Assembly: GCF_002775205.1 (NCBI RefSeq)
Contig: NC_036453.1
Location: forward strand, 3,809,103 to 3,873,102
Source of the DNA: Xiphophorus maculatus
Taxonomy: Eukaryota > Chordata > Actinopteri > Cyprinodontiformes > Poeciliidae
DNA length: 64,000 nt
Reading direction: 5' to 3'
Positions 1 to 64,000 of this stretch are shown piece after piece. Position 1 is the first letter of the stretch. Every line of letters starts with the position of its first letter. The notes beneath the pieces were generated by a model that was not told the DNA's origin, did not search any database, and saw only the letters and a list, made by a program, of their open reading frames with translations. Position numbers and translations under genes: made by a program.

Positions 1-1425
1 GCTTTGGATGAAAAAGTCAAATAAAGCCAAAAAGAGCAATTACATGATGTAAAAATATTCAAGGCTTTTATTTTGAAATTTTCAGTATGCTTCATTTTAA
101 AGTTCTGAACTAATACCACGTGTAAGAGTGCTTTGGATGAAAAAGTCAAATAAAGCCAAAAAGAGCAATTACGTCATGTAAAAATATTCAAGGCTTTTAT
201 TTTGAAATTTTCAGTATGCTTCATTTTAAAGTTCCGAACTAATCCCATGTGTAACAGTGCTTTGGATGAAAAAGTCATATACGGCCAAAAAAAGCAATTA
301 CGTCATGTAAAATATTCAAGGCTTTTATTTTGAAATTTTCAGTATGCTTAATTTTAAAGTTCCAAACTAATCCCATGTGTAACAGTGCTTTGGATGAAAA
401 AGTCACATAAAGCCAAAAACAGCAATTACCTGATGTAAAAATATTCAAGGCTTTTATTTTGAAATTATTATTATGCTCCATTTTAAAGTTCCGAACTAAT
501 CCCATGTGTAACATTGCTTTGGATGAAAAAGTCATATACGGCCAAAAAGAGCAATTACGTCATGTAAAATATTCAAGGCTTTTATTTTGAAACTTTTGTT
601 AAGCTTCATTTCAAAGGGCCAAACTAATACCACGTGTAACAGTGCTTTGGATGAAAAAGTCAAATAAAGCCAAAAAGAGCAATTACATGATGTAAAAATA
701 TTCAAGGCTTTTATTTTGAAATTTTCAGTATGCTTCATTTCAAAGGGCCAAACTAATACCATGTGTAACAGTGCTTTGGATGAAAAAGTCAAATAAAGCC
801 AAAAAGAGCAATTACATGATGTCAAAATATTCAAGGCTTTTATTTTGAAATTATTATTATGCTCCATTTTAAAGTTCCGAACTAATCCCATGTGTAACAG
901 TGCTTTGGATGAAAAAGTCACATAAAGCCAAAAACAGCAATTACGTCATGTAAAATATTCAAGGCTTTTATTTTGAAATTTTCAGTATGCTTAATTTTAA
1001 AGTTCCAAACTAATCCCATGTGTAACATTGCTTTGGATGAAAAAGTCAAATAAAGCCAAAAAGAGCAATTACATGATGTAAAAATATTCAAGGCTTTTAT
1101 TTTGAAATTTTTGTTAAACTTAATTTCAGAGGTCCAAACTAATCCCATGTGTAATAGTCATTGGGTTAAATCAGTTATTTATTGCTCAAAAGAGCAATTA
1201 TCTGATCTAAAATATGTCAAGGCTTTTATTTTGAAATTTTCAGTATGCTTCATTTCAGAGGCCCAAACTAATCCCATGTGTAACAGTGCTTTGGATAAAA
1301 AAGTCACATAAAGCCAAAAGCAGCAATTACATGATGTAAAAATATTCAAGGCTTTTATTTTGAAATTATTATTATGCTCCATTTTAAAGTTCCAAACTAA
1401 TCCCATGTGTAACAGTTACTGAGTT
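1..1425. repeat. Satellite array, unit about 128 bp, about 11 copies
   Basis: The same block starts again near 1, 130, 260, 387, 515, 645, 773, 901, 1028 and 1290. Each unit contains GCTTTGGATGAAAAAGTCA, then GCAATTAC, TTCAAGGCTTTTATTTTGAAA and AACTAATCCCATGTGTAACA. Units differ by scattered point changes and by swapped sub-variants; for example the segment before ATGCT reads TTTTCAGT in some and TTATTATT in others. The array runs into the left edge, so its true length is unknown. Open frames inside it follow from a unit length near a multiple of three and are not genes. Confidence 0.95.
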
Positions 1426-2180
1426 AAATCAGTTATATACAGCCCATAGCAGCAGGTAGTTCTAAAGGCCAGTTCTCAGTCCTGATCTGTTTCAACTGAG
1501 GATAGATAGAACTACAGTGATGCGTATTCGTAGTCCAAATCAGCAGCCAATAGCCTCTTGAGTTCCGTTGCTATGGCAAATAATGGTCTCAGCAGGTGTG
1601 AGCTGTGAGCTCTGAGCTCTCAAACACACAAGTGTGTTTGAGCAAACACACTTTACTGAAAAAAAGCATTGGAAACAAATCCTTCTTGTTCGGGAACTGT
1701 AATACATATTCGAAAAGCGTTTTAAGCGTATGACAGTTCAATGTGTCTTCTGCGATAGTCCCGAGATTCATATCTGTACCTCACTCAGAGCATTTACAGT
1801 GATGAGAGAAAGAAATGTTGTGCCCAGATATGAACCGAGGTCGGCTGTCACTCTAATATGAGCAAAAATGAGAAACTTTGGGTCGCTTAGAGGCAAATTG
1901 TGGACAAACCATAACTGGTATTGACGAGCCGTCTTCACTTTCGAAGAGATCACAGACGTATCTACAAAATGAAATTTGAATGGCATTTCTAGGTGAATTT
2001 GTGACGACACAGCAAATCCTCAAAAATAGGGTATTTCTAGGATTTTTCCCATTGAGTTATAATGGGGTTTTTTTCGTAGTTTTTTGCGAATTATGTCGCC
2101 ACGTTAAGCCCAAATCCCACCAGAAGTAATAGCTCCAATGGCGTGAATTGCTTTGCATGGCAGGCCCCAATGATGGTCGT
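1426..2180. other. Non-coding stretch, nothing recognised
   Basis: This stretch lies between the satellite and the third CLUH exon, so it is probably intronic to the CLUH-like gene. It holds a short inverted motif around AACACACAAGTGTGTTTGAG near 1623 and an 80-codon open frame on the minus strand (1768-2010) that I cannot assign. The texture suggests an old transposon fragment, but I recognise no family. Confidence 0.4.
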
Positions 2181-2229
2181 GAAAAGCAGTGTGTAGAGAG
2201 GATGAGGGGAGAAAGTTAGAGTCAGTTAC

Positions 2230-3998
2230 CCTCCACCACCCTGATCAGCGCCCCCTCCTGGATTCCCTGGATGGAGCCCAGCTCGGCGGCGCTGTCCAGG
2301 ACGGCGCCTCCCAGCTGCAGGGAGAAGCAGGAGCGGTGGCAGGTGAGTTCATGATCCATAAGCACCTGATGGAGCTCAGATATCGACATCTGCCCTGATA
2401 CCTGAGAGGGGAGGATAACCAATCAATCAATCAATCAATCAATCAAGTTTATTTGTATAGCACATTTACATCAGACAAACACAAATACACAGTCATGAAG
2501 ACACAAACAACCTGAGGGAAGTTGGAACATCACTTTCTTCAAATCAGACAAAATTGGTGTCAAATGTTTGTGGTACATTTGTGCATCAAAACTTTTGGTT
2601 TCTGGTGCTATCATTTTAAATATACTAAGAAATGTTTCCAGAGGTCATGAAAGGTCAACCTCCCCGGCCCCTAGCTTCTCCAAATCAGATAGAATTGGTG
2701 TCAATCAACTCGACTACATTTATGCTGGTTTGTGCAGCAAAAATCTTTGTGCTGCTTTGGCTTTGAACCTATTAATGAATGTTTAAAGGTCATTTTGATT
2801 TTGTAAAAGTGGAGGGCTGGTTGACCTTTTGAACCCTATACTTTATTAATATCTTCAACGGGGTGATGCGCTCCATCTTCCTGGTTTTAGTGCAAACGCC
2901 ATCAGAGTGATTGACTGGAGGAAGGTAGAAGCACTTTTATGAAAATACTGAAGAAAGCAGAACCTGAAGATCAAAACTTTCTGTTCCAGGCGGCTGAATT
3001 TGGACTGTAAATTTGTCCTCATGAAGATCAGCGACTTCTCCATCGCTCGACAGAGTTTTTCTCTTGTTGGACAGCTCATCCTCAGAGGTTTCTGAAGCCA
3101 CACCTGAGGTTTAAAGAATTAAACCTTAAACATCATAATAACAGAATGTTATTACATGAACAAAGATGGACGCCGATCACCAACCTTTGACAAGCGGCTC
3201 CTCCTCTGAAAGAGGCTGCAAACCACTTTTATCCTGGTCCTCCTTTTCTCTCTTTATGTTTTCTGGATCCTTCATGTGAGTCTTGTTAAATATGGGTGTG
3301 TCTACTAACTCATCAGTGTGGATAATTTCATTTTTTACGTGAAAAACTCCTGGATCTTCATCACTTAGTTCATGTTTTACTTGGAAGTCCTCATGAGTGT
3401 TGTTGCTTTTACGTTCTGCACCAAAGTGTTCGGTCCTCTCAGAACCATTTCCACTGGGATGGATCAGTACCTGGTGCTGCTCAGGCCAAACAAACCCTGC
3501 TGCGCTCACTTCATGAAGCTTGATGTTTTTCTCCATTTCTGATTTTGCTTTTGTTGAAGTTGTGATGTCTTTATCGTTTTCCGTCTGAATTTCTGGCTCA
3601 GAGTCAGTCTGAGTCTGAACCGCCGCACTAATCTGAGTCTCCACTTCGGTTTGCGTCTCCACCTCAGAGAAACACCTGTCTCTTCCTTCCCTTGCGTCTC
3701 CTTCATCTCCCTGCGCCTCGTCTTCCTCAGAAACAAGCAAACACACCATGGGCTCCACCAGAGTCACTTCGCCTGCAGGGTTGCTGCTGAGTATGATGTC
3801 AGGAAACAGGAAATGCTCTGGCTCAAGAGCAGGGTTTGCTATACCAGTTGAAGGGTTTATCATACTGTCATCCAAAGAGTCAAGGTCGCTTTCCTCGCTT
3901 GATAGAAGAGGGGATTGCTCAGCGCCCTGTTGAACCGGATCGCCCGGATGCTTGAAGAAGCTCAATAATCCGCGGCAGCACTGGAAGATGTTTCCCAT
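2230..3998 (-). CDS. cluh: CLUH-like (clustered mitochondria protein homolog), N-terminal exons, partial
   Basis: Three minus-strand coding exons are visible: 3185-3998, 2964-3103 and 2230-2401, with phases 1, 0 and 1 and GT-AG borders; the rest lies beyond the left edge. Exons 2 and 3 encode the ubiquitin-like N-terminal region of CLUH ([15 protein letters not shown], then [20 protein letters not shown] and [17 protein letters not shown]). That matches the remembered human segments IQ.PGTEPF.LQV and [20 protein letters not shown]. CLUH is a cytosolic protein that binds mRNAs of nuclear-encoded mitochondrial proteins and controls mitochondrial distribution. Exon 1 codes about 271 acidic, probably disordered residues beginning MGNIFQCC, which I do not know from mammalian CLUH. 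It has repeated TQTE/TQTD runs and several E/D-rich blocks. The ATG at 3998 is the first in frame. The family is confident; the paralogue and the use of this N-terminus are less so. Confidence 0.85.
2424..2480. repeat. (AATC)n microsatellite with short dispersed-element end
   Basis: Tandem AATCAATC is followed at once by AGTTTATTTGTATAGCACAT. The second motif next to a four-base repeat is common in fish genomes as the tail of a retroposed element, which is my recollection of the family. It lies in CLUH intron 2. Confidence 0.6.
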
Positions 3999-4019
3999 CG
4001 TCGCTCCGCGTCAGGCTGG

Positions 4020-5215
4020 ACAGAGAAAAAAATAATTTAATTTGTACATTTACCCACTTTTTACCAGTACTATTTGTTTTTATCTGGAATTTATCAAATG
4101 GGAATAATTTTGGGACCCCAACTTTACAAAAGAAAATTTTAATTTAATTTAATTTAATGTGAGGAAGAAAAAAGTACAGAGTGTAAAGATCTAGTTTAGA
4201 CTCTTTGTGGAGCTTTAGATCCAAATTAGCTGGAGGTTTCTGTTAAATTTTCTATAGAATATTGTCAGAGTTTTTCTGAAAAAAAAACATACTTTTAGGA
4301 GTATTTTTACTTCTGTACGTTTTACTTTCATTTGAGTAATTTTATTATGAAGTATTGCTACTCTTACTTTAGTAAAATTTCTACTTTCTACCCACTGAAA
4401 GAAAAACAAACATGTTTTCACCAAAAATTCATCAGACACTGACACACACCTGCAGTTTGTGTTAAAGTTTCATAATATATTTTTTAAAGAAACTGATTTG
4501 AATTTTTTTTATTATTTTGCCTGATTTTTATTATTTTGTAATTATGTTAGTTATAGAAATCATTTTGGTGCTTAAAATACCAAAATTTCCACATAACTTT
4601 ATATTTCAGTCCATATTATGAAGAATTTTTAAAGATTAAATTATTGATGTTTTGATCAGTTACTCTGGTTTTTTTTTACCAAATAATTTTTTACTTTTAC
4701 TTGAGTAAAACAGTGATTGTATTCAAGTAAAAGTAGAAATATTTCAACATATTTTAACTCACGTAAAAGTAAAGAGTAGCCATCCAAAAAATTACACAAG
4801 AGTAAAAAAGTATTTTGGTAAAAAGTTGACTCGAGTGCTGAGTAACTGATCAAATGATCAATTTAATGTTTTTAAAAATATGTCATCAGATGGACCAAAA
4901 TATAAAGTTAAGGAAAAATTTTGGTATTTTAAGGACCAAAATATAAATAATTTATATAAGCAACAACATTTTTAAAAAAAATAAAATCAGGCAAAATAAA
5001 AAATTACCAAATGAATTTCAAAAATTAGTTTTTGGTTAAAACATGTTTGGTTTTTAATCATCGGGTAAAAATGAAGGAGGATACTTCACAATAAAATTAC
5101 TCAAATAAAAGTAAAAAAAAAAATACAGCTTAGTAAAAATACAAATAAAAGTAAATTTTTTAAAGTACATTTAATTGAGTAAATGTAACTAGTTACTACG
5201 CAGCTCTGGGTTTCA
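4020..5215. repeat. R1 MITE copies (two pieces in opposite orientation)
   Basis: R1 hallmarks are present on both strands. Around 4300-4460 one finds TTTAGGAGTATTTTTACTTCTG and CACACACCTGCAGTTTGTGTTAAAGTTTCATAA. Around 4700-5215 the reverse-complement order appears, ending AGTAAATGTAACTAGTTACT ACGCAGCTCTGGG. The stretch lies just upstream of the CLUH start codon. Confidence 0.75.
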
Positions 5216-5879
5216 CCCAACATAAACTGGACAATCTAAAATTTTAGATCCAGTCTTGTGGATGGTGCAGAGCATTTAATGAATCCATGAAAGAAAAGTT
5301 TAAAAAGTAAGCTGGAGATGATGAAATCAGAGTTCAACCACATGAGGATTTGAAAAATAAACACAGCTGTGAAGATTAATTTCTTATTTAAAGCACCAAA
5401 TGGTCACGAGAGCCTAAACTGTTGCAGGTGAAGATTTGCGTGATCCTCAAACACAACAAAAATATGACATCAGATGTGTGAGACCTACCATCCAGTGAAG
5501 AAGAAGAAATCAGTCACTCTGTGTCATCTTGTCTCATATCTTCTGGTTTCCATCCTGGTGAAATCACAGAGTTTCCCAAGGTTTCCTCCAGACGCTCTCC
5601 TGTCCTTGCTGTGCGACTACATTACACAAACTGAGTGTCCTTCATGAGTGGGGGGAGAAAGGGGAGCTGTCACACAGCCTGTGGGCCCTCTCCCCGTTCA
5701 GACAATACCCAACAGCGGCCAGCAGGGGGCTGCCTCTCTGCTGCACATGATGTAACTTCCTGTGTGATTCAGATTGACGTATGCAGGTGGCAGCATGAGT
5801 GTGTTACCGCCATCTACTGGTGGGAAAACGATCCTTCTCATCTTTTCTCTTCATAGACTGAAAGGTTTATTATTAGAGT
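5216..5879. other. Intergenic, upstream of cluh, nothing recognised
   Basis: This is mostly unique-looking sequence between two R1 copies. It may hold the CLUH promoter or an upstream non-coding exon. I see no convincing TATA box or CpG island. Confidence 0.35.
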
Positions 5880-6425
5880 TAGTAACTAGTTACATTTACT
5901 TGAGTGACTTTATGGAAGAAACGTTCTTCTAGGAGTATTTTTACTATGCTGTACTTTTTATGTTTACTTAAGTACTTTATTATGAAGTATTTCTACTCTT
6001 ACTTGAGTAAAGTTTATGAAGTACAAGCTTGTATTAAGAAAAACTTGACCAGACACAAACACACCTGAAGTTATTGTTAAAGTTTAATGAGTTTAATATT
6101 GAGAGAAACTGATTTGGGAAAATGTGTGTTTTGTCTGATTCTGTTATTTTATAATGATGTTTTAAATAAATAATTTTCATTTTGATCTTTAACATGCCAA
6201 ATTTTCAACATAACTTTACATTGTAGTCCATCTGATGATGTAACTTTTAAATATTAAATGATTGATGTTTTGACCAGTTACTCAGCACTTAGCTGTTTAT
6301 CAATTACTTTTCTACGCTTATTTGAGTAATTTCTTGGACGGCTATGTTTTAATTTTACTTCATTAAGAATACGTTGAAGTAGTGCTACTTACTTGAGTAC
6401 TACATTTGGGTACTCTCACCTCTGA
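5880..6425. repeat. R1 MITE copy
   Basis: Begins near TAGTAACTAGTTACATTTAC TTGAG and continues with the family order: TAGGAGTATTTTTACT, ACACCTGAAGTTATTGTTAAAG, GATTTGGGAAAATG, and finally TTGAGTAC near 6395. It is a nearly complete single copy. Confidence 0.75.
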
Positions 6426-6544
6426 TTATTATTTTTATTTACCATTATGTGACGTTACAAGCGCAAATTTTCATGTATATTATTTATTTTTTGGTGATAG
6501 ACCAATATAATTTGCAATAACTGTATAGCTTTTTATGTTATGGT

Positions 6545-8335
6545 CTTGTATATTATTATTATTGTTATTATTATTATTATTATTAGTAGTAGTAGTAATA
6601 GTACTACTACTACTACTACTACTACTACTATCATTGCTACAGTCCTATTTTTGTATATTGTTTATTTGTTTATATATATATATTGTATATATCAGAATAA
6701 CAATGACAATCTCAAACAATGAGTCAGTAACAAATATTACAAAAAAGAAAATCACCACTCCTACTATTAAGAGATCTAATTGGAAACAAAGGCTAGAGCA
6801 AAGTATTAAAGTTAGTGACAAAATAAAAAATAAATTAAATGGGACTACTAATTGAAAATCTTCCATTAACTCAAGCAATTTAATTGCGTTTAAATGCTGC
6901 ATTTTTCTCAGACAACTTTTGAAAAAGAAAAGTTCGTTTTGGAGAGCAGAGATTGAGAGGGAGCATTTTGCATAGCGACATTTATGGATATAAAATTTTG
7001 TTACAATCAGTAGAACATTGACTAAAAATTCAAAAAAATGTTCTTTTATAGATAAACCGAACTGAATGTTTTGTAAGGAAATAAAATCCACATTTATTGT
7101 TTTAGAAGACAGAAAGGTACGAAGTTGATCCCATAAGTTTAATACTTCTTTACATTCGTAAAACAAATGGTTAGTTGTTTCCAATTGAGTTTTACAAAAA
7201 CCACAATTCTTAACATTTAAATTAAATCTCTCTCTTAAGAACTCATTGGAAGGATATGTGTTATTAATTATTTTAAAATGTAATTCTTTATATTTGGGCG
7301 GAAATGGGAATTTCAAATAATTTGTCCAAATTTTTACTAACATAGATTTGTTAAAATTTTGTAATAGAACTGTGCTTTTCGTTCTTCCTGGGTACATAAT
7401 ATTAATAGGATTCTGATTTAAAAACTTGTTGCATTTATTATCTCTAATGTCCACATGTTCAAATTGAATCTTATGGAGTCTAGGAATAGAGAAATTAGGT
7501 AAATTGTTTTTAACTGACTGAATGAGGACATTAGGGATACGACGTAAAACTTTTTAATAAATTGTTAGTGAACAATCAGCTCCATACTTCCTGTTAAATT
7601 CCTCCAAAATTAGAATATCACCATTTCCATCCAGTAGATGAGTAATTGACCAGATTTGGTTATTCCACCAATCTTCCATAAATATAGATTTTCTACCACA
7701 TAGAATGGCTCTGTTGTTCCACAGTGGAACATTATGAGACTGAAGTTGTGTTTGAACATTAACTTCCACTGTAACAAAACCTGTTGGTGGAAATCAGAGA
7801 GTTGTAGGGGGAGTTTTGATAATTCAAAATCACATTTCAATAACAACTCAATACCTCCAACTTTTGAAATACGAACGACGCTATAACAAACCAAATGAGG
7901 CCACCATTTTTTAAAAAGGACTGAAGCCATCTAATTTTTAAAGTACCATTTATAATTTCAAAATTGATTGCCTTGATACCACCGTCCTGAAATTGTTTTA
8001 GCAAATCACATTTTCTATAGTAATGGTGTTTGTTTTTCCAAATAAAGTTAAAAGTAATTCTGTGAATCTGTTTTATGAGATTTGGAGGGACGGCTAAGGA
8101 ATATGCAGGACATGTCAGCCTGGATAAGGATTCAGTTTTTGTTAATAAAGTTCTACCAAACAACGTCAAGTCTCTTTGAAGCCAATTATTTAAAGTTTTT
8201 TCACATTTATCAATGTTGACTTGTAAATTTTTTCTTACGCTGGTAGCTTTACATTTCTTGGTGCTGGTTCTGAACCTGGTCCTGTTTTTTGTGAAGTCTT
8301 GTCTTGAAGAAAAACAAGACAAGACTTGTCTTGTT
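6545..8335 (-). mobile_element. 5'-truncated LINE, L1/Tx1-type ORF2 remnant
   Basis: Minus-strand frames encode typical C-terminal parts of an L1/Tx1-type ORF2 protein. At 7837-8322 there is LTLFGRTLLTKTESLSRLTC and NFIWKNKHHYYRKCDLL; at 6645-7454 there is LLQNFNKSMLVKIW, FLRERFNLNVKNCGFC and TNHLFYECKEVLNLW, the zf-RVT region. Endonuclease and the main reverse-transcriptase motifs are missing, so insertion was 5'-truncated. The preserved part is split over at least three frames, so it is dead. The 3' end meets the ATT microsatellite. Confidence 0.88.
6547..6685. repeat. (ATT)n, (AGT)n/(ACT)n and (TA)n microsatellites
   Basis: Consecutive trinucleotide runs of ATT, then AGT, then ACT, followed by a short TATATA run near 6673. 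Read on the minus strand, the AAT repeat sits at the 3' end of the LINE that follows, so it probably grew from the LINE's tail. Poly-Leu and poly-Ile open frames here are artefacts. Confidence 0.9.
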
Positions 8336-8344
8336 TTTTTAATT

Positions 8345-9125
8345 TTTTTTTTTTTTTTACATGTTAAACTACATAAATGTATTGGGTCTGAAGGAGCTGT
8401 GTATCAAATGGGTGCAACCTAACGGTAAAATAGTTGAACAAATTAATGAAATAATTATTCTTGAACAGTATCAGGTGTGGATAAAAGAACATAATCCAAA
8501 GGCTGCGAAGGCGGCTGCTGAACTGACCGATGTGTTTGTGGCTGCAAGGAGGAAGACCTCTTAAGCTTTTCAAAGCTGGAAAAAGGATGGCCGCAATCAA
8601 TCTCCATGTAAAAGAGAAATTTGGCTCAACATTTCAGCTGAAAAAGCCCATTTGTTATGTGCACAGGAGGGTCATATCAAACCTATGTGCCCTCAAAATG
8701 CTCTTAAGTTGCCCCAGATGTATTTTCTGCCCAGGAAAGAGACTCAAAATGCCGGAGCAATTCATCAATTAATGGAGACTTCTGTGGAGCTCAACGGTCA
8801 GGCACTGAAGGCCCCGATTGATACAGGGAACACACAGACTTTGGTCCAGCGCAGGTATGTCTCACTCCAGTTTGTTTGCACCAGTGAGACCAGTCCAATT
8901 TGCTGCGTCCATGCTGACAAAAGTATCCAACAGCAGATGTTTATGTGACTATAAAAGGACAACATACAAAGTCTCTGTTCCAGGTAAAAGCTGCTCCACT
9001 CGCATTATGAACCTGCTGAAACAGTGGGTGTCCTGGGGCCTGGAGAAACCTGCCTCCTCCTACATCCGGAGTCCAGAGGATGAGGAACCTGAGGAGCAAT
9101 ATGTTCCTGTTATCAGGGGCTAAGA
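8345..9125 (+). mobile_element. Fossil LTR retroelement fragment (Ty3/Gypsy-like, SCAN-type gag)
   Basis: A plus-strand stretch has the remains of a gag-pol region. There is a SCAN/gag-like helix segment (QVWIKEHNPKAAKAAAELTD, about 8470-8560), a CCHC-knuckle-like piece (CAQEGHIKPMC, about 8655) and an aspartic-protease-like segment with D-T-G (about 8815). This order suits a Gmr1-like Gypsy element, the group from which vertebrate SCAN domains are thought to derive. It is broken in several places. I find no reverse transcriptase, integrase or flanking LTRs, and it looks old. Confidence 0.65.
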
Positions 9126-9569
9126 CCCCTAAAGGTCAGATCCTAGAATTGCCCCTGATTACAGGTATTACTAGATTACTCTTTGAGTAATTTACACACC
9201 TTTGTGTGATACTAAGATAAATATTGGGATATTAACTGTAGCACCTAATGTCGAACTATCAGCTTAGCTACTGAGACTATTTTATTCTATTCTAATTAAG
9301 AATAAGAGGCTATAGAGTAAGCTTCAAATTTACAGTATAAAACAGAAATATTGGCCAGGATTTAAAAATAACATACTCAAATTCAAAGTGGAACTTGGCA
9401 AGAAAACCAATAAAATATACTTGTTTATTTTTTGCATCTAAAAGCAGCAGGCTATTTACAAGAAATGAAAAAATATGAAAAAATGATGTAAACATTTTTT
9501 TACTTATGCTGCCACCTACGTGATACCTACCAGCTGATGGGAGGAAGGATCTACTATAACGCTCCTTTG
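9126..9569. other. Intergenic, nothing recognised
   Basis: AT-rich sequence between two transposon relics. A short TTACTAGATTACTCTTTGAGT near 9168 may be an R1 edge. No gene signal seen. Confidence 0.35.
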
Positions 9570-9710
9570 TGCATGTAGGATGGCTTGGATCAAAGCATAT
9601 TTGTGTGCTGCTGTGGCCCAGTCAAAGTCCAAACATATTAAATTGAGAATCTGCTATAAGAATAGAACAGTGGTGTTTTCAGAAACTCAGTCTGAATATT
9701 GTCGAGTGTT
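9570..9710 (+). mobile_element. Tc1/mariner transposase fragment
   Basis: TGGATCAAAGCATATTTGTG and GGCCCAGTCAAAGTCCAAAC, then ATTGAGAATCTGCTATAAG, match the catalytic-region DNA of fish Tc1-like transposases (WPSQSPD.NPIENLW). Only about 130 bp remain. Confidence 0.75.
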
Positions 9711-10274
9711 TATATTTCAATCCGTCAGTTTGATTGTATTATTGACAACATATTTAATGAATTTTAAATCATTGGTACAAAATTTTAATTTTATGTTTTA
9801 AATGTACAGACGCTCTTGGTAAATGATGAATGTCCCTGGATTTTCCCTTGGGCTTCATGATGTAATCAAATGAATTCCACATTTTCTCTTTTCTCGTATT
9901 TACTGAAGCACCTCCTCTGTCCCAAACCACCTAAAAACAAACCTCTCAGTATTCACATCCTGTTTCCTCAAAGATTTATTTGGCATCAGCTGAAAAGAAG
10001 GTCTGTTGCCACCAGAGAGCAAAACATTAATATTCTGAACACACCAAGAGCAAATCAACTGCTGGAGAAACTCTCTGCTGCTGCTTGTTTATTCAGTAGT
10101 AGCTCCATTAAAGTTCATGCTGTGTGAATAATAAATTAAATGAAATCTTGACTAACATTAAAATAAGATTTCTTTTTCTGTAGCAACTCTTTCCTTTTTT
10201 TGCAGCTACAGGGAAACATTTCACAACAAAATGTTTGATTTTTAAGTCGAGACCTGGGAAACTGACAACATACA
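9711..10274. other. Intergenic, nothing recognised
   Basis: AT-rich sequence with short open frames only. No splice-consistent exon, RNA gene or repeat family was recognised. Confidence 0.35.
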
Positions 10275-10870
10275 GCACATGTGTCAAACTCAAGGCCCGG
10301 GGGCCAAATCTGGTCCACTGTAGCTATTTATGAGGGACACAAAAAATAAAACATTTAACATAACGGTTGTGTGGTTAAATGTAATCGTATCAATCGAATC
10401 AAAACAGTTTTTATCTGTATACTGCCAAATTGCAGTATGGAATATGGAAAATCAACAAACCCATGCACTTTTTCACAGTAATGCATAATTGTGAGTTTAC
10501 TGTAAATTTTCCACTAAAATGGTCAAAAACATTGGGTTTATGTGATGCTAACTCCCACCTGCAAGTGGCAGTATTTCTTACAGCAAGTTTTTTTTTTAAA
10601 GATATTTCGCAAATATTTCTGAATTAACTCCACAAATCAGTGATTTTTATTGCAAAAGAAAAAAAATAATAAAGCAAAAAAATGTTATTCTACATTTTAC
10701 AGATGTTAAATTTTAATAAGTACTTATCAAATGCAGACACAGCTATTAATATTTTAACAGGTTGCTAGTAGGTTTTATGATGCATTCTGGGACAACCGGC
10801 CCTTTAAGAACATTCATGATGTTGATATGGCCCAAAATGAAAATGAGCTGGACATCCCTGACATGCAGGA
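10275..10870. repeat. Dispersed repeat, probable hAT-type MITE
   Basis: Starts near TGTCAAACTCAAGGCCCGGG GGCCAAATCTGG and ends near TGGACATCCCTGACATGCAG. The first motif is a frequent end of a fish hAT-type element whose other end reads roughly TGACACCCCTG. The inner part is degenerate. Confidence 0.5.
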
Positions 10871-11726
10871 TTTTATCCAGACAGAAGACAAAAATATGGA
10901 TGAGGATGCCTGTTCGTGAGTTGTTTCAAGAGTTATTGTAGAAATATTGGAGCAGATACATCTGCTCAGATATCCTGGTTAGATTTCAAAATGTCAGTTT
11001 TTTCAGTCTCGATATCCTTGGATCAATAATTTTTTATAAATGTAAGCATAAAAACCCCTAAATTCAGCTGGTATATAATATTATTATGCATTTTAATGAT
11101 TGAACTGATTAAAAATACTAAAAAATAGTTTTAGAAAGTTGATTTCAGTCGTACTTTACATTATATAAAAAGCACAATATGTAATCAGTCCAGGTGTGAG
11201 AGAATTAAGTTATTTTTTTGGGACTAATAATCAGTTTTTCCTCTGCTTTGAGTTCCCCACCTTTTCCAAATTTAGTCATGTTATAACAACAAATGTTGAT
11301 TAATTTTGTCAGGATTTATATAAGGTAGTTATGAAGCAGGAGGAAGAGAGTATTTATATAAATACCTGCTGCCAGTGCCGACTGCTTGTGGGATTAAACT
11401 TGAATGTCTTTTTGGACATGTGTCTTTCACAACTGGAGGAAGGAGTTTTGTCAAATTAGATCAAGCTCAGACAGTGTGGACGGGGAGCTTCTGTGAAAAA
11501 TGGATTATTTGTATTTTTACAGTTCTTCCTCTTTGTAACATCACCAGGCCGGTAGAGGAGTCACACCTGCGTATTAAAATGTTCTAAGAAAAGTTTTTTT
11601 CTCAGTGAAAACAGAGATGACAACATGAGTTATGGTTTGCCATAACAAGGCAAATTGTATGAATTTAATAAAGTGCAGGTAATACAACATTTCCTTTTCA
11701 AGTGACCATCCTAAACATAAAGCTGG
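10871..11726. other. Intergenic, nothing recognised
   Basis: AT-rich stretch without recognisable exon, RNA gene or repeat. The 70-codon open frame at 11375-11587 has no family resemblance and no splice context. Confidence 0.35.
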
Positions 11727-11727
11727 T

Positions 11728-12066
11728 TCTAGGGCTGCACCGATTTACCAGCCAGTCGATTTATCGGCACAGATTTCCTTAATTTTGGGAGATCGGTGAT
11801 CGGTCGATACTTACATGTGAAGCTGAACTCATCCACCTCAGCAAATACCTAAAAATCCGCCACTGTCCTCTTCAGCTCTCACTTAAGAGAAGTTTGACCG
11901 ACAGACCGGCACACCATGTCTGCACATTTTAAGGTAACAATAGTCACCCCACTATTGTTACAAACTCAGTGACTTTCTTGCTATATTTAGCAACATTTCA
12001 GACAAAAAACAAATTGGTATCGGCCAAATTCAGAATCGGCAGGTCAGGTTTTCGGCGCACCCCTAG
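11728..12066. repeat. MITE with short inverted ends
   Basis: The left end CTAGGGCTGCACCGATTT and right end TTTTCGGCGCACCCCTAG are imperfect inverted repeats. Inside, ATCGGTGATCGGTCGATAC and GGTATCGGCCAAATTCAGAA are also typical of this common fish element. No target duplication was clear. Confidence 0.75.
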
Positions 12067-12299
12067 CTGTCCCAGCTGGTGAAAGCATTCACTGAACCCA
12101 GATGCAACTCTGCTTTTTAGATTATAGGCAAACACAATCAGCTGTGGTAAACTCTAAACCTTTCCAGGACATTTCACACCCTTAATTGGGTAAATGTATA
12201 AATACATCTAAGTCTAGTTTAGATGAACCATTTCCTGTGACGCTAAGTCATAAAACTTAATTTTTCAGATTTCTACAGACTGCTCCTCGGAGTTAACGG

Positions 12300-15200
12300 T
12301 CACAGAGCCGTCTCTCCCTCGCCTGCGCCCATATCCACCCTCCTGGGCACCCTGCTGTCCTCTATGTCCTCCCACTCGTCCTCCCCATCCTCACCGTCCT
12401 GCAGCCTCATTGGCCGGCTCCAGCGGAGGAGGCGGTACCTGAGCGGCACCAGGAAGAGGGCGGGGTCAGGCATCGGGTGTGGACTCTGTGGTGACGTGAC
12501 TCTCTCCTGTGGGATGCAGGCTCTAACCCTCTCCTCCCTCACACTGATGTTCTTCCTGGGTCTCCCCTCCGGCTGGACGGAGGAGGCACCGGGATGAGGA
12601 GACAGAGGCCAGCCCGACCCTCCTTCTTCCTCTTCCTCCTCCTCCTCCTCCTCCTCCTCCTCCTCCTCCTCCTCCTCCTCCTCTCTTTTCCCCCTCTGCC
12701 GCTGCTGGAAAAGTTTCAACCGTGCGCCATGCAGCTCGTGGTGCAGCGTCGTCGTCATGACGTTTTGCCGCTGAAGTTCTCGATTCAGCAATGTGATCTT
12801 GTGGCTGCGGCGCTTCAGCTCCTCCAGGAACCGCCGCTCCTCCTCCCGCAGGCTCCTCCCGAGTGCCACAGCTCGGGCCCGGCCGGCCCGCAGCTCCCCG
12901 CGCACCGTGGCCGTCATGCACTGCTGCCGCTCCAGGAGGCGCTCTGCGGCCTCGCAACGCGCCGCCAGCTCTGCTTCCTCCTCTGACGGACAAAAACAAA
13001 CGCATACCCAGAGCTGGGTAGTAACTAGTTACATTTACTTGAGTACCTTTTTGAAAAAAAAAAGTACTTTTAGGAGTATTTTTACTGCGCTGTACTTTTT
13101 ACTTGATTCATTTTATTGTGAAGTATCTCTACTCACTGAATTAAAAACAAACATGTAACCAAAAACTCACCAAACACAGACCTGCAGTTTTTAAAGCTTT
13201 TTTACAGAAAGAAACTGATTTGGGAAAAAATATTATTTTTCCTGATTTTGTTATTTTTGGTCCTTAAAATATGAAATACCAGTTCTTGACGTTTTGCCAA
13301 ATACTTTTATACTCTTGGTATTCTTGGATGACTACATTTTACTTTTACTTGGGTAACTTTATTATAAAGTATTTCTACTCTTACTTAAGTAAAATTTCTA
13401 GATTCTCTTCACACTGAATTAAAAACAAACATGCTGTAACCAAAAACTCACCGGACTCAGACACACACCTGCAGCTTTTGTTAAAGTTTTCCTAAGTTTT
13501 TAATTGAAAGAAAAATGATTTAGAAACATTTATTTTTGCCTGATTTTATTATTTTTTTGCTACTTATATGAATTATTGTCATTTTGGTCCTTAAAATATC
13601 AACAGTTACACTTAACTTTGTATTTTGGTCTGTTTGATCACGTAATTTTTAATATTAAATGATTGATAATTTGTTCAGTTACTCAGTACTTGAACTGCCT
13701 TGTTGCTGGATTGATTGATATGTAGTTTACATTAAAGCAGCTGTATGTAACTTATAAAAAATATTTTTTTACATATTTGTTGAAAATGCCACTCTGTCGT
13801 GACAGTTTATGAAACAGAAACTGGGTAAAATAGGAGTAAAGTAGGCATACTTTTCATTCCCACTTCAAAATAACACATTACATAAAAGCAGAATAAGACA
13901 TGTAGAAAAGATTATGAAAGTTCACATTTCTCTTTAAAGCTAATGATTATTTTTGTTTCGTCTAAGACAGAAAACAGTTGAAATAGTTTATTTTTTTACA
14001 TTTTTAATAGTTAATTTGGATTAATTACTTATTAAATCTAAATTCTTACCTGCTGTGTTTCTGTCAGGAAACTTGGAGTCCAGCTCACAGCTCAGCTCTG
14101 CACAAAGGATGAGGCAAAGTCAGATTAGAGATTACAGACTGAGGAGAATAATCCATAATATAAACATCCACAGAGATGAATCCAGATTAGGAATGCAAGT
14201 TATTGATTAATGAGTAGATTGCTCTAATCGATAACAATTCATTGATAAGCGTCTATTTTCTTAGAAACTTGAGTTTTGTCTTGTGCCAAGATGGCCGACA
14301 GGTTTCCCATAACATAAAAAACTACATTTTACATAACAAGCTGAAGCTGTTCCATCACGCTGCACCTCGGCTGAATAAGAGCGACAGAGGTGTAACTTAC
14401 AGAGATTGTTGAAAATATTGAAAGCAGAACCCACATCAGACTTTGTTTGGACCGTTTCTCCTGTTCTGGCGTGGCGCCGCCATCTTTTACTAGTTAATCA
14501 ATTGGAACTCATTTTAATCTACAATTAATCCTAAATTGATTTTTTTTTCTTTTGAATCCATATCTGAGATTAGAGCTGGATGACATGGTTGAAAATTGTA
14601 TCACTATAAATTTGTTTCTCATCAGTCGATATCAATAATTGCCGATCAATAATTATTGATTCATTTTTTGAAATACTGCCAAACTGGTGGAGTGACCTTT
14701 CTTATTTAATCCACAGTTTTCACTCCACGCCACTGTGTTTTTTGTTTGTTTTGTTTTTAAGCAGCTATGAGGCGCAGTGATGAAACCTCAAACTGCTGCT
14801 GTGCAAGTTACTCAACAGGTTGTTGCTAGGTAACCATAAGTTACTCAACAGGCTGTTGCTAGGTAACCATAAGTTACTCAACAGGCTGTTGCTAGGTAAC
14901 CATAAGTTACTCAACAGGCTGTTGCTAGGTTACCATAAGTTACTCAACAACTTGTTGTTAGGTAACACAAAAAGAACACAAAATCTTACCAAGTATTTTT
15001 GTCCAGTTTTTAGTTCAAATATTTTTTACTACACTTGAGGTAAGACCAAACTAACTTACAAGAAACGTTTCAGCAATAAATAAGTACTAGTTATAAGTCA
15101 ATAATTTCTTAATATTTATGAAAAAGTACTTGCTTTATTGGCAGAGTATTTTACTTATAACATAGGAAAATGTTTTGTTATCAGTGGAATAATCTGCCAA

Positions 15201-15828
15201 TGGAAAAAGGACTTTTAAAAATCAATATTAAGGATTTATTTAGTTAAAATAAGCTCCTTTATCTTGCTGAAAAGTTGCTTGTAGGTTAATTTTGTCTTAT
15301 TTCAAGTGTACTGATATACTGGCACTAGAAACTACTTGGTAAGATTTTGTGTTTTTGCAGTGAGTAAGCTAGCTGATGCTACCAACCTTTCTGGTCAAGA
15401 GAAGTTGAGCAGCCTACATTTCCCAGAATGCTTTGTGGTTCAGTGACTATTCTATATACTAAATATTCTATCAGATGGCTTATTTATTGATATTGATCAT
15501 GTCACGAGTCTGTTGTGATATTGTTAGTGATTTACTGTCAAGCCTGATCCAAGATGAGCGTAACTAAAGAATTTCACTACAAATGCCTTAAAGCAGAAAC
15601 TTCCCGTTTGGATTTGATGCTTCTACTCCCGCCCTCCTTTTGTAATACCGCCCTGGGCAACCATCCATATCAAATACGGGCAGATTGGTGGGACTGACCG
15701 TGACAGCGCCTCTTCAGGTGTGTGATCTCCAGCTGCAGACCGGTCAGCATGGTCAGGTGCTCCTGCTTCAGGAAGCAGATCCCCCTGTCAACGCTGGCCA
15801 CCTGCTGCTCCAGCCTCCCGGCGTCCAT
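12300..15828 (-). CDS. ccdc92b: CCDC92-family coiled-coil protein (ccdc92b-like)
   Basis: Three minus-strand exons join in frame: 15699-15828 (ATG at 15828), 14050-14097 and 12300-12982 (stop at 12300), about 286 residues. The N-terminus (LEQQVASVDRGICFLKQEHL then LQLEITHLKRRC) matches CCDC92 (LENQLHSAQKNLLFLQREH...EIRRLQQHC). Exon 3 has the second coiled coil, with RRFLEELKRRSHKITLLNRE, and near the C-terminus PMPDPALFL, matching the family's conserved AMPDPTPFL. CCDC92 interacts with centriole and ciliary proteins; CCDC92B itself is little studied. A run of about 20 Glu interrupts the protein after the coiled coils, and the tail is acidic. Human CCDC92B lies beside CLUH on 17p13.3 on the same strand, as here, which favours CCDC92B over CCDC92. 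Introns carry R1, R3 and R4 elements. Confidence 0.88.
12620..12682. repeat. (TCC)n microsatellite inside the ccdc92b coding exon
   Basis: About 20 tandem TCC/CTC triplets code poly-Glu on the minus strand and poly-Leu or poly-Gly in the other frames. Length is likely to vary between individuals, always in steps of one residue. Confidence 0.95.
13010..13730. repeat. R1 MITE copies in ccdc92b intron 2
   Basis: Two partial R1 units follow each other in the same orientation. The first begins at AGAGCTGGGTAGTAACTAGT near 13010. The second has TACCTGCAGCTTTTGTTAAAG-like sequence near 13468 and ends at about TTCAGTTACTCAGTACTTGA, 13674-13693. Confidence 0.75.
14812..14968. repeat. 33-bp tandem repeat carrying RFX X-box-like palindromes
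   Basis: The unit, about TTGCTAGGTAACCATAAG plus TTACTCAACAGGCTG, occurs four times with a decayed fifth. Copies of GTTGCTAGGTAACC start at 14822, 14855 and 14888, and a variant with GGTTACC at 14921. Spacing is exactly 33 bp. It is a local expansion inside the R3 element. Confidence 0.9.
14969..15362. repeat. R4 MITE inserted in R3
   Basis: Inverted ends: AACACAAAATCTTACCAAGT at the left and ACTTGGTAAGATTTTGTGTT at the right. The body (ACTTACAAGAAAC, then TATTTATGAAAAAGTACTTG, TTATTTCAAGTGTACT) matches the copy at 30148-30430. Confidence 0.8.
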
Positions 15829-16535
15829 GGCTCAACCTTCACGCAACCTGAGCAGATGTTAGCAGCGGGACGTCAGACGCAGCACTAAGATTTAATATAA
15901 GAAAAGAGCCATTTAGTGAAAATAGCAGCTGTGTCACTCATCTCATGATTGATTTCGCTGCATGTGTTTTTCAGCTGTAGCAGCGTTTTAATAAAAATCC
16001 CTGTCTGTGGCCTACCGTGATACTGAAGCGGTATCCAGCTCAAAGCGTGTCTCATGGATCTTCGTACTGTCCTGGACCGGTGTCTCTGTCCTCGCTGCAG
16101 CGAAAATGCGGCGAACAAAAGCCCGACCAGTGCGCTAAACTACCGTCTTCTGCTGCTTGGATGCGCTTCCAACTATTTCCCTGTCCGCATTCTGCAAAGC
16201 ATGAATGAATCCTGCAGGATCAGGCTGAGTGGAGTAACCTACTCTTCACCTTCTGCTGCGCTCACAACAAAGCACTGAGCTATGAGGGGTTATTAGTGCC
16301 ACCAAGAAGGAAGAGACGGAGAACAAGGAGGAGGGGCTTTATTACGCAGACATGAGTCTGACTTTGATTTGAAAACATGTTGGACAGTTCACAGACACGT
16401 TTTAAAGAAAAGGCCTTTTTATTTTTAAGATTTCAAACAAAACATTAAAGCTTTTTGCTACTCACAAATACCAAAAATATTCACTCATATCTGAACATAA
16501 AATATCCTATTCTTATCAAGATTAAAATTATCACA
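15829..16535. other. Intergenic 5' of ccdc92b, candidate promoter
   Basis: This stretch lies directly upstream of the ccdc92b ATG. CpG-containing sequence around 16010-16160 (CGGTATCCAGCTC, CCTCGCTGCAGCGAAAATGCGGCG) is denser than the background and may include the transcription start. No TATA box was seen. Confidence 0.35.
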
Positions 16536-16755
16536 GCCCAACTTTTTACAACAGCTTCAACTCCTCTGGGAAGATTTTCCACAGAGTTTCTGACCATTTT
16601 TCCAGAGGCGCATTTGTGAGGTCAGACACTGATGTTGGACAACCAGGCCTCCCTCACATCTTCCATTCTTATTTACCGCATAAGGGTTTTATTGGGTTGA
16701 GGTCAGGACTCTGCCAACTTCTTCTAAACTAAACTCACTCATCCATGTTCTTTAT
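16536..16755 (-). mobile_element. Tc1/mariner transposase fragment
   Basis: Read on the minus strand, this is the 3' part of a Tc1-like transposase gene. CCAGAGGCGCATTTGTGAGG and TCAGACACTGATGTTGGAC correspond to the remembered protein segment RPTSVSDLTNALLEEW. TTGGGTTGAGGTCAGGACTC and ACTCACTCATCCATGTTCTT follow. It is degenerate and short. Confidence 0.75.
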
Positions 16756-17140
16756 GGAATAGAAAGTAGAAAGAAGTAGAAACTAATCCCACGTACTCTC
16801 AATCATTAAATTGACAAAAACATCTTGAAACCCTACTCCTCAATTCAATTCCTCAACGCGGAACATTCTGCCACAGAAAACACTAAAACTACCAAGACTT
16901 GTGAAAAACAAAGAGTTTAGTTTAGCTTAGTGCTATGCAACCTTCACTGTGTCACATAGCACTAAATTAATAATACACCTACATTTAATTGACAGAAATG
17001 TTCGTCTTTTTGCCATCTAGCGTTGTTCATATGGGTTTAGAGATTCTCACATGCTAAAACTAAAACATATCTTAAATGCAATGCTACATTTGAATATAAA
17101 TGGGTTTAACACAAGAAGCAGAGGTTCTTCTTCACTGTTG

Positions 17141-20100
17141 TCATCTTTGTCCTGTAAAGTGATTGAGGAGACTCTGACCCTTCGGACTCTTCTGCTGTTT
17201 TTCAGTAATGAAGGGGAGGGCAACCCGTTCCTTCTGCTCAGTTTTCTGGTAGAAAGGACAGACTTTCAGATGAGCAGAAATCGGAGGTATGTCGGCCATG
17301 TTCCATGAATCCACAGCAGAGAACAGATGACTGAACTCCCACACCTGGAGAGAAAAAGAAGCAGCGTTATGAGGACACCAGCTGTGTTTCTATTACAAAC
17401 GTGTTTGTCGCTATTCTGCTATTGTCCAAAAAAACACAATTTCCCAACTGCAGTGTTTCCCTTATACAAGAAATGCAATTAAAATCACATTTGAATTAGC
17501 TTGCTCACACTTTAAGTCATTAGAAATTATGTCAGTGACGGACATAAATAGTTGCATAAGATTATATTAATAATTCATCCGTGGCATTCATCATTTATCA
17601 GCCAATCAGAGGAGACATGGTGTCTAGTTGGGAGCGGCTGCATGTAGGGGAAATTGTAGTCGCTGATTTTACACATTGAAGCTTTTAATGAACTGTGAGA
17701 GATCTGGTGGAACCAGAGTAAACAAACCAAACAAGTAAACAAACCAAACCATCATCCTCCTTCCGCTTCCTGTCGTCTTCTTCGTTGTTTTCACCAGTAG
17801 TGTAGATGTGAAAAAAGTGTTTCCAGTACAAGTTTCCATTCTATACGGCTGAAAAACCACCTCAGGTTAGCGCAAAAACCTTTTTTATTGAAAAGCGCGA
17901 GTTTTTTAAAAATCAGCGCGTTTCCATTAAGTAAATTTATTTTCATAATTTAAATTTGTGCAACTGTTTGATTAATGGAAGCGCAGCTACTGACAGCAGC
18001 TTGTGGTGGACTGGATGGTTTGTTCTAAGGTAAAGATCTGCTGTTGCTGTATCAACCTTCCAGACGTCTCAGGTCTTCTAGTTCTGGTTCTGGTCTGCTC
18101 TGCGTCCCCAGAAACAGAACCAAATCTGGAACAGACCTCCAGAAAACTACCAAACATCCGAAACACTGAGTTCCTTTAAATCTAGACTAGAAACCCAACT
18201 GGTTAGAGTTCCTTTTGCACAACATGCTGATGTGCAACGGCAAAATGTAATGTTTCAGTTTCTGACTTTGTGTTTTTATGATGTAAAGCATTTTGAACTG
18301 CAGGTTTTTCTTTCTTCTCACAGGTTTGGACTTCCACTTGGCTCTTCCATGTGAGGAGCTCGTCCTCTCCCAGCGGAGCGTCACCATCCCTCGGTCCTGC
18401 AGCAGGGAGGAGCAGACCTGCCTCATGAGGCGGGACACCAGGGCCAGCTGGGACAGGGACTGGCTGTCCAGGAAGCTGGCCATGTGGCACAGCACCTCAT
18501 AGGGCAGCGAGCTCAGCCGGTCCTCCCCGTCTCCAGCTTTGCCGTCCAGAGAGGGAAGAGCGTCTGGACGCAAGTTGAAACACCTCAGCTGCTGACTGTG
18601 AGAAGCAAAGAAAGCTTTGGTCAAACAGGTTGTCCAGCAGCACACTAAGGTTTTAAATAACCTTTGAACTTTTACAGATTTGTCACATTAAAAGGGCAAT
18701 ATTATGTACAATCAACTTTTCAAGGTTTTTAGCATCTTTTCATGTTATTCCCTCATGTTGCTTTGATTCTTTCATTCATGTCTCTATGGCATGAATTCGG
18801 CTGCTCTCACAAAGCGCTGTCTATTTACCCAAAACTCCTCCCCCATTGAGCTCCTCTAGACTAGCCAGCAGCAATTAGCAAACAGAACCCCGCTCATCAT
18901 ATGAATCATTTCAGTCCAACACTCCTAAGAATGGTAATAAACGGCATAATGAGAAGTATTGTTGACATGACGTGTTGAAGGCAGAGCTTCTTAAAGAGAC
19001 AGAGACCCAATTTCAAAGTCAGATTTCCTTTTAGTCATGCTTCATACACCATTATATAACAACTGAAGGAAATATAATTACTTGATTGTGCTATAAAATA
19101 GCACTATGTGCTTGAAAATACATAATACTGCCCCTTTGAAACCAAAGTTTTAAAGATCTTTCTCACATGTGTGGCATGCATTCAGCCACAATTAACCTGA
19201 TACTCTTTAGTGAAACCAAGTGCATTTAAAGATCAGCAGACTTTTAAGTAAAACAAAAACTCCAAGACATAAAGTCAAAAATTACAGAAAATATGTACCT
19301 GCAATCATCTAAAATATTTAAAAGCGAGGTTGTTCTCACTTGTAGGTGACGGTGGCTTTCTGTGTGGAGGGATGAAACCTCCTCTGCCTGTAGGTGCATC
19401 CCAGGTACGCCAGGGGGCACTGCTGTTCAAACCATTCACTCAGACACATCTGGATGTCGCTGTGCACAATCCTGTAAGGATAAAAACAGTTACAACACAC
19501 CGGATATGTGCTTCCACATCTGAACAGTTACATCTCAGCAGAGCAAAACCTAAAAAGCAGCACAACTTCAACATATTTAGGCTCAAGTAAAAGTAAAAAG
19601 TAGCCGTCCAAAACGTTACTCAAGTAAAAGTAAAAAATTATTTGGTAAAACGGCGACTCAAGTACTGAGTAACTGATCAAAAATATCATTTAATATTTAA
19701 AAATTACATCATCAGATGGACCAAAATATAAAGTTAAGTGGAAATTTTAGTAATTTAAAGATGAAAATGACAATAATTAATTTAAGTAACAAAAAATAAA
19801 ATCAGGCAAAATATGTTTTTTTCTAAATCAGTTTCTTTCAATAAAAGACTTGTGAAACTTTAACAAAAACTGCAGGTGTGTGTCTGTGTCTGGTGAATTT
19901 AGGTTAAAACATGTTTGTTTTTCATTCAGTGGGTAGAAAATCCTGAAATGTTACTCAAGAGTAGCAATACTTCAATTTAAAATTAATCAAGTAAAAGTAA
20001 AAAGTACAGCGTAGTAAAATATACTCCTAAACATAAATGTTTTCCACAAAAAAGTATTTTTAGGGAATACTTTTTTGTGGTAGTAACTAGTTACTACTCA

Positions 20101-23100
20101 ACTCAACAATCTTTAGAAAATTTAACAAGAACTTTACAGTGAGCTGAAACCAGATTTATACACTGAGTATTTAGTTTTTTCCTCACATTAAATCAAATTT
20201 ATGTATCCAGTAAATGTAGCTAGTTACTACCCAACTCTTCATCTGAGTACAACACACCTGAAGTGTGTGGCGAACTCTCTGCGGTGGAAGCTGTGACCGC
20301 AGAGGAACGTGAACGCACAGCTGGCTCTGTTGTTCCTGCTGTTTACGGTTTCCGCCTGAAGCTGCAGAAGAAGCTTCAGCGGCCGGTCCGCCATCACTTC
20401 CGCCAAGGTCGTCCTCTGCTTGAAGGGCGATGTGCGGAAAGAGTGCGTCTGCGTGCCAAAGTCCACATACAGCCCGTCTGCTCCCTTTGTCTCACTGATC
20501 TGGAAAAAAATAAGACAATTTACTGAAGTCAGTGATTATTGTGTTCAGCATCTCAACCAAAATGATCAGAAATGGATAGAAACTATCTACATTTACTCAG
20601 ATACATTTACTCGAGTAACTACAATGTACTTTTTACTCTTACTTAAGTAAAACTTCTGGATTCTTTGTTCTTTCTGCGAAGAACAAACATGTTTTAACCA
20701 AGAATTCAAACACACCTGCAGTTTTTGTTAAAGTTTCATAAGTTTTATATTGAAAGAAACTGTTTTCGAAAAATGTTTATTTTATTTTATTTTGTATTTA
20801 TGTTATTTATATGAATTGTTTTCATTTGATCTTTAAATACTAATATTTCTTTATGTTTTGGTCATTCTAATGATTCATTTTGAAATATTAAATGATTGAT
20901 GTTTTGATCTGCCACTCAGTACTTGAGTAAAGTTTTTACCAAATACTTTTTACTCTTACTTTTGACTTTAGAAATATGTTAAAGTAGTGCTACTCTTACT
21001 CAGAGGACGATCGAGTAGCCAAAAGTAAGAATAGCACCACTTCAACATATTTTTATTCAAGTAAAAGTAAAAATTAGCCGTCCAAGAAATTATTCAAGTG
21101 AGAGTAAGAAGTATTTGGTGAAAAGTCTATTCATGTAGTGAGTAACTGATCAAATTATCAATCATTTAATATTTAAAAACTGCATCATCAGATGGACCAA
21201 AATATAAAATATATGGAAATTTCAAATCTGAAAATGAAAATAATTCATTTAAATAACATAATTACATATCTATAAACTTTTTAAACTTTTTGTCTGTTCT
21301 AAATAAATAAACCACAGAATAGCAAAATCAGACATAAGAAACATTTTTCCAAATCAGTTTCTTTCAATATAAAAAAACATCTTAAGACTTGAACAAAAAC
21401 CACAGATGTTGTCTGAGTCTGGTGAATTTTTGGTTAAAACATGTTTGTTTTTCATTCAGTGGGTAGAAAATCCAGAACTCAAGTAAGAGCAGCAATACTT
21501 CATCAAAGTACTCTAGCCAAAGTAGTAAAAATACTCCCAAAAGAACATTTTTTCCAAAAAAAAGTTCCTTAGGTAAATGTATCTAGTTTCTACCCAACTC
21601 TGGTCTTACTTAAGCACATTCTCTGAACCTCTGAACATTTTTGTACCTTGTGACCCATGACTGCCATCTCAGCGTAGCCCAGCAGAGTTGCTTCAGCTTC
21701 ATCTACAAACCAGTCCTCCTCACTGGCTCCCAGGTCTGATGTGTCCACGCTTCGATGTTCAGTCTGCACCCGAGCAGCCGTCTCGTTGAGATGAACCCGT
21801 CTCTTATGACGATAACTTACAGGCACCTTTCAGGAAAAAAGAATAGCTCATTTCATTTTACAAGATAAATGAGATCAGTGGAAAAACCTGTGAAAAGTAA
21901 CATCATTAACTGTAGTTTTCTTGCTTTGGTTGACGAAGGTAAGCTTTGGGAGAATCAGCATTTTAATAGAGCCTTCGAGGTAATCAGCAATTTTATCTAA
22001 ATTTGGTGACATTGTGGAGTTTTCAGAAACAGCAACTTGACATAATTTAATTCATATACTTATATACAAAGAAAATAAAAACAAAGCAAACAGTAGTATA
22101 CTTATGAACTTGTTTCCACACACACAACCCTCTTACATCTATAGGATCATTCAATAAATTACTATTCAAGTTTATGGAAATTCAAATGATAAAGAAAATT
22201 GAAGTTCCAGCTAAGCTCCAGATTTACATTTATAATTATTTTCATTCAATGAAGAAGTTGTTAGCATATCCAAAATTGTTCAAATGCTTCTAAATATTGA
22301 ATGGATACTTTTAACCAAGGTGCTAACCAGCTTTCTGAATGTTTCTTCTCTGTATCTTTATCTTTTCCACCTGTGATTAGCTCAGTCACCCTAATGTTTA
22401 AAATTTCTATGCGTTAACCATTTCATAACCTCCTTGTCATGTAGAATCTGTTTGTTTTAATGCTAATCTAAACTTATTTGTTCATGATGTCGCTTAGATT
22501 TCTTGTCAAATTTGCTGATGATGCTCTTGAATTCACATGATGAAAACTATAAAGTGAGTAAAGATGTCGGCGCGCCACAACAGTTTCTCTCAAACTGTGG
22601 TCCCCGGGCGCCCTCTGGTGGTCCGTGAGGTACTGCATGTAAACAACCGTTAATTTGCCGTTACGTTAGTAGCTCAAAGTGCTTCGCTACAGTTAGCTTA
22701 CCAAGGGATCGCGTTTAAAAATAATAATGGATAATTGGATTAAGGCCTGGCCACTAAAAAGAAAACCTGAAGATGCTGGCGGATTTTTTTGTTTTGTTTT
22801 TGAACATTATTACGACGTAGCACGCAACAGAAATGCAGATCTCGGTCTGCGGCTGTGCTGATTGGGATACATGACGGTGGCTAATAACATTATTTATCTT
22901 GGGCTATCTACTGGCAGAAAGAAAATTATTGTTTTTGCTAACTCAACAAGTCCATTTTTATTTTATTATGATTCTAAATTACAAGTTGAAAGTAAAGAAC
23001 TATTTTGATTTCCATGTGTTTTCTATATCATTGTAAAGCTTAGAATCCATATGTCCAGAATCTGTAAATAGTTCGAAATGACTTGTTCCTGGTTTTACTC

Positions 23101-26100
23101 TGACCAGTCACATTTACAAAACAGCGCCAACCTTCGCGTTAGGTGGCAATGAGACAATGAGTTGAGAGACTTTAATTTCAGGTTGTTTAAGATGTGTTAT
23201 TTCTGAGGCAATTTCAAGTTATTTGGTTTGTGAGGGTTAGTTAAAAGGGGTAAGTGGTTCTTAGCCTGAATAAGTTTGAGAAACACTGGTTTAGACCAAA
23301 CATAAAACTCTGGTTTGGGGTTAATTAACACATTTTTCTGTCAGGATGTGGAGCCTGCAGCTTTTTTGGAGAGTTTGAGAAACACTGCTCTACAGAATTG
23401 TTGGGTTTTTTCTGTGTGAATTTGCCAAACTTGAACTTGTCACCTTGAAAGAGTGCAGCGTCTGGACTGCAATTGGCTCCAGGCTGCCATAGACAAAGTC
23501 TTTCTCCCTGGAAGTGCAGGCCTCAATCTGCCCGAAGGCCAGCAGCATGCGTCCGTGATGCACCATGTACATGTTGTACTCCTGAGGGGTGAGCTCCTGC
23601 CCCAGCCGCTCCAGAACCCCCTCCTGCCACGGGGCCAGGCCCGTCTTACTGGTGTCAGGTGGAGGGCAGCTTCTGGGACTGGTTGTGTCCTGGCGCTCCT
23701 GTTCTGGTGCTTTCTGGCTTCTTCCCTCGTTGGCTAGTTTTTGTTTTTGTTTTGGATTTTCCAAATTCTCCTGAGCAACAGCGCAGGCGCCTCTCTCCAT
23801 GCTGAACATCATCTCAAACAGATTGTACTTCTCAATGTTGATCACTGGAGGTTGTGTAATCCTCTGAGCAGTTTCTTCTGCAGCATGATTTTCAGACATG
23901 CTGCTTACAGGAAGAGCTGCAGAGGGAAACAATTGTAATCTCATTGTAAAACACGTTACAATAAGAAGTTTTTCTGTGGTTTTGTGCTTCAGTTTGAGTC
24001 TCTACTGCAGAAGTGTCAACTTTAATTTCATTTTGGGCCATATAAAAAATCTGAATGTTCTTACAGGGGCGGTTTCAAAGTAACATAAAACAGCTCATTC
24101 TGAAAGGAGTTCAAAATAAACGGACTAAAATCTCATTATCTAAGAGGAATTTTGTGTAAAAGTTGTACTGAACATGTTTCGTAGCCCACAGACCAGTGGT
24201 GCCCAAAGTCGGACCTCAAGGGCCTGCATCCTGCATGTTTTAGTTCTCTCCCTGGTTTAGCACACCTGGATCAAACGATGGCTCCATCTTCTGTCAGTGC
24301 CTAAGAAGAACACTGACATGCTGGAAAGGTTCTTACTACCACCAGGGAGAGAACTAAAACATGCAGGATCCCGGCCCTCGAGGACCGACTTTAGGCACCA
24401 CTGCCATAAACCTAATTTAAGCTGTACAGAAGAAGCTCCTTTTTATGTTTCAGAACCAAGCTGCATTTTGACCAACCTTCACTTGGGTTTTGGTCTTGAA
24501 CACCTCCGACTGCGATCTCCTCTCTGCTCTCCTCCTTTATGTCCTCTTCTTCTTGCTCCATAAGCTCTGGATACAGAGGCTTCATTTTGAGGCGGGCGTA
24601 CAGGTCTGACTGGTCAACTAAAGCCATAGCAACATCCAAAGCCTCTCCGTGTGTCTCTCTTTCCTTCATCATGTTGTCCTGCATGGCGTTTAAGTTATTT
24701 GGGTTTGTGTCATCCACCGGCCAGCGCAGCCACTCCATGGAGCAGCAAACCACGCTGGCCGGACACACCTGCAGGTGAGCCGCCCGCAAGGAGCGGGGCA
24801 GCTGGACCGGGCAGCCGTACTCGGCGTTGAGGCACGGCACCCTCACATTGGGGCACAGCAGCAGGTGATCCTCCTCCTTGCACAGGTGGAAAACCGCTCC
24901 GCAAAGCAGACGGCAGGGAACGAGAGCGCAGCTGGCAGAAGGCTCCACCCGAGCCCTGCAGCGCCGGCTGTAGCAGGAGTCACAGTGGAGATGCTGCCGG
25001 ACCCTGGAGCCGCGAGAACGGTGACTCTGAGAAACAATAACACAAAGAACAGCAGACTGTTAGCAGCAGAGAGAGGAGTTACTAGTTACCTTTACTCAAT
25101 TACATTTACATGAAGTATTTCTACTCTTACTCTTATTTCTACTCTTACTTTTGAGTAAAATTTCTGGATTCTCTACACACTGAATTTTTTAACCAAAAAT
25201 TTACCAGACAGACACACACCTGCAGTTTTTGTTAAAGTTTCATACGTTTTCTTATGGAAAGAAACTGATTTGGAAACATTTTCTTTTGCCACATTTTGTT
25301 ATTTTTTGTTACTTGAATGAATTATTGTCATTTTTGTCCTTAAAATACCAAAAATGTCCACTTAACTTTATGATTTTCTACCCACTGAATGATAAACAAA
25401 CATGTTTCAACCAAAAATCCACCAGATACAGACACACTACCTGCAGCTTCTGTTAAAGCTTTTAATTAAAAAAAACTGATTTGGAAAAAAAATTCTATTG
25501 CCTGATTTTGATATTTTTTATTACTTATACAAGTTATTGTCATTTTGGTCCTTAAAATACCTACATTTCCACTTTTAGCTCCAACTAATTATGTCATTTT
25601 TAAATATTAAATGATTGATAATTTGATCAGTTGCTCAGTACTTGAGTAGACTTTTTACCAAATACTTTTTAAATCTTGAGTAATTTCTGGGAAAGCTAAT
25701 TTCATTATAAAGTATTTTTACTTTTACTAGAGTAAAATGTCTGCAGTCTCTACCATCACTGAATAAAAAACAAACATGTTTTAACCAAAAATCCACCAAA
25801 CACAGACATACAACTGCAGTTTTTGTTATTTTTATTGAACGAAAAACATTTATTTTGCCTGATTTTGTATTTATTTTTTACATATATTAATTATTATCAT
25901 ACCAAAATTTCCACTTAACTTCACAGTTTGGTCATTTGATTAAGTAATTTTGAAATATTAAATGATTAATAATTTTATCAGTTACACAGTAATTGGGTAG
26001 ACTTTTTACCAAATACTTTTTACTTTTTTTCTTGGATGGATACTGTTACTTTTACTTGAGTAAAAATATGTTGAAGTAGTGTTTCTCTTTGTTGAGTTCA

Positions 26101-26206
26101 GTTTATGGGTGAATCTAATGAAAATGTGTGAATTACTATATATGTTTTCAGCTAATTATGACTTGGCACTGTATCAATGCTCAACAAAAAGTTTGTCACT
26201 CACCAT
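17141..26206 (-). CDS. fbxo40: FBXO40-type F-box protein, copy A
   Basis: Eight minus-strand exons join in frame: 26204-26206 (ATG only, from a short exon ending 26226), 24477-25026, 23444-23916, 21647-21826, 20258-20499, 19340-19471, 18322-18595 and 17141-17344; 685 residues (human about 709). In order: TRAF-type zinc finger (CDSCYSRRC, then LCGAVFHLCKEEDHLLLCPN), the FBXO40 segment TGLAPWQEGVLERL and YNMYMVHHGRMLLAFGQIEA (about 290-335), VDTSDLG, RNNRASCAFTFLCGHSFHR, the F-box LSSLPYEVLCHMASFLDS (about 548-595), and the tail SAHLKVCPFY. FBXO40 is a muscle F-box protein of an SCF ubiquitin ligase that targets IRS1 in mammals. Zebrafish also has two fbxo40 genes. The gene is divergent from copy B. 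Two short tracts are nearly identical to B. Confidence 0.92.
17345..18010. other. Intron 7 of fbxo40 copy A, non-coding
   Basis: No exon or strong repeat is recognised here. AAAAGCGCGAGTTTTTTAAA, near 17890, and TGGAAGCGCAGCTACTGAC, near 17978, resemble ends of dispersed fish repeats but are not assigned. Confidence 0.4.
18010..18312 (+). mobile_element. LINE 3' tail (L2/Rex-like) next to the exon 7 splice donor
   Basis: TTCCTTTAAATCTAGACTAG, then TTTTTATGATGTAAAGCATT and TTGAACTGC, resemble the conserved 3' end of fish LINEs (AGCACTTTGAATTGC). The tail stops within about 10 bp of the exon 7 donor of fbxo40 copy A and points against the gene. Confidence 0.6.
18689..19137. repeat. MITE in intron 6 of fbxo40 copy A
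   Basis: Inverted ends: AAAAGGGCAATATTATGTAC at left, and TACATAATACTGCCCCTTTG at right. Length about 450 bp, typical of a common fish non-autonomous DNA transposon. Confidence 0.8.
19570..20110. repeat. R1 MITE copy (intron 5 of fbxo40 copy A)
   Basis: Nearly complete and in reverse orientation: TCAAGTAAAAGTAAAAAGTA, ATCAGATGGACCAAAATATA, AGTTTCTTTCAATAAAAGAC, AACTGCAGGTGTGTGTCTGT, ending GTAGTAACTAGTTACTACTC. A stray end (GTAGCTAGTTACTACCCAAC) is at 20216-20236. Confidence 0.85.
20575..21603. repeat. R1 MITE copies, head to head (intron 4 of fbxo40 copy A)
   Basis: One R1 unit runs forward from about 20575 to 21005. A second in reverse orientation runs from about 21015 to 21603, ending TAGTTTCTACCCAACTCTGG. 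The pair forms a large imperfect inverted repeat. Confidence 0.8.
21840..22580. other. Intron 3 of fbxo40 copy A, nothing recognised
   Basis: AT-rich intronic sequence upstream of exon 4. No additional exon or repeat family was recognised. Confidence 0.4.
22583..23300. repeat. hAT-like MITE (intron 3 of fbxo40 copy A)
   Basis: The left end CAGTTTCTCTCAAACTGTGG and right end AGTTTGAGAAACACTGG are inverted repeats. GTCCCCGGGCGCCCTCTGGT next to the left end is typical for the family. A second right-like end (GTTTGAGAAACACTGCTC) lies at 23372, so part of another copy may be present. Confidence 0.7.
24190..24415. repeat. Short palindromic hAT-like MITE (intron 2 of fbxo40 copy A)
   Basis: The ends CAGTGGTGCCCAAAGTCGG and CCGACTTTAGGCACCACTG are inverted repeats. 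Inside, CCTGCATGTTTTAGTTCTCT is matched by AGAGAACTAAAACATGCAGG. The flanks CCACAGAC and CCATAAAC agree at six of eight bases, as for an aged 8-bp hAT target duplication. Confidence 0.85.
24732..25371. repeat. Left arm of inverted near-identical tract shared by fbxo40 A and B
   Basis: Reverse complement of 28561-29201. In the exonic part (about 290 bp) I count only two base differences before similarity stops at the codons after CTGCTCCATGGAGTGG. The intronic part has a few small indels. The other end stops at GTCCACTTAACTTTAT. Confidence 0.92.
25075..26100. repeat. R1 MITE cluster (intron 1 of fbxo40 copy A)
   Basis: About three R1 units in the same orientation, with TTGTTAAAGTTTCATACG at 25230, a second unit near 25440-25660 and a third near 25700-26090. 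The unit next to exon 2 is shared, in the same relative position, with fbxo40 copy B (28561-28855). Confidence 0.85.
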
Positions 26207-27167
26207 ATTTGACTGATTTTTCTATCCTGAAAGAGAAAAAAACAAGTGAGTTTAGTACTTTAATTTAATTTCTGACACCGACTGAACATTGTGTCATAAA
26301 GCTCAAAACTCCCTCACCGTCTAGCTTCGTCTTTAAAAACAAAACCCAAAATTTGTTCAAATAAATCAGATAACTACATAAATCCGACTGAACATAACTG
26401 AAAATAAGACAAGCAGTTTCTCACTAAATGTTAGTACTTTTAAAGCTATAAACACTTAATAAAAAAATAAAGCAGTGCAACAAATTCAGTTTATGGGGCC
26501 AAATAGTAAACATTTTTCTAAGGTAGCCTGGTTGATCACATCTTAGTTTTTGCAGCTATCCTTCATTCTCAACAAGCATGTGGCGACAGTGGACAGGAAG
26601 GACTCCATTCTGCTGTTACAACTCAGTTAAACCCCAACGGTGTTAAAAAAATGACACCTTTGTGGAAAATTTTAGAACCATTATCCTGGTTTTGTGTTAC
26701 ATTTGAATTATAATCGCATTTAACACATGCAATAATATGCTAATCAGATTTTCACCTGTTTACTTATCTTCTGAATATTCAGTGATTAATGATTAGGATT
26801 CTGATTATTTTGAAACAAACTTATAAAAATCCATGAAAGAATTTTGACATTCTGATTCAGAGCTCTTTGTTTTTAAACAATTGAAATGGAAAATTGAAAC
26901 AATGACTGCTGCTCAGTCTACTGTACAGATCTCCAAACAAACACTAGAACCAGTTAAAATCTTTATCATCTACTCTTAAATTAGCTGCTCAACCCTCGAC
27001 GTCTTGAAATTTAAACAAACTCAAAGACTCGGAGGTGATTTACCAAATCGCCGGCCAGACGTGTCGTTTTGTCTCCTTGGTTTTATAACGTCGCTATCAG
27101 GTCTGCGTTTTGAACTGGCAGGTTAAAATTAGCCAAGGAGCAGTGAGCAGGTTCCCAAGGAGAAATA

Positions 27168-27218
27168 CCCCCCCCCCACCCCAACAACCCCTCCCCACCC
27201 CAACCACCCCAACCAGCG
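27168..27218. repeat. C-rich run, potential G-quadruplex on the minus strand
   Basis: Several runs of three to ten C (ACCCCCCCCCCACCCC, then CCCCTCCCCACCCC and later ACCACCCC) lie within about 50 bp, between the two fbxo40 genes. Confidence 0.8.
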
Positions 27219-27540
27219 TCACGCTGCAGCAGATCGTTTGAAATTTAAAACCTTTTTAAAATCTTTATCCACGTCTAAATTAATGTGAGTTTTATGATCT
27301 GTGACAATAAATGCAACCAATAACACACACAGGAAGTGATATAATGGATTAAATATTGCACTTGTAAATATCAACTGAAGGATCAAATTTTGCTAATAAA
27401 TAATATTTATAATGCAGCAGTAAAAGATTATAAATCTGAATATATTTCCTGATTTAAGAGGTCGAGAGGGCTTGTAACCTAAATATCGCTTCTGACCACC
27501 TGTGTAACATTTCTCAGTCAGGACTCTGCTCTATTTATAA

Positions 27541-27585
27541 CAGCAACACACACACAAACACACACAAAAACACACACACACACAT
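27541..27585. repeat. Imperfect (CA)n microsatellite
   Basis: About 20 CA units with AAA interruptions, about 250 bp upstream of the fbxo40 copy B start codon. Confidence 0.9.
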
Positions 27586-27829
27586 TTGCTCTTTAAAAGC
27601 ATAAGCTGGGCTGCCTGTTTTCTTCTTAGTTCATTCAGTAGGTAGGCTAACAGCTTAATTTAATAATTTCCTTTAATTCTTTTGCTGCAGAAACATTATG
27701 TAAAATGATTTGTTCATATTTATTTTGTTATAAGACGGTTGTACTGAAAGACGGTGAGTAATGGAGTCTTCTTGTTTACACAGATCTACAGCTTCAGATA
27801 CAGAAACCTGCAGACGCCACATTTTAAAG

Positions 27830-30800
27830 ATGGTGAGTTAACGCTTAAATAATAACACTAATCTCTGACTTTGATTCCACTATAGCAGACATTTAAAAAA
27901 AACTTTTAATTTACTTAGCATGTTAATGAATTTTCCTTTAATTAAAAATAAAATCTGACTTTCTGAAGATACATACTAAAATAAATTAGAGTTTGAATGA
28001 ATATTTTTAGAGAAAAGAAGCACATGGTCATCGTGTGCTTCTGTTTATTTTTAATGTCATATTCATTATTGACCTCACAATACAGAATTTTTTATGTTTT
28101 GTAAGTTTATTGCATCAGAAAATTTGGACTTTAAATGAACCTCATGCAAGATAAAAGTAGTTTTAAGGATTTATTTTGGGATTTTTGTGAGGACATGTGA
28201 AAAATAAACTTGGATCTCATTTTGAATCTGTAAAAATGTAAATATTATCTAAAACTTCAGGCTGGAAAAGTGAAGGCTGTGCAGATTTAACTAATTATTT
28301 GCAGCAGGCATGCATCAATACTGGATATTAATATTGCTCTTCTGACCAGTATTTACCAATATTGTATATACTTATTTCAAAACCTTAAAAAAATAACAAC
28401 CATACCGCTGACTTTATAACTGTTTCTATGCTTCAGTTTTTTTTATTTTTATGCATTTTTTAGCTCATTCATTACTTATGTTCAGAACTTTGTTTCAGTT
28501 GTGGATGTTTTTAAATAAAGTAGATCTTCTACATTTTCTACATCATCAGATAGACCAAAATATAAAGTTAAGTGGACATTTTTGGTATTTTAAGGACAAA
28601 AATGACAATAATTCATTCAAGTAACAAAAAATAACAAAATGTGGCAATAGAAAATGTTTCCAAATCAGTTTCTTTCCATAGAAAAACGTATGAAACTTTA
28701 ACAAAAACTGCAGGTGTGTGTCTGTGTCTGGTAAATTTTTGGTAAAAAAATTCAGTGGGTGGAGAATCCAGAAATTTTACTCAAGAGTAAGAGTAGAAAT
28801 ACTTCATAAAAAGTTACTCAAGTAAATGTAATTGAGTAAAGGTAACTAGTAACTCCTCTCTCTGCTGCTAACAGTCTGCTGTTCTTTGTGTTATTGTTTC
28901 TCAGAGTCACCGTTCTCGCGGCTCCAGGGTCCGGCAGCATCTCCACTGTGACTCCTGCTACAGCCGGCGCTGCAGGGCTCGGGTGGAGCCTTCTGCCAGC
29001 TGCGCTCTCGTTCCCTGCCGTCTGCTTTGCGGAGCGGTTTTCCACCTGTGCAAGGAGGAGGATCACCTGCTGCTGTGCCCCAATGTGAGGGTGCCGTGCC
29101 TCAACGCCGAGTACGGCTGCCCGGTCCAGCTGCCCCGCTCCTCGCGGGCAGCTCACCTGCAGGTGTGTCCGGCCAGCGTGGTTTGCTGCTCCATGGAGTG
29201 GAACCGCTGGCCTTCCAACATCGCCTGTTCTCAGCCGCACACCGAGCTGTTAGAAAACCTGCTCAGGGAACGAGAGAGGTTTGGATGTCTGGACCTGGCC
29301 ATAGCTCTGCAAGACCAGGATGCTCTGTTTCACTCCATCAAGATGAAGAAACTGTTCCCGGAGCTGATCCAGACCGCAGAGGAGGAAGCGAGGGAAGAAC
29401 GGAGGCAGGAGGAGGAGATGAAGAAGGAGAAGGAGAAGAAGAAACAGGCTCTCATGGAGAAGGAGGCAGCAGAAAGAGCAGCTGCAAAAGAAGCAAGGGA
29501 CAAAATCTGGGAAGCAGTTAACATGATTAATGTGAATTTCCCTGATGAAAAACAAGATGAGGATGAAGAGGAATATGAAGAAAATCAGCCGATGTTGTCT
29601 CAAGCGGAGAGGGAGGCAATTGCCAGAGCATCAGAAGTGGATGCTGGTCTGCTGGAGAACTACAACGCCTGGGAGCGCATGTTCAGCATGGAGATGGGAG
29701 GCTGCAGGGAATCCGAGGGCACGGCTGCAGCAAGTAGAGGTCAGGCGAGAGGAAGAGGGAAAAGCCTTGGTTCACTGAAGGAGGAGGAGGCAACCTGTGC
29801 TGGTGCAGCAGCATCCACCAGCAGTGCATGTTCCTCCTCTCTTACTGGGAAACCCAAAAAGAAGAGCTTTGTGTACGGAAATCTAGAGCCGATGAAAATC
29901 ATTACTGTGCGCACGTTTAAAATCCCAACCAGCTTCACAGCCAGGCAAAGCCGCATCCGTAACCCGGGTTTCTACAAGAGAGAAAACGTAGCAGTGGACA
30001 CCAGCGACCTGGGTGTGGTGCCAGGTGACATGCCAGTGTGGGAGGAGGTTCAGGTGAGTTGACCTCCATGTCATCATCTGATAGGAAAGGTCTTTTAAAG
30101 GTGCAAAATGATTGCGAAAGCTCAAATGATTACAATCTGATACACTACACAACCACAAAATCTTGAAAAGTTTTTTTAAAATCTAGTTTCTAGTGAAAAT
30201 ATCTTAGTTCATTTGAGATAAGAGAAACAAACTTACAAGTAACTTGTCAGCAAGAAATATGAGCTTGTTTTAAGTAAATAATTTATTAACATTGATGAAA
30301 AAGTACTAGTTTCATCGGTTAGAAAAGAAAAGTTACTTCTGAGTTAGTTTGGTCTTATTTTAAGTGTACTATTTGCACTAGAAAGTAGAAAAAAATACTT
30401 GGTAAGATTTTGTGGTTTTGCCGTGTGGAAGATTGTAAACAACACACTAAAGCACTTTGCAGACATGTCCGTCTAAGCTAGCAGATGAAAGCTATAGCTA
30501 GGCTAATAGTTCGGCAGTAAGTACGTACTGTAAGTACTACATACTGTATTTATCTGAGTATTACACAGAGGTGGGTAGAGTACTAAAAAGTTCTGATCGA
30601 GTAATATTTGTAGTATACTTATATTGTTCATTATAAGTTAGTTCGCAATGAGGCTAGTTCTAAGCTTTGACTAGTTTATTGTTGTCATAGCAACTGCCTA
30701 CTAAGTTCGCTGTCCGTTACAAAGTTCACGGAAGTGCGACGTCAGAACTTTGTATTCCAAACCCAGAATATTCTAGTTGTTCCACATATCGGGTTAAAAG

Positions 30801-33800
30801 CTAAGCGGTAAAGGGCCTTTCAGTCATTTCAAATTAAAGGCAGGTGTGGAAGACTTTTAAAAATGTTTATCTTTTGGGTTGGCCTTTCCTCGCAGGCCTC
30901 CCTGCTGTGCTCCCTGGAGAGGGAGCGGAGGGGTCACCTCATCGCTGAGAGCACGTCCTCGGACAGCCTGCTGATGGATGAAGGCACGCAGACCTACAGC
31001 TTCCTGTCCGCTCCTTTCCGCAGGTACACGTCGCTGGCTGACCTGACAGCTGGAAAACCGCTGGAGCTGCACCTGCAGCTGCAGGTGGAGAGCGTCACCA
31101 GCCGGCACAACAAGGCCAGCTCCGCCTTCACCTTCCTCTGCGGACACACCTTCCAGCGCACGGAATACGGAAAACACTTCAAGTGAGTCTTCTTCATCAG
31201 TTCATCATTTAAATATTTAATAATAAATCCTTCTCTTCCTAAAAAATAAAAAATACACGACTTTTCAGCAGATTTACCAGCACTTCTGCATAGTTTTAGA
31301 GCACCCAAAATTGCACTCTAGTAAGAGTAGAAGTACTTCAACATATTTTACTCAAGTAAAAGTAATAAGTAGCCATCCAAGTAATTACTCAAGAATAAAA
31401 AGCATTTGGTAAAAAGTCTACTCAACTACTGAGTAACTCATCTAATTATTAATCGTTTAATATTTAAAATGACTTAATCAGATGGACCAAAAATATTAAA
31501 TGAAGTGCAAATTATGGTATTTTAATGATCAAAGGTCACAAAAAATAACATTTGTGAAAACACAACTTTCCAAATCAGTTTCTTTGAATTAAAAAAATCT
31601 TCTGAAACTTTAACAGAAACTGCAGATGTGCGTCTGAGTCTGGTGAATTTTAGTTAAAATATTTTATTTGTTTATTTAGTGGGTAGAGAATCCAGAAATT
31701 TTACTCAAGTAAGAGTAATACTTCAAAATAAAATTACTAAAGTAAAAATATAAAGTAAAGTAGCAAAAGTACATTTTCCCAAAAATGTTACTCAAGTAAA
31801 TGTAATTATGTAACTAGTTACTACCCAACTCTGATGCGTTCTGTCTATTTGCCTTTGTTATGGACATGGCCGGTGCAGGAACATCCACAGCGACATTCAG
31901 ATGTGTGTGAACGGCTGGTTTGAACAGCGGTGCCCCCTAGCGTACATGGGATGTACCTACAGCCAGAGGAGGTTTCGGCCTTCCACATTTGAAGCCACCG
32001 TCAACTTCAAGTGAGGAATAAAACATTTTAACAGAAACGTTTATGTCACATTATGATTATAGTAATGTGAACAGAGAGATAAAAATGGAAATTAACAAAC
32101 TCAAACTGCATCACTTGATCACTCATGTCATTTGTGGTAGAAATCAGTTCCTGAGGTGAGAAAAATGAACATGACAGTGAACATAACTGTAGAAGTAAAG
32201 ATACTAAAACACTGTAAAACAAAGCAACACTCCGAGGTTGGTTGTGATGCAGGAGTAACATTGTAGCATAATGTAAAGCTAAAAAAGTCACTCTTAAATA
32301 ATACTGCCCCATTAAACATCTCATTATTTTAGCTCTGTTACTGTTGAAATAATTAGTTTTTCTTTGTTTTGGGCATTATTATTAATTAGGATTACAGTAC
32401 CATTTGATAGAAACATTTTTAGTGAACAAGGTGTCTCCACCACAGATAAAAAAAAAAAATCTCACCTCAATCAAATTCCCCAAATTAATAATTTCAGGTT
32501 AAACGCTTGTTTCTAAAACATGCAGAATAATCATGAACCTATCATTTCTTCGTCCAGACTTCAACATGCAGATAAATATTAACCAAACTGTTTCATCTGC
32601 TTTCAGTAAGGAGCTGGGCTGCTTTGGCCTGCATCCGTCCAGCCCGTTTGCTCAGCCTACAGGTGGAGGTCACACCGAAGGAGGGGAGGACCGGCTGAGC
32701 TCGCTGCCCTATGAGGTGCTGTGCCACATGGCCAGCTTCCTGGACAGCCAGTCCCTGTCCCAGCTGGCCCTGGTGTCCCGCCTCATGAGGCAGGTCTGCT
32801 GCTCCCTGCTGCAGGAGAGAGGGATGGTGACACTCTGCTGGGAGAGGACGAGCTCCTCACATGGGAGAGCCAAGTGGAGGGTGACACACAGGGTGAGTTA
32901 TAACCCAAACATCCAAAGAGTTAAAGAACAAACCCAGGAGGAAACTGTTCCTGTGGACACACAATCCCTCTGCCAGTGCTCCCAGTACTAACTAGACAAA
33001 CCAATCAGAGCCAGGAGGCGGGACTTAGCTCTGCCTTCCTCTTTGCTCTCTGCTACGCTGCTGCTAGCATCGACTGTTGTGAATGCTAAAGCTAGTTAGC
33101 AAAGTCACCAATGGAGATGCTAACAAACCGTCACGACCAGAGGTGGGTAGAGTATCCAACAATTGTACTCAAGTAAGAGTAGCACTATTTAAACATATTT
33201 TTACTCAAGTAGAAGAAAAAAGTAGCCATCCAGGAAATTACTCAAGTAAAAGAGTAAAAAATTATTTGGTAAAACATCTAATCAAGTACAGAGAAACTGA
33301 TTAAATTATCAATTATTTAACGTTTAAAAATTAATCATATGGACCAAAATGCAAAGTCAAGTGGAAATGTTGGTATTTTAATAACCAACATGACAATAAT
33401 TTACATAAGCAACAGGCAAAAGTATTTTTTTTTCTAAATCAGTTTCTTCCAACAAAAAAACAAACTTATGAAACTTTAACAGAAACTGCAGGTGTGTGTC
33501 TGTGTCTGGTGAATTTTTGGTGAAAACATGTTTGTTTTTCATTCAGTGGGTAGAAAATCCAGAAATTTTACTCAAGAGTAGAAATACTTCATAATGAAAT
33601 TACTCAAGTAAAAGTAAAAAGTACAGCATAGTAACAATACTCCTAAAAGTACATTTTTCAGAAAAGTTACTGAAGTAAATGTAATTGAATAAGTGTAACC
33701 TGTTAATATCCAACTCTTTCCTGTTGGGAATGCTAATGCTAAATAGCATAGCCACTGATAATAAATAAGTTTAGTGAAAATATTGAGCTTTGAAAATAGA

Positions 33801-34055
33801 CTAAGAGACTGATAACTTTTACCTTCTGTCCTGCAGGTGTGGCAGTTTAGCTCCCTGTTCTCTCCTGTGGACACCTGGAGCTTCAGAGACGTCCCGTCCA
33901 TCGCTGAGCATCTTAAAGTTTGTCCCTACAACGAGGTCGAGTCCAAGACTGAGAAAATTCGCTTGCCTCGTGTTCGAGAAGAAATTAAACCGAAGAAGAG
34001 CTGCAAAGGTCCCTCGCTGGTCACACTGTTCCAGGAGAAGAGGATCATGATGTAG
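27830..34055 (+). CDS. fbxo40: FBXO40-type F-box protein, copy B
   Basis: Six plus-strand exons join in frame: 27830-27832 (ATG, directly followed by GTGAGT), 28905-30053, 30896-31182, 31879-32010, 32607-32892 and 33837-34055; 691 residues. The zinc-finger region is nearly identical to copy A. After it come NRWPSNIACSQPH, a charged coiled coil (EEAREERRQEEEMKKEKEKK, about 140-185), VDTSDLG, RHNKASSAFTFLCGHTFQR, CPLAYMGCTY, the F-box LSSLPYEVLCHMASFLDS (about 550-597) and the tail AEHLKVCPYN. Exon 2 covers what copy A splits into exons 2-4. The conserved TGLAPW...HFGQ segment of FBXO40 is missing; only the following SFVYGNLEPM remains, after an Ala/Ser-rich linker. It should be an SCF substrate adaptor like mammalian FBXO40. 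A poly(A) signal lies about 200 bp downstream. Confidence 0.93.
28545..28855. repeat. R1 MITE copy (intron 1 of fbxo40 copy B)
   Basis: Reverse-oriented unit with AGTTTCTTTCCATAGAAAAA, AACTGCAGGTGTGTGTCTGT and TCAGTGGGTGGAGAATCCAG, ending GGTAACTAGTAACTCC. It stops about 50 bp before exon 2. Confidence 0.85.
28561..29201. repeat. Right arm of inverted near-identical tract shared by fbxo40 A and B
   Basis: Pairs with 24732-25371; the inter-arm distance is about 3.2 kb. It includes the R1 copy, the 50-bp stretch before the acceptor (CTGCTAACAGTCTGCTGTTC and neighbours, identical) and the first 297 bp of exon 2. Confidence 0.92.
30148..30430. repeat. R4 MITE (intron 2 of fbxo40 copy B)
   Basis: Ends ACACAACCACAAAATCTTG and ACTTGGTAAGATTTTGTGG; the body has ACTTACAAGTAACTTGTCAG, GATGAAAAAGTACTAG and TTATTTTAAGTGTACT, matching the R4 copy at 14969-15362. 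Confidence 0.8.
30560..30890. other. Intron 2 of copy B: R1 edge and unassigned repeat
   Basis: AGGTGGGTAGAGTACTAAAA at 30569 is an R1-like end. The rest carries GTTGTCATAGCAAC (30681-30694), a good RFX X-box match by consensus RYYNYYN1-3RRNRAC. The stretch up to the exon 3 acceptor is otherwise unassigned. Confidence 0.45.
31310..31835. repeat. R1 MITE copy (intron 3 of fbxo40 copy B)
   Basis: Reverse-oriented R1 with TCAACATATTTTACTCAAGT, ATCAGATGGACCAAAAATAT, ACTGCAGATGTGCGTCTGAG, TTTAGTGGGTAGAGAATCCA, ending TAACTAGTTACTACCCAACT. Confidence 0.85.
32011..32606. other. Intron 4 of fbxo40 copy B, nothing recognised
   Basis: AT-rich intron with a short poly-A run near 32449. No repeat family recognised. 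Confidence 0.4.
32990..33140. repeat. Short dispersed element piece (intron 5 of copy B)
   Basis: CAATCAGAGCCAGGAGGCGG and GCTGCTGCTAGCATCG match a common fish non-autonomous element as remembered; about 130 bp, directly abutting an R1 end (AGAGGTGGGTAGAG). Confidence 0.5.
33140..33715. repeat. R1 MITE copy (intron 5 of fbxo40 copy B)
   Basis: Starts AGAGGTGGGTAGAGTATCCA and ends GTGTAACCTGTTAATATCCAACTC-like. It contains the full R1 order including AACTGCAGGTGTGTGTCTGT and ATTCAGTGGGTAGAAAATCC. This is one of the most complete copies. Confidence 0.88.
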
Positions 34056-34248
34056 GAGCTGCTGTTGGATCTCAGTTCAATTAAATTTAATCGTACTTTA
34101 TTGATACCAAAGGGAAATGAAATAATGCATGTTTTCCATATCTGATAATTAGAAATGGAGCTTAAACTGGTACAGAATATAATTCTGATTTTAATGTGGG
34201 ATAATAATGCAATGTCTTGATAGCACTTTAAGAGTTTAAAGAATTTGA

Positions 34249-34254
34249 AATAAA
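34249..34254 (+). terminator. Poly(A) signal AATAAA for fbxo40 copy B
   Basis: Canonical AATAAA about 195 bp after the stop codon. A second AATAAA follows at 34262 and another near 34283, so alternative ends are possible. A LINE-like motif, ACTTTATTGATACCAAAGGG, lies in the 3' UTR at 34096. Confidence 0.6.
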
Positions 34255-34499
34255 GTTTAAAATAAAACAAACTTTATTTTGAAATAAAACAACTCAAGGT
34301 TAAACATTTCTGCTGTTTTATTCAGATTTTTCACTTGCAGAGACAAATTGAATATTGAGATTCATTCTCATATTATATGTTCATTAATTTAATGGAAACA
34401 AAAATATGGAATCAAAATAAAAATTATATTGGAGCAGGTTTATAGAGTTTGACATTTTTTTAAATGTGGTAGAAAAAGCAAATAACCTAAAATCAAGCA

Positions 34500-35142
34500 A
34501 ATAAAGTTATCCAATTATTTATTTTTTTTTTTTCAAAATGTAAATTCATTTTAAATCCAAAACATGAAAGAGATTTTTACGATGGCATGTCAGGGACATT
34601 GTAGATTAAAAAAACAAACAAAAAAAGGATAAGTCGAACATTTTCAGAAATGTTCTGAGTTTGAAAAGTTGAAAATTTGCTAGAAAAAATGTTGAAATTT
34701 TCAAGAAACAAAGTCAAAAACTTTCAATTTTTGGAATTTTTCTGAGTTTCAAAAGTTGAACATTTCCAAGTTTTTTGTAGAAAATTTCTGAAATTACTCT
34801 CAAAAGTTCTGACTTTTTCCCTTTTTTCTATCTACAGCGTTCCTAACACAACATTGTGGATTCTGCACGCTTGCTGTAGTTAAAAAGCATCTAGTTTTCA
34901 ATTGAACTAAGTTATTGTCCATAATAAGAGGATTTGGGTCATTTTCTTTCAGAATGTTTGCTATATTTAGCCAAGTTTAATAAATGAAATCAAAGCTGAT
35001 TTACAAATTACAAATTAAAAGTCTCCGTCTCCATCTATCGGCCAAATTTGCATCATTTTTTAACTGCAGCTGGGGATCATACAAAAATCAGTCCAAGGAC
35101 CACAAATGGCCCCCGGGCCACACTTTTGCCACCCCTGCATTA
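34500..35142. repeat. R2 MITE (hAT-like), reverse orientation
   Basis: Ends near CACAAATGGCCCCCGGGCCA and CACTTTTGCCACCCCTGCAT. It contains TTACAAATTAAAAGTCTCCG and CATCTATCGGCCAAATTTGC, shared with the R2 copies at 35888 and 38608. Confidence 0.78.
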
Positions 35143-35598
35143 GTATTTTAGTATTTAAACTTTGAATTGTGTCTGAATGACAGCAGCCACCTCTGGCTTT
35201 GTAAATGGTGCTTTGTCGACTGTCCATTCAGCAGTTCAGCTTCGTCAGCCGTTCTCTTTTCCTGCAGCGCTGCGAAAGAAAAGCGCTCGCTGTCTTTCTG
35301 TGAAATAATGAGGCTGAACATGACCAGCAATGCTAATGAAACTCTTCATTCACTACAGGTCACTTATTAGCACATTTTAGTGTTCTTATTAGATCAAAAC
35401 GGTGCACTTTTGAAAGCTTCCAGGACTTGACAATGCATTTTAGAGATGGACTACTTGGAGTGGAAAAGAGCTGCCATCATTTATCTGCAAAGAGGAAAGC
35501 AAACTGACATTGGACACCATATTTAACAGCCCCCAGCTGAATTTTAATGTTTTAGGAGTGGATTTGTGTCTATGTGCCATTACCGTTGAATAAGTGAC
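35143..35598. other. Intergenic 5' of the aifm4-like gene, candidate promoter
   Basis: Unique-looking sequence between fbxo40 copy B and the first AIFM coding exon. A splice-donor-like CACTACAGGTCACTTATT at 35350 could end a non-coding first exon, but this is only a guess. Confidence 0.3.
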
Positions 35599-38500
35599 AT
35601 GTCTGGGACCAAAGCACGTAAGTTGTTTATTCCTAATAATTATTACAATTGGGAGCATTTCATTCTGATGGTCTGAGACCTCTTTGTGTTTAAGATGTGG
35701 GATGTTTTGTAGCTTTAATAACTGATTTGATGATGGTTTGCTCAGCATGTGGTGAGTTTACAGACTCTGATTCTGACGACAAAGAGGAACAGACAGCGAT
35801 GGTGTGTCTGGAGACAGACCTTCACGATGGACAGTAAGAAAAAAACGTTATGATCTGGAAATGTAAAAGTCTGGTTTAACGTGTAGCCCAGGGGTGTCCA
35901 AAATGCATTGGTGGACCTGGGGCTGATTTTGTGCGGCCCCCAGTTGCAATTCAAAAATTATACAAATTTGGCCGATAGACGGAGATGGAGACTTTTAATT
36001 TGTAATTTTCTTACAATGGAAAATGTAAAGTACAATTCAGTGTTTGCACTTCTATAGCCAAGCTTTAACAAAAGGTAAAACCATTTGCTGCACCCAAATC
36101 AGCTTTGATTTAATTTATTAAACTTGACTAAATATAGCAAACGTTTTGAAAGTGAGTTGGTAAACTCTGGGTTGAAGCTGCATGGGGCTTTAAATCTTGA
36201 TGGTGGATTTTTATTTCTGTCAACAATTTAAGGATTTCTTTTAATGTTTTGAAAAGTGGACTTCCTACATACGGTGATACAATTATATAAAACACAAATC
36301 AAAAGTAAAATGGATGGCAGTGCCTTGACAGTGTCGAAGTTTTTAATCTGATTCGTGATTCTTTTGTTTGTCAAAAAACTTTTTAAGCATTACAGCAGTG
36401 GTTATGTGCTTTAAACATTGTTTTGTTACCTGCAATATAGTGTATTTGGATAATAAACAAAACTAACCACTTCTGTGTTTGTTCATGTGTGACGTGAGGA
36501 TGATGGAAGTTGATATTGGTCGCCACAGTGTGCTATTGACGCGCTGCGATGGAAAATATAGCGCCATTTCAAACCAGTGTTCACACTATGGCGCTCCGCT
36601 TAGCAAAGGTAAGGAAGAAAACAACAAAAAAGCAGAAAAGATAAAGTCTCCAGTTAAAACGTTGCTTTCTGGTGTGTTTAATTTACCTTGCAGCCGTGAT
36701 TTTTGTCGTTTCTGCTCAGGCGTTATTTCAGGACACAAAGTGCGCTGCCCGTGGCACGGCTCCTGTTTTAATGCTCTGACAGGAGACCTGGAGGAGTTTC
36801 CTGGGATCGACTCTCTACCTTGTCACAAGGTACAAACCGGCCGGTACATCCACATTTAGCTCAACATTTGCTGCTTATAATTTATTTTCTTCTTTTCAGG
36901 TCAAAATTCAAAACAGCAAAGTGTATGTGTCCATAAATAAAAAGGTTGGTGAGTTAATTAATTGTTAAAAATGAAATTAAAATTAAAATGGCATCTCTAC
37001 CAATTGATGTGAAAAATAAACGTTTTGTGCCACATTCAGGACATCCGGCATCAGAAAAGGTTGCAGCGAATGGGAGCTGCAGTACCAGGAGTGAACCACA
37101 CAGTTTTACTGCTGGGAGGAGGTTGGTGGCCATATTTAAAGTGCAAAGCTTAAAAAATAAATAACCAAATCCTGCTGACTCAGCAATGAACATAAAACAT
37201 CTCAATGAAAGAAATAAATCCAGTCAGAAACTATCGCCATTGGGTTTGTTGTTTGGGTCTCATTTTGAGCCAAATTATTGACCCATAAATCTCAGCTAAT
37301 TCTTTTTATGAAGTGATGAATAGAAGAAGTTTTTGATTTTGGCCTAATTTAGTTATTTATCAATGAATTGAAAGACAGTGACAGGGTCAAACATATTCAT
37401 CCCTTTTCCGTTAAATAAAATCTAATTGTGTTAAATCAAGATGTGAATTGATTCTGCCTCTCAACACGGCACGGTTGTGTGTTGGTAAGATTCTTTCTGC
37501 CTGCGTGTGTGTAACGCGTGTTTCCTGTCAGGAGCTGCTTCGCTGATCTGTGCTGAGACGTTGCGGCAGGAAAACTTTGGCGGCAGAATCATCATGGCCT
37601 CCAGAGACGACCTCTTACCTTACGACAAAACCCGACTCAGCAAGGTCATATAAGCATTTGCATTGATCCTTTCTTTTCATTTTCAGGACGGAAAGCATAG
37701 CTAAATAAGTTTTTTATTGTGTATAATTCAGGTAATGAATGTGTTGAGTGACACTATTGTGCTGAGGAGGATGGAGTTTTTCCATCAGTACGACATTGAG
37801 GTTTGGCTCCGGAAAGAAGTGAGTACTTCTCCCCAAATGTACATTTTCCTCACAGTCTGGCAGCTAAAAAAGTTTAATTTATAATATGGCATAAAGAAAC
37901 TGAGCCACATGACTTGGTAAAGTTTTCTTTTTCTGTTTTTTAAAGGCAGTATCGGTGGACACAGAGAAGAAGACGGTCACTTTTGATGATGGTTTAGTCC
38001 AGAGCTACGACCAGCTGCTTCTCTCTACTGGCTGCAGGTCAGGACAACTTTTACATTTTTAACAATAATCTACCATGAGGAATTTATTGTCATTTTTATT
38101 TATTTTATTACAAAGAAGCACAATTTCACTTCTATTTTCAAGTTTACAAGTAAAAAACCCCAGAAAACTTTAGATATTTCAGGAAAATTAAGTTAGTTAT
38201 GCAACATTTCCAACCGAATGGAAACAAAACTAGATCTAAAAATATATTGTTGTTCATTTTAGTATCAATCTGCACTGGGAAAAATTTTTCCATGGAAAAA
38301 TCTTTCATTTTCCTTTAGCTTCTCCATATTTCACAAAGACTAAAACATCAACATATTTAGTTAGGATTTTATGTGACAGATCAATATGGTGCACACAGAC
38401 ATAAAGTAGAGAATGGCCGTAAAGTAGAAGGAAAATATTCACAATTTTCCAAATTTTCATAAATAAAACCGGAAAAATGTGTCATACAAATGTGAATTTA

Positions 38501-41500
38501 ATCTGATACTCCTAAATAAAATAAAAAAACAGCTCCACTAATTGTCTCCAGAGTTAATTTTCCTACTTTACTGTTAATAAATGTAAGTACTTGCATCAAT
38601 TTTACAGCAGGGTTGTCCAAGGTGTGGCCCGCGGGCCATTTGTGGCCCTTGACCTCACTTTGTGCGACCCCAGCTGCAATTCAAAACTGATACAAATTTG
38701 GCCAGTAGATGCAGATGGAGACTTTTAATATGTATTTTTTTTACAATGGAAAATCTAAAGTACAACACAAAGGGTTTGTGTTTCTATAACCAAAAGATAA
38801 AACCATGTTTATCCAAAGACTTTTACTGTGAAGGCAACTCTGAGGCACCCAAATCAAACTCAAATCCAAAAGAAACTGAAAACTAGATGTTTTTCTTTAA
38901 AATCAGCAAACGTGCAAAAGAGGGAAAAAAGTCAGAAATTTTGAGAGTAATTTCAGAAATTTTCCACAAAAAACTTTTCAACTTTTGAAACTCTGAAAAA
39001 TTTCAAAAGTCAAAAGTTTTAGACTTTTTTTTTTATTAAGCTAAAAATTTCAGATTTTTTTTTTTTTTTTTTAGCAATTTTTTAATTTTTCAAATTCAGA
39101 AATCTCCCAGAACATTGCTGAAAATGTACTAATTTTAAAAATCTGCTATGGCCCTGATACGCCATTGTAAAAATCCATTCAAGTTTTGGATCTACAATAA
39201 TTTTTATTTTTTAGATTGGATTACTTAATTTGCTATATTTTAGGTTGTTGGGTTTTTTGGCTCATGATTACTTTCAATTCAACAATTTTGACCCAAATGA
39301 CGAAAAGTTTGAACACCTCTGCTCTACACATTTCACATTTTGTTTACATTTTTAAGCATCTTGAGAACATAATGTGACATTTTAACAGTATTTGGAGTCT
39401 CATGAGTCTCAGTTGAGGCTGGGTGACTTGCAAACAATAACTACATATTTTAAAAAAAATCCCTGTCAGTGTTAGAATCAGTTGCCAACTGAGAGCTTAA
39501 TTGTCCACTAAAACAAACACCAATATTTCTATTTTAACAAACAGGAGACTCTCAAACTGTAGACTTTAGCAGGAAAAGCGGCTGTTGTTAGCGTTATTGC
39601 ATTATTATGAATCAGATTGTTTATTTTTCCGTTAGAGCGAAGGGTCTGGATGTGCCGGGGAGGAAGTTGGACAACATTAAGATGTTGGAGACTCCAGAAG
39701 ACGCCCGACAAATCCACGCTGCCTCTCTAGGCTGCAACATCGTCCTTGTGGGAACTTCCTTTGTCGGTACTTTAGCTGCACTGTGCAAAAGTCTTAGCTA
39801 AAAACAGAGTTAAGAATATTGTGGTTTAAGTTAATATTGATGCATTATTTATTCTTAGCATCCCAGTTGTTCTGTGTTGCTATTTAAAATTTTTTGCTGT
39901 GCTTTATTTGTGCTCAATGACATTATAAGGAATTCTGATTCTAATAACATAGCTCTATGTGAAAAGCAGCGTTATTTCAAAAGTTGTGCCATTACTGCGC
40001 TAAAATAGGCTTTTAAGCACTCAATAATATTGATTTTGTGTTTATTTTTCATATTTTCCCCACAAAGGATAAGATTTTAAATAGGTTTTGATGTTTTTAA
40101 GACTTTATACTGCTCAGCAAATATTTTAGTATTGTGAATAAAAGCTGTTCTGTTGATGATCTCTGTTTCAGGAATGGAGGTGGCGTCGTACATGATAGAC
40201 AAAGCGTCCAGCATCACGGTGGTGGGGAGCAGCGACATGCCGTACCAAAACACTCTGGGCCTCGAGGTCGGGAAAATCACCATGATGGTGAGGCCGCCCG
40301 AACTTCCTGGCATTTTATTTTTATTTATTTAGTTGTTTGCACTGAAACGCTGTTGTACTGCAGATGCTGTTGGAGAAAGGTGTGAGATTTTACATGAATG
40401 ATCACGTGACAGAAATTAAAGGCGTTAATGGAAAGGTAAAGCCGGAAAACGTCTAGTTATTAACTTGTAGTAAGAAGATACATAAATAATTACGTTTCTT
40501 CATTTTGTCTTTCTTCCTTTAAGGTGAAAGAAGTCGTACTTAAAAGTGGTCATGTTATCCCAGCTGATGTTTTAATTGTGGGTATTGGTGAGTAAAATTA
40601 TTGTAATACTGTACTTAAAAAAATATATTCATTATTTTTCTATATATATATATATAAAAGAAATATATAGGAACTGTAGACCTAGATTTTAAATAGGATT
40701 TTCTTTACTTGAACTTGGTTCTTAAAGTCTAAATATTGATATTTTAAAGCTAAGACAATAAAATATTACAAACATATATGATATATCTCACAGTCTGGAC
40801 TAAGGTCTTGCAGGAATTCGTGTCCTTTTTATGAAACAGCAAATTTAGCAAAATTAAATCAACACTGTGCCGAGTCCATTTGGTCTTTTTCAGAAATGGT
40901 GTCAAAGTTATTGACTACATGAGTTGAGTAACACTTGAAATAGTTGTAACTCTTGTCTCTTGTTGAGTTATTTAAATTCTAAATTTCAGGTTCTGAAAGT
41001 ATTCAGCATTAGCATTTTTAAAAAAAATCTCTTTTTCTGTTTTCCACCAGGCAGCATCCCAAACTCAGAGTTTCTGCAAGGCACTAAAATACAGAAGAAC
41101 TCCAAAAATTATGTTGTTGTTGACAAGGTCAGCTTTTAATCTGTTGTCACAGTTGGTTAGTAACGAGTTCATTTTATCTGAGTAATGGTTTTTTTTAATG
41201 TACTTTTAGGAGTATTTTTACTACACTGTACTTTTTACTTTTGCTTGAGTAATTTTATTATGAAGTATCACTACTACTACTTGAGTATAATTTTTGAATT
41301 CTCTGCCCACTGACTGAAAAAACAAACAAAACAAAAATTCACACTTTTTTTTTTTAAGTTTTCAAAAAAGTTTCTTTTGCCTGATTTAAATTTATTTGCA
41401 TTGTTAAATGATATTTTAAATTATTAAATAAATTATTAAATGTATTTATTTTGACCAGACAATAAAAAGCAGAAACAGAAAAAAATTAATAAGATGCCAG

Positions 41501-44300
41501 TTGACATGTAATTATGTTATTTATATGTATTATTTTCATTTTGATCTTTGAAATACCAAGATTTCCATATATTTTCATATTGTGGTTTGTCTGATGATGT
41601 AGTTTTTAAACATTAAATGTTACTTGAGTAGCATTTTTACAAAATAATTTTTACCCAAGTAATTTCTTGGACAGATACTTTGTACTCGAGATAACAAAGG
41701 TGGGTAGAGTAACCCAAAAATTGTACTAAAATAAAAGTATCACTACTTCAACATATTTTTACTCAAGTAAAAGCAAAAAGTAGCCACCAAAGAAATTACT
41801 CAAGAGTGAAAAAGTATTCGGTAAAAACTCTACTCAAGAACTAGTATTTGGTATTTTAATCCAAGTAGGTAACAAAAAAATAACAAAATCAGGCAACAGA
41901 ACATTTTTCCAAATCAGTTTCTTTCAATATAAAACTTATAAACTTTAACAGAAACTGCAGGTGTGTGTCTGTGTCTGGTGAATTTAGGTTAAAATATGTT
42001 TGTTTTACTTTCAGTGGGTCGAGAGTCCAGAAAGTTTTACTCAAGAAAGAGTAGAGATACTTCATAATAAAATTACTCAAGTAAAAGTAAAAATACTAAC
42101 TTCTTCTCTGTTAGTGGTGCTCCTCTTCTTGAGTAAAGTTTTTGGCTACTCTACCCAGATTTTAACACTTTATGTATCTTCATTTCTAACGCATCACCAT
42201 TTTTTTTTTACATAATTTACTCTCTAAGTTCACTTCCTCAGTTATTGTAAACCGGATTTCCTCATTGACAGAGATAATTTTTTGTTTTTCTCCTACAGTA
42301 CATGCGAACAAACGTCCCGGATGTTTTCTGTGCTGGTGACCTGGCCTCCTTTCCTCTGGTACTGGCTAAAAACCAGTTAGTCAACATCGGACACTGGCAG
42401 ATGGCACAAGTACAAGGTAGCAACACCTTCTGCTTCACTGTGCTGAACATCCAGGGATAATATTCTGCAAACCGTTGCTGTAACAAATGGTTGATTTTAC
42501 TTTTCATGTCAAACCACGTTGTCACCAACAAAGCAGTTTTATCCACACAAATTCAGATATTTTCTCTTTTTTGGATCAATCTCTGCAAAACTGGGAGGAA
42601 GGAAGGAAGGAAGGAATATGCTTTTCTGCAAAAATGTTTGAAACACTCAGACCAACTTTTGTGGCATCACACTCAAAATCACCTTTCCAGTTTATTCTCA
42701 AAATTGGGCTTCATTTACTTGAGTACCTTTTTTAAAAATGTAGTTTTTAGGAGTATTTTTACTTTGCTGTATTTTTTACTTTTACTTCAGTAATTTTATT
42801 ATGAGGTATTTCTACTCTTATTTAAGTAAAACTTCTGGATTTTCTACCCACTGAATGAAAAACAAACATGTTTTAATCAAACATTTACCAGGCACAGACA
42901 CACACCTGCAGTTTTTGTTAAAGTTTCTAAGTTTTTTATTGAAAGAAATTTTTACTGAAAGTTGGAATATTTTTTTATTTCTTGTTACTCATTTGAATAT
43001 TTGGCCCTTAAAATACCAAAATCTCCACTTAACTTTAGATTTTTGTCTGTTGATGTTATAATTTTTAAATATTAAATGATTGATAATTTGGTCAGTACTT
43101 GTTTTAACAAATACTTTTTTACTCTTACTAGAGTAATTACTTTAACTTAAATAAAAAGACATTGAGTCATTGCTACGCTAACTTGAGTATAATTATTGGT
43201 TATTCTTCCCTTCTCTCTTTATCCTGAACTATTATAACGAATAATGTGGAGTGTATTTATTTTCAATAGTCCTGATTTTGACTCTTCAACAATAGCTCCT
43301 CCTGCTGTAATCTTGTTTTGTTTAATGTAGAATGTGTTAAAAATTATTTTCATGTTAACTGTTAAAGTTTTCTTTTTGTGCTTTAGGGAGGATAGCTGCT
43401 CTGAACATGCTAAAGAAAACAACTGAACTCACCTCAGTTCCTTATTACTGGACCATCCTACAAGGCAGAACCATCAGATATGCAGGTAAGCAAACAAACT
43501 CACTAAGGTTTCTTATTTTATCTGTAACTAGAAGAAGCTGCTGTCTGCTCTGGTCTTTTCCAGGTTATGGGGAGGGATACACTGAGATAGTAATGAAAGG
43601 AAACTATGAGTTTGAGGAGAGGAAGTTCCTGGCCTTGTATATCAAGTAAGTTGAGAGAGAGAAAATCTAATTGTAAAGAAAAGCATGCAGATTCAATAAA
43701 TAGTTTGTATTTTTTTGTTTTCTTTAGGAATGATGAGGTCATAGCAGCGGTGGGCCTGGATTATGATCCTGTGGTGTCTGCTGTGGCCGAGAGGCTCCTA
43801 TCAGGGAAAGTCATCACAAAGAAAGAGGCTCAGTACGCAAACTCCTCAGATTATTCATCCTTTTTTATTTTTTTTAATTTATTTTAAGGATGCAAGATAG
43901 ATTGAAGGGATATTTCTTCACTTCAACCCCAAAATAGCAAAAAAAAAAACCCAATAATTTTACTGGATTCACCCTAAGGCAGTGGTATCAAAGTTATTTT
44001 CACTTTAGCCGGTTGTGCCTGAATGCCTGATGTTTTGACAGGCTTTGGGTTGTTTTGATGTCCATCATGGCGGAGTGGGCGGAGTTTCGAAGAGAGTGAC
44101 GTCACGTGCAAAGGGTCAATAAGGGCTGATGTGACAAGATGGTTCCAACATATTTTGAAAAAAGAGAGCAGCAAAATGAAAATTTAGGTTTTTGTTTTGT
44201 TTTATTGTTGTTGTTTTTTTAATGAGTCAATTTTTTTTTTTTTTTTTTTTTACCATTTTTTGACAGGTCGGATGATCCCAGTTGGCTTCAGGTTTCCTGA
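35599..44300 (+). CDS. aifm4: AIFM3/AIFM4-type Rieske and FAD/NAD oxidoreductase
   Basis: Nineteen exons join in frame: 35599-35617, 35746-35833, 36499-36608, 36720-36829, 36900-36944, 37040-37121, 37532-37644, 37732-37818, 37946-38037, 39636-39766, 40172-40287, 40364-40435, 40524-40587, 41051-41127, 42299-42416, 43387-43485, 43564-43645, 43728-43832 and 44267-44300; 547 residues. A Rieske domain has Fe-S ligands C63-x-H65 and C82-x2-H85 (QCSHYGAPL, CPWHGSCFN). Next come the FAD motif LLLGGGAASLICAETLRQ (about 147-164), an NAD-binding LVGTSFVGMEVASYM (about 285) and FCAGDLASFPL (about 412). This is the AIFM3 (AIF-like) architecture; those enzymes are mitochondria-linked flavoproteins and AIFM3 can induce apoptosis. 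The acidic N-terminus (TDSDSDDKEE) is short and has no obvious mitochondrial presequence. I prefer AIFM4, a fish paralogue name, but AIFM3 cannot be excluded. The first intron and the exon 3 acceptor are the least certain. Confidence 0.9.
35888..36165. repeat. R2 MITE, 3'-truncated (intron 2 of aifm4)
   Basis: Starts CCAGGGGTGTCCAAAATGCA, followed by GTGCGGCCCCCAGTTGCAAT and GGCCGATAGACGGAGATGG. Similarity fades after AAATATAGCAAACG. Confidence 0.75.
38320..38500 (-). mobile_element. Tc1/mariner terminal fragment (intron 9 of aifm4)
   Basis: TAGGATTTTATGTGACAGAT CAATATGGTG and AAAGTAGAAGGAAAATATTC resemble the terminal DNA of fish Tc1-like elements, GGATTTTATGTGATAGACC and AAGTGGAAGGAAAATGATA, read in reverse. 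No transposase sequence is preserved. Confidence 0.6.
38605..39330. repeat. R2 MITE, near-complete (intron 9 of aifm4)
   Basis: Left end CAGCAGGGTTGTCCAAGGTG TGGCCCGCGGGCC; right end AAAGTTTGAACACCTCTGCT. Between them lie CAAATTTGGCCAGTAGATGC and AGACTTTTAATATGTA. About 720 bp, the longest R2 copy here. Confidence 0.8.
41150..42165. repeat. R1 MITE copies, two in opposite orientation (intron 14 of aifm4)
   Basis: Forward unit from TAGTAACGAGTTCATTTTAT near 41157 to about 41690; reverse unit from AAGGTGGGTAGAGTAACCCA (41697) to about 42160, ending GGCTACTCTACCCAG. Confidence 0.8.
42705..43215. repeat. R1 MITE copy (intron 15 of aifm4)
   Basis: Forward unit: TCATTTACTTGAGTACCTTT, TTTAGGAGTATTTTTACTTT, ACACACCTGCAGTTTTTGTT, ending near TTGGTTATTCTTCCC. 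A (GGAA)n run lies just before it at 42597-42615. Confidence 0.85.
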
Positions 44301-44468
44301 TCTGCATTAAAGCAGTCTGAAGATTAAAATATCAGAGGACTTCACACCTTCATGTTTCTGTGTTCTGGTGCTGGAAAACTATTCACAGCAGGGAGCCCAA
44401 CACAACTGATACCTCAAATAGATGCAGCTTTAGGTCTTTTTTAGTCCAAAATGCTGTTTTTTTAACTT

Positions 44469-44474
44469 AATAAA
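44469..44474 (+). terminator. Poly(A) signal AATAAA for the aifm4-like gene
   Basis: Canonical AATAAA about 170 bp after the stop codon, followed by a GT-rich stretch (TCTGTGTACAGGAGTGTCTG), as expected for a cleavage site. Confidence 0.75.
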
Positions 44475-44509
44475 CTCTGTGTACAGGAGTGTCTGAGTGG
44501 GTGTCTTTT

Positions 44510-45670
44510 GATGTGATGTATATCATGTCTTACTATGTTTTTTATATAAAAATGCAGACTTTGGAACTGCTGCTGCAACATAAGCGGGCTTGGAGGTCGC
44601 GGGGGCTTTGGATGGACGGGATTAGCAGAACAGAGAGGAGGTGGTTAGCTCTTTGAAACAGAGATGCTGAAGCAGGCAACAATAACAAAGCATGACAGCA
44701 GGGGAAAAAACAGGCCTCCAGGAAGCTGCACACAAAGCCGTTGCGACCGACACTTCACCACAAAAATATAGTTCTTCTGTTTATTAGATCATCCCTGCAA
44801 CTCTAGGAAATATTTTATTCTATTTTATAATAATCATACATACAGATTACAGCACACAGATTTTTGTCTTTGTGTTTATCATGATAAACTTTTGTTAGTT
44901 CAGGAAAACGTCTCTATTCTGACACCTGCTGTTCACTTGCGGTATTGATTCACCACCTGAAACATTGAAATAGATCCCAATAACACTGAGATGCCGTTTT
45001 TGTGTTACTTCTGAATAAGCAAGTAAAATAAAACGCTGTTTTATGTAAGATTATATAAATTCCACAAACTAATGGTTGTTGCTGCTGTGGGAAGAGTTTA
45101 GGTTCAATGTCACAACAGCAACCAGTTTTATCAAGAGAAAAATATTTAAAACTAGAATTAACCATTATTTAAGATTTCCCAAATAAGCCAATTTAAATGT
45201 TTTATGACTAATACTAAATAAACAAGCATGTGCGAGCTTTTATGGGGAAAAAGGGTTAAACATTTTCCAACTATTGTCAATTTCTTCCATTTTGCCACAA
45301 ACGTCTGTGTATTTCATAGGGCTTTGATGATAAACTAACACAAAGTACTACACGGCTGTGAAGTAATGCAGACAACAGCAGTTAAGAAATCTACCTATTA
45401 TTTGTGCAACAACTATAAAATAAAATAGAATTTGTGTTTCCACATGTAACAGAATTTAGTTTGTATTATTAGACATATATACATATACATACATTATGAT
45501 GCTAGTTTGGTGCTCTTGGGGCCCTCTAGTGGTGTGGAGGTCTTAATCAGCCACTTAACTTGAATATGCCTTTACACTGATTTTAAATGTCCATCTTGTA
45601 ATACTTTCCTTTAAGGGTAAAAGGAGTAAAATCCTCAATTAAGATTTTCAGAAGGATGAGTTGCTGTTAT
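44510..45670. other. Intergenic, nothing recognised
   Basis: AT-rich DNA between the convergent aifm4-like and liat1-like genes. There are short (TA) and (ATAC) tracts near 45475. No exon, RNA gene or clear repeat family. Confidence 0.4.
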
Positions 45671-45674
45671 TATT

Positions 45675-45680
45675 TTTATT
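45675..45680 (-). terminator. Poly(A) signal for the liat1-like gene
   Basis: TTTATT on the plus strand is AATAAA on the minus strand, about 95 bp after the stop codon at 45774. Confidence 0.6.
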
Positions 45681-45773
45681 GCATGGCAAAAAAGCAGAAC
45701 TGAACATACAGCTTGTAAGTAAGTCAGAGTTAATTTGTGAGCTGCCTGTGGATCCTGATGGTGTTCATTTGGT

Positions 45774-47048
45774 TCATTTGGTCTTCATTTCTGTTTTTCT
45801 CATGGCATACTGGGCTTCTTTCAGCAGAGCCTCTCTGTGTGTGATGTACCGCTGTCGCCTCTTGGCTCTGTAGCGCTCTAGTCTTTTCTCTTCCTCCTCC
45901 GGGTCCGGCAGCGCTCCTTCCCACCTCAGGCTGTCCAGGGCCTGGACGGCAGCCTTCATTAGGTGTGCAGGAACTTTGTTGTTGCTGATTGTATGAGAGG
46001 CTGGCAGGTGGCTCCTTGTATCCTTTTGTCGTTCTTTTGCCTTCCCGGCACCCCGAGAGAAATTATCCTTGGGTTTCGTACCCGTAGCCCTGAACTTGGA
46101 AAGCTGAGTTTGACCTGGATCTTGAGGAGGCAGCTGGGATATTGGAGATAAACTCCCAGGATTCTCTGCAGGCAGGCAATATAAACATGTAATCTCTTGC
46201 ACATTTGCAGACAAAACTGACAAAATTGAAGGGGCTACTGACCAGGGTTATAATAGTTTGGGTTTTTCATTATAGTTTAGCTTTATTTCATTGTGACTTT
46301 TTGTTTGTCTAATTCAGCTAGCTTAAATTATATATTCATATTGACACATTTTATTATTACTTATTTATTTTATAATTATTAAAGCCTTGCAACAAAATTT
46401 TTGCTCAATATGTACATTTCCAAGAATGACAATGAAGACTGTCTATGTCTAATTATTTTTTAAGAGTGTGCTTGCTATTTTTTTATAAGTTATTATTAGT
46501 TAAATATTGTTTAGTTTTCATTAGTTATAGTAGTAGTCTTAGTTTAGTTATTTCAAACTTTTTAATTTTGTTTATAAAAACTAGCTTCTGTATTTTATGT
46601 CACACTATGTAAAAACTCAGTTATGTTAGATATACAGATTATTTTAACATGGTAACTATGTTGTTTTTAACATGGTAACTATGTTGTTTTAAGGTTTTAA
46701 ACTTAGCTAGAAGTGGAAGATGTTGTCTAGTTCCAACTATGTTGTTATATAATCAGTGATGTTGACTGTAGCACTACTTTTTTAAAGCTACAAGTCCAAG
46801 CACTGCATATCAAATTAATACAATGCTTGCAGCTAAAGAATAAACATAGTGCCTTGTTGTCTATAATCTGCACTGATTTTGTGACTAGCCCATCACGATC
46901 TTAACCCCATTTTTAATCCATAAAAAAGCAAAAACTTATTACCTTTTAGTTTTGAATCGGTGGGAGAAGCGTTATTTCTCTTTTTGTTCTTCCTGAGGTC
47001 AGAGACCCTTGGTTGCAGCAGTTTGTTACATTTACCCTCATCTGCCAT
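45774..47048 (-). CDS. liat1: LIAT1-like small basic protein
   Basis: Two minus-strand exons, 46943-47048 (ATG at 47048) and 45774-46165 (stop at 45774), join in phase 1 to give 165 residues. The N-terminus has a basic patch (DLRKNKKRNN, about 21-30). The C-terminal part has a compact conserved-looking block, ALDSLRWEGALPDP then RLERYRAKRRQRY (about 111-142). I recall a similar SLRWDG...DP...RRxRY block in LIAT1, the ligand of the arginyltransferase ATE1, but I cannot check it. In human, LIAT1 is also on 17p13.3, like CLUH and CCDC92B, which supports the call. The middle is low-complexity and polar. The gene's existence is well supported by frame and splice sites; the name is less certain. 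Confidence 0.65.
46170..46942. other. Intron of the liat1-like gene
   Basis: AT-rich, with TTTAACATGGTAACTATGTTG repeated twice near 46645-46685. No repeat family recognised. Confidence 0.5.
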
Positions 47049-47482
47049 GATGGTCTTTGAAATGCGCCTGCGCAGACATCGTTAACAACGATTTAGAGCA
47101 GAAAGTGACACAAATTTAAAAAAAATATTGAATTACTTTCACGAATATTAGTAGATTTACTCTTTAGATTACGTTGGGTTGGAATGAAATATCCTTGTAA
47201 ATCCCAGAAGACGCTTCGCAGCTACTTTTCCTGTTTGTTCCGGAACTAACGTTTCTCCATGGCAACAGAACACACGCCTCTTAGAGACGAGCCCTGTTTT
47301 GGTGACAAGTTTCTATTATATTACATTTGTACAATTTTAAGTTTGAATTTGTTTAATGACTTCCATTTTATGCCACATACCGCTCATTTTATTAGGAAAA
47401 CCAACGTGAAAACCTTCTGCTATGTGTAAACTCGAAACAAAATTACTAGTTAATGATCCCACCGAGAACCAATAAGGTGAAA
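47049..47482. promoter_or_regulatory. 5' region of the liat1-like gene
   Basis: This should contain the liat1 promoter. CTTCGCAGCTACTTTTCC, CTGTTTGTTCCGGAACTAAC and CTCCATGGCAACAG near 47210-47270 resemble a TATA-less housekeeping promoter, with ETS-like CCGGAA and an RFX half-site GGCAAC. This is motif reading only. Confidence 0.35.
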
Positions 47483-47554
47483 TGACCCCGACGTGATTTG
47501 AACACGCAACCTTCTGATCTGGAGTCAGACGCGCTACCGTTGCGCCACGAGGTC
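47483..47554 (-). tRNA. tRNA-Trp (CCA)
   Basis: On the minus strand the sequence starts GACCTCGTGGCGCAACGGTA and ends CACGTCGGGGTCA. The 7-bp acceptor stem GACCTCG/CGGGGTC pairs with one G-U. The D-loop is normal, the anticodon arm is CTGACTCCAGATCAG with loop CTCCAGA and anticodon CCA, and the T-loop TTCAAAT is followed by the discriminator A. No intron; 72 nt. It is a typical, probably functional eukaryotic tRNA-Trp gene. Confidence 0.96.
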
Positions 47555-49365
47555 ATGACGTAAGTTCCTGACATCGTGGTATAAAAACACTATAGATAAT
47601 AGAGTACGAACTGTAGCTTATATTTAGTGCTTAAAATATATTTGAAAACTGATCAAAAATAATCCACTGATTGCAAAATTTATACAGTTCCTATTTCAGT
47701 GCATGTTAAGCCGACTGAACCTGCACGTTAAGCTTTGTCTGATCAAAAATGAAGCCATAAACATCACAACAAGTAGACATATTCAGACATGTCAGAGGCT
47801 AGAAAGGACATTTTCAGGTGTTTAATTGTAACATACAAAAATGTAGAAATTTAGTTCAACCACTTACTTCAGAAATACACCTCATTATACAATTCATAGT
47901 TTTGCTTATGTTGCTGCTATCACAAAAAGCTGCTATTCTAATCGATATTCAATTTACTGTAATCTTAAAAAGTGATTGATAAGACCATAAGAACTAAAAC
48001 TAATCCCAAAAAGCAGTTACAGGTGGTGATTAATGGGTAGGAAGCAGAAAAGTTTGGGGACCAGAATATTAAACTATATCACAGGTGCACAGATATCATT
48101 CTCTGTACCTGATTTCCCATTTTAGAACTGCCTCAGGATTTTATTAAACTCCAAGAAAACATAAACTGCTAAAATGTTAAACAAGGAAAATATTACAAAT
48201 ATGCAGAACACCAGAACTTCAATGCTGACACTGGACAAAACTGAAAAACTAACCTTAATAATTGCAACTATGCATCCTATTAATGTTGATCTGTACTACA
48301 GTATGTTTTATCTTTTCAGTTCATGATTTCTTTTGCTTTTTGATTACAAAAAATATGTTTGGTAATAAAACAATGTAGGAATACAAAGTGTAAATCTATA
48401 CATTACTCTTCTGCTCAGAAGATCAAGAAAATCAGAGGAAATTTAACCTAGCTCTATGCTGCTGAAGAAAATTCTGCATCTTTTAAAGCAATTTTAAAAC
48501 ATATGATCTAAAATGTATTTTAGAGACTTTTTTTTAAAAAACAAAACGTGACTGACAGGAATATACCTATTTAGGGAAGTAAAAAAACAAACAAAGTAAG
48601 ATCATATAACTCTGTCCTTTTAACATGCCACATATCTTGCCTCACAGTTTCCTCTATGTGGAATTTTAAAGGGAGTTTCCATCCTGTTCCTGTCCCACAG
48701 AGTTTTCATTTAGGCACAGATCTCACATCTCTGTGCACAGAAACAAACAGATGGACTTTAATTGAATAATGAAAGCAAACTTTGACACTTTGAGCTATAA
48801 CCACGCTAACCGCACCAAATTTTACTGAAGTGGTAGTTTATGTTCACACTTGTGTATCTGCCAAAAATAGCTCAGTCAGAGCCTAAACAAGTCTTTCCTG
48901 CTTATGTATTTCCCACACTTCTGAAATGCACCAGAGCTGCAGGAAGAAAGAGGATAAATCATCATGCTGAGTCAGAAATGACACGTAGCATTTATCCATG
49001 CTGGAGTGACAAAGTTCACACTGTGATACAGGCACGATACAAAATGTTTTCCTTCAGGCTTTCGCCTTAAAACTGACACAGCTTATCTGAATTTATCTGA
49101 ATCAGAAATTCAGATAAACTGCTTATATGGGGGGAAATACAGACAAAGAAGTGAAGCAGTTTTAAAAAGCAAATGTGTTTCAGCAGTTCAAGTGAATGAG
49201 AAGGTTGTTGCGCTGAGTGAAAATTTCATTACATGTTTTGTTTCTCGTTTCACTCAGGAAGATTATTTGTGACGCACTGCCTCCAACCTCAAATTCTGTT
49301 TCATTAATTGTGAGCATTTTCACAACAAATCTAAACATCAAGGCGCTTTAAATTTAGTACAAGCA
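47555..49365. other. Intergenic, nothing recognised
   Basis: AT-rich sequence without recognisable exon, RNA gene or repeat. The 76-codon frame at 48840 has no family resemblance. Confidence 0.4.
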
Positions 49366-50450
49366 GGGACGGCTGGTATAAATGGACTAGTAGGGCTAAG
49401 CCCTCCCTGATATTTACAATAAAGTTGTGAAAATAAAAAGCTTAAAATTAAATACCTAAAAATAAATACATTTTAGAAATAATGTATCATATTTTGTGAA
49501 ATTTTCAACAAACCTGGTGTCAAACCGCCTGGGGAAAATCCCAGGGTCTTTTTGAAGTGCTAACTTCTGACAGCCCCATTCAGCGTAACGTCTGTCACGG
49601 CTCAGAATGATTGACAGGCGTCTAGCCACGCCCCCTCGGTTTGCGGCTCATTGGGGCTAATTTTGGTCATCCTAGGGTCAGCCCAGGGTCAGCCCAGGGT
49701 CAGCCCAGGGCCAGCCCAAGGCCAGTCCAGGGCCAGTCCAGGGCCAGTCCAGGGTCAGCCCAGGGTCAGCCCAGGGTCAGCCTCAGTCAGCCCAGGTTCA
49801 GCCCAGGACCAGCCCAGAGTCAGCCCAGGGTCAGCCCAGGGTCAGCCTCAGTCAGCCCAGGTTCAGGCCAGGGTCAGCCCAGGGCCAGTCCAGGGCCAGT
49901 CCAGGGCCAGCCCAGGTTCAGTCCAGGGCCAGTCCAGGGCCAGCCCAGGTTCAGCCCAGGGTCAGCCTAGGGCCAGCCCAGGGCCAGCCCAGGGTCAGCC
50001 TAGGGCCAGCCCAGAGTCAGCCCAGGGCCAGCCCAGGGTCAGCCCAGGGCCAGTCCAGGGCCAGTCCAGGGCCAGCCCAGGTTCAGTCCAGGGCCAGTCC
50101 AGGGCCAGCCCAGGTTCAGCCCAGGGTCAGCCCAGGTTCAGCCCAGGGTCAGCCCAGGGTCAGCCCAGGTTCAGCCCAGGGTCAGCCCAGGGTCAGCCCA
50201 GGGCCAGCCCAGGGCCAGTCCAGGGTCAGCCTCAGCCAGCCCAGGGTCAGCCCAGGGTCAGCCAGCCAGCTGCCACAGGATTCATCCAATCAGGATGGAC
50301 TTGCCTCGAGCTCGAGTGTGTGTGGGCGTGGTTTGGCGTAGGCTGAGAAGGAGCGATGGCGAGCAATATTAGCAAAAATGAGGTGGATTATTTAACCTTT
50401 TTGCGTCCCAGAAAAGTCGTTGGAGTGAGTTTATCTTTAAATAAGGTAGG
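49366..50450 (+). mobile_element. Probable hAT-type transposon end with internal minisatellite
   Basis: CAGGGACGGCTGGTATAAAT at 49366 looks like a hAT end. The next bases (TAGTAGGGCTAAGCCCTCCC) are familiar from autonomous fish hAT elements. After the minisatellite comes ATGGCGAGCAATATTAGC at 50356, opening a 23-codon frame (MASNISKNEVDYLTFLRPRK) that ends at a GTGAGT donor. It could be a transposase first exon. No catalytic domain and no second end were found, so this is tentative. Confidence 0.4.
49672..50270. repeat. GC-rich minisatellite, 11-bp unit
   Basis: The unit CAGGGTCAGCC and variants (GGCCAGTCC, AGGTTCAGCC) repeat about 54 times. Variants form higher-order blocks, for example AGGGCCAGTCCAGGGCCAGC followed by CCAGGTTCAG. 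The absence of stop codons in some frames results from the repeat. Confidence 0.97.
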
Positions 50451-52177
50451 CCTCATTTAAAAACATATTGTATCTTGTTCCTTTTTATCAGTGTGATTGT
50501 ACAGAAGCGCATTGCTATCATGCAGGAAATAAGTATATTTGTGAGTGCAGTCTTAGAAAGAAAATACAAAAATTGCTGAGACACAACAGTGTACTTTTGA
50601 TTTGTCTGGGAAAGAAACTGGGACAAAGACATGATTATTGTAAATAAAACTGTGTTAAAACAAAAGGTATTCGTAGCAATATCTCGACTGATTCCTGTGT
50701 TGTAGGAAGAAGATAAAACTAAAATCAGAAAACACAGAGAACTGAAGTCATTCTCCATCATTTAATTAGAAATAATTTAGAAATACATACATGGAGAGTA
50801 GTAGGAAAACGTTTTACAGTAGTGTAAACCAATAGCAACATAGCTACTGACATATTTTAGGGTAACCTAAACTCTCTCCTCTCAGACTAGATGTTTGTTT
50901 CAACTAATCTGACCATAAACTAAATGGAACGTAAGAAGTTTAATGTTTAAGACATTGTGAGTCAACTCAAAAATCCAGATGTATCAAAGTGCACTGGAAT
51001 GTGCTCACCGCACAGTTGTTGACAGCTTTACAGCTTTTAAAGGCATGCCAAGTTAGATTCAGAAGGAGTTTGCATAAATAAATGTCAGCTCAGTGAGGCC
51101 AAGTGTTTTGCAGAGCAAATGAAAGGGGGTTAACCTTACTGCTATCCCTCCAAACCAGAGAGAAATTAGATCATCTTACAAGCTGAGATGTGGTGTAGAA
51201 AATAGAGATGTAGAGTACAGCTTATTCCAAGGGCTGAATCTATCTGACACCTTTTATTATCATCTTCCTATAGTGCTAGTTACCAAAAATATTTGCGTAA
51301 GAGTTCAAATAAAAGACAAACTGTAATCTTGATGCTTCTATATGAGGAAAATAAGGTGAAGATTTATATTGTTCCCCATTTGTTGTCTGTACTCATCCTA
51401 ATGTTGTGTTATAATGAAAATTACTGATTCATAATGATCTCAAGCCTCATGAATCCTACAAAAGGACACTGTGTATGACTCACGAGTCTGTGAAAGTGAC
51501 ACGTTGAGACCCAGCAATGAGCGAAGCGATTAACAGTTCCCCTGAAACAGCTTGACATGGGTCAAGTGTTGAACTTTATGCAAATTGCAAACTCACAAAG
51601 AAGCAGGAAATTGTAGAATTTGTGTAATCGTCAAAGAAAACCAACTTTCGTAGGATTGCATTTGGTTAAATAGATCAATAAAGCAATCATAAACCCAACC
51701 ATGATTTGCTGCGTGTGCTCACTGAGTCAGGTGACAGTGAGGAAGCAGTTTTTTCGACTGCAGCAACTTTACAGCTGCAGAGTGACAAGCCCAGGTTCTC
51801 AGCAGACAGAAAAAGAAGACTGGCCATACAGTCCTAAAATGTGTGTGTCAGCATGCGTCAGCTTGGAAAGGGTAAGAAGTTCATCCCAACCTGCTGATGT
51901 CTCCACAGGGCAACTGCAGCTGGTTAATAGCACCACAAAAACAACTTTGGTGCAATTAGTGCTGGATCAAAATGAAAACATGTCAGTTCCTTTTCCAGCA
52001 TGTTTGTACTAAACCTACTGACAAGTCGGAATAAACATTTCCTTCACTTTCCATAACACAGGAAGTATAGAGATAGGATCTACAGCTTTTCATTGGAGCC
52101 AGAAAATGGATACATTTTCTATTTCTTCATTTGCACATTTTCTATTCAAAGAAGCTGGCTCATATATTTATTTTATT
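50451..52177. other. Intergenic, nothing recognised
   Basis: AT-rich sequence. The minus-strand 102-codon frame at 50453-50761 and plus-strand 103-codon frame at 51701-52012 lack family resemblance. It may be distal intron or upstream DNA of a gene to the right. Confidence 0.35.
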
Positions 52178-52768
52178 AAAGCTGCGTTGACACAGCAGCC
52201 TGAAGGGAACCAAGTCTAATTTTTTGTGAAATCTGATGTTTTTGCAGTGGTCATTCACACAACATATACGTAATCTCCAGTGTGAACTGCAAATGATCTA
52301 AATGTGTCCCGCATGCGCAGTGGAGGGCGAAAAAACGTCACACAGAGAGCGTGCTCAGTGTTTTACCAGCCGCCATAAAACAGTAGTGCTCAGTAAAAGT
52401 CGATGCTAACGGTGGAGCGCATCTTACAATTTTGACGTTGTTGTCTGACCAAAGCCAACACATTAACAATTTAATCCTATTTATTGTCCGCCATGGTTGT
52501 TGTTTTTCTTCCCCCTTGCGCGTATTAGGATGCAGAATAGTGACGTTTGTCGAGTATCAGTAACATTCAGGTCAGATGAATGTGACCTGGCTGTACAGAC
52601 TCAAGTCACATTTGAAAAGATCAGATCGGATGTCCAAGTGGTCTGGGACACGTTCGGAAAAAATCTGATCTCTGTTGTTCAGACTGTCATGAAAATATCA
52701 GATGTATTAAGGCAAATAAATCAGAATTGGGTTACTTCCGGCTGCAGTACGAACGCAGCCTTATTTTC
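52178..52768. repeat. Non-autonomous DNA transposon with inverted ends
   Basis: Left end AAAGCTGCGTTGACACAGCA GCCTGAAG; right end CTTCCGGCTGCAGTACGAAC GCAGCCTTA. These are imperfect inverted repeats. The interior ATCAGATCGGATGTCCAAGT and GTCACATTTGAAAAGATC are typical of a fish element with such ends. Superfamily not settled. Confidence 0.75.
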
Positions 52769-53765
52769 TAGAAGGCCACGCCACGCTAACTCATCCTAAC
52801 CAGCTAAAAATGACTCGGATATTTTCCCTGATTTTCTTTTCATCTTCTCTCATCGGTTTTAAGACATAAAGCAAATTACTTGTTGACCCAGAACTGAATG
52901 AGGCAGTAGCAAACAGCAACTTTGTTTTATTGTTTTCATTACATTATTTTAGGCTCAAACCAGTCATTCAGTCTAATTCCTCATTCAGAGGAAACATGTC
53001 CGACTTTCCCCATCAAACTACTGAATACCAGCCGCACACAGTGGAGCTCGGATGATGCCATACAATATTTGAATATCAAATAAGAGCTGCATGTGTGCCT
53101 CAATGTCATTAAAAGAAAGAAAGGACATTTTAACCTCAAAATCAATCAATCAAACAAACAAGATTAGATTTATGCAAAACATTTTGGCTACCAGGTAAAA
53201 CTAGGTGGTTAACAGGTTAAACTAGGTTCAAGCAGAGTGAACCTGCTAAACTATTTCACCTATAGTCAGATTCTGTCTGATTTTTCAGAATAAATTGTTT
53301 ATATTGGACATTTGCAGCTAGTTTAGCACTCCCTAAACATAGAACTAGAATATGATTTGCCAAATGTGGTATTTTACAATCTGGGTTACAGTAAACTAAA
53401 GTTCAAGGTCTGAATTTTTTGTGTGCATAAATACAGTTCTGTAGACATAATGTGAAGGATGTTGGCTTCAGTAGTAGAAATGACACCTTTTAGTGATCAC
53501 TGCATTTTTAGCCAACTGGATGTCACAGCTATAAAAACAAAGTTATGTTTTTCTTTCATTTCAAATGTCAGAAAGTCAAAATTTTGTGCAACAGATCTGT
53601 TTTTACATTCAGATGAAATGGTGGACAAAAACCAGTCTGAATATTTGTTTACAGTAACTTCTACTTCAGATGTAAAGCGACTCAGAGAGGAAAATCATGC
53701 AACTCAAGACAAAGCAGTGGCGTGTTTAACTTGTTTGAAATGGCCTGAAACCATTTAGGTGGCTG
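52769..53765. other. Intergenic, nothing recognised
   Basis: AT-rich sequence without recognised exon. The direct repeat AGGTAAAACTAGGTGGTTAA CAGGTTAAACTAGG at 53194 is local. Confidence 0.35.
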
Positions 53766-53769
53766 CATA

Positions 53770-54300
53770 TGAAACATTTGATAGATTTGCAAAAACCTTT
53801 CAAATCTATTCGTTCCACTTAAACTTTTTCATTTCTTTCCTTACAACCAGAAACTTTATTGTATTTGTTTTGACGGACCACCACCAAGCTGACTTATATA
53901 CGGATTCAAAAATTATGAAAAGTGTGGCTTGCATTACCCGAGTTGATCGAGGTATATCAGGCTGTTCGGATGGAGAACATCTGCGAATTTCAAACCTCAA
54001 AGTCTTGCCACAGATTCCCAAGTGAATTTAGGTCTGGATTTTGACCAGGCCGTTCTCATGACCCATTTTATTGTGGCTCTGGTGGTATGCTTAAGGTCGT
54101 TGTACTGTTGCCTTAGACCCAGAATCAAGTCTTTTGTAACCTCAAATAAAAGTGATGCACCTGAAATATCTATCGCCACAAGTAGAAGAAAACTGATGCA
54201 TGGTTACCACTTTTATTTCACAAATCCAAATATGAAAAGTGTGGCAAGTGTTTGAAATCCAGGACCACCAACTGCATTCAGAGGTCAGACTCCTTCTCTA
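53770..54300 (-). mobile_element. Degenerate Tc1/mariner relic
   Basis: ATTTAGGTCTGGATTTTGAC CAGGCCGTTC, then TTGTGGCTCTGGTGGTATGC TTAAGGTCGTTGTACTG and CAGAATCAAGTCTTTTGTAA, mirror the antisense strand of fish Tc1 transposase genes (remembered AGGTCTGGACTTTGACTGGGCC). It is heavily decayed. Confidence 0.72.
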
Positions 54301-55254
54301 TGATTTATCCGAGGTTTGTCAAAGAACAACAGTAATAAGCTCTGCTGGTTACATCTGATCTCTGATGAGAAAAGCGACAAGATGGTAACTCTGGAGGAGC
54401 TGCAGTAACAACCCGCTCAGGCAGGAGAATCTGACATCAACATATCACTCAACAACCTGGCTTTCACAGAAGAAATCCATTGTTAAAAGAAAAACACCAC
54501 CTACCATGTAAATGATAAATAGTTGAACATTTTGGTCTATTTTGCTCCACAGCACAGGACATATGGAGAGGGAAATGATCCAATTCATGCCAGCAAGTCC
54601 ACCTGCTAATGGCTAAAAAGACACAGTGATGGTTTTGGATTACTCTAATCAAAGTTCAATCTAATCTGATTGAGACACTTTATTTTTCCTTGTCCTTATA
54701 CAAGCATTTCTTCTTTTTACATTTCCTTGTCTCCTCTTTTTAATTTTCCTTATGCATTTCTGCCTTATTATGCAAATGAAGAGTTGCGGCATTATAAGGG
54801 TTCGGCTTCTGCCCATTTGGCTGGTTAGCATTACACGCTACTTGGCATCAACAAAGATGGCGAGCAGTTTATCAGCGAGCTGAAGCTTAGCAACTTTATT
54901 AGAAAATAATGCTTTAATTCCCGACTTTATTATTTTTCATGTGGACGCTCAGACATGATGGGGGACCAAAACTGAAATAGAAGGAAAAACAAAATATATA
55001 TATTTCTGATTTTATTTTTAATTATGTTAGTTTTGGTCCTCCATAGCGGTGTGACCAGAAATAGGACAGAAATGCTCAAAAACCCTAAAATATAAGTTTA
55101 AACAAAAATTTGTCCTTAATTAAATTGTAATAAATGTATACATACAATGTACAATGTGTGCATTTCCAGTACTGATGCTTCCACTGTGTTGTCCTGATGT
55201 TTCCAAGTGAAACATTGCAATCTGCTGCCTCATTGCGTGCAGCTTGTCCTGCGT
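54301..55254. other. Intergenic, nothing recognised
   Basis: AT-rich, no exon or repeat family recognised. Sequence composition changes sharply to CpG-rich after about 55250. Confidence 0.35.
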
Positions 55255-55700
55255 GAGCGCGCCACTGACGTGCGTTTCTCGTGATGCCTACGTCATGACG
55301 CTGCCAGCTGATCGGAGTGGGAAGCCGGGTTGTGCGTGTGGACTGGGCGTGTGAATATGTGTGAGATATAGAGGGAGGGAGGACTGGGACAGACAGGAGT
55401 TGTGTAAAAAACGGGGGAAAGAAAAAGAAGAGGGACTGAAGTCCTGCGCTGCGTCCGCCGCGGTTCCGACGATAAAAAACGCTCCAGATACCAGAAATCC
55501 ACTCAGACCTTTAAATACTGTGCAAGCGTGTGGGTGAAGGAAATCCACAGACACCGACACACCCTGGAAAAGCTCCAGGAAGGACTCCGCGGGGAGCAGT
55601 GGGCGAGGCGGAGCGCTCCGGATGAGCCGGGGAGCGGGCAGGAGCAGCAACCCGGCGCCTGGTGCTGAAGGTGGGGCTGGATGATTCCGTTCTGTCTGGG
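55255..55700 (+). promoter_or_regulatory. CpG-rich candidate promoter and first exon (possibly rap1gap2)
   Basis: Local G+C and CpG density rise here, with CRE-like sites TGACGTG (55266) and TACGTCA (55289). A purine-rich 5' UTR-like stretch follows (GAGGGAGGGAGGACTGGGAC). ATGAGCCGGGGAGCGGGCAG at 55621 opens a 16-codon frame ending at a possible donor (CTGAAG|GTGGGG). The plus strand is suggested by this donor. Conserved synteny (CLUH, CCDC92B, RAP1GAP2 in human) makes rap1gap2 the best guess, but no RAP1GAP2 protein sequence is seen. Confidence 0.35.
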
Positions 55701-57675
55701 CGCTGCTGCCTCTCTCTCCCACAATCTGATCGGTTCTTTCAGCCTGCTTTAGCCCGTGGTGGCTCCATGACCCAGTTTGTATTAAAATGTTCTCTGGGAA
55801 ACGCATTATTCATATGATTTTCACATCTATACGCTAGATTGTTGCTTTTTTCCGCCTTTTTTCATGACTCTGAGCTTCATGGGGATTTAGATCGGGTGTT
55901 TTAGGAGTTCTGGTTGAAGGCCTGCTGCCTTTCAGACCCTCTGACTCTGAGGAGCGTTGATTTAACAAGAAATCTCACATTTAGTCCGGATAAGCTGTAA
56001 ACTCACATTTTAATAATTTCTAGTAAAAACATTCAGCCAGTTTAAGTGTTTTTCATCACATAATACCTATAACTACACAAATGTAACAGAAAATGGGTAA
56101 AAATGAATTCAGATGAGGAAGCTTGCTAGTCAAACAGGCAGTCTATGTTGAACAAATGTTATAATGCAAGCTGGAAATGTTCTAACTTTCTTCTTCCAGA
56201 CCTGGACTAAGCCATCAAGAAAGGCCTCCATCTGAAGCTTCTTTAAAATTTGCTGAGTTCATGACAGGCCAAGGAGGAAGCCTGCGCTCAAGTAGGCGAT
56301 AGGTGAAAATCTGAATAACTGAGGCAGAGTCATTTCTCAGAAATGCAGTGACACCAGCAGTTATTTGGCAGGGATGGAAAATTCTTCAAGTTTATTTGGA
56401 TGTTTATGAGAACAAGAAGTACGTTCTGAAAAGCAGGGCACTTATTTAACCCTCCAGGTCCATCGTGGAGCTCTGCCGAAACGCTTAGAAGACAAAAATG
56501 CCTTCATGTATGGGCGGTTTTTCCTCTGGTTCAGATGGTTGTAGAGGAAAGCTTGGTGTTATGCATGTTACATAATTGTGCAGCCAGAGTTCAGTGTGCC
56601 GGTAGGAATGCGCAGTAGACTGTGTCACGAGCTGCATTTGTGCCATTGCAGTCCGGAGCGTGACATAATCCACCCTGTCAATGAAGATCATATGCAGACG
56701 ACAGGATGTCAGTCACAGAGCGGCTCTTCCTGCCGTCTTTCTTCACGTCCTCCTCCTTCGCTGCCTCTGCTGCTGCTGCCGCCTTACTGCTCTCATTTTG
56801 CAGAAGTGAAGCCATTTTGCTCAACTTGGGTTCCAGCCTTTAATTCATGTTGCGGTGCCTTGTCATGGGAGAATGGGGCAAGAAGGGACATATGTAGGTT
56901 CAATTAAAACATGGCACTGAATGCCCGAGGACAGGCTTATAGGCATCATGCAGCGTCACTAATTCAGGACAGCATTCAAGTAGTCAACACACAACCTTTT
57001 ATTTGTTTTGATCTCAGGGTTAAAGTCTTGGAAACTGTGAGCACCAGAGTGTAAGAAGAGGATCTCTCTGCTCTGTGAGCCTCCGCCCTTTCTCCGTCTT
57101 TGTCCTTGTTCTCACTATGAAACGATCAGTTTGTCATAGAAACTTCAGTCTGGGACGTGAAACAACCTCTCAGCCCGGGCCACACCCAAGCCAGAGGAAT
57201 CTACCTGGATTTAACATTTCATTACTGAGTTTTTTCCATTCAGAGAGCTGCAGCTGCATTATGCAAAATCTGTTCTCCTTTTTTTAATGCGTTCCCTTGT
57301 GGCAGCTTCATGGTGAGGTTGGTGTAACACAGTTGCTCTGTGTTATTGTGTGACTTCACAATATCACAACTTGATGCTTTGCAGAGGTATTTAGCATTTG
57401 TTATATTGCAACCACAAAATTCAAACTGATTCTTGAAGAGATGTGTTCAGTGCTCGTTACTAGAAATCTAATGCAATCTATTCTGCAAAGGCCTGAGAGG
57501 TTTGTTTCAACCAACAGCATCATGGAGACTGTTGATATGACCAGAGTTAAATACTGGAAAATTATAGCCCATCTGCCAAACAAAATATGGAGAGCACTGA
57601 GTGTCAACAAGAACGTTAAAGTTGGAAAAAAGTCACTATTGGTGCTGTTTTCAGTGGACTGCAGACATGGTGAAT
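55701..57675. other. Probable first-intron DNA, nothing firm
   Basis: No coding exon was recognised. A pyrimidine-rich stretch with TGCTGCTGCTGCC lies at about 56760-56785, and a CTCCGCCCTTTCTCCG stretch at 57080 may be exon-like but has no supporting homology. Confidence 0.3.
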
Positions 57676-57965
57676 GGTGATCATGCAAAATACTAACCCT
57701 ACCCCAACCTATGGAAGCACATGGTGGTGGCAGCATCATGCTGTGGGGATACCTTTAATCTGTAAGGACAGTGAATCTGGTCAAAAGTGATGGGGGTAAA
57801 GGTTCACCTTCCAGCTGGACAACAACACTAAACACATAGTAGATCTACAATGTAGGGTTTTTTAATGGCCTAGTCAAAGTCCAGAACTCTTCACCTATTT
57901 TGCAAAGAAATATTTATTTACATTTCCCTCCCACTTCACAACATTATGTCACTATAGTCACAAGA
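57676..57965 (+). mobile_element. Tc1/mariner transposase fragment
   Basis: AAGCACATGGTGGTGGCAGC ATCATGCTGTGGGGATACC, then GGTTCACCTTCCAGCTGGAC AACAACACTAAACACAT and GGCCTAGTCAAAGTCCAG, match the catalytic core DNA of fish Tc1 transposases (GGGSIMLWG, FQQDNDPKHT, WPSQSPD). Internal deletions are evident. TCCCTCCCACTTCACAACAT at 57925 is the usual terminal region. Confidence 0.88.
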
Positions 57966-58002
57966 TCTATATGAATAGATAATAAATTTAATAGAATATT
58001 CA

Positions 58003-58560
58003 CTGAACCTCAATCCAGAACTGCAAAGGATTCTGGGAGATGTAGGCGTTAGCTGCTCACAGTTAGCAAAAGTAAAGTTGGTGGAATCAACTAACTAACT
58101 CACTCATTAAGTTACCTAGCAACTCACTCATTCTTTGGTTACCTAGCAACAACCTGTTGAGTAACTTGCACAGCAGCAGTTTAAGGTTTTGCCACTGTGC
58201 CTCATAACTAGGCCTGTCACGATAACGCGTTTTGTCGGATGATAAATTGTCACAGAAGTTTTTGCGATAAATGATGCTATTAAGTAACACAACCATGGTA
58301 ATTGCATAATAATGCAAAAACACACAAACTTTAAATTCTAACATTCAAAACTGGAACTGGAAGATATTCTAAATATCCAAAATAACAGAATCGGGAGAAA
58401 ATTAAAGAATTTTTGTCTTGAGACTAAAGCGGCATACTGAAGACTTTTGTCATCCAGTTTTTGGTAGAAAGAGAAAGAAAATGGAAAAATTACACAAAGG
58501 TAAATTATTGATTTATTTAAAATTTACCATATGATTAACTGATTTATTGCAACAGGCTTA
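58003..58560. repeat. R3 element copy
   Basis: CCTCAATCCAGAACTGCAAA GGATTCTGGGAGATGTAGG, two GTTACCTAGCAAC palindromes (58111, 58138), GCACAGCAGCAGTTTAAGG, CTAGGCCTGTCACGATAAC and TTGTCACAGAAGTTTTTGCG. Same order as the copy at 59420. Confidence 0.85.
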
Positions 58561-59419
58561 CTCTCTCCATTGATTTACAGCAGCTGCATAGCATTTTAAA
58601 GTAAAGTAAACCCACTTGAATACATTTAGCTGTGCTGGCTCTTTGTTGCCGCCTCTCATTAGCCTTGTAGGGTTATCTCTGTGGTAACCCAGTTTCAAGA
58701 GCTTTAATGTCAGTAGTTTCCTCTTTGTGTTTGTACGTCATCATTCCTATTTTCCTCTGATGCAGACATCCTGCTCGGTGTTGCCTTCCTCTTTTGCTGC
58801 TCTCAGCGCGGCCTCGGTGGGCTTTGTGTGTGTTATCTCCTTCACACTGTTGCTCTGTGCATGAAAGCCCGTCTCAAGGCCCTCGACGCTGCTCGTCATG
58901 TGACTCTATTCACCTCGAAACGGGACGGTCAAGCTCGCTGAGAGTGAAGCATGAAGAGAGGGGATGGAAAAGGAGGAGTGGAGGAGATTTCTCCAGCCCA
59001 CAGCAGCCGGGTGGAATTTCTAACATGCGCAGTGGGAATGTCAGGAATGCAGGACAGTCTGATCTAACCGAGAGAAGGTGGGGAGGACAGACGAGCCAGT
59101 GAGGAAGAAAAAAAAAAGAAGAGAAGACACTGGAAAGAGTGGCACCGCAGAAGGTCAGGCCCCGTGCATAGTCACTGTCTGCGGAGGGAGGGAGGGTCAC
59201 GTTATGGAACAAATAAGCAATTCAGTTGGAGCTCCGCCGCAGCCTTCAGGACGTGCTCTGGATGTCCTCATCCCTGACCTTACTCAAGCCAGCGAGAGCG
59301 CGAGCGTGTCAACACGTCCTCATTCCCAGTGGGTCACATGCAGACGCTTGGCTCGGGAGCAGCAGCTCCGGTCCAGCGTCAGCGCCGGCCGGGTGTCCTC
59401 CTGTGCTCATATATAGAAC
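58561..59419. other. Moderately GC-rich intergenic or intronic stretch
   Basis: Several open frames exist on both strands (for example 58794-59102 and 59078-59416), but none resembles a known family and they overlap each other. CpG density rises around 59220-59400. It could hold an alternative first exon of the gene to the right. Confidence 0.3.
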
Positions 59420-59880
59420 ATTCACAGAACTCCGGTCCAGAACCGCACAGCATTCTGGGGGATGTAGGCAGAGGAAAGGCTGCAGCTGTTCAACCTCTCA
59501 TAGTCAGCTAAAGCTAGCTTGGTGGAATCACCTAACTGACTAGTCTGCAGTTACCTAGCAACTCAGTTATTCTTTGGTTACCTAGCAACAACCTGTTTGA
59601 GTAACTTGCGCAGCAGCAGTTTAAGGTTTCGCCTCTGCGCCTCACAACTAGGCCTGTCACCACAACACCTTTTGCTGGACGATAAATTGTCCCAGAAGTT
59701 TTTGCGAAAAACTATAATGATGTTGTTCTGAGACCATTTCCAAGTAATATGATGGTAATGGAATAATAAAATTAAAATTTTGATGAATATTTTACATCAG
59801 AATATTAAATATTATGATATTTAATATTATTTAGCACTGAAGCTGGAAGACATTTTAAATATCTGAACTAAATAAAACAG
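59420..59880. repeat. R3 element copy
   Basis: ACAGAACTCCGGTCCAGAAC, AGCATTCTGGGGGATGTAGG, two GTTACCTAGCAAC palindromes (59550, 59577), CAGCAGCAGTTTAAGGTTTC, CTAGGCCTGTCACCACAAC and GATAAATTGTCCCAGAAG. About 1.4 kb from the previous copy, in the same orientation. Confidence 0.85.
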
Positions 59881-61964
59881 AAACAACAAATAAAATAAAT
59901 TATAAAGTCCCTGTAAACAACATTGTTCTTCAAAAACAGGGCCAATTGAGACAAAGGCATTACTTGGTCATGGCTGACGCAGAAATGGATAAAAAAGGAG
60001 ACAGGAAACTGAAGACGCCACTCTGAGGCGTACCACCAATAAGCAGGACAGGAGGGATGGAGGACCGTCTCAGAAAACTGAGCTCAGGATCATCTACTGA
60101 ACTGCTGTTTTTCATTTTCTCATTATTCCTTTACATTTCTACTGTGTTGTTGGATAGCAGATTGAATATGCATCTTTTTATTAACGCAGCCTTTCCTGCC
60201 TTTAAAAAGCATCATTGGGATGTTTCACAGAGTCCTTAGAAAGTCTGAATTTGATTTTGTTTTCCATGTCTGGATAAATGTGGAAAATATAAGACATGGA
60301 AATATGTTTGTTGTTCCCAGTTTGTTGCTGTTCCTGTTGCTTAAATGTTGTATCCTTTCTTTCTTTTCCCTTTGTGTCCTTACTTTCTTCCTTCTTTGTG
60401 TCCTTCCTTCCTCCTTTCCTCTTTATAAGCTTCCTTTATCGCTGCCTACCAAAAACTGGACGATAAGTCTTTATTCTGGTGCTTTAGTCTCAACTTGCCC
60501 TTTTCTGAAGGACAGTTTTAGTTAGAGAGACTTCATAATTCATTTTGTTGTCTTGTTTACATATTATATGTTGCCGTTATATTACTTGAAAATATCTCAA
60601 AACAACAATATTATGGCTAATTGCAATAACTTCTGGGACAATTCATCATCCAGCAGAATTTGTTACTGTGACAGGTTTAACTTTAACCCTCCCATATTGA
60701 TTCGTTTAATTATAAAAGTATTGACTACAAACCAAAGCAGAAATGTGTTACAGGTTCCTTGATTTGAAGGACTATTTCTGAATCCAACAGAAAACAAAAG
60801 AGATATTACATAAATATGGTTATATTTATCAAGCTAAAGATGAACCAATCCGAATTTTGTAATCAATTTCCAGATTTTCCTGTACAGAACAACTTTGCTA
60901 CGCTCTGTTATCTACTAAGATCTAATCTCACTTGAACCCTGAATTAACAGCAGATGCAAAGAAAACTAGAAAACAATTTCATGAACATGTCAGATTTTGA
61001 TAATTTACCATTTAATTGGTGCATCACAAACCTTTACATGTTTCTAACTGGGTCTCTGTTGGCCGCCATTTTTAAAAACAAAACGAAATCTTTTTGTAAG
61101 TTGTGCGGTCTGCATATTTCATCAAACGGTTGCGCTATTGGATAAATCCAATGTCAATAATGAATGAAATTAACCTAATTGTAGCTGATTTTATATTTCT
61201 AAAGTTAGAATGAGGACAGTTAAGAGACGACTGATCAAAATGTGCTGCCAATCACTATTTAATGCTATGAATGGAAAGAAAAGCTCCAGTGGGCTGCCAT
61301 TATCTTTGACTGGAGAAATCTAAAATAAAGAATATTGCTGGTTTCATTTATTCCTGATAATATGAGAACTTGACTTGATTGGCACAGAAACATAAATCAG
61401 TTTGTGCAGTTGATGACTTGTCTTCAGATGTTGTTTGGAGATTGGTATTTCGAAGCGCATTCAGCTGCAAGCCAGCACAGGCAGCGGCCAAATCTGCTGA
61501 CTCGCCACATTCAGGAAAAAAACAGACATTGATAATAAGTCAGTCAGGAGGCTTCTTTCTCTTCACAACACGGGATTCTTAGTTTCATGGTCAAAAGAAC
61601 TCTCTTTCAGATAATTTAGGTGAGCCACTTGTTTTGCAGCAATTTAGTTGTATTGATTGTTAACCCACCTCCAGCAAATACTCCAAAAATATTTGTGGTT
61701 ATTATGGTTCTCCAACCTGCAGGAACGTACAGTACGTACTGCTGCTCGTCTGCCTCACGTGAGCACATCCTTCTCGCCTCCAGATCTACTCAAGATTAGG
61801 TTTTCTGCAGGCAGGAGAAGCACCGACTTGCTCAGACTGTCATTTACTGAACAGCTATTAGTCAGTTTTAGTGACATATTTTAGTTTTTACTGTTTTAGG
61901 GTTAAAGGAAGAAGGTTCAGCCACAACTGAGAATTAGAACAATAGAGGAAAAAAAGTGAAAGCA
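59881..61964. other. Intergenic or intronic, nothing recognised
   Basis: AT-rich with no recognised exon, RNA gene or clear repeat. A CCTTCTTTGTGTCCTTCCTT pyrimidine tract lies near 60390. Confidence 0.35.
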
Positions 61965-62110
61965 ACTAACGCACTCACTCTTTGGTTACCTAGCAACTCA
62001 GTTATTCTTTGGTTACCTAGCAACAATCTCTTGGGTAACTCGCACAGCAGCAGTTTCAGGTTTCGCCAGTGTGCCTCATAACTGCTTAAAAGTAAAAAAC
62101 TAAATGTCAT
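61965..62110. repeat. R3 element fragment
   Basis: Two GTTACCTAGCAAC palindromes (61985, 62012), then TTGGGTAACTCGCACAGCAG CAGTTTCAGG and GTGTGCCTCATAACTGCTTA. Only the palindrome block of R3 is preserved. Confidence 0.8.
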
Positions 62111-62204
62111 GCCAACTGTTCGGCAGGATTTTATGAATTTAAAATAATTTTAAAAAACTAACCAAAACATGCTTTTTTTTTTGACTGTTTGTTCATAAAT
62201 GCCC

Positions 62205-62290
62205 TAAGAAAAGCTGTGCTATTAATTTCATTGTACTGCTTGCTGTACAATGGCAATCTAATCTAATCAGTAATTATCAATATCAACCGA
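62205..62290 (+). mobile_element. Short LINE-like 3' tail
   Basis: TTAATTTCATTGTACTGCTT GCTGTACAATGGCAATCTAA TC resembles the tail ATTTCGTTGTAC...ACAATGACAATAAA of fish LINEs. Very short. Confidence 0.45.
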
Positions 62291-62429
62291 TATATGACAC
62301 ATATACTGTGATACGTTTTTCAGCAAATACCACAATTTTCAGATAATCGTCGTATTTACCTCCTTTACCTTTTGACAGATCAACTGAGTGTTTTTCAACC
62401 AGCAATATTTCCAAACAGCCTGATTTGTC

Positions 62430-62745
62430 TCTTGTGAGTCGAGCCGGACAATATGGCTGAAAAACGTATCACAATAAGTGTTTTATATCAGTTGAAATCG
62501 ATAATTATTGATTAATTTTTGTTTTAAATACCTTAAATATTACCAAACTGGTGGCCTAATCTTTCCTGTTGTATCCAGTTTTTACTAGACGCCGTTGTTT
62601 AGTTTTAAGTGGTTATGAGGCTCAGTGGCGAAACCTTAAACTGCTGCTGCGCATGTTACTCAACATGTTGTTGCTAGGTAACCAAAGACTAGAGTGAGTG
62701 AGTTGCTAGGTAACCAAAGAGTGAGTTAGCTGACTCAGTTTAGAA
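62430..62745. repeat. R3 element copy, opposite orientation
   Basis: ATTACCAAACTGGTGGCCTA, GTGGTTATGAGGCTCAGTGG CGAAACCTTAAACTGCTGCT, then GTTGCTAGGTAAC at 62670 and 62702. Matches the copy at 14575-14968 in order and orientation. Confidence 0.8.
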
Positions 62746-63740
62746 TGGGGAAAGAAAATCACAAAAATTAAATGTTTGTTTTTTGGCTGCACTATAAAGA
62801 TCCAAAGAGTGACTGCAACGCTCTTCGGTGAGAAGGCAGTTATCGAGAGAAGGTCAGTGAAGCGTGAAGTCGAAGAAGCTATTTAAAAGAACTGTAAACA
62901 CTAAATCATGTCGACACATGTCTGCTGTTCATTCAGGGTGTGAGACAGAAAGACATTTTCGCAGATAACAGGAAGGCTGATTCCTGTGAGCAAAGCTACT
63001 CTGTACATGTTTGAAAATCTCTGTTATGATAAGTTTCCACATTAAGTCACACAGAGGATGTTGGGTTTTTTTCATGCTAGCATTGCTAACCATGATAATC
63101 ACTGAAACAAGTCAACTTTATCACTCTATTTTGACTTGTAAAATATCAATAAACCACCTTCTCACACACACCCAGTGTGACATCACCTCTTAAGGTAGGA
63201 AGGCTAAAAAATATTTTTAATGCTGACCAAGTACTTTATATTTTAGTTTTCAAAAAGAAAAAGGAGTCTACTTAGATTTATATCACTGGAGGAGGAATTA
63301 ATGTTCTTTTTCTCTAAGATAAAACTTGAATTTAAATTTGTGAACATTGAAGTTCAGTGCAGATTAAACCCAATTTAAAGTTTGTATATCATATTTAACT
63401 ACATGATTATTCTCCCAAACACCCTGAAGATCCTTTAATACTTCACAAAAAGCTCTTTGCACTTCTGAAATGATTCCAGCGTCTGCAATCTCATGCACAG
63501 ACTGTCCGCTCCTCTCGCTCGTCCCGTAACCACAGTAACTGACTGTTTCTTTGAGAGGCCGTCTGTGATTTTTAAATAACTAAAAGAACATCCAAGAATT
63601 TCGCCGGTGGCCCAGCAGAACATGCACAGACAGAACCGAGCGGCCGCTGCTAGTACTCTGACGCATGATCTTGTGTGTGTGCATCTCCTCAGGCGTTCCT
63701 ACATGTCATCTAGTTTTAGCCACTTAATCACAGCTGATCG
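62746..63740. other. Intergenic or intronic, nothing recognised
   Basis: AT-rich to mixed sequence. GAGCGGCCGCTGCTAG at 63638 is a local CpG-rich spot. No exon with homology. Confidence 0.35.
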
Positions 63741-63742
63741 CA

Positions 63743-63797
<55 letters not shown>
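63743..63797. repeat. (CA)n microsatellite followed by (CT)n
   Basis: About 27 uninterrupted CA units, then a short CTCTCTCTCT run to 63808. It is long enough to be polymorphic. Confidence 0.97.
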
Positions 63798-63800
<3 letters not shown>

Positions 63801-63915
63801 CTCTCTCTGCGCCCACTAACCGTACGTGTGACTGGCTGCAGGCCACCTCGTGCCTACGCTTCATGTGGAGAAACTTTATAGAGGAAGTTTGACAGTCTGT
63901 TGTTCTCTGTCTGCA

Positions 63916-64000
63916 GGGATAAACCAAAATCAGACGAAGGAAGGAGACGGAGTTGCAGTTTGTGACGTTAAGGAGAAAGTGCGTCACTGCGCGACATGTT
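63916..64000 (+). other. Possible exon start at the right edge
   Basis: After a reasonable acceptor (TTGTTCTCTGTCTGCAG) the frame that begins with two leftover bases stays open for 27 codons to the window end (INQNQTKEGDGVAVCDVKEK). I recognise no family, and a chance open frame of this length is common, so this is only a candidate, coding or 5' UTR. Confidence 0.2.

Follow-up and report, generated by a model that had tools for sequence, protein, structure and literature searches.

Two homogenized modules in a divergently transcribed fbxo40 gene pair of Xiphophorus maculatus and their concerted evolution in acanthomorph fishes

The window analyzed here is a stretch of 64,000 nucleotides of Xiphophorus maculatus (RefSeq assembly GCF_002775205.1, contig NC_036453.1, positions 3,809,103 to 3,873,102, forward strand). 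It contains two neighboring, divergently transcribed, and intact genes, fbxo40.2 on the minus strand (gene A) and fbxo40.1 on the plus strand (gene B), a mirror-oriented pair predicted to code for ubiquitin-ligase adaptors. Gene A (17141..26206; 685 aa) has coding exons at 26206-26204 (the ATG), 25026-24477, 23916-23444, 21826-21647, 20499-20258, 19471-19340, 18595-18322, and 17344-17141, and gene B (27830..34055; 691 aa) has them at 27830-27832 (the ATG), 28905-30053, 30896-31182, 31879-32010, 32607-32892, and 33837-34055. Both have open frames, and their internal exon borders carry AG/GT sites. The gene A protein, identical to P0121, which is named Xiphophorus maculatus F-box only protein 40-like, contains zf-TRAF_2 and F-box_4 domains. 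In the gene B protein, these domains span residues 13 to 104 and 551 to 664, respectively, and its best matches are fbxo40-like proteins of Gambusia affinis (96%) and Poecilia latipinna (95%). The N-terminal zf-TRAF_2 and the F-box_4 near the C terminus place both genes in the fbxo40 family (FBXO30/FBXO40 type), whose mammalian member FBXO40 is reported to serve in muscle as an SCF adaptor for IRS1 (PMC7672578).

The 5' parts of the two genes carry a pair of inverted arms. The arm in gene A (24732..25371, minus strand) comprises the end of intron 1, made up of a repeat fragment and a short nonrepeat stretch, and codons 2 to 100 of exon 2, which code for the zinc-finger module; its inverted counterpart in gene B (28561..29201, plus strand) has the same composition. 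BLAST pairs 24719-25377 with 28557-29212 on opposite strands, and a global alignment of the arms gives 614 identical positions in 622 aligned columns, with 8 mismatches and internal indels of 14, 18, and 2 bp. The longest exact block common to the arms is 321 bp, which rules out chance as the source of their identity. An earlier sequence-only reading had drawn attention to these arms, and its coordinates, their reverse-complement near-identity, and its count of two exonic differences all held up. The two differences lie in codon 81 (TTG/TCG; Leu/Ser) and codon 83 (GCG/GCA; silent), and the other six mismatches all fall in the intron and repeat part. The abrupt stop of identity inside exon 2 was likewise borne out, with the edge directly after Trp100: codon 101, the first beyond it, is CTG (Leu) in A and AAC (Asn) in B. 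As had also been claimed, the remainders of the two proteins are strongly diverged, with a dS of 0.013 in codons 1 to 100 versus approximately 1.65 between the modules and approximately 2.9 after the F-box. This low divergence at synonymous and noncoding positions, expected of a conversion tract, was established in X. maculatus, the one species from which DNA was compared. Because the tract includes intron and repeat sequence, coding constraint does not explain the identity of the arms. The inverted duplication itself spans whole genes, and the 640-bp arms are only the portion of it that is still alike.

The repeat within the arms had been described as a copy of an R1 transposon. An interspersed repeat is indeed present, with matches in the window that merge into 19 intervals, the arms among them. 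No result here identifies it as an R1 LINE, and we take "R1" as a label of the earlier reader's own. The fragment in the gene A arm (25081..25371, minus strand) directly abuts another repeat unit at its distal edge, whereas the one in gene B (28539..28850, plus strand) follows the repeat consensus past the arm edge without a break. The A copy is 92.3% identical to that of the B arm and at most 83.9% identical to the other matches listed; missing from it are about 13 nt found in eight of the nine other aligned copies. Since the repeat runs unbroken through the arm edge in B and forms a chimera there in A, gene B would have been the donor of the latest tract in X. maculatus. The chimeric junction in A coincides with an AAAAT microhomology. 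Over time, exchange probably runs both ways.

A second inverted, near-identical tract, missed by the sequence-only reading, lies outside 24732..29201 and corresponds to the F-box. It occupies 18333..18528 on the minus strand in gene A, within the exon 18595-18322, and 32683..32878 on the plus strand in gene B, within the exon 32607-32892. These islands, which cover approximately codons 549 to 613 in the penultimate exon, are 96.9% identical (6 mismatches in 196 bp), with a dS of 0.064. The F-box tract and the zinc-finger arms are one phenomenon.

Concerted evolution predicts that A and B should be alike by species within the tract and separated by gene elsewhere, and we examined this prediction at the protein level across fishes. 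An initial set of 54 acanthomorph pairs was picked by eye from the best 120 of 705 and the best 120 of 855 matches, the database rows being representatives of 90% clusters, with those of source "lgn" left out. Another 15 acanthomorph pairs from the same lists were added later and agree with the first, except for a low zinc-finger value in Monopterus (A-B identity of 0.54, possibly from a bad gene model). Some pairs combine two congeneric species, namely, those of Cyprinodon, Fundulus, Takifugu, Labrus, and Tachysurus among the 72 pairs used for trees and that of Pampus among the additions. In X. maculatus, the exchanging copies are linked within the one window. Elsewhere, the contigs listed for A and B have equal lengths, consistent with one contig, in 38 of the 54 other acanthomorph pairs; a length is missing for one or both genes in 14, and the lengths differ in 2, one of which is a two-species pair (all counted by eye).

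The prediction was confirmed. In 70 acanthomorph pairs, the identity of A to the B of its own species was 0.936 in the zinc-finger module, against 0.841 with permuted partners (z = 30.0), and 0.900 against 0.833 in the F-box (z = 21.9); none of 2,000 permutations reached either observed value. Without the five acanthomorph two-species pairs, these scores change little (z = 28.6 and 21.0), and the 15 initially passed-over pairs alone give z values of 9.4 and 7.6. The flanking regions of the same 70 pairs have little or no own-species excess: it is small and significant in residues 161 to 430 (z = 2.1), in residues 431 to 530 (0.642 versus 0.637; z = 3.1), and in the shoulder of the F-box at residues 531 to 548 (z = 8.7). 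Own-species A-B identity exceeds orthologue identity in 5,466 of 5,936 comparisons for the zinc-finger module and 4,647 of 5,936 for the F-box, versus none of 5,936 for residues 101 to 430, none of 5,936 for the C terminus, and 123 of 5,936 for residues 431 to 530. The edge is sharp here too, with the excess dropping across 55 acanthomorph pairs from 0.053 at residues 81 to 100 to 0.000 at residues 101 to 120. It has also moved on occasion, as the A-type Leu101 occurs in the B proteins of Odontesthes and Centropristis, followed in the former by TDD.

Residues private to a genus tell the same story. Across 13 species, A and B have 19 such residues in common in the zinc-finger module; the F-box contributes another 10, from 9 species. 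Residues 101 to 430 hold a single one, against 270 found only in A and 220 only in B. The tree of the middle region separates A (78 rows) and B (74 rows) into two clades with a support of 99 each and one label change. In the module trees, A and B of the same species are sisters, many of them weakly supported, in only 27 of 71 testable species for the zinc-finger module and 23 of 68 for the F-box, with 51 and 42 label changes, respectively. As short alignments resolve trees poorly, we do not take these label changes as counts of conversion events and rely instead on the private common residues and the partner permutations. Homogenization is not uniform: in Cyprinodon, a congeneric rather than a conspecific pair, the identity between A and B in the zinc-finger module drops to 0.78.

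Outside acanthomorphs, 16 ostariophysan pairs have a weak own-species excess in the zinc-finger module (z = 4.6) and none in the F-box (z = -1.5). Fused gene predictions in five otophysan records, three with A-then-B markers in order and two consistent with it, suggest that here A precedes B on one strand. A weak concerted signal in the zinc-finger module despite this apparent same-strand order indicates that inverted orientation is not required. An unlinked third fbxo40 (copy C), compared in nine species, showed no exchange, with own-species z values of -0.4 and -1.8 for the zinc-finger module and 0.5 and 0.2 for the F-box; in those nine species, A versus B gives 6.9 and 6.5.

On the basis of these observations, it is very probable that the arms represent a recent interlocus gene conversion tract between old paralogs, in a process repeated across many lineages of fishes and now confined to two islands. 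In X. maculatus, exon, intron, and repeat DNA has been copied, and protein comparisons point firmly to species-by-species homogenization of both modules in acanthomorphs. The proposal of recent or repeated conversion in the sequence-only reading is thus supported by the protein test but was incomplete, in that the F-box is a second homogenized module in acanthomorphs. Near-identical inverted segments are a classical cause of misassembly, and one arm might be a duplicated or misjoined copy of the other. This is very improbable given the eight substitutions and three indels that distinguish the arms, the separate second tract 14 kb apart, the presence of the same zinc-finger module in the A and B types of Xiphophorus hellerii and Gambusia, which are separate records, and the same pattern in 70 acanthomorph pairs from many assemblies. 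Strong shared purifying selection without DNA copying has just as little left to recommend it: both modules are recognized domains, and their identity is also high across species (0.85 for the zinc-finger module and 0.83 for the F-box), but the likeness of synonymous sites, intron, and repeat contradicts it for X. maculatus, and neither the genus-private residues common to A and B nor the higher scores of own over permuted partners fit it. A single recent partial inverted duplication that pasted exon 2 into the other gene, with no continuing exchange, would account for the intron and repeat in the arm and its abrupt edges but is scarcely credible, as neither the F-box island nor the species-specific homogenization in dozens of other fishes follows from it, and one replacement of homologous sequence is effectively a conversion event.

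Under gene conversion, a break in one copy would be repaired from the neighboring copy on the same DNA or on the sister chromatid, and each repair would transfer a few hundred bases. Beyond the islands, the two genes may now be too diverged to pair. Selection on common interaction surfaces is the main candidate for why only two islands have stayed alike, and a need to preserve matching SKP1-binding and zinc-finger surfaces in both proteins might help keep these islands convertible. A more elaborate version, which we regard as doubtful, is that the islands stayed open through most of acanthomorph history since both proteins needed the same surfaces while their middle parts choose different substrates, that neutral parts falling below the pairing threshold fixed the edges (e.g., at codon 101), and that a switch from same-strand to head-to-head order may have opened the F-box island.

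The conversion process itself is known; what is found here is two islands recurring over a deep fish phylogeny. Going by the portions of the published accounts available to us, a close likeness is to primate SIGLEC11/SIGLEC16 (PMC5701461), which are also head-to-head paralogs, about 9 kb apart, with N-terminal-region exons converted repeatedly per primate lineage and conversion reaching into noncoding DNA; that case concerns one region in primates only, whereas the fbxo40 pair has two separate islands and a signal across acanthomorphs. Another teleost paralog system shares module-limited homogenization and raised GC3 in the converted part but consists of large clusters with homogenized 3' parts of variable exons rather than a single divergent pair. 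In Xiphophorus and other livebearers, conversion has been discussed for the LWS opsin duplicates (PMC3087554), which include inverted tail-to-tail neighbors; these are younger, and a comparably old two-island pair is not described in the portion available. The same process homogenizes teleost paralogs in a study of interlocus gene conversion in 164 duplicated genes (PMC10503786), which uses a genome-wide codon model and from whose main text "fbxo," "F-box," and "tandem" are absent. The hsp16 and hsp70 genes of Caenorhabditis (PMC3966223) likewise undergo conversion between adjacent, oppositely oriented paralogs, but these are whole small nematode genes, unlike the domains of otherwise diverged genes seen here. 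We found no earlier account of gene conversion in fbxo40.1/fbxo40.2 in the open-licence PubMed Central literature. With the same two modules and the same edges in many species, the pair offers a natural experiment on how conversion and divergence partition a gene, with the unlinked third fbxo40 as a built-in control, and can be used to test the causes of tract edges, selection versus mere sequence identity as the reason that islands stay open, and the effect of gene orientation. The zinc-finger and F-box parts mislead when trees or orthology calls of teleost fbxo40 genes are based on them.

Both zinc-finger arms fall inside CpG-island-like stretches (24711-25120 and 28811-29310), and recombination hotspots occur at CpG islands in swordtails (PMC5519329). 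Since many other parts of the window are also CpG-island-like and the F-box island has a low CpG observed/expected ratio, a CpG-associated hotspot as the cause of the zinc-finger island is only a guess. As expected of GC-biased gene conversion, although high GC3 can have other causes, GC3 in gene A of this one species is raised in the islands (140 of 165 codons) compared with elsewhere (318 of 519; Fisher p = 8e-9).

The divergent neighbours in the window, gene A (minus strand, 17141..26206) and gene B (plus strand, 27830..34055), both retain intact frames and splice sites, and their proteins, of 685 and 691 aa, respectively, each possess zf-TRAF_2 and F-box_4 domains. The gene A product is identical to P0121, a database protein annotated as F-box only protein 40-like of Xiphophorus maculatus, and the database names of relatives assign gene A to the fbxo40.2 type and gene B to the fbxo40.1 type. 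Alignment bore out the claim of near-identical inverted arms (24732-25371 and 28561-29201), with 614 identities and 8 mismatches over 622 columns, internal indels of 14, 18, and 2 bp, and a longest exact block of 321 bp. The sequence-only reading was right about these zinc-finger arms but lacked a second island, the F-box tract (18333-18528 and 32683-32878), with 6 mismatches over 196 bp. Two introns, following exons 25026-24477 and 23916-23444, interrupt the middle region of gene A (window 24477-21647), where gene B has a single unbroken exon of 1149 bp (28905-30053).

Codon counting (NG86) between the X. maculatus genes gave a dS of 0.013 for codons 1-100 (1 synonymous difference over 77 sites) and 0.064 for the 65 F-box codons (3 differences over 49 sites), against 1.65 in the stretch between the modules and about 2.9, i.e., saturation, 3' of the F-box codons; exons 3-4 are intermediate (0.94 and 0.35). 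GC3 is higher in both islands (zinc finger, 0.80-0.81; F-box, 0.91) than elsewhere (0.52-0.72); it is likewise raised in fugu protocadherins (PMC1852091).

Had there been no exchange since the old duplication, A would be equally close to its own B and to the B of other species. Using proteins from three database searches, we found by permutation across 55 acanthomorph pairs that own-partner identity is 0.943 versus 0.855 permuted in the zinc-finger module (z 25.6) and 0.895 versus 0.827 in the F-box (z 17.7). Addition of 15 acanthomorph pairs at first passed over raised these values to z 30.0 and 21.9 (70 pairs); the added pairs alone gave 9.4 and 7.6, with 0.4 for residues 161-430 and 2.8 for the C terminus, where A-B identity reaches 0.87 in one of them, Cynoglossus (P0227/P0100). 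A shoulder precedes the F-box at residues 531-548 (z 8.4 with 55 pairs and 8.7 with 70). Outside the islands, the 55- and 70-pair z values are -0.8 and 1.8 for the C terminus, 1.3 and 0.4 for residues 101-160, 2.0 and 2.1 for 161-430, and 2.8 and 3.1 for 431-530. The minor excesses there are real by this test and amount to 0.001 to 0.005 in identity, versus 0.095 for the zinc finger and 0.067 for the F-box (70 pairs). Among 16 ostariophysan pairs, the zinc-finger module gave z 4.6 and the F-box no own-partner excess (z -1.5). Megalops (P0259/P0320) differs in pattern, with 100 of 100 residues identical in exons 3-4 (residues 431-530) and an F-box identity of 0.97; in this pair and in that of Cynoglossus, the tracts lie at other positions.

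The third fbxo40, a single copy at a separate site (in X. hellerii, its contig differs in length from that carrying A), served as a control. Across the nine species with all three copies, neither the A nor the B of the same species shows an excess of identity to it in the zinc-finger module (z -0.4 and -1.8) or the F-box (z 0.5 and 0.2), and A versus B in the same species gives 6.9 and 6.5.

Clustering by gene outside the tract, as predicted under concerted evolution, was recovered: in the tree of residues 101-430, 78 A and 74 B rows form two clades, each with support of 99 and with one label change. Both clades contain the tarpon Megalops; hence, the duplication is older than the point at which the tarpon lineage diverged from the rest. 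For the companion prediction of clustering by species within the tract, the zinc-finger tree joins the two copies of a species as sisters in 27 of the 71 species that could be tested; the corresponding counts are 23 of 68 for the F-box and 0 of 72 for the middle region. Support in both island trees, which derive from short alignments, is frequently weak.

Genus-private residues common to A and B point to independent events in the same islands: among 55 acanthomorph pairs, 13 share 19 such residues in the zinc finger and 9 share 10 in the F-box. Residues 101-430 have a single one, versus 270 private to A only and 220 to B only, and none occurs in 431-530 or 614-691.

The arm takes in the end of intron 1, including a fragment of a repeat matched at 19 merged intervals within the window. 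The two arms are 92.3% identical over it (gaps counted), versus 74.9 to 83.9% for the other listed matches (arm B excepted), and both lack a stretch of ~13 nt present in eight of nine other aligned copies, the ninth being unaligned there; together, these features indicate that the repeat was inserted once and then copied. At the distal edge, the repeat consensus continues for ~20 bases in gene B, and gene A switches to a different repeat unit at an AAAAT microhomology. From this edge structure, we infer that in the most recent X. maculatus event gene A received sequence from gene B. Other cases appear to run from A to B. Leu occupies position 101 in 51 of 54 acanthomorph A proteins, and Asn does so in an equal share of B proteins (51 of 54); the A-type Leu occurs in the B proteins of Odontesthes, which adds TDD after it, and Centropristis, and may be read as an A-to-B tract extending a few codons further. 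In the F-box, Poecilia latipinna B has the A-type Asp594 and Arg601, suggesting A-to-B exchange, where Xiphophorus and Gambusia B have Glu and Cys. Taken with the arm edge, these cases suggest that exchange runs both ways. Five otophysan predictions (the fused records P0078 and P0240-P0243; related protein, P0353/P0357) join A and B into a single product that begins with A. In these fishes, the two genes may lie in tandem on one strand, whereas those in the window are divergent.

The mechanism would be homologous repair templated by the neighbouring copy; conversion occurs with the copies in either orientation, as stated in PMC3966223. In mammalian muscle, FBXO40 acts on IRS1 as an SCF adaptor (PMC7672578); for the fish copies, this role is putative. 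The coincidence of the two islands with the two recognised domains suggests, as a hypothesis, selection for common binding surfaces, and the middle part of the proteins may choose different partners. The closest case found is SIGLEC11/16, head-to-head genes with N-terminal exons repeatedly converted in primates (PMC5701461); the fbxo40 pair goes beyond it in its second island, broad range of fishes, stable edges, and unlinked control copy. We found no prior description of conversion in this pair among the open-licence papers covered by the search.

Elsewhere in the window are a tandem array at its edge (1-1416; about 11 copies of a 129-bp unit), an 11-bp minisatellite, GGTCAGCCCAG, at 49665-50263 (about 55 copies) in which more than one reading frame stays open over a long stretch, and, downstream of gene B, coding sequence for a Rieske [2Fe-2S] domain (36467-36856).
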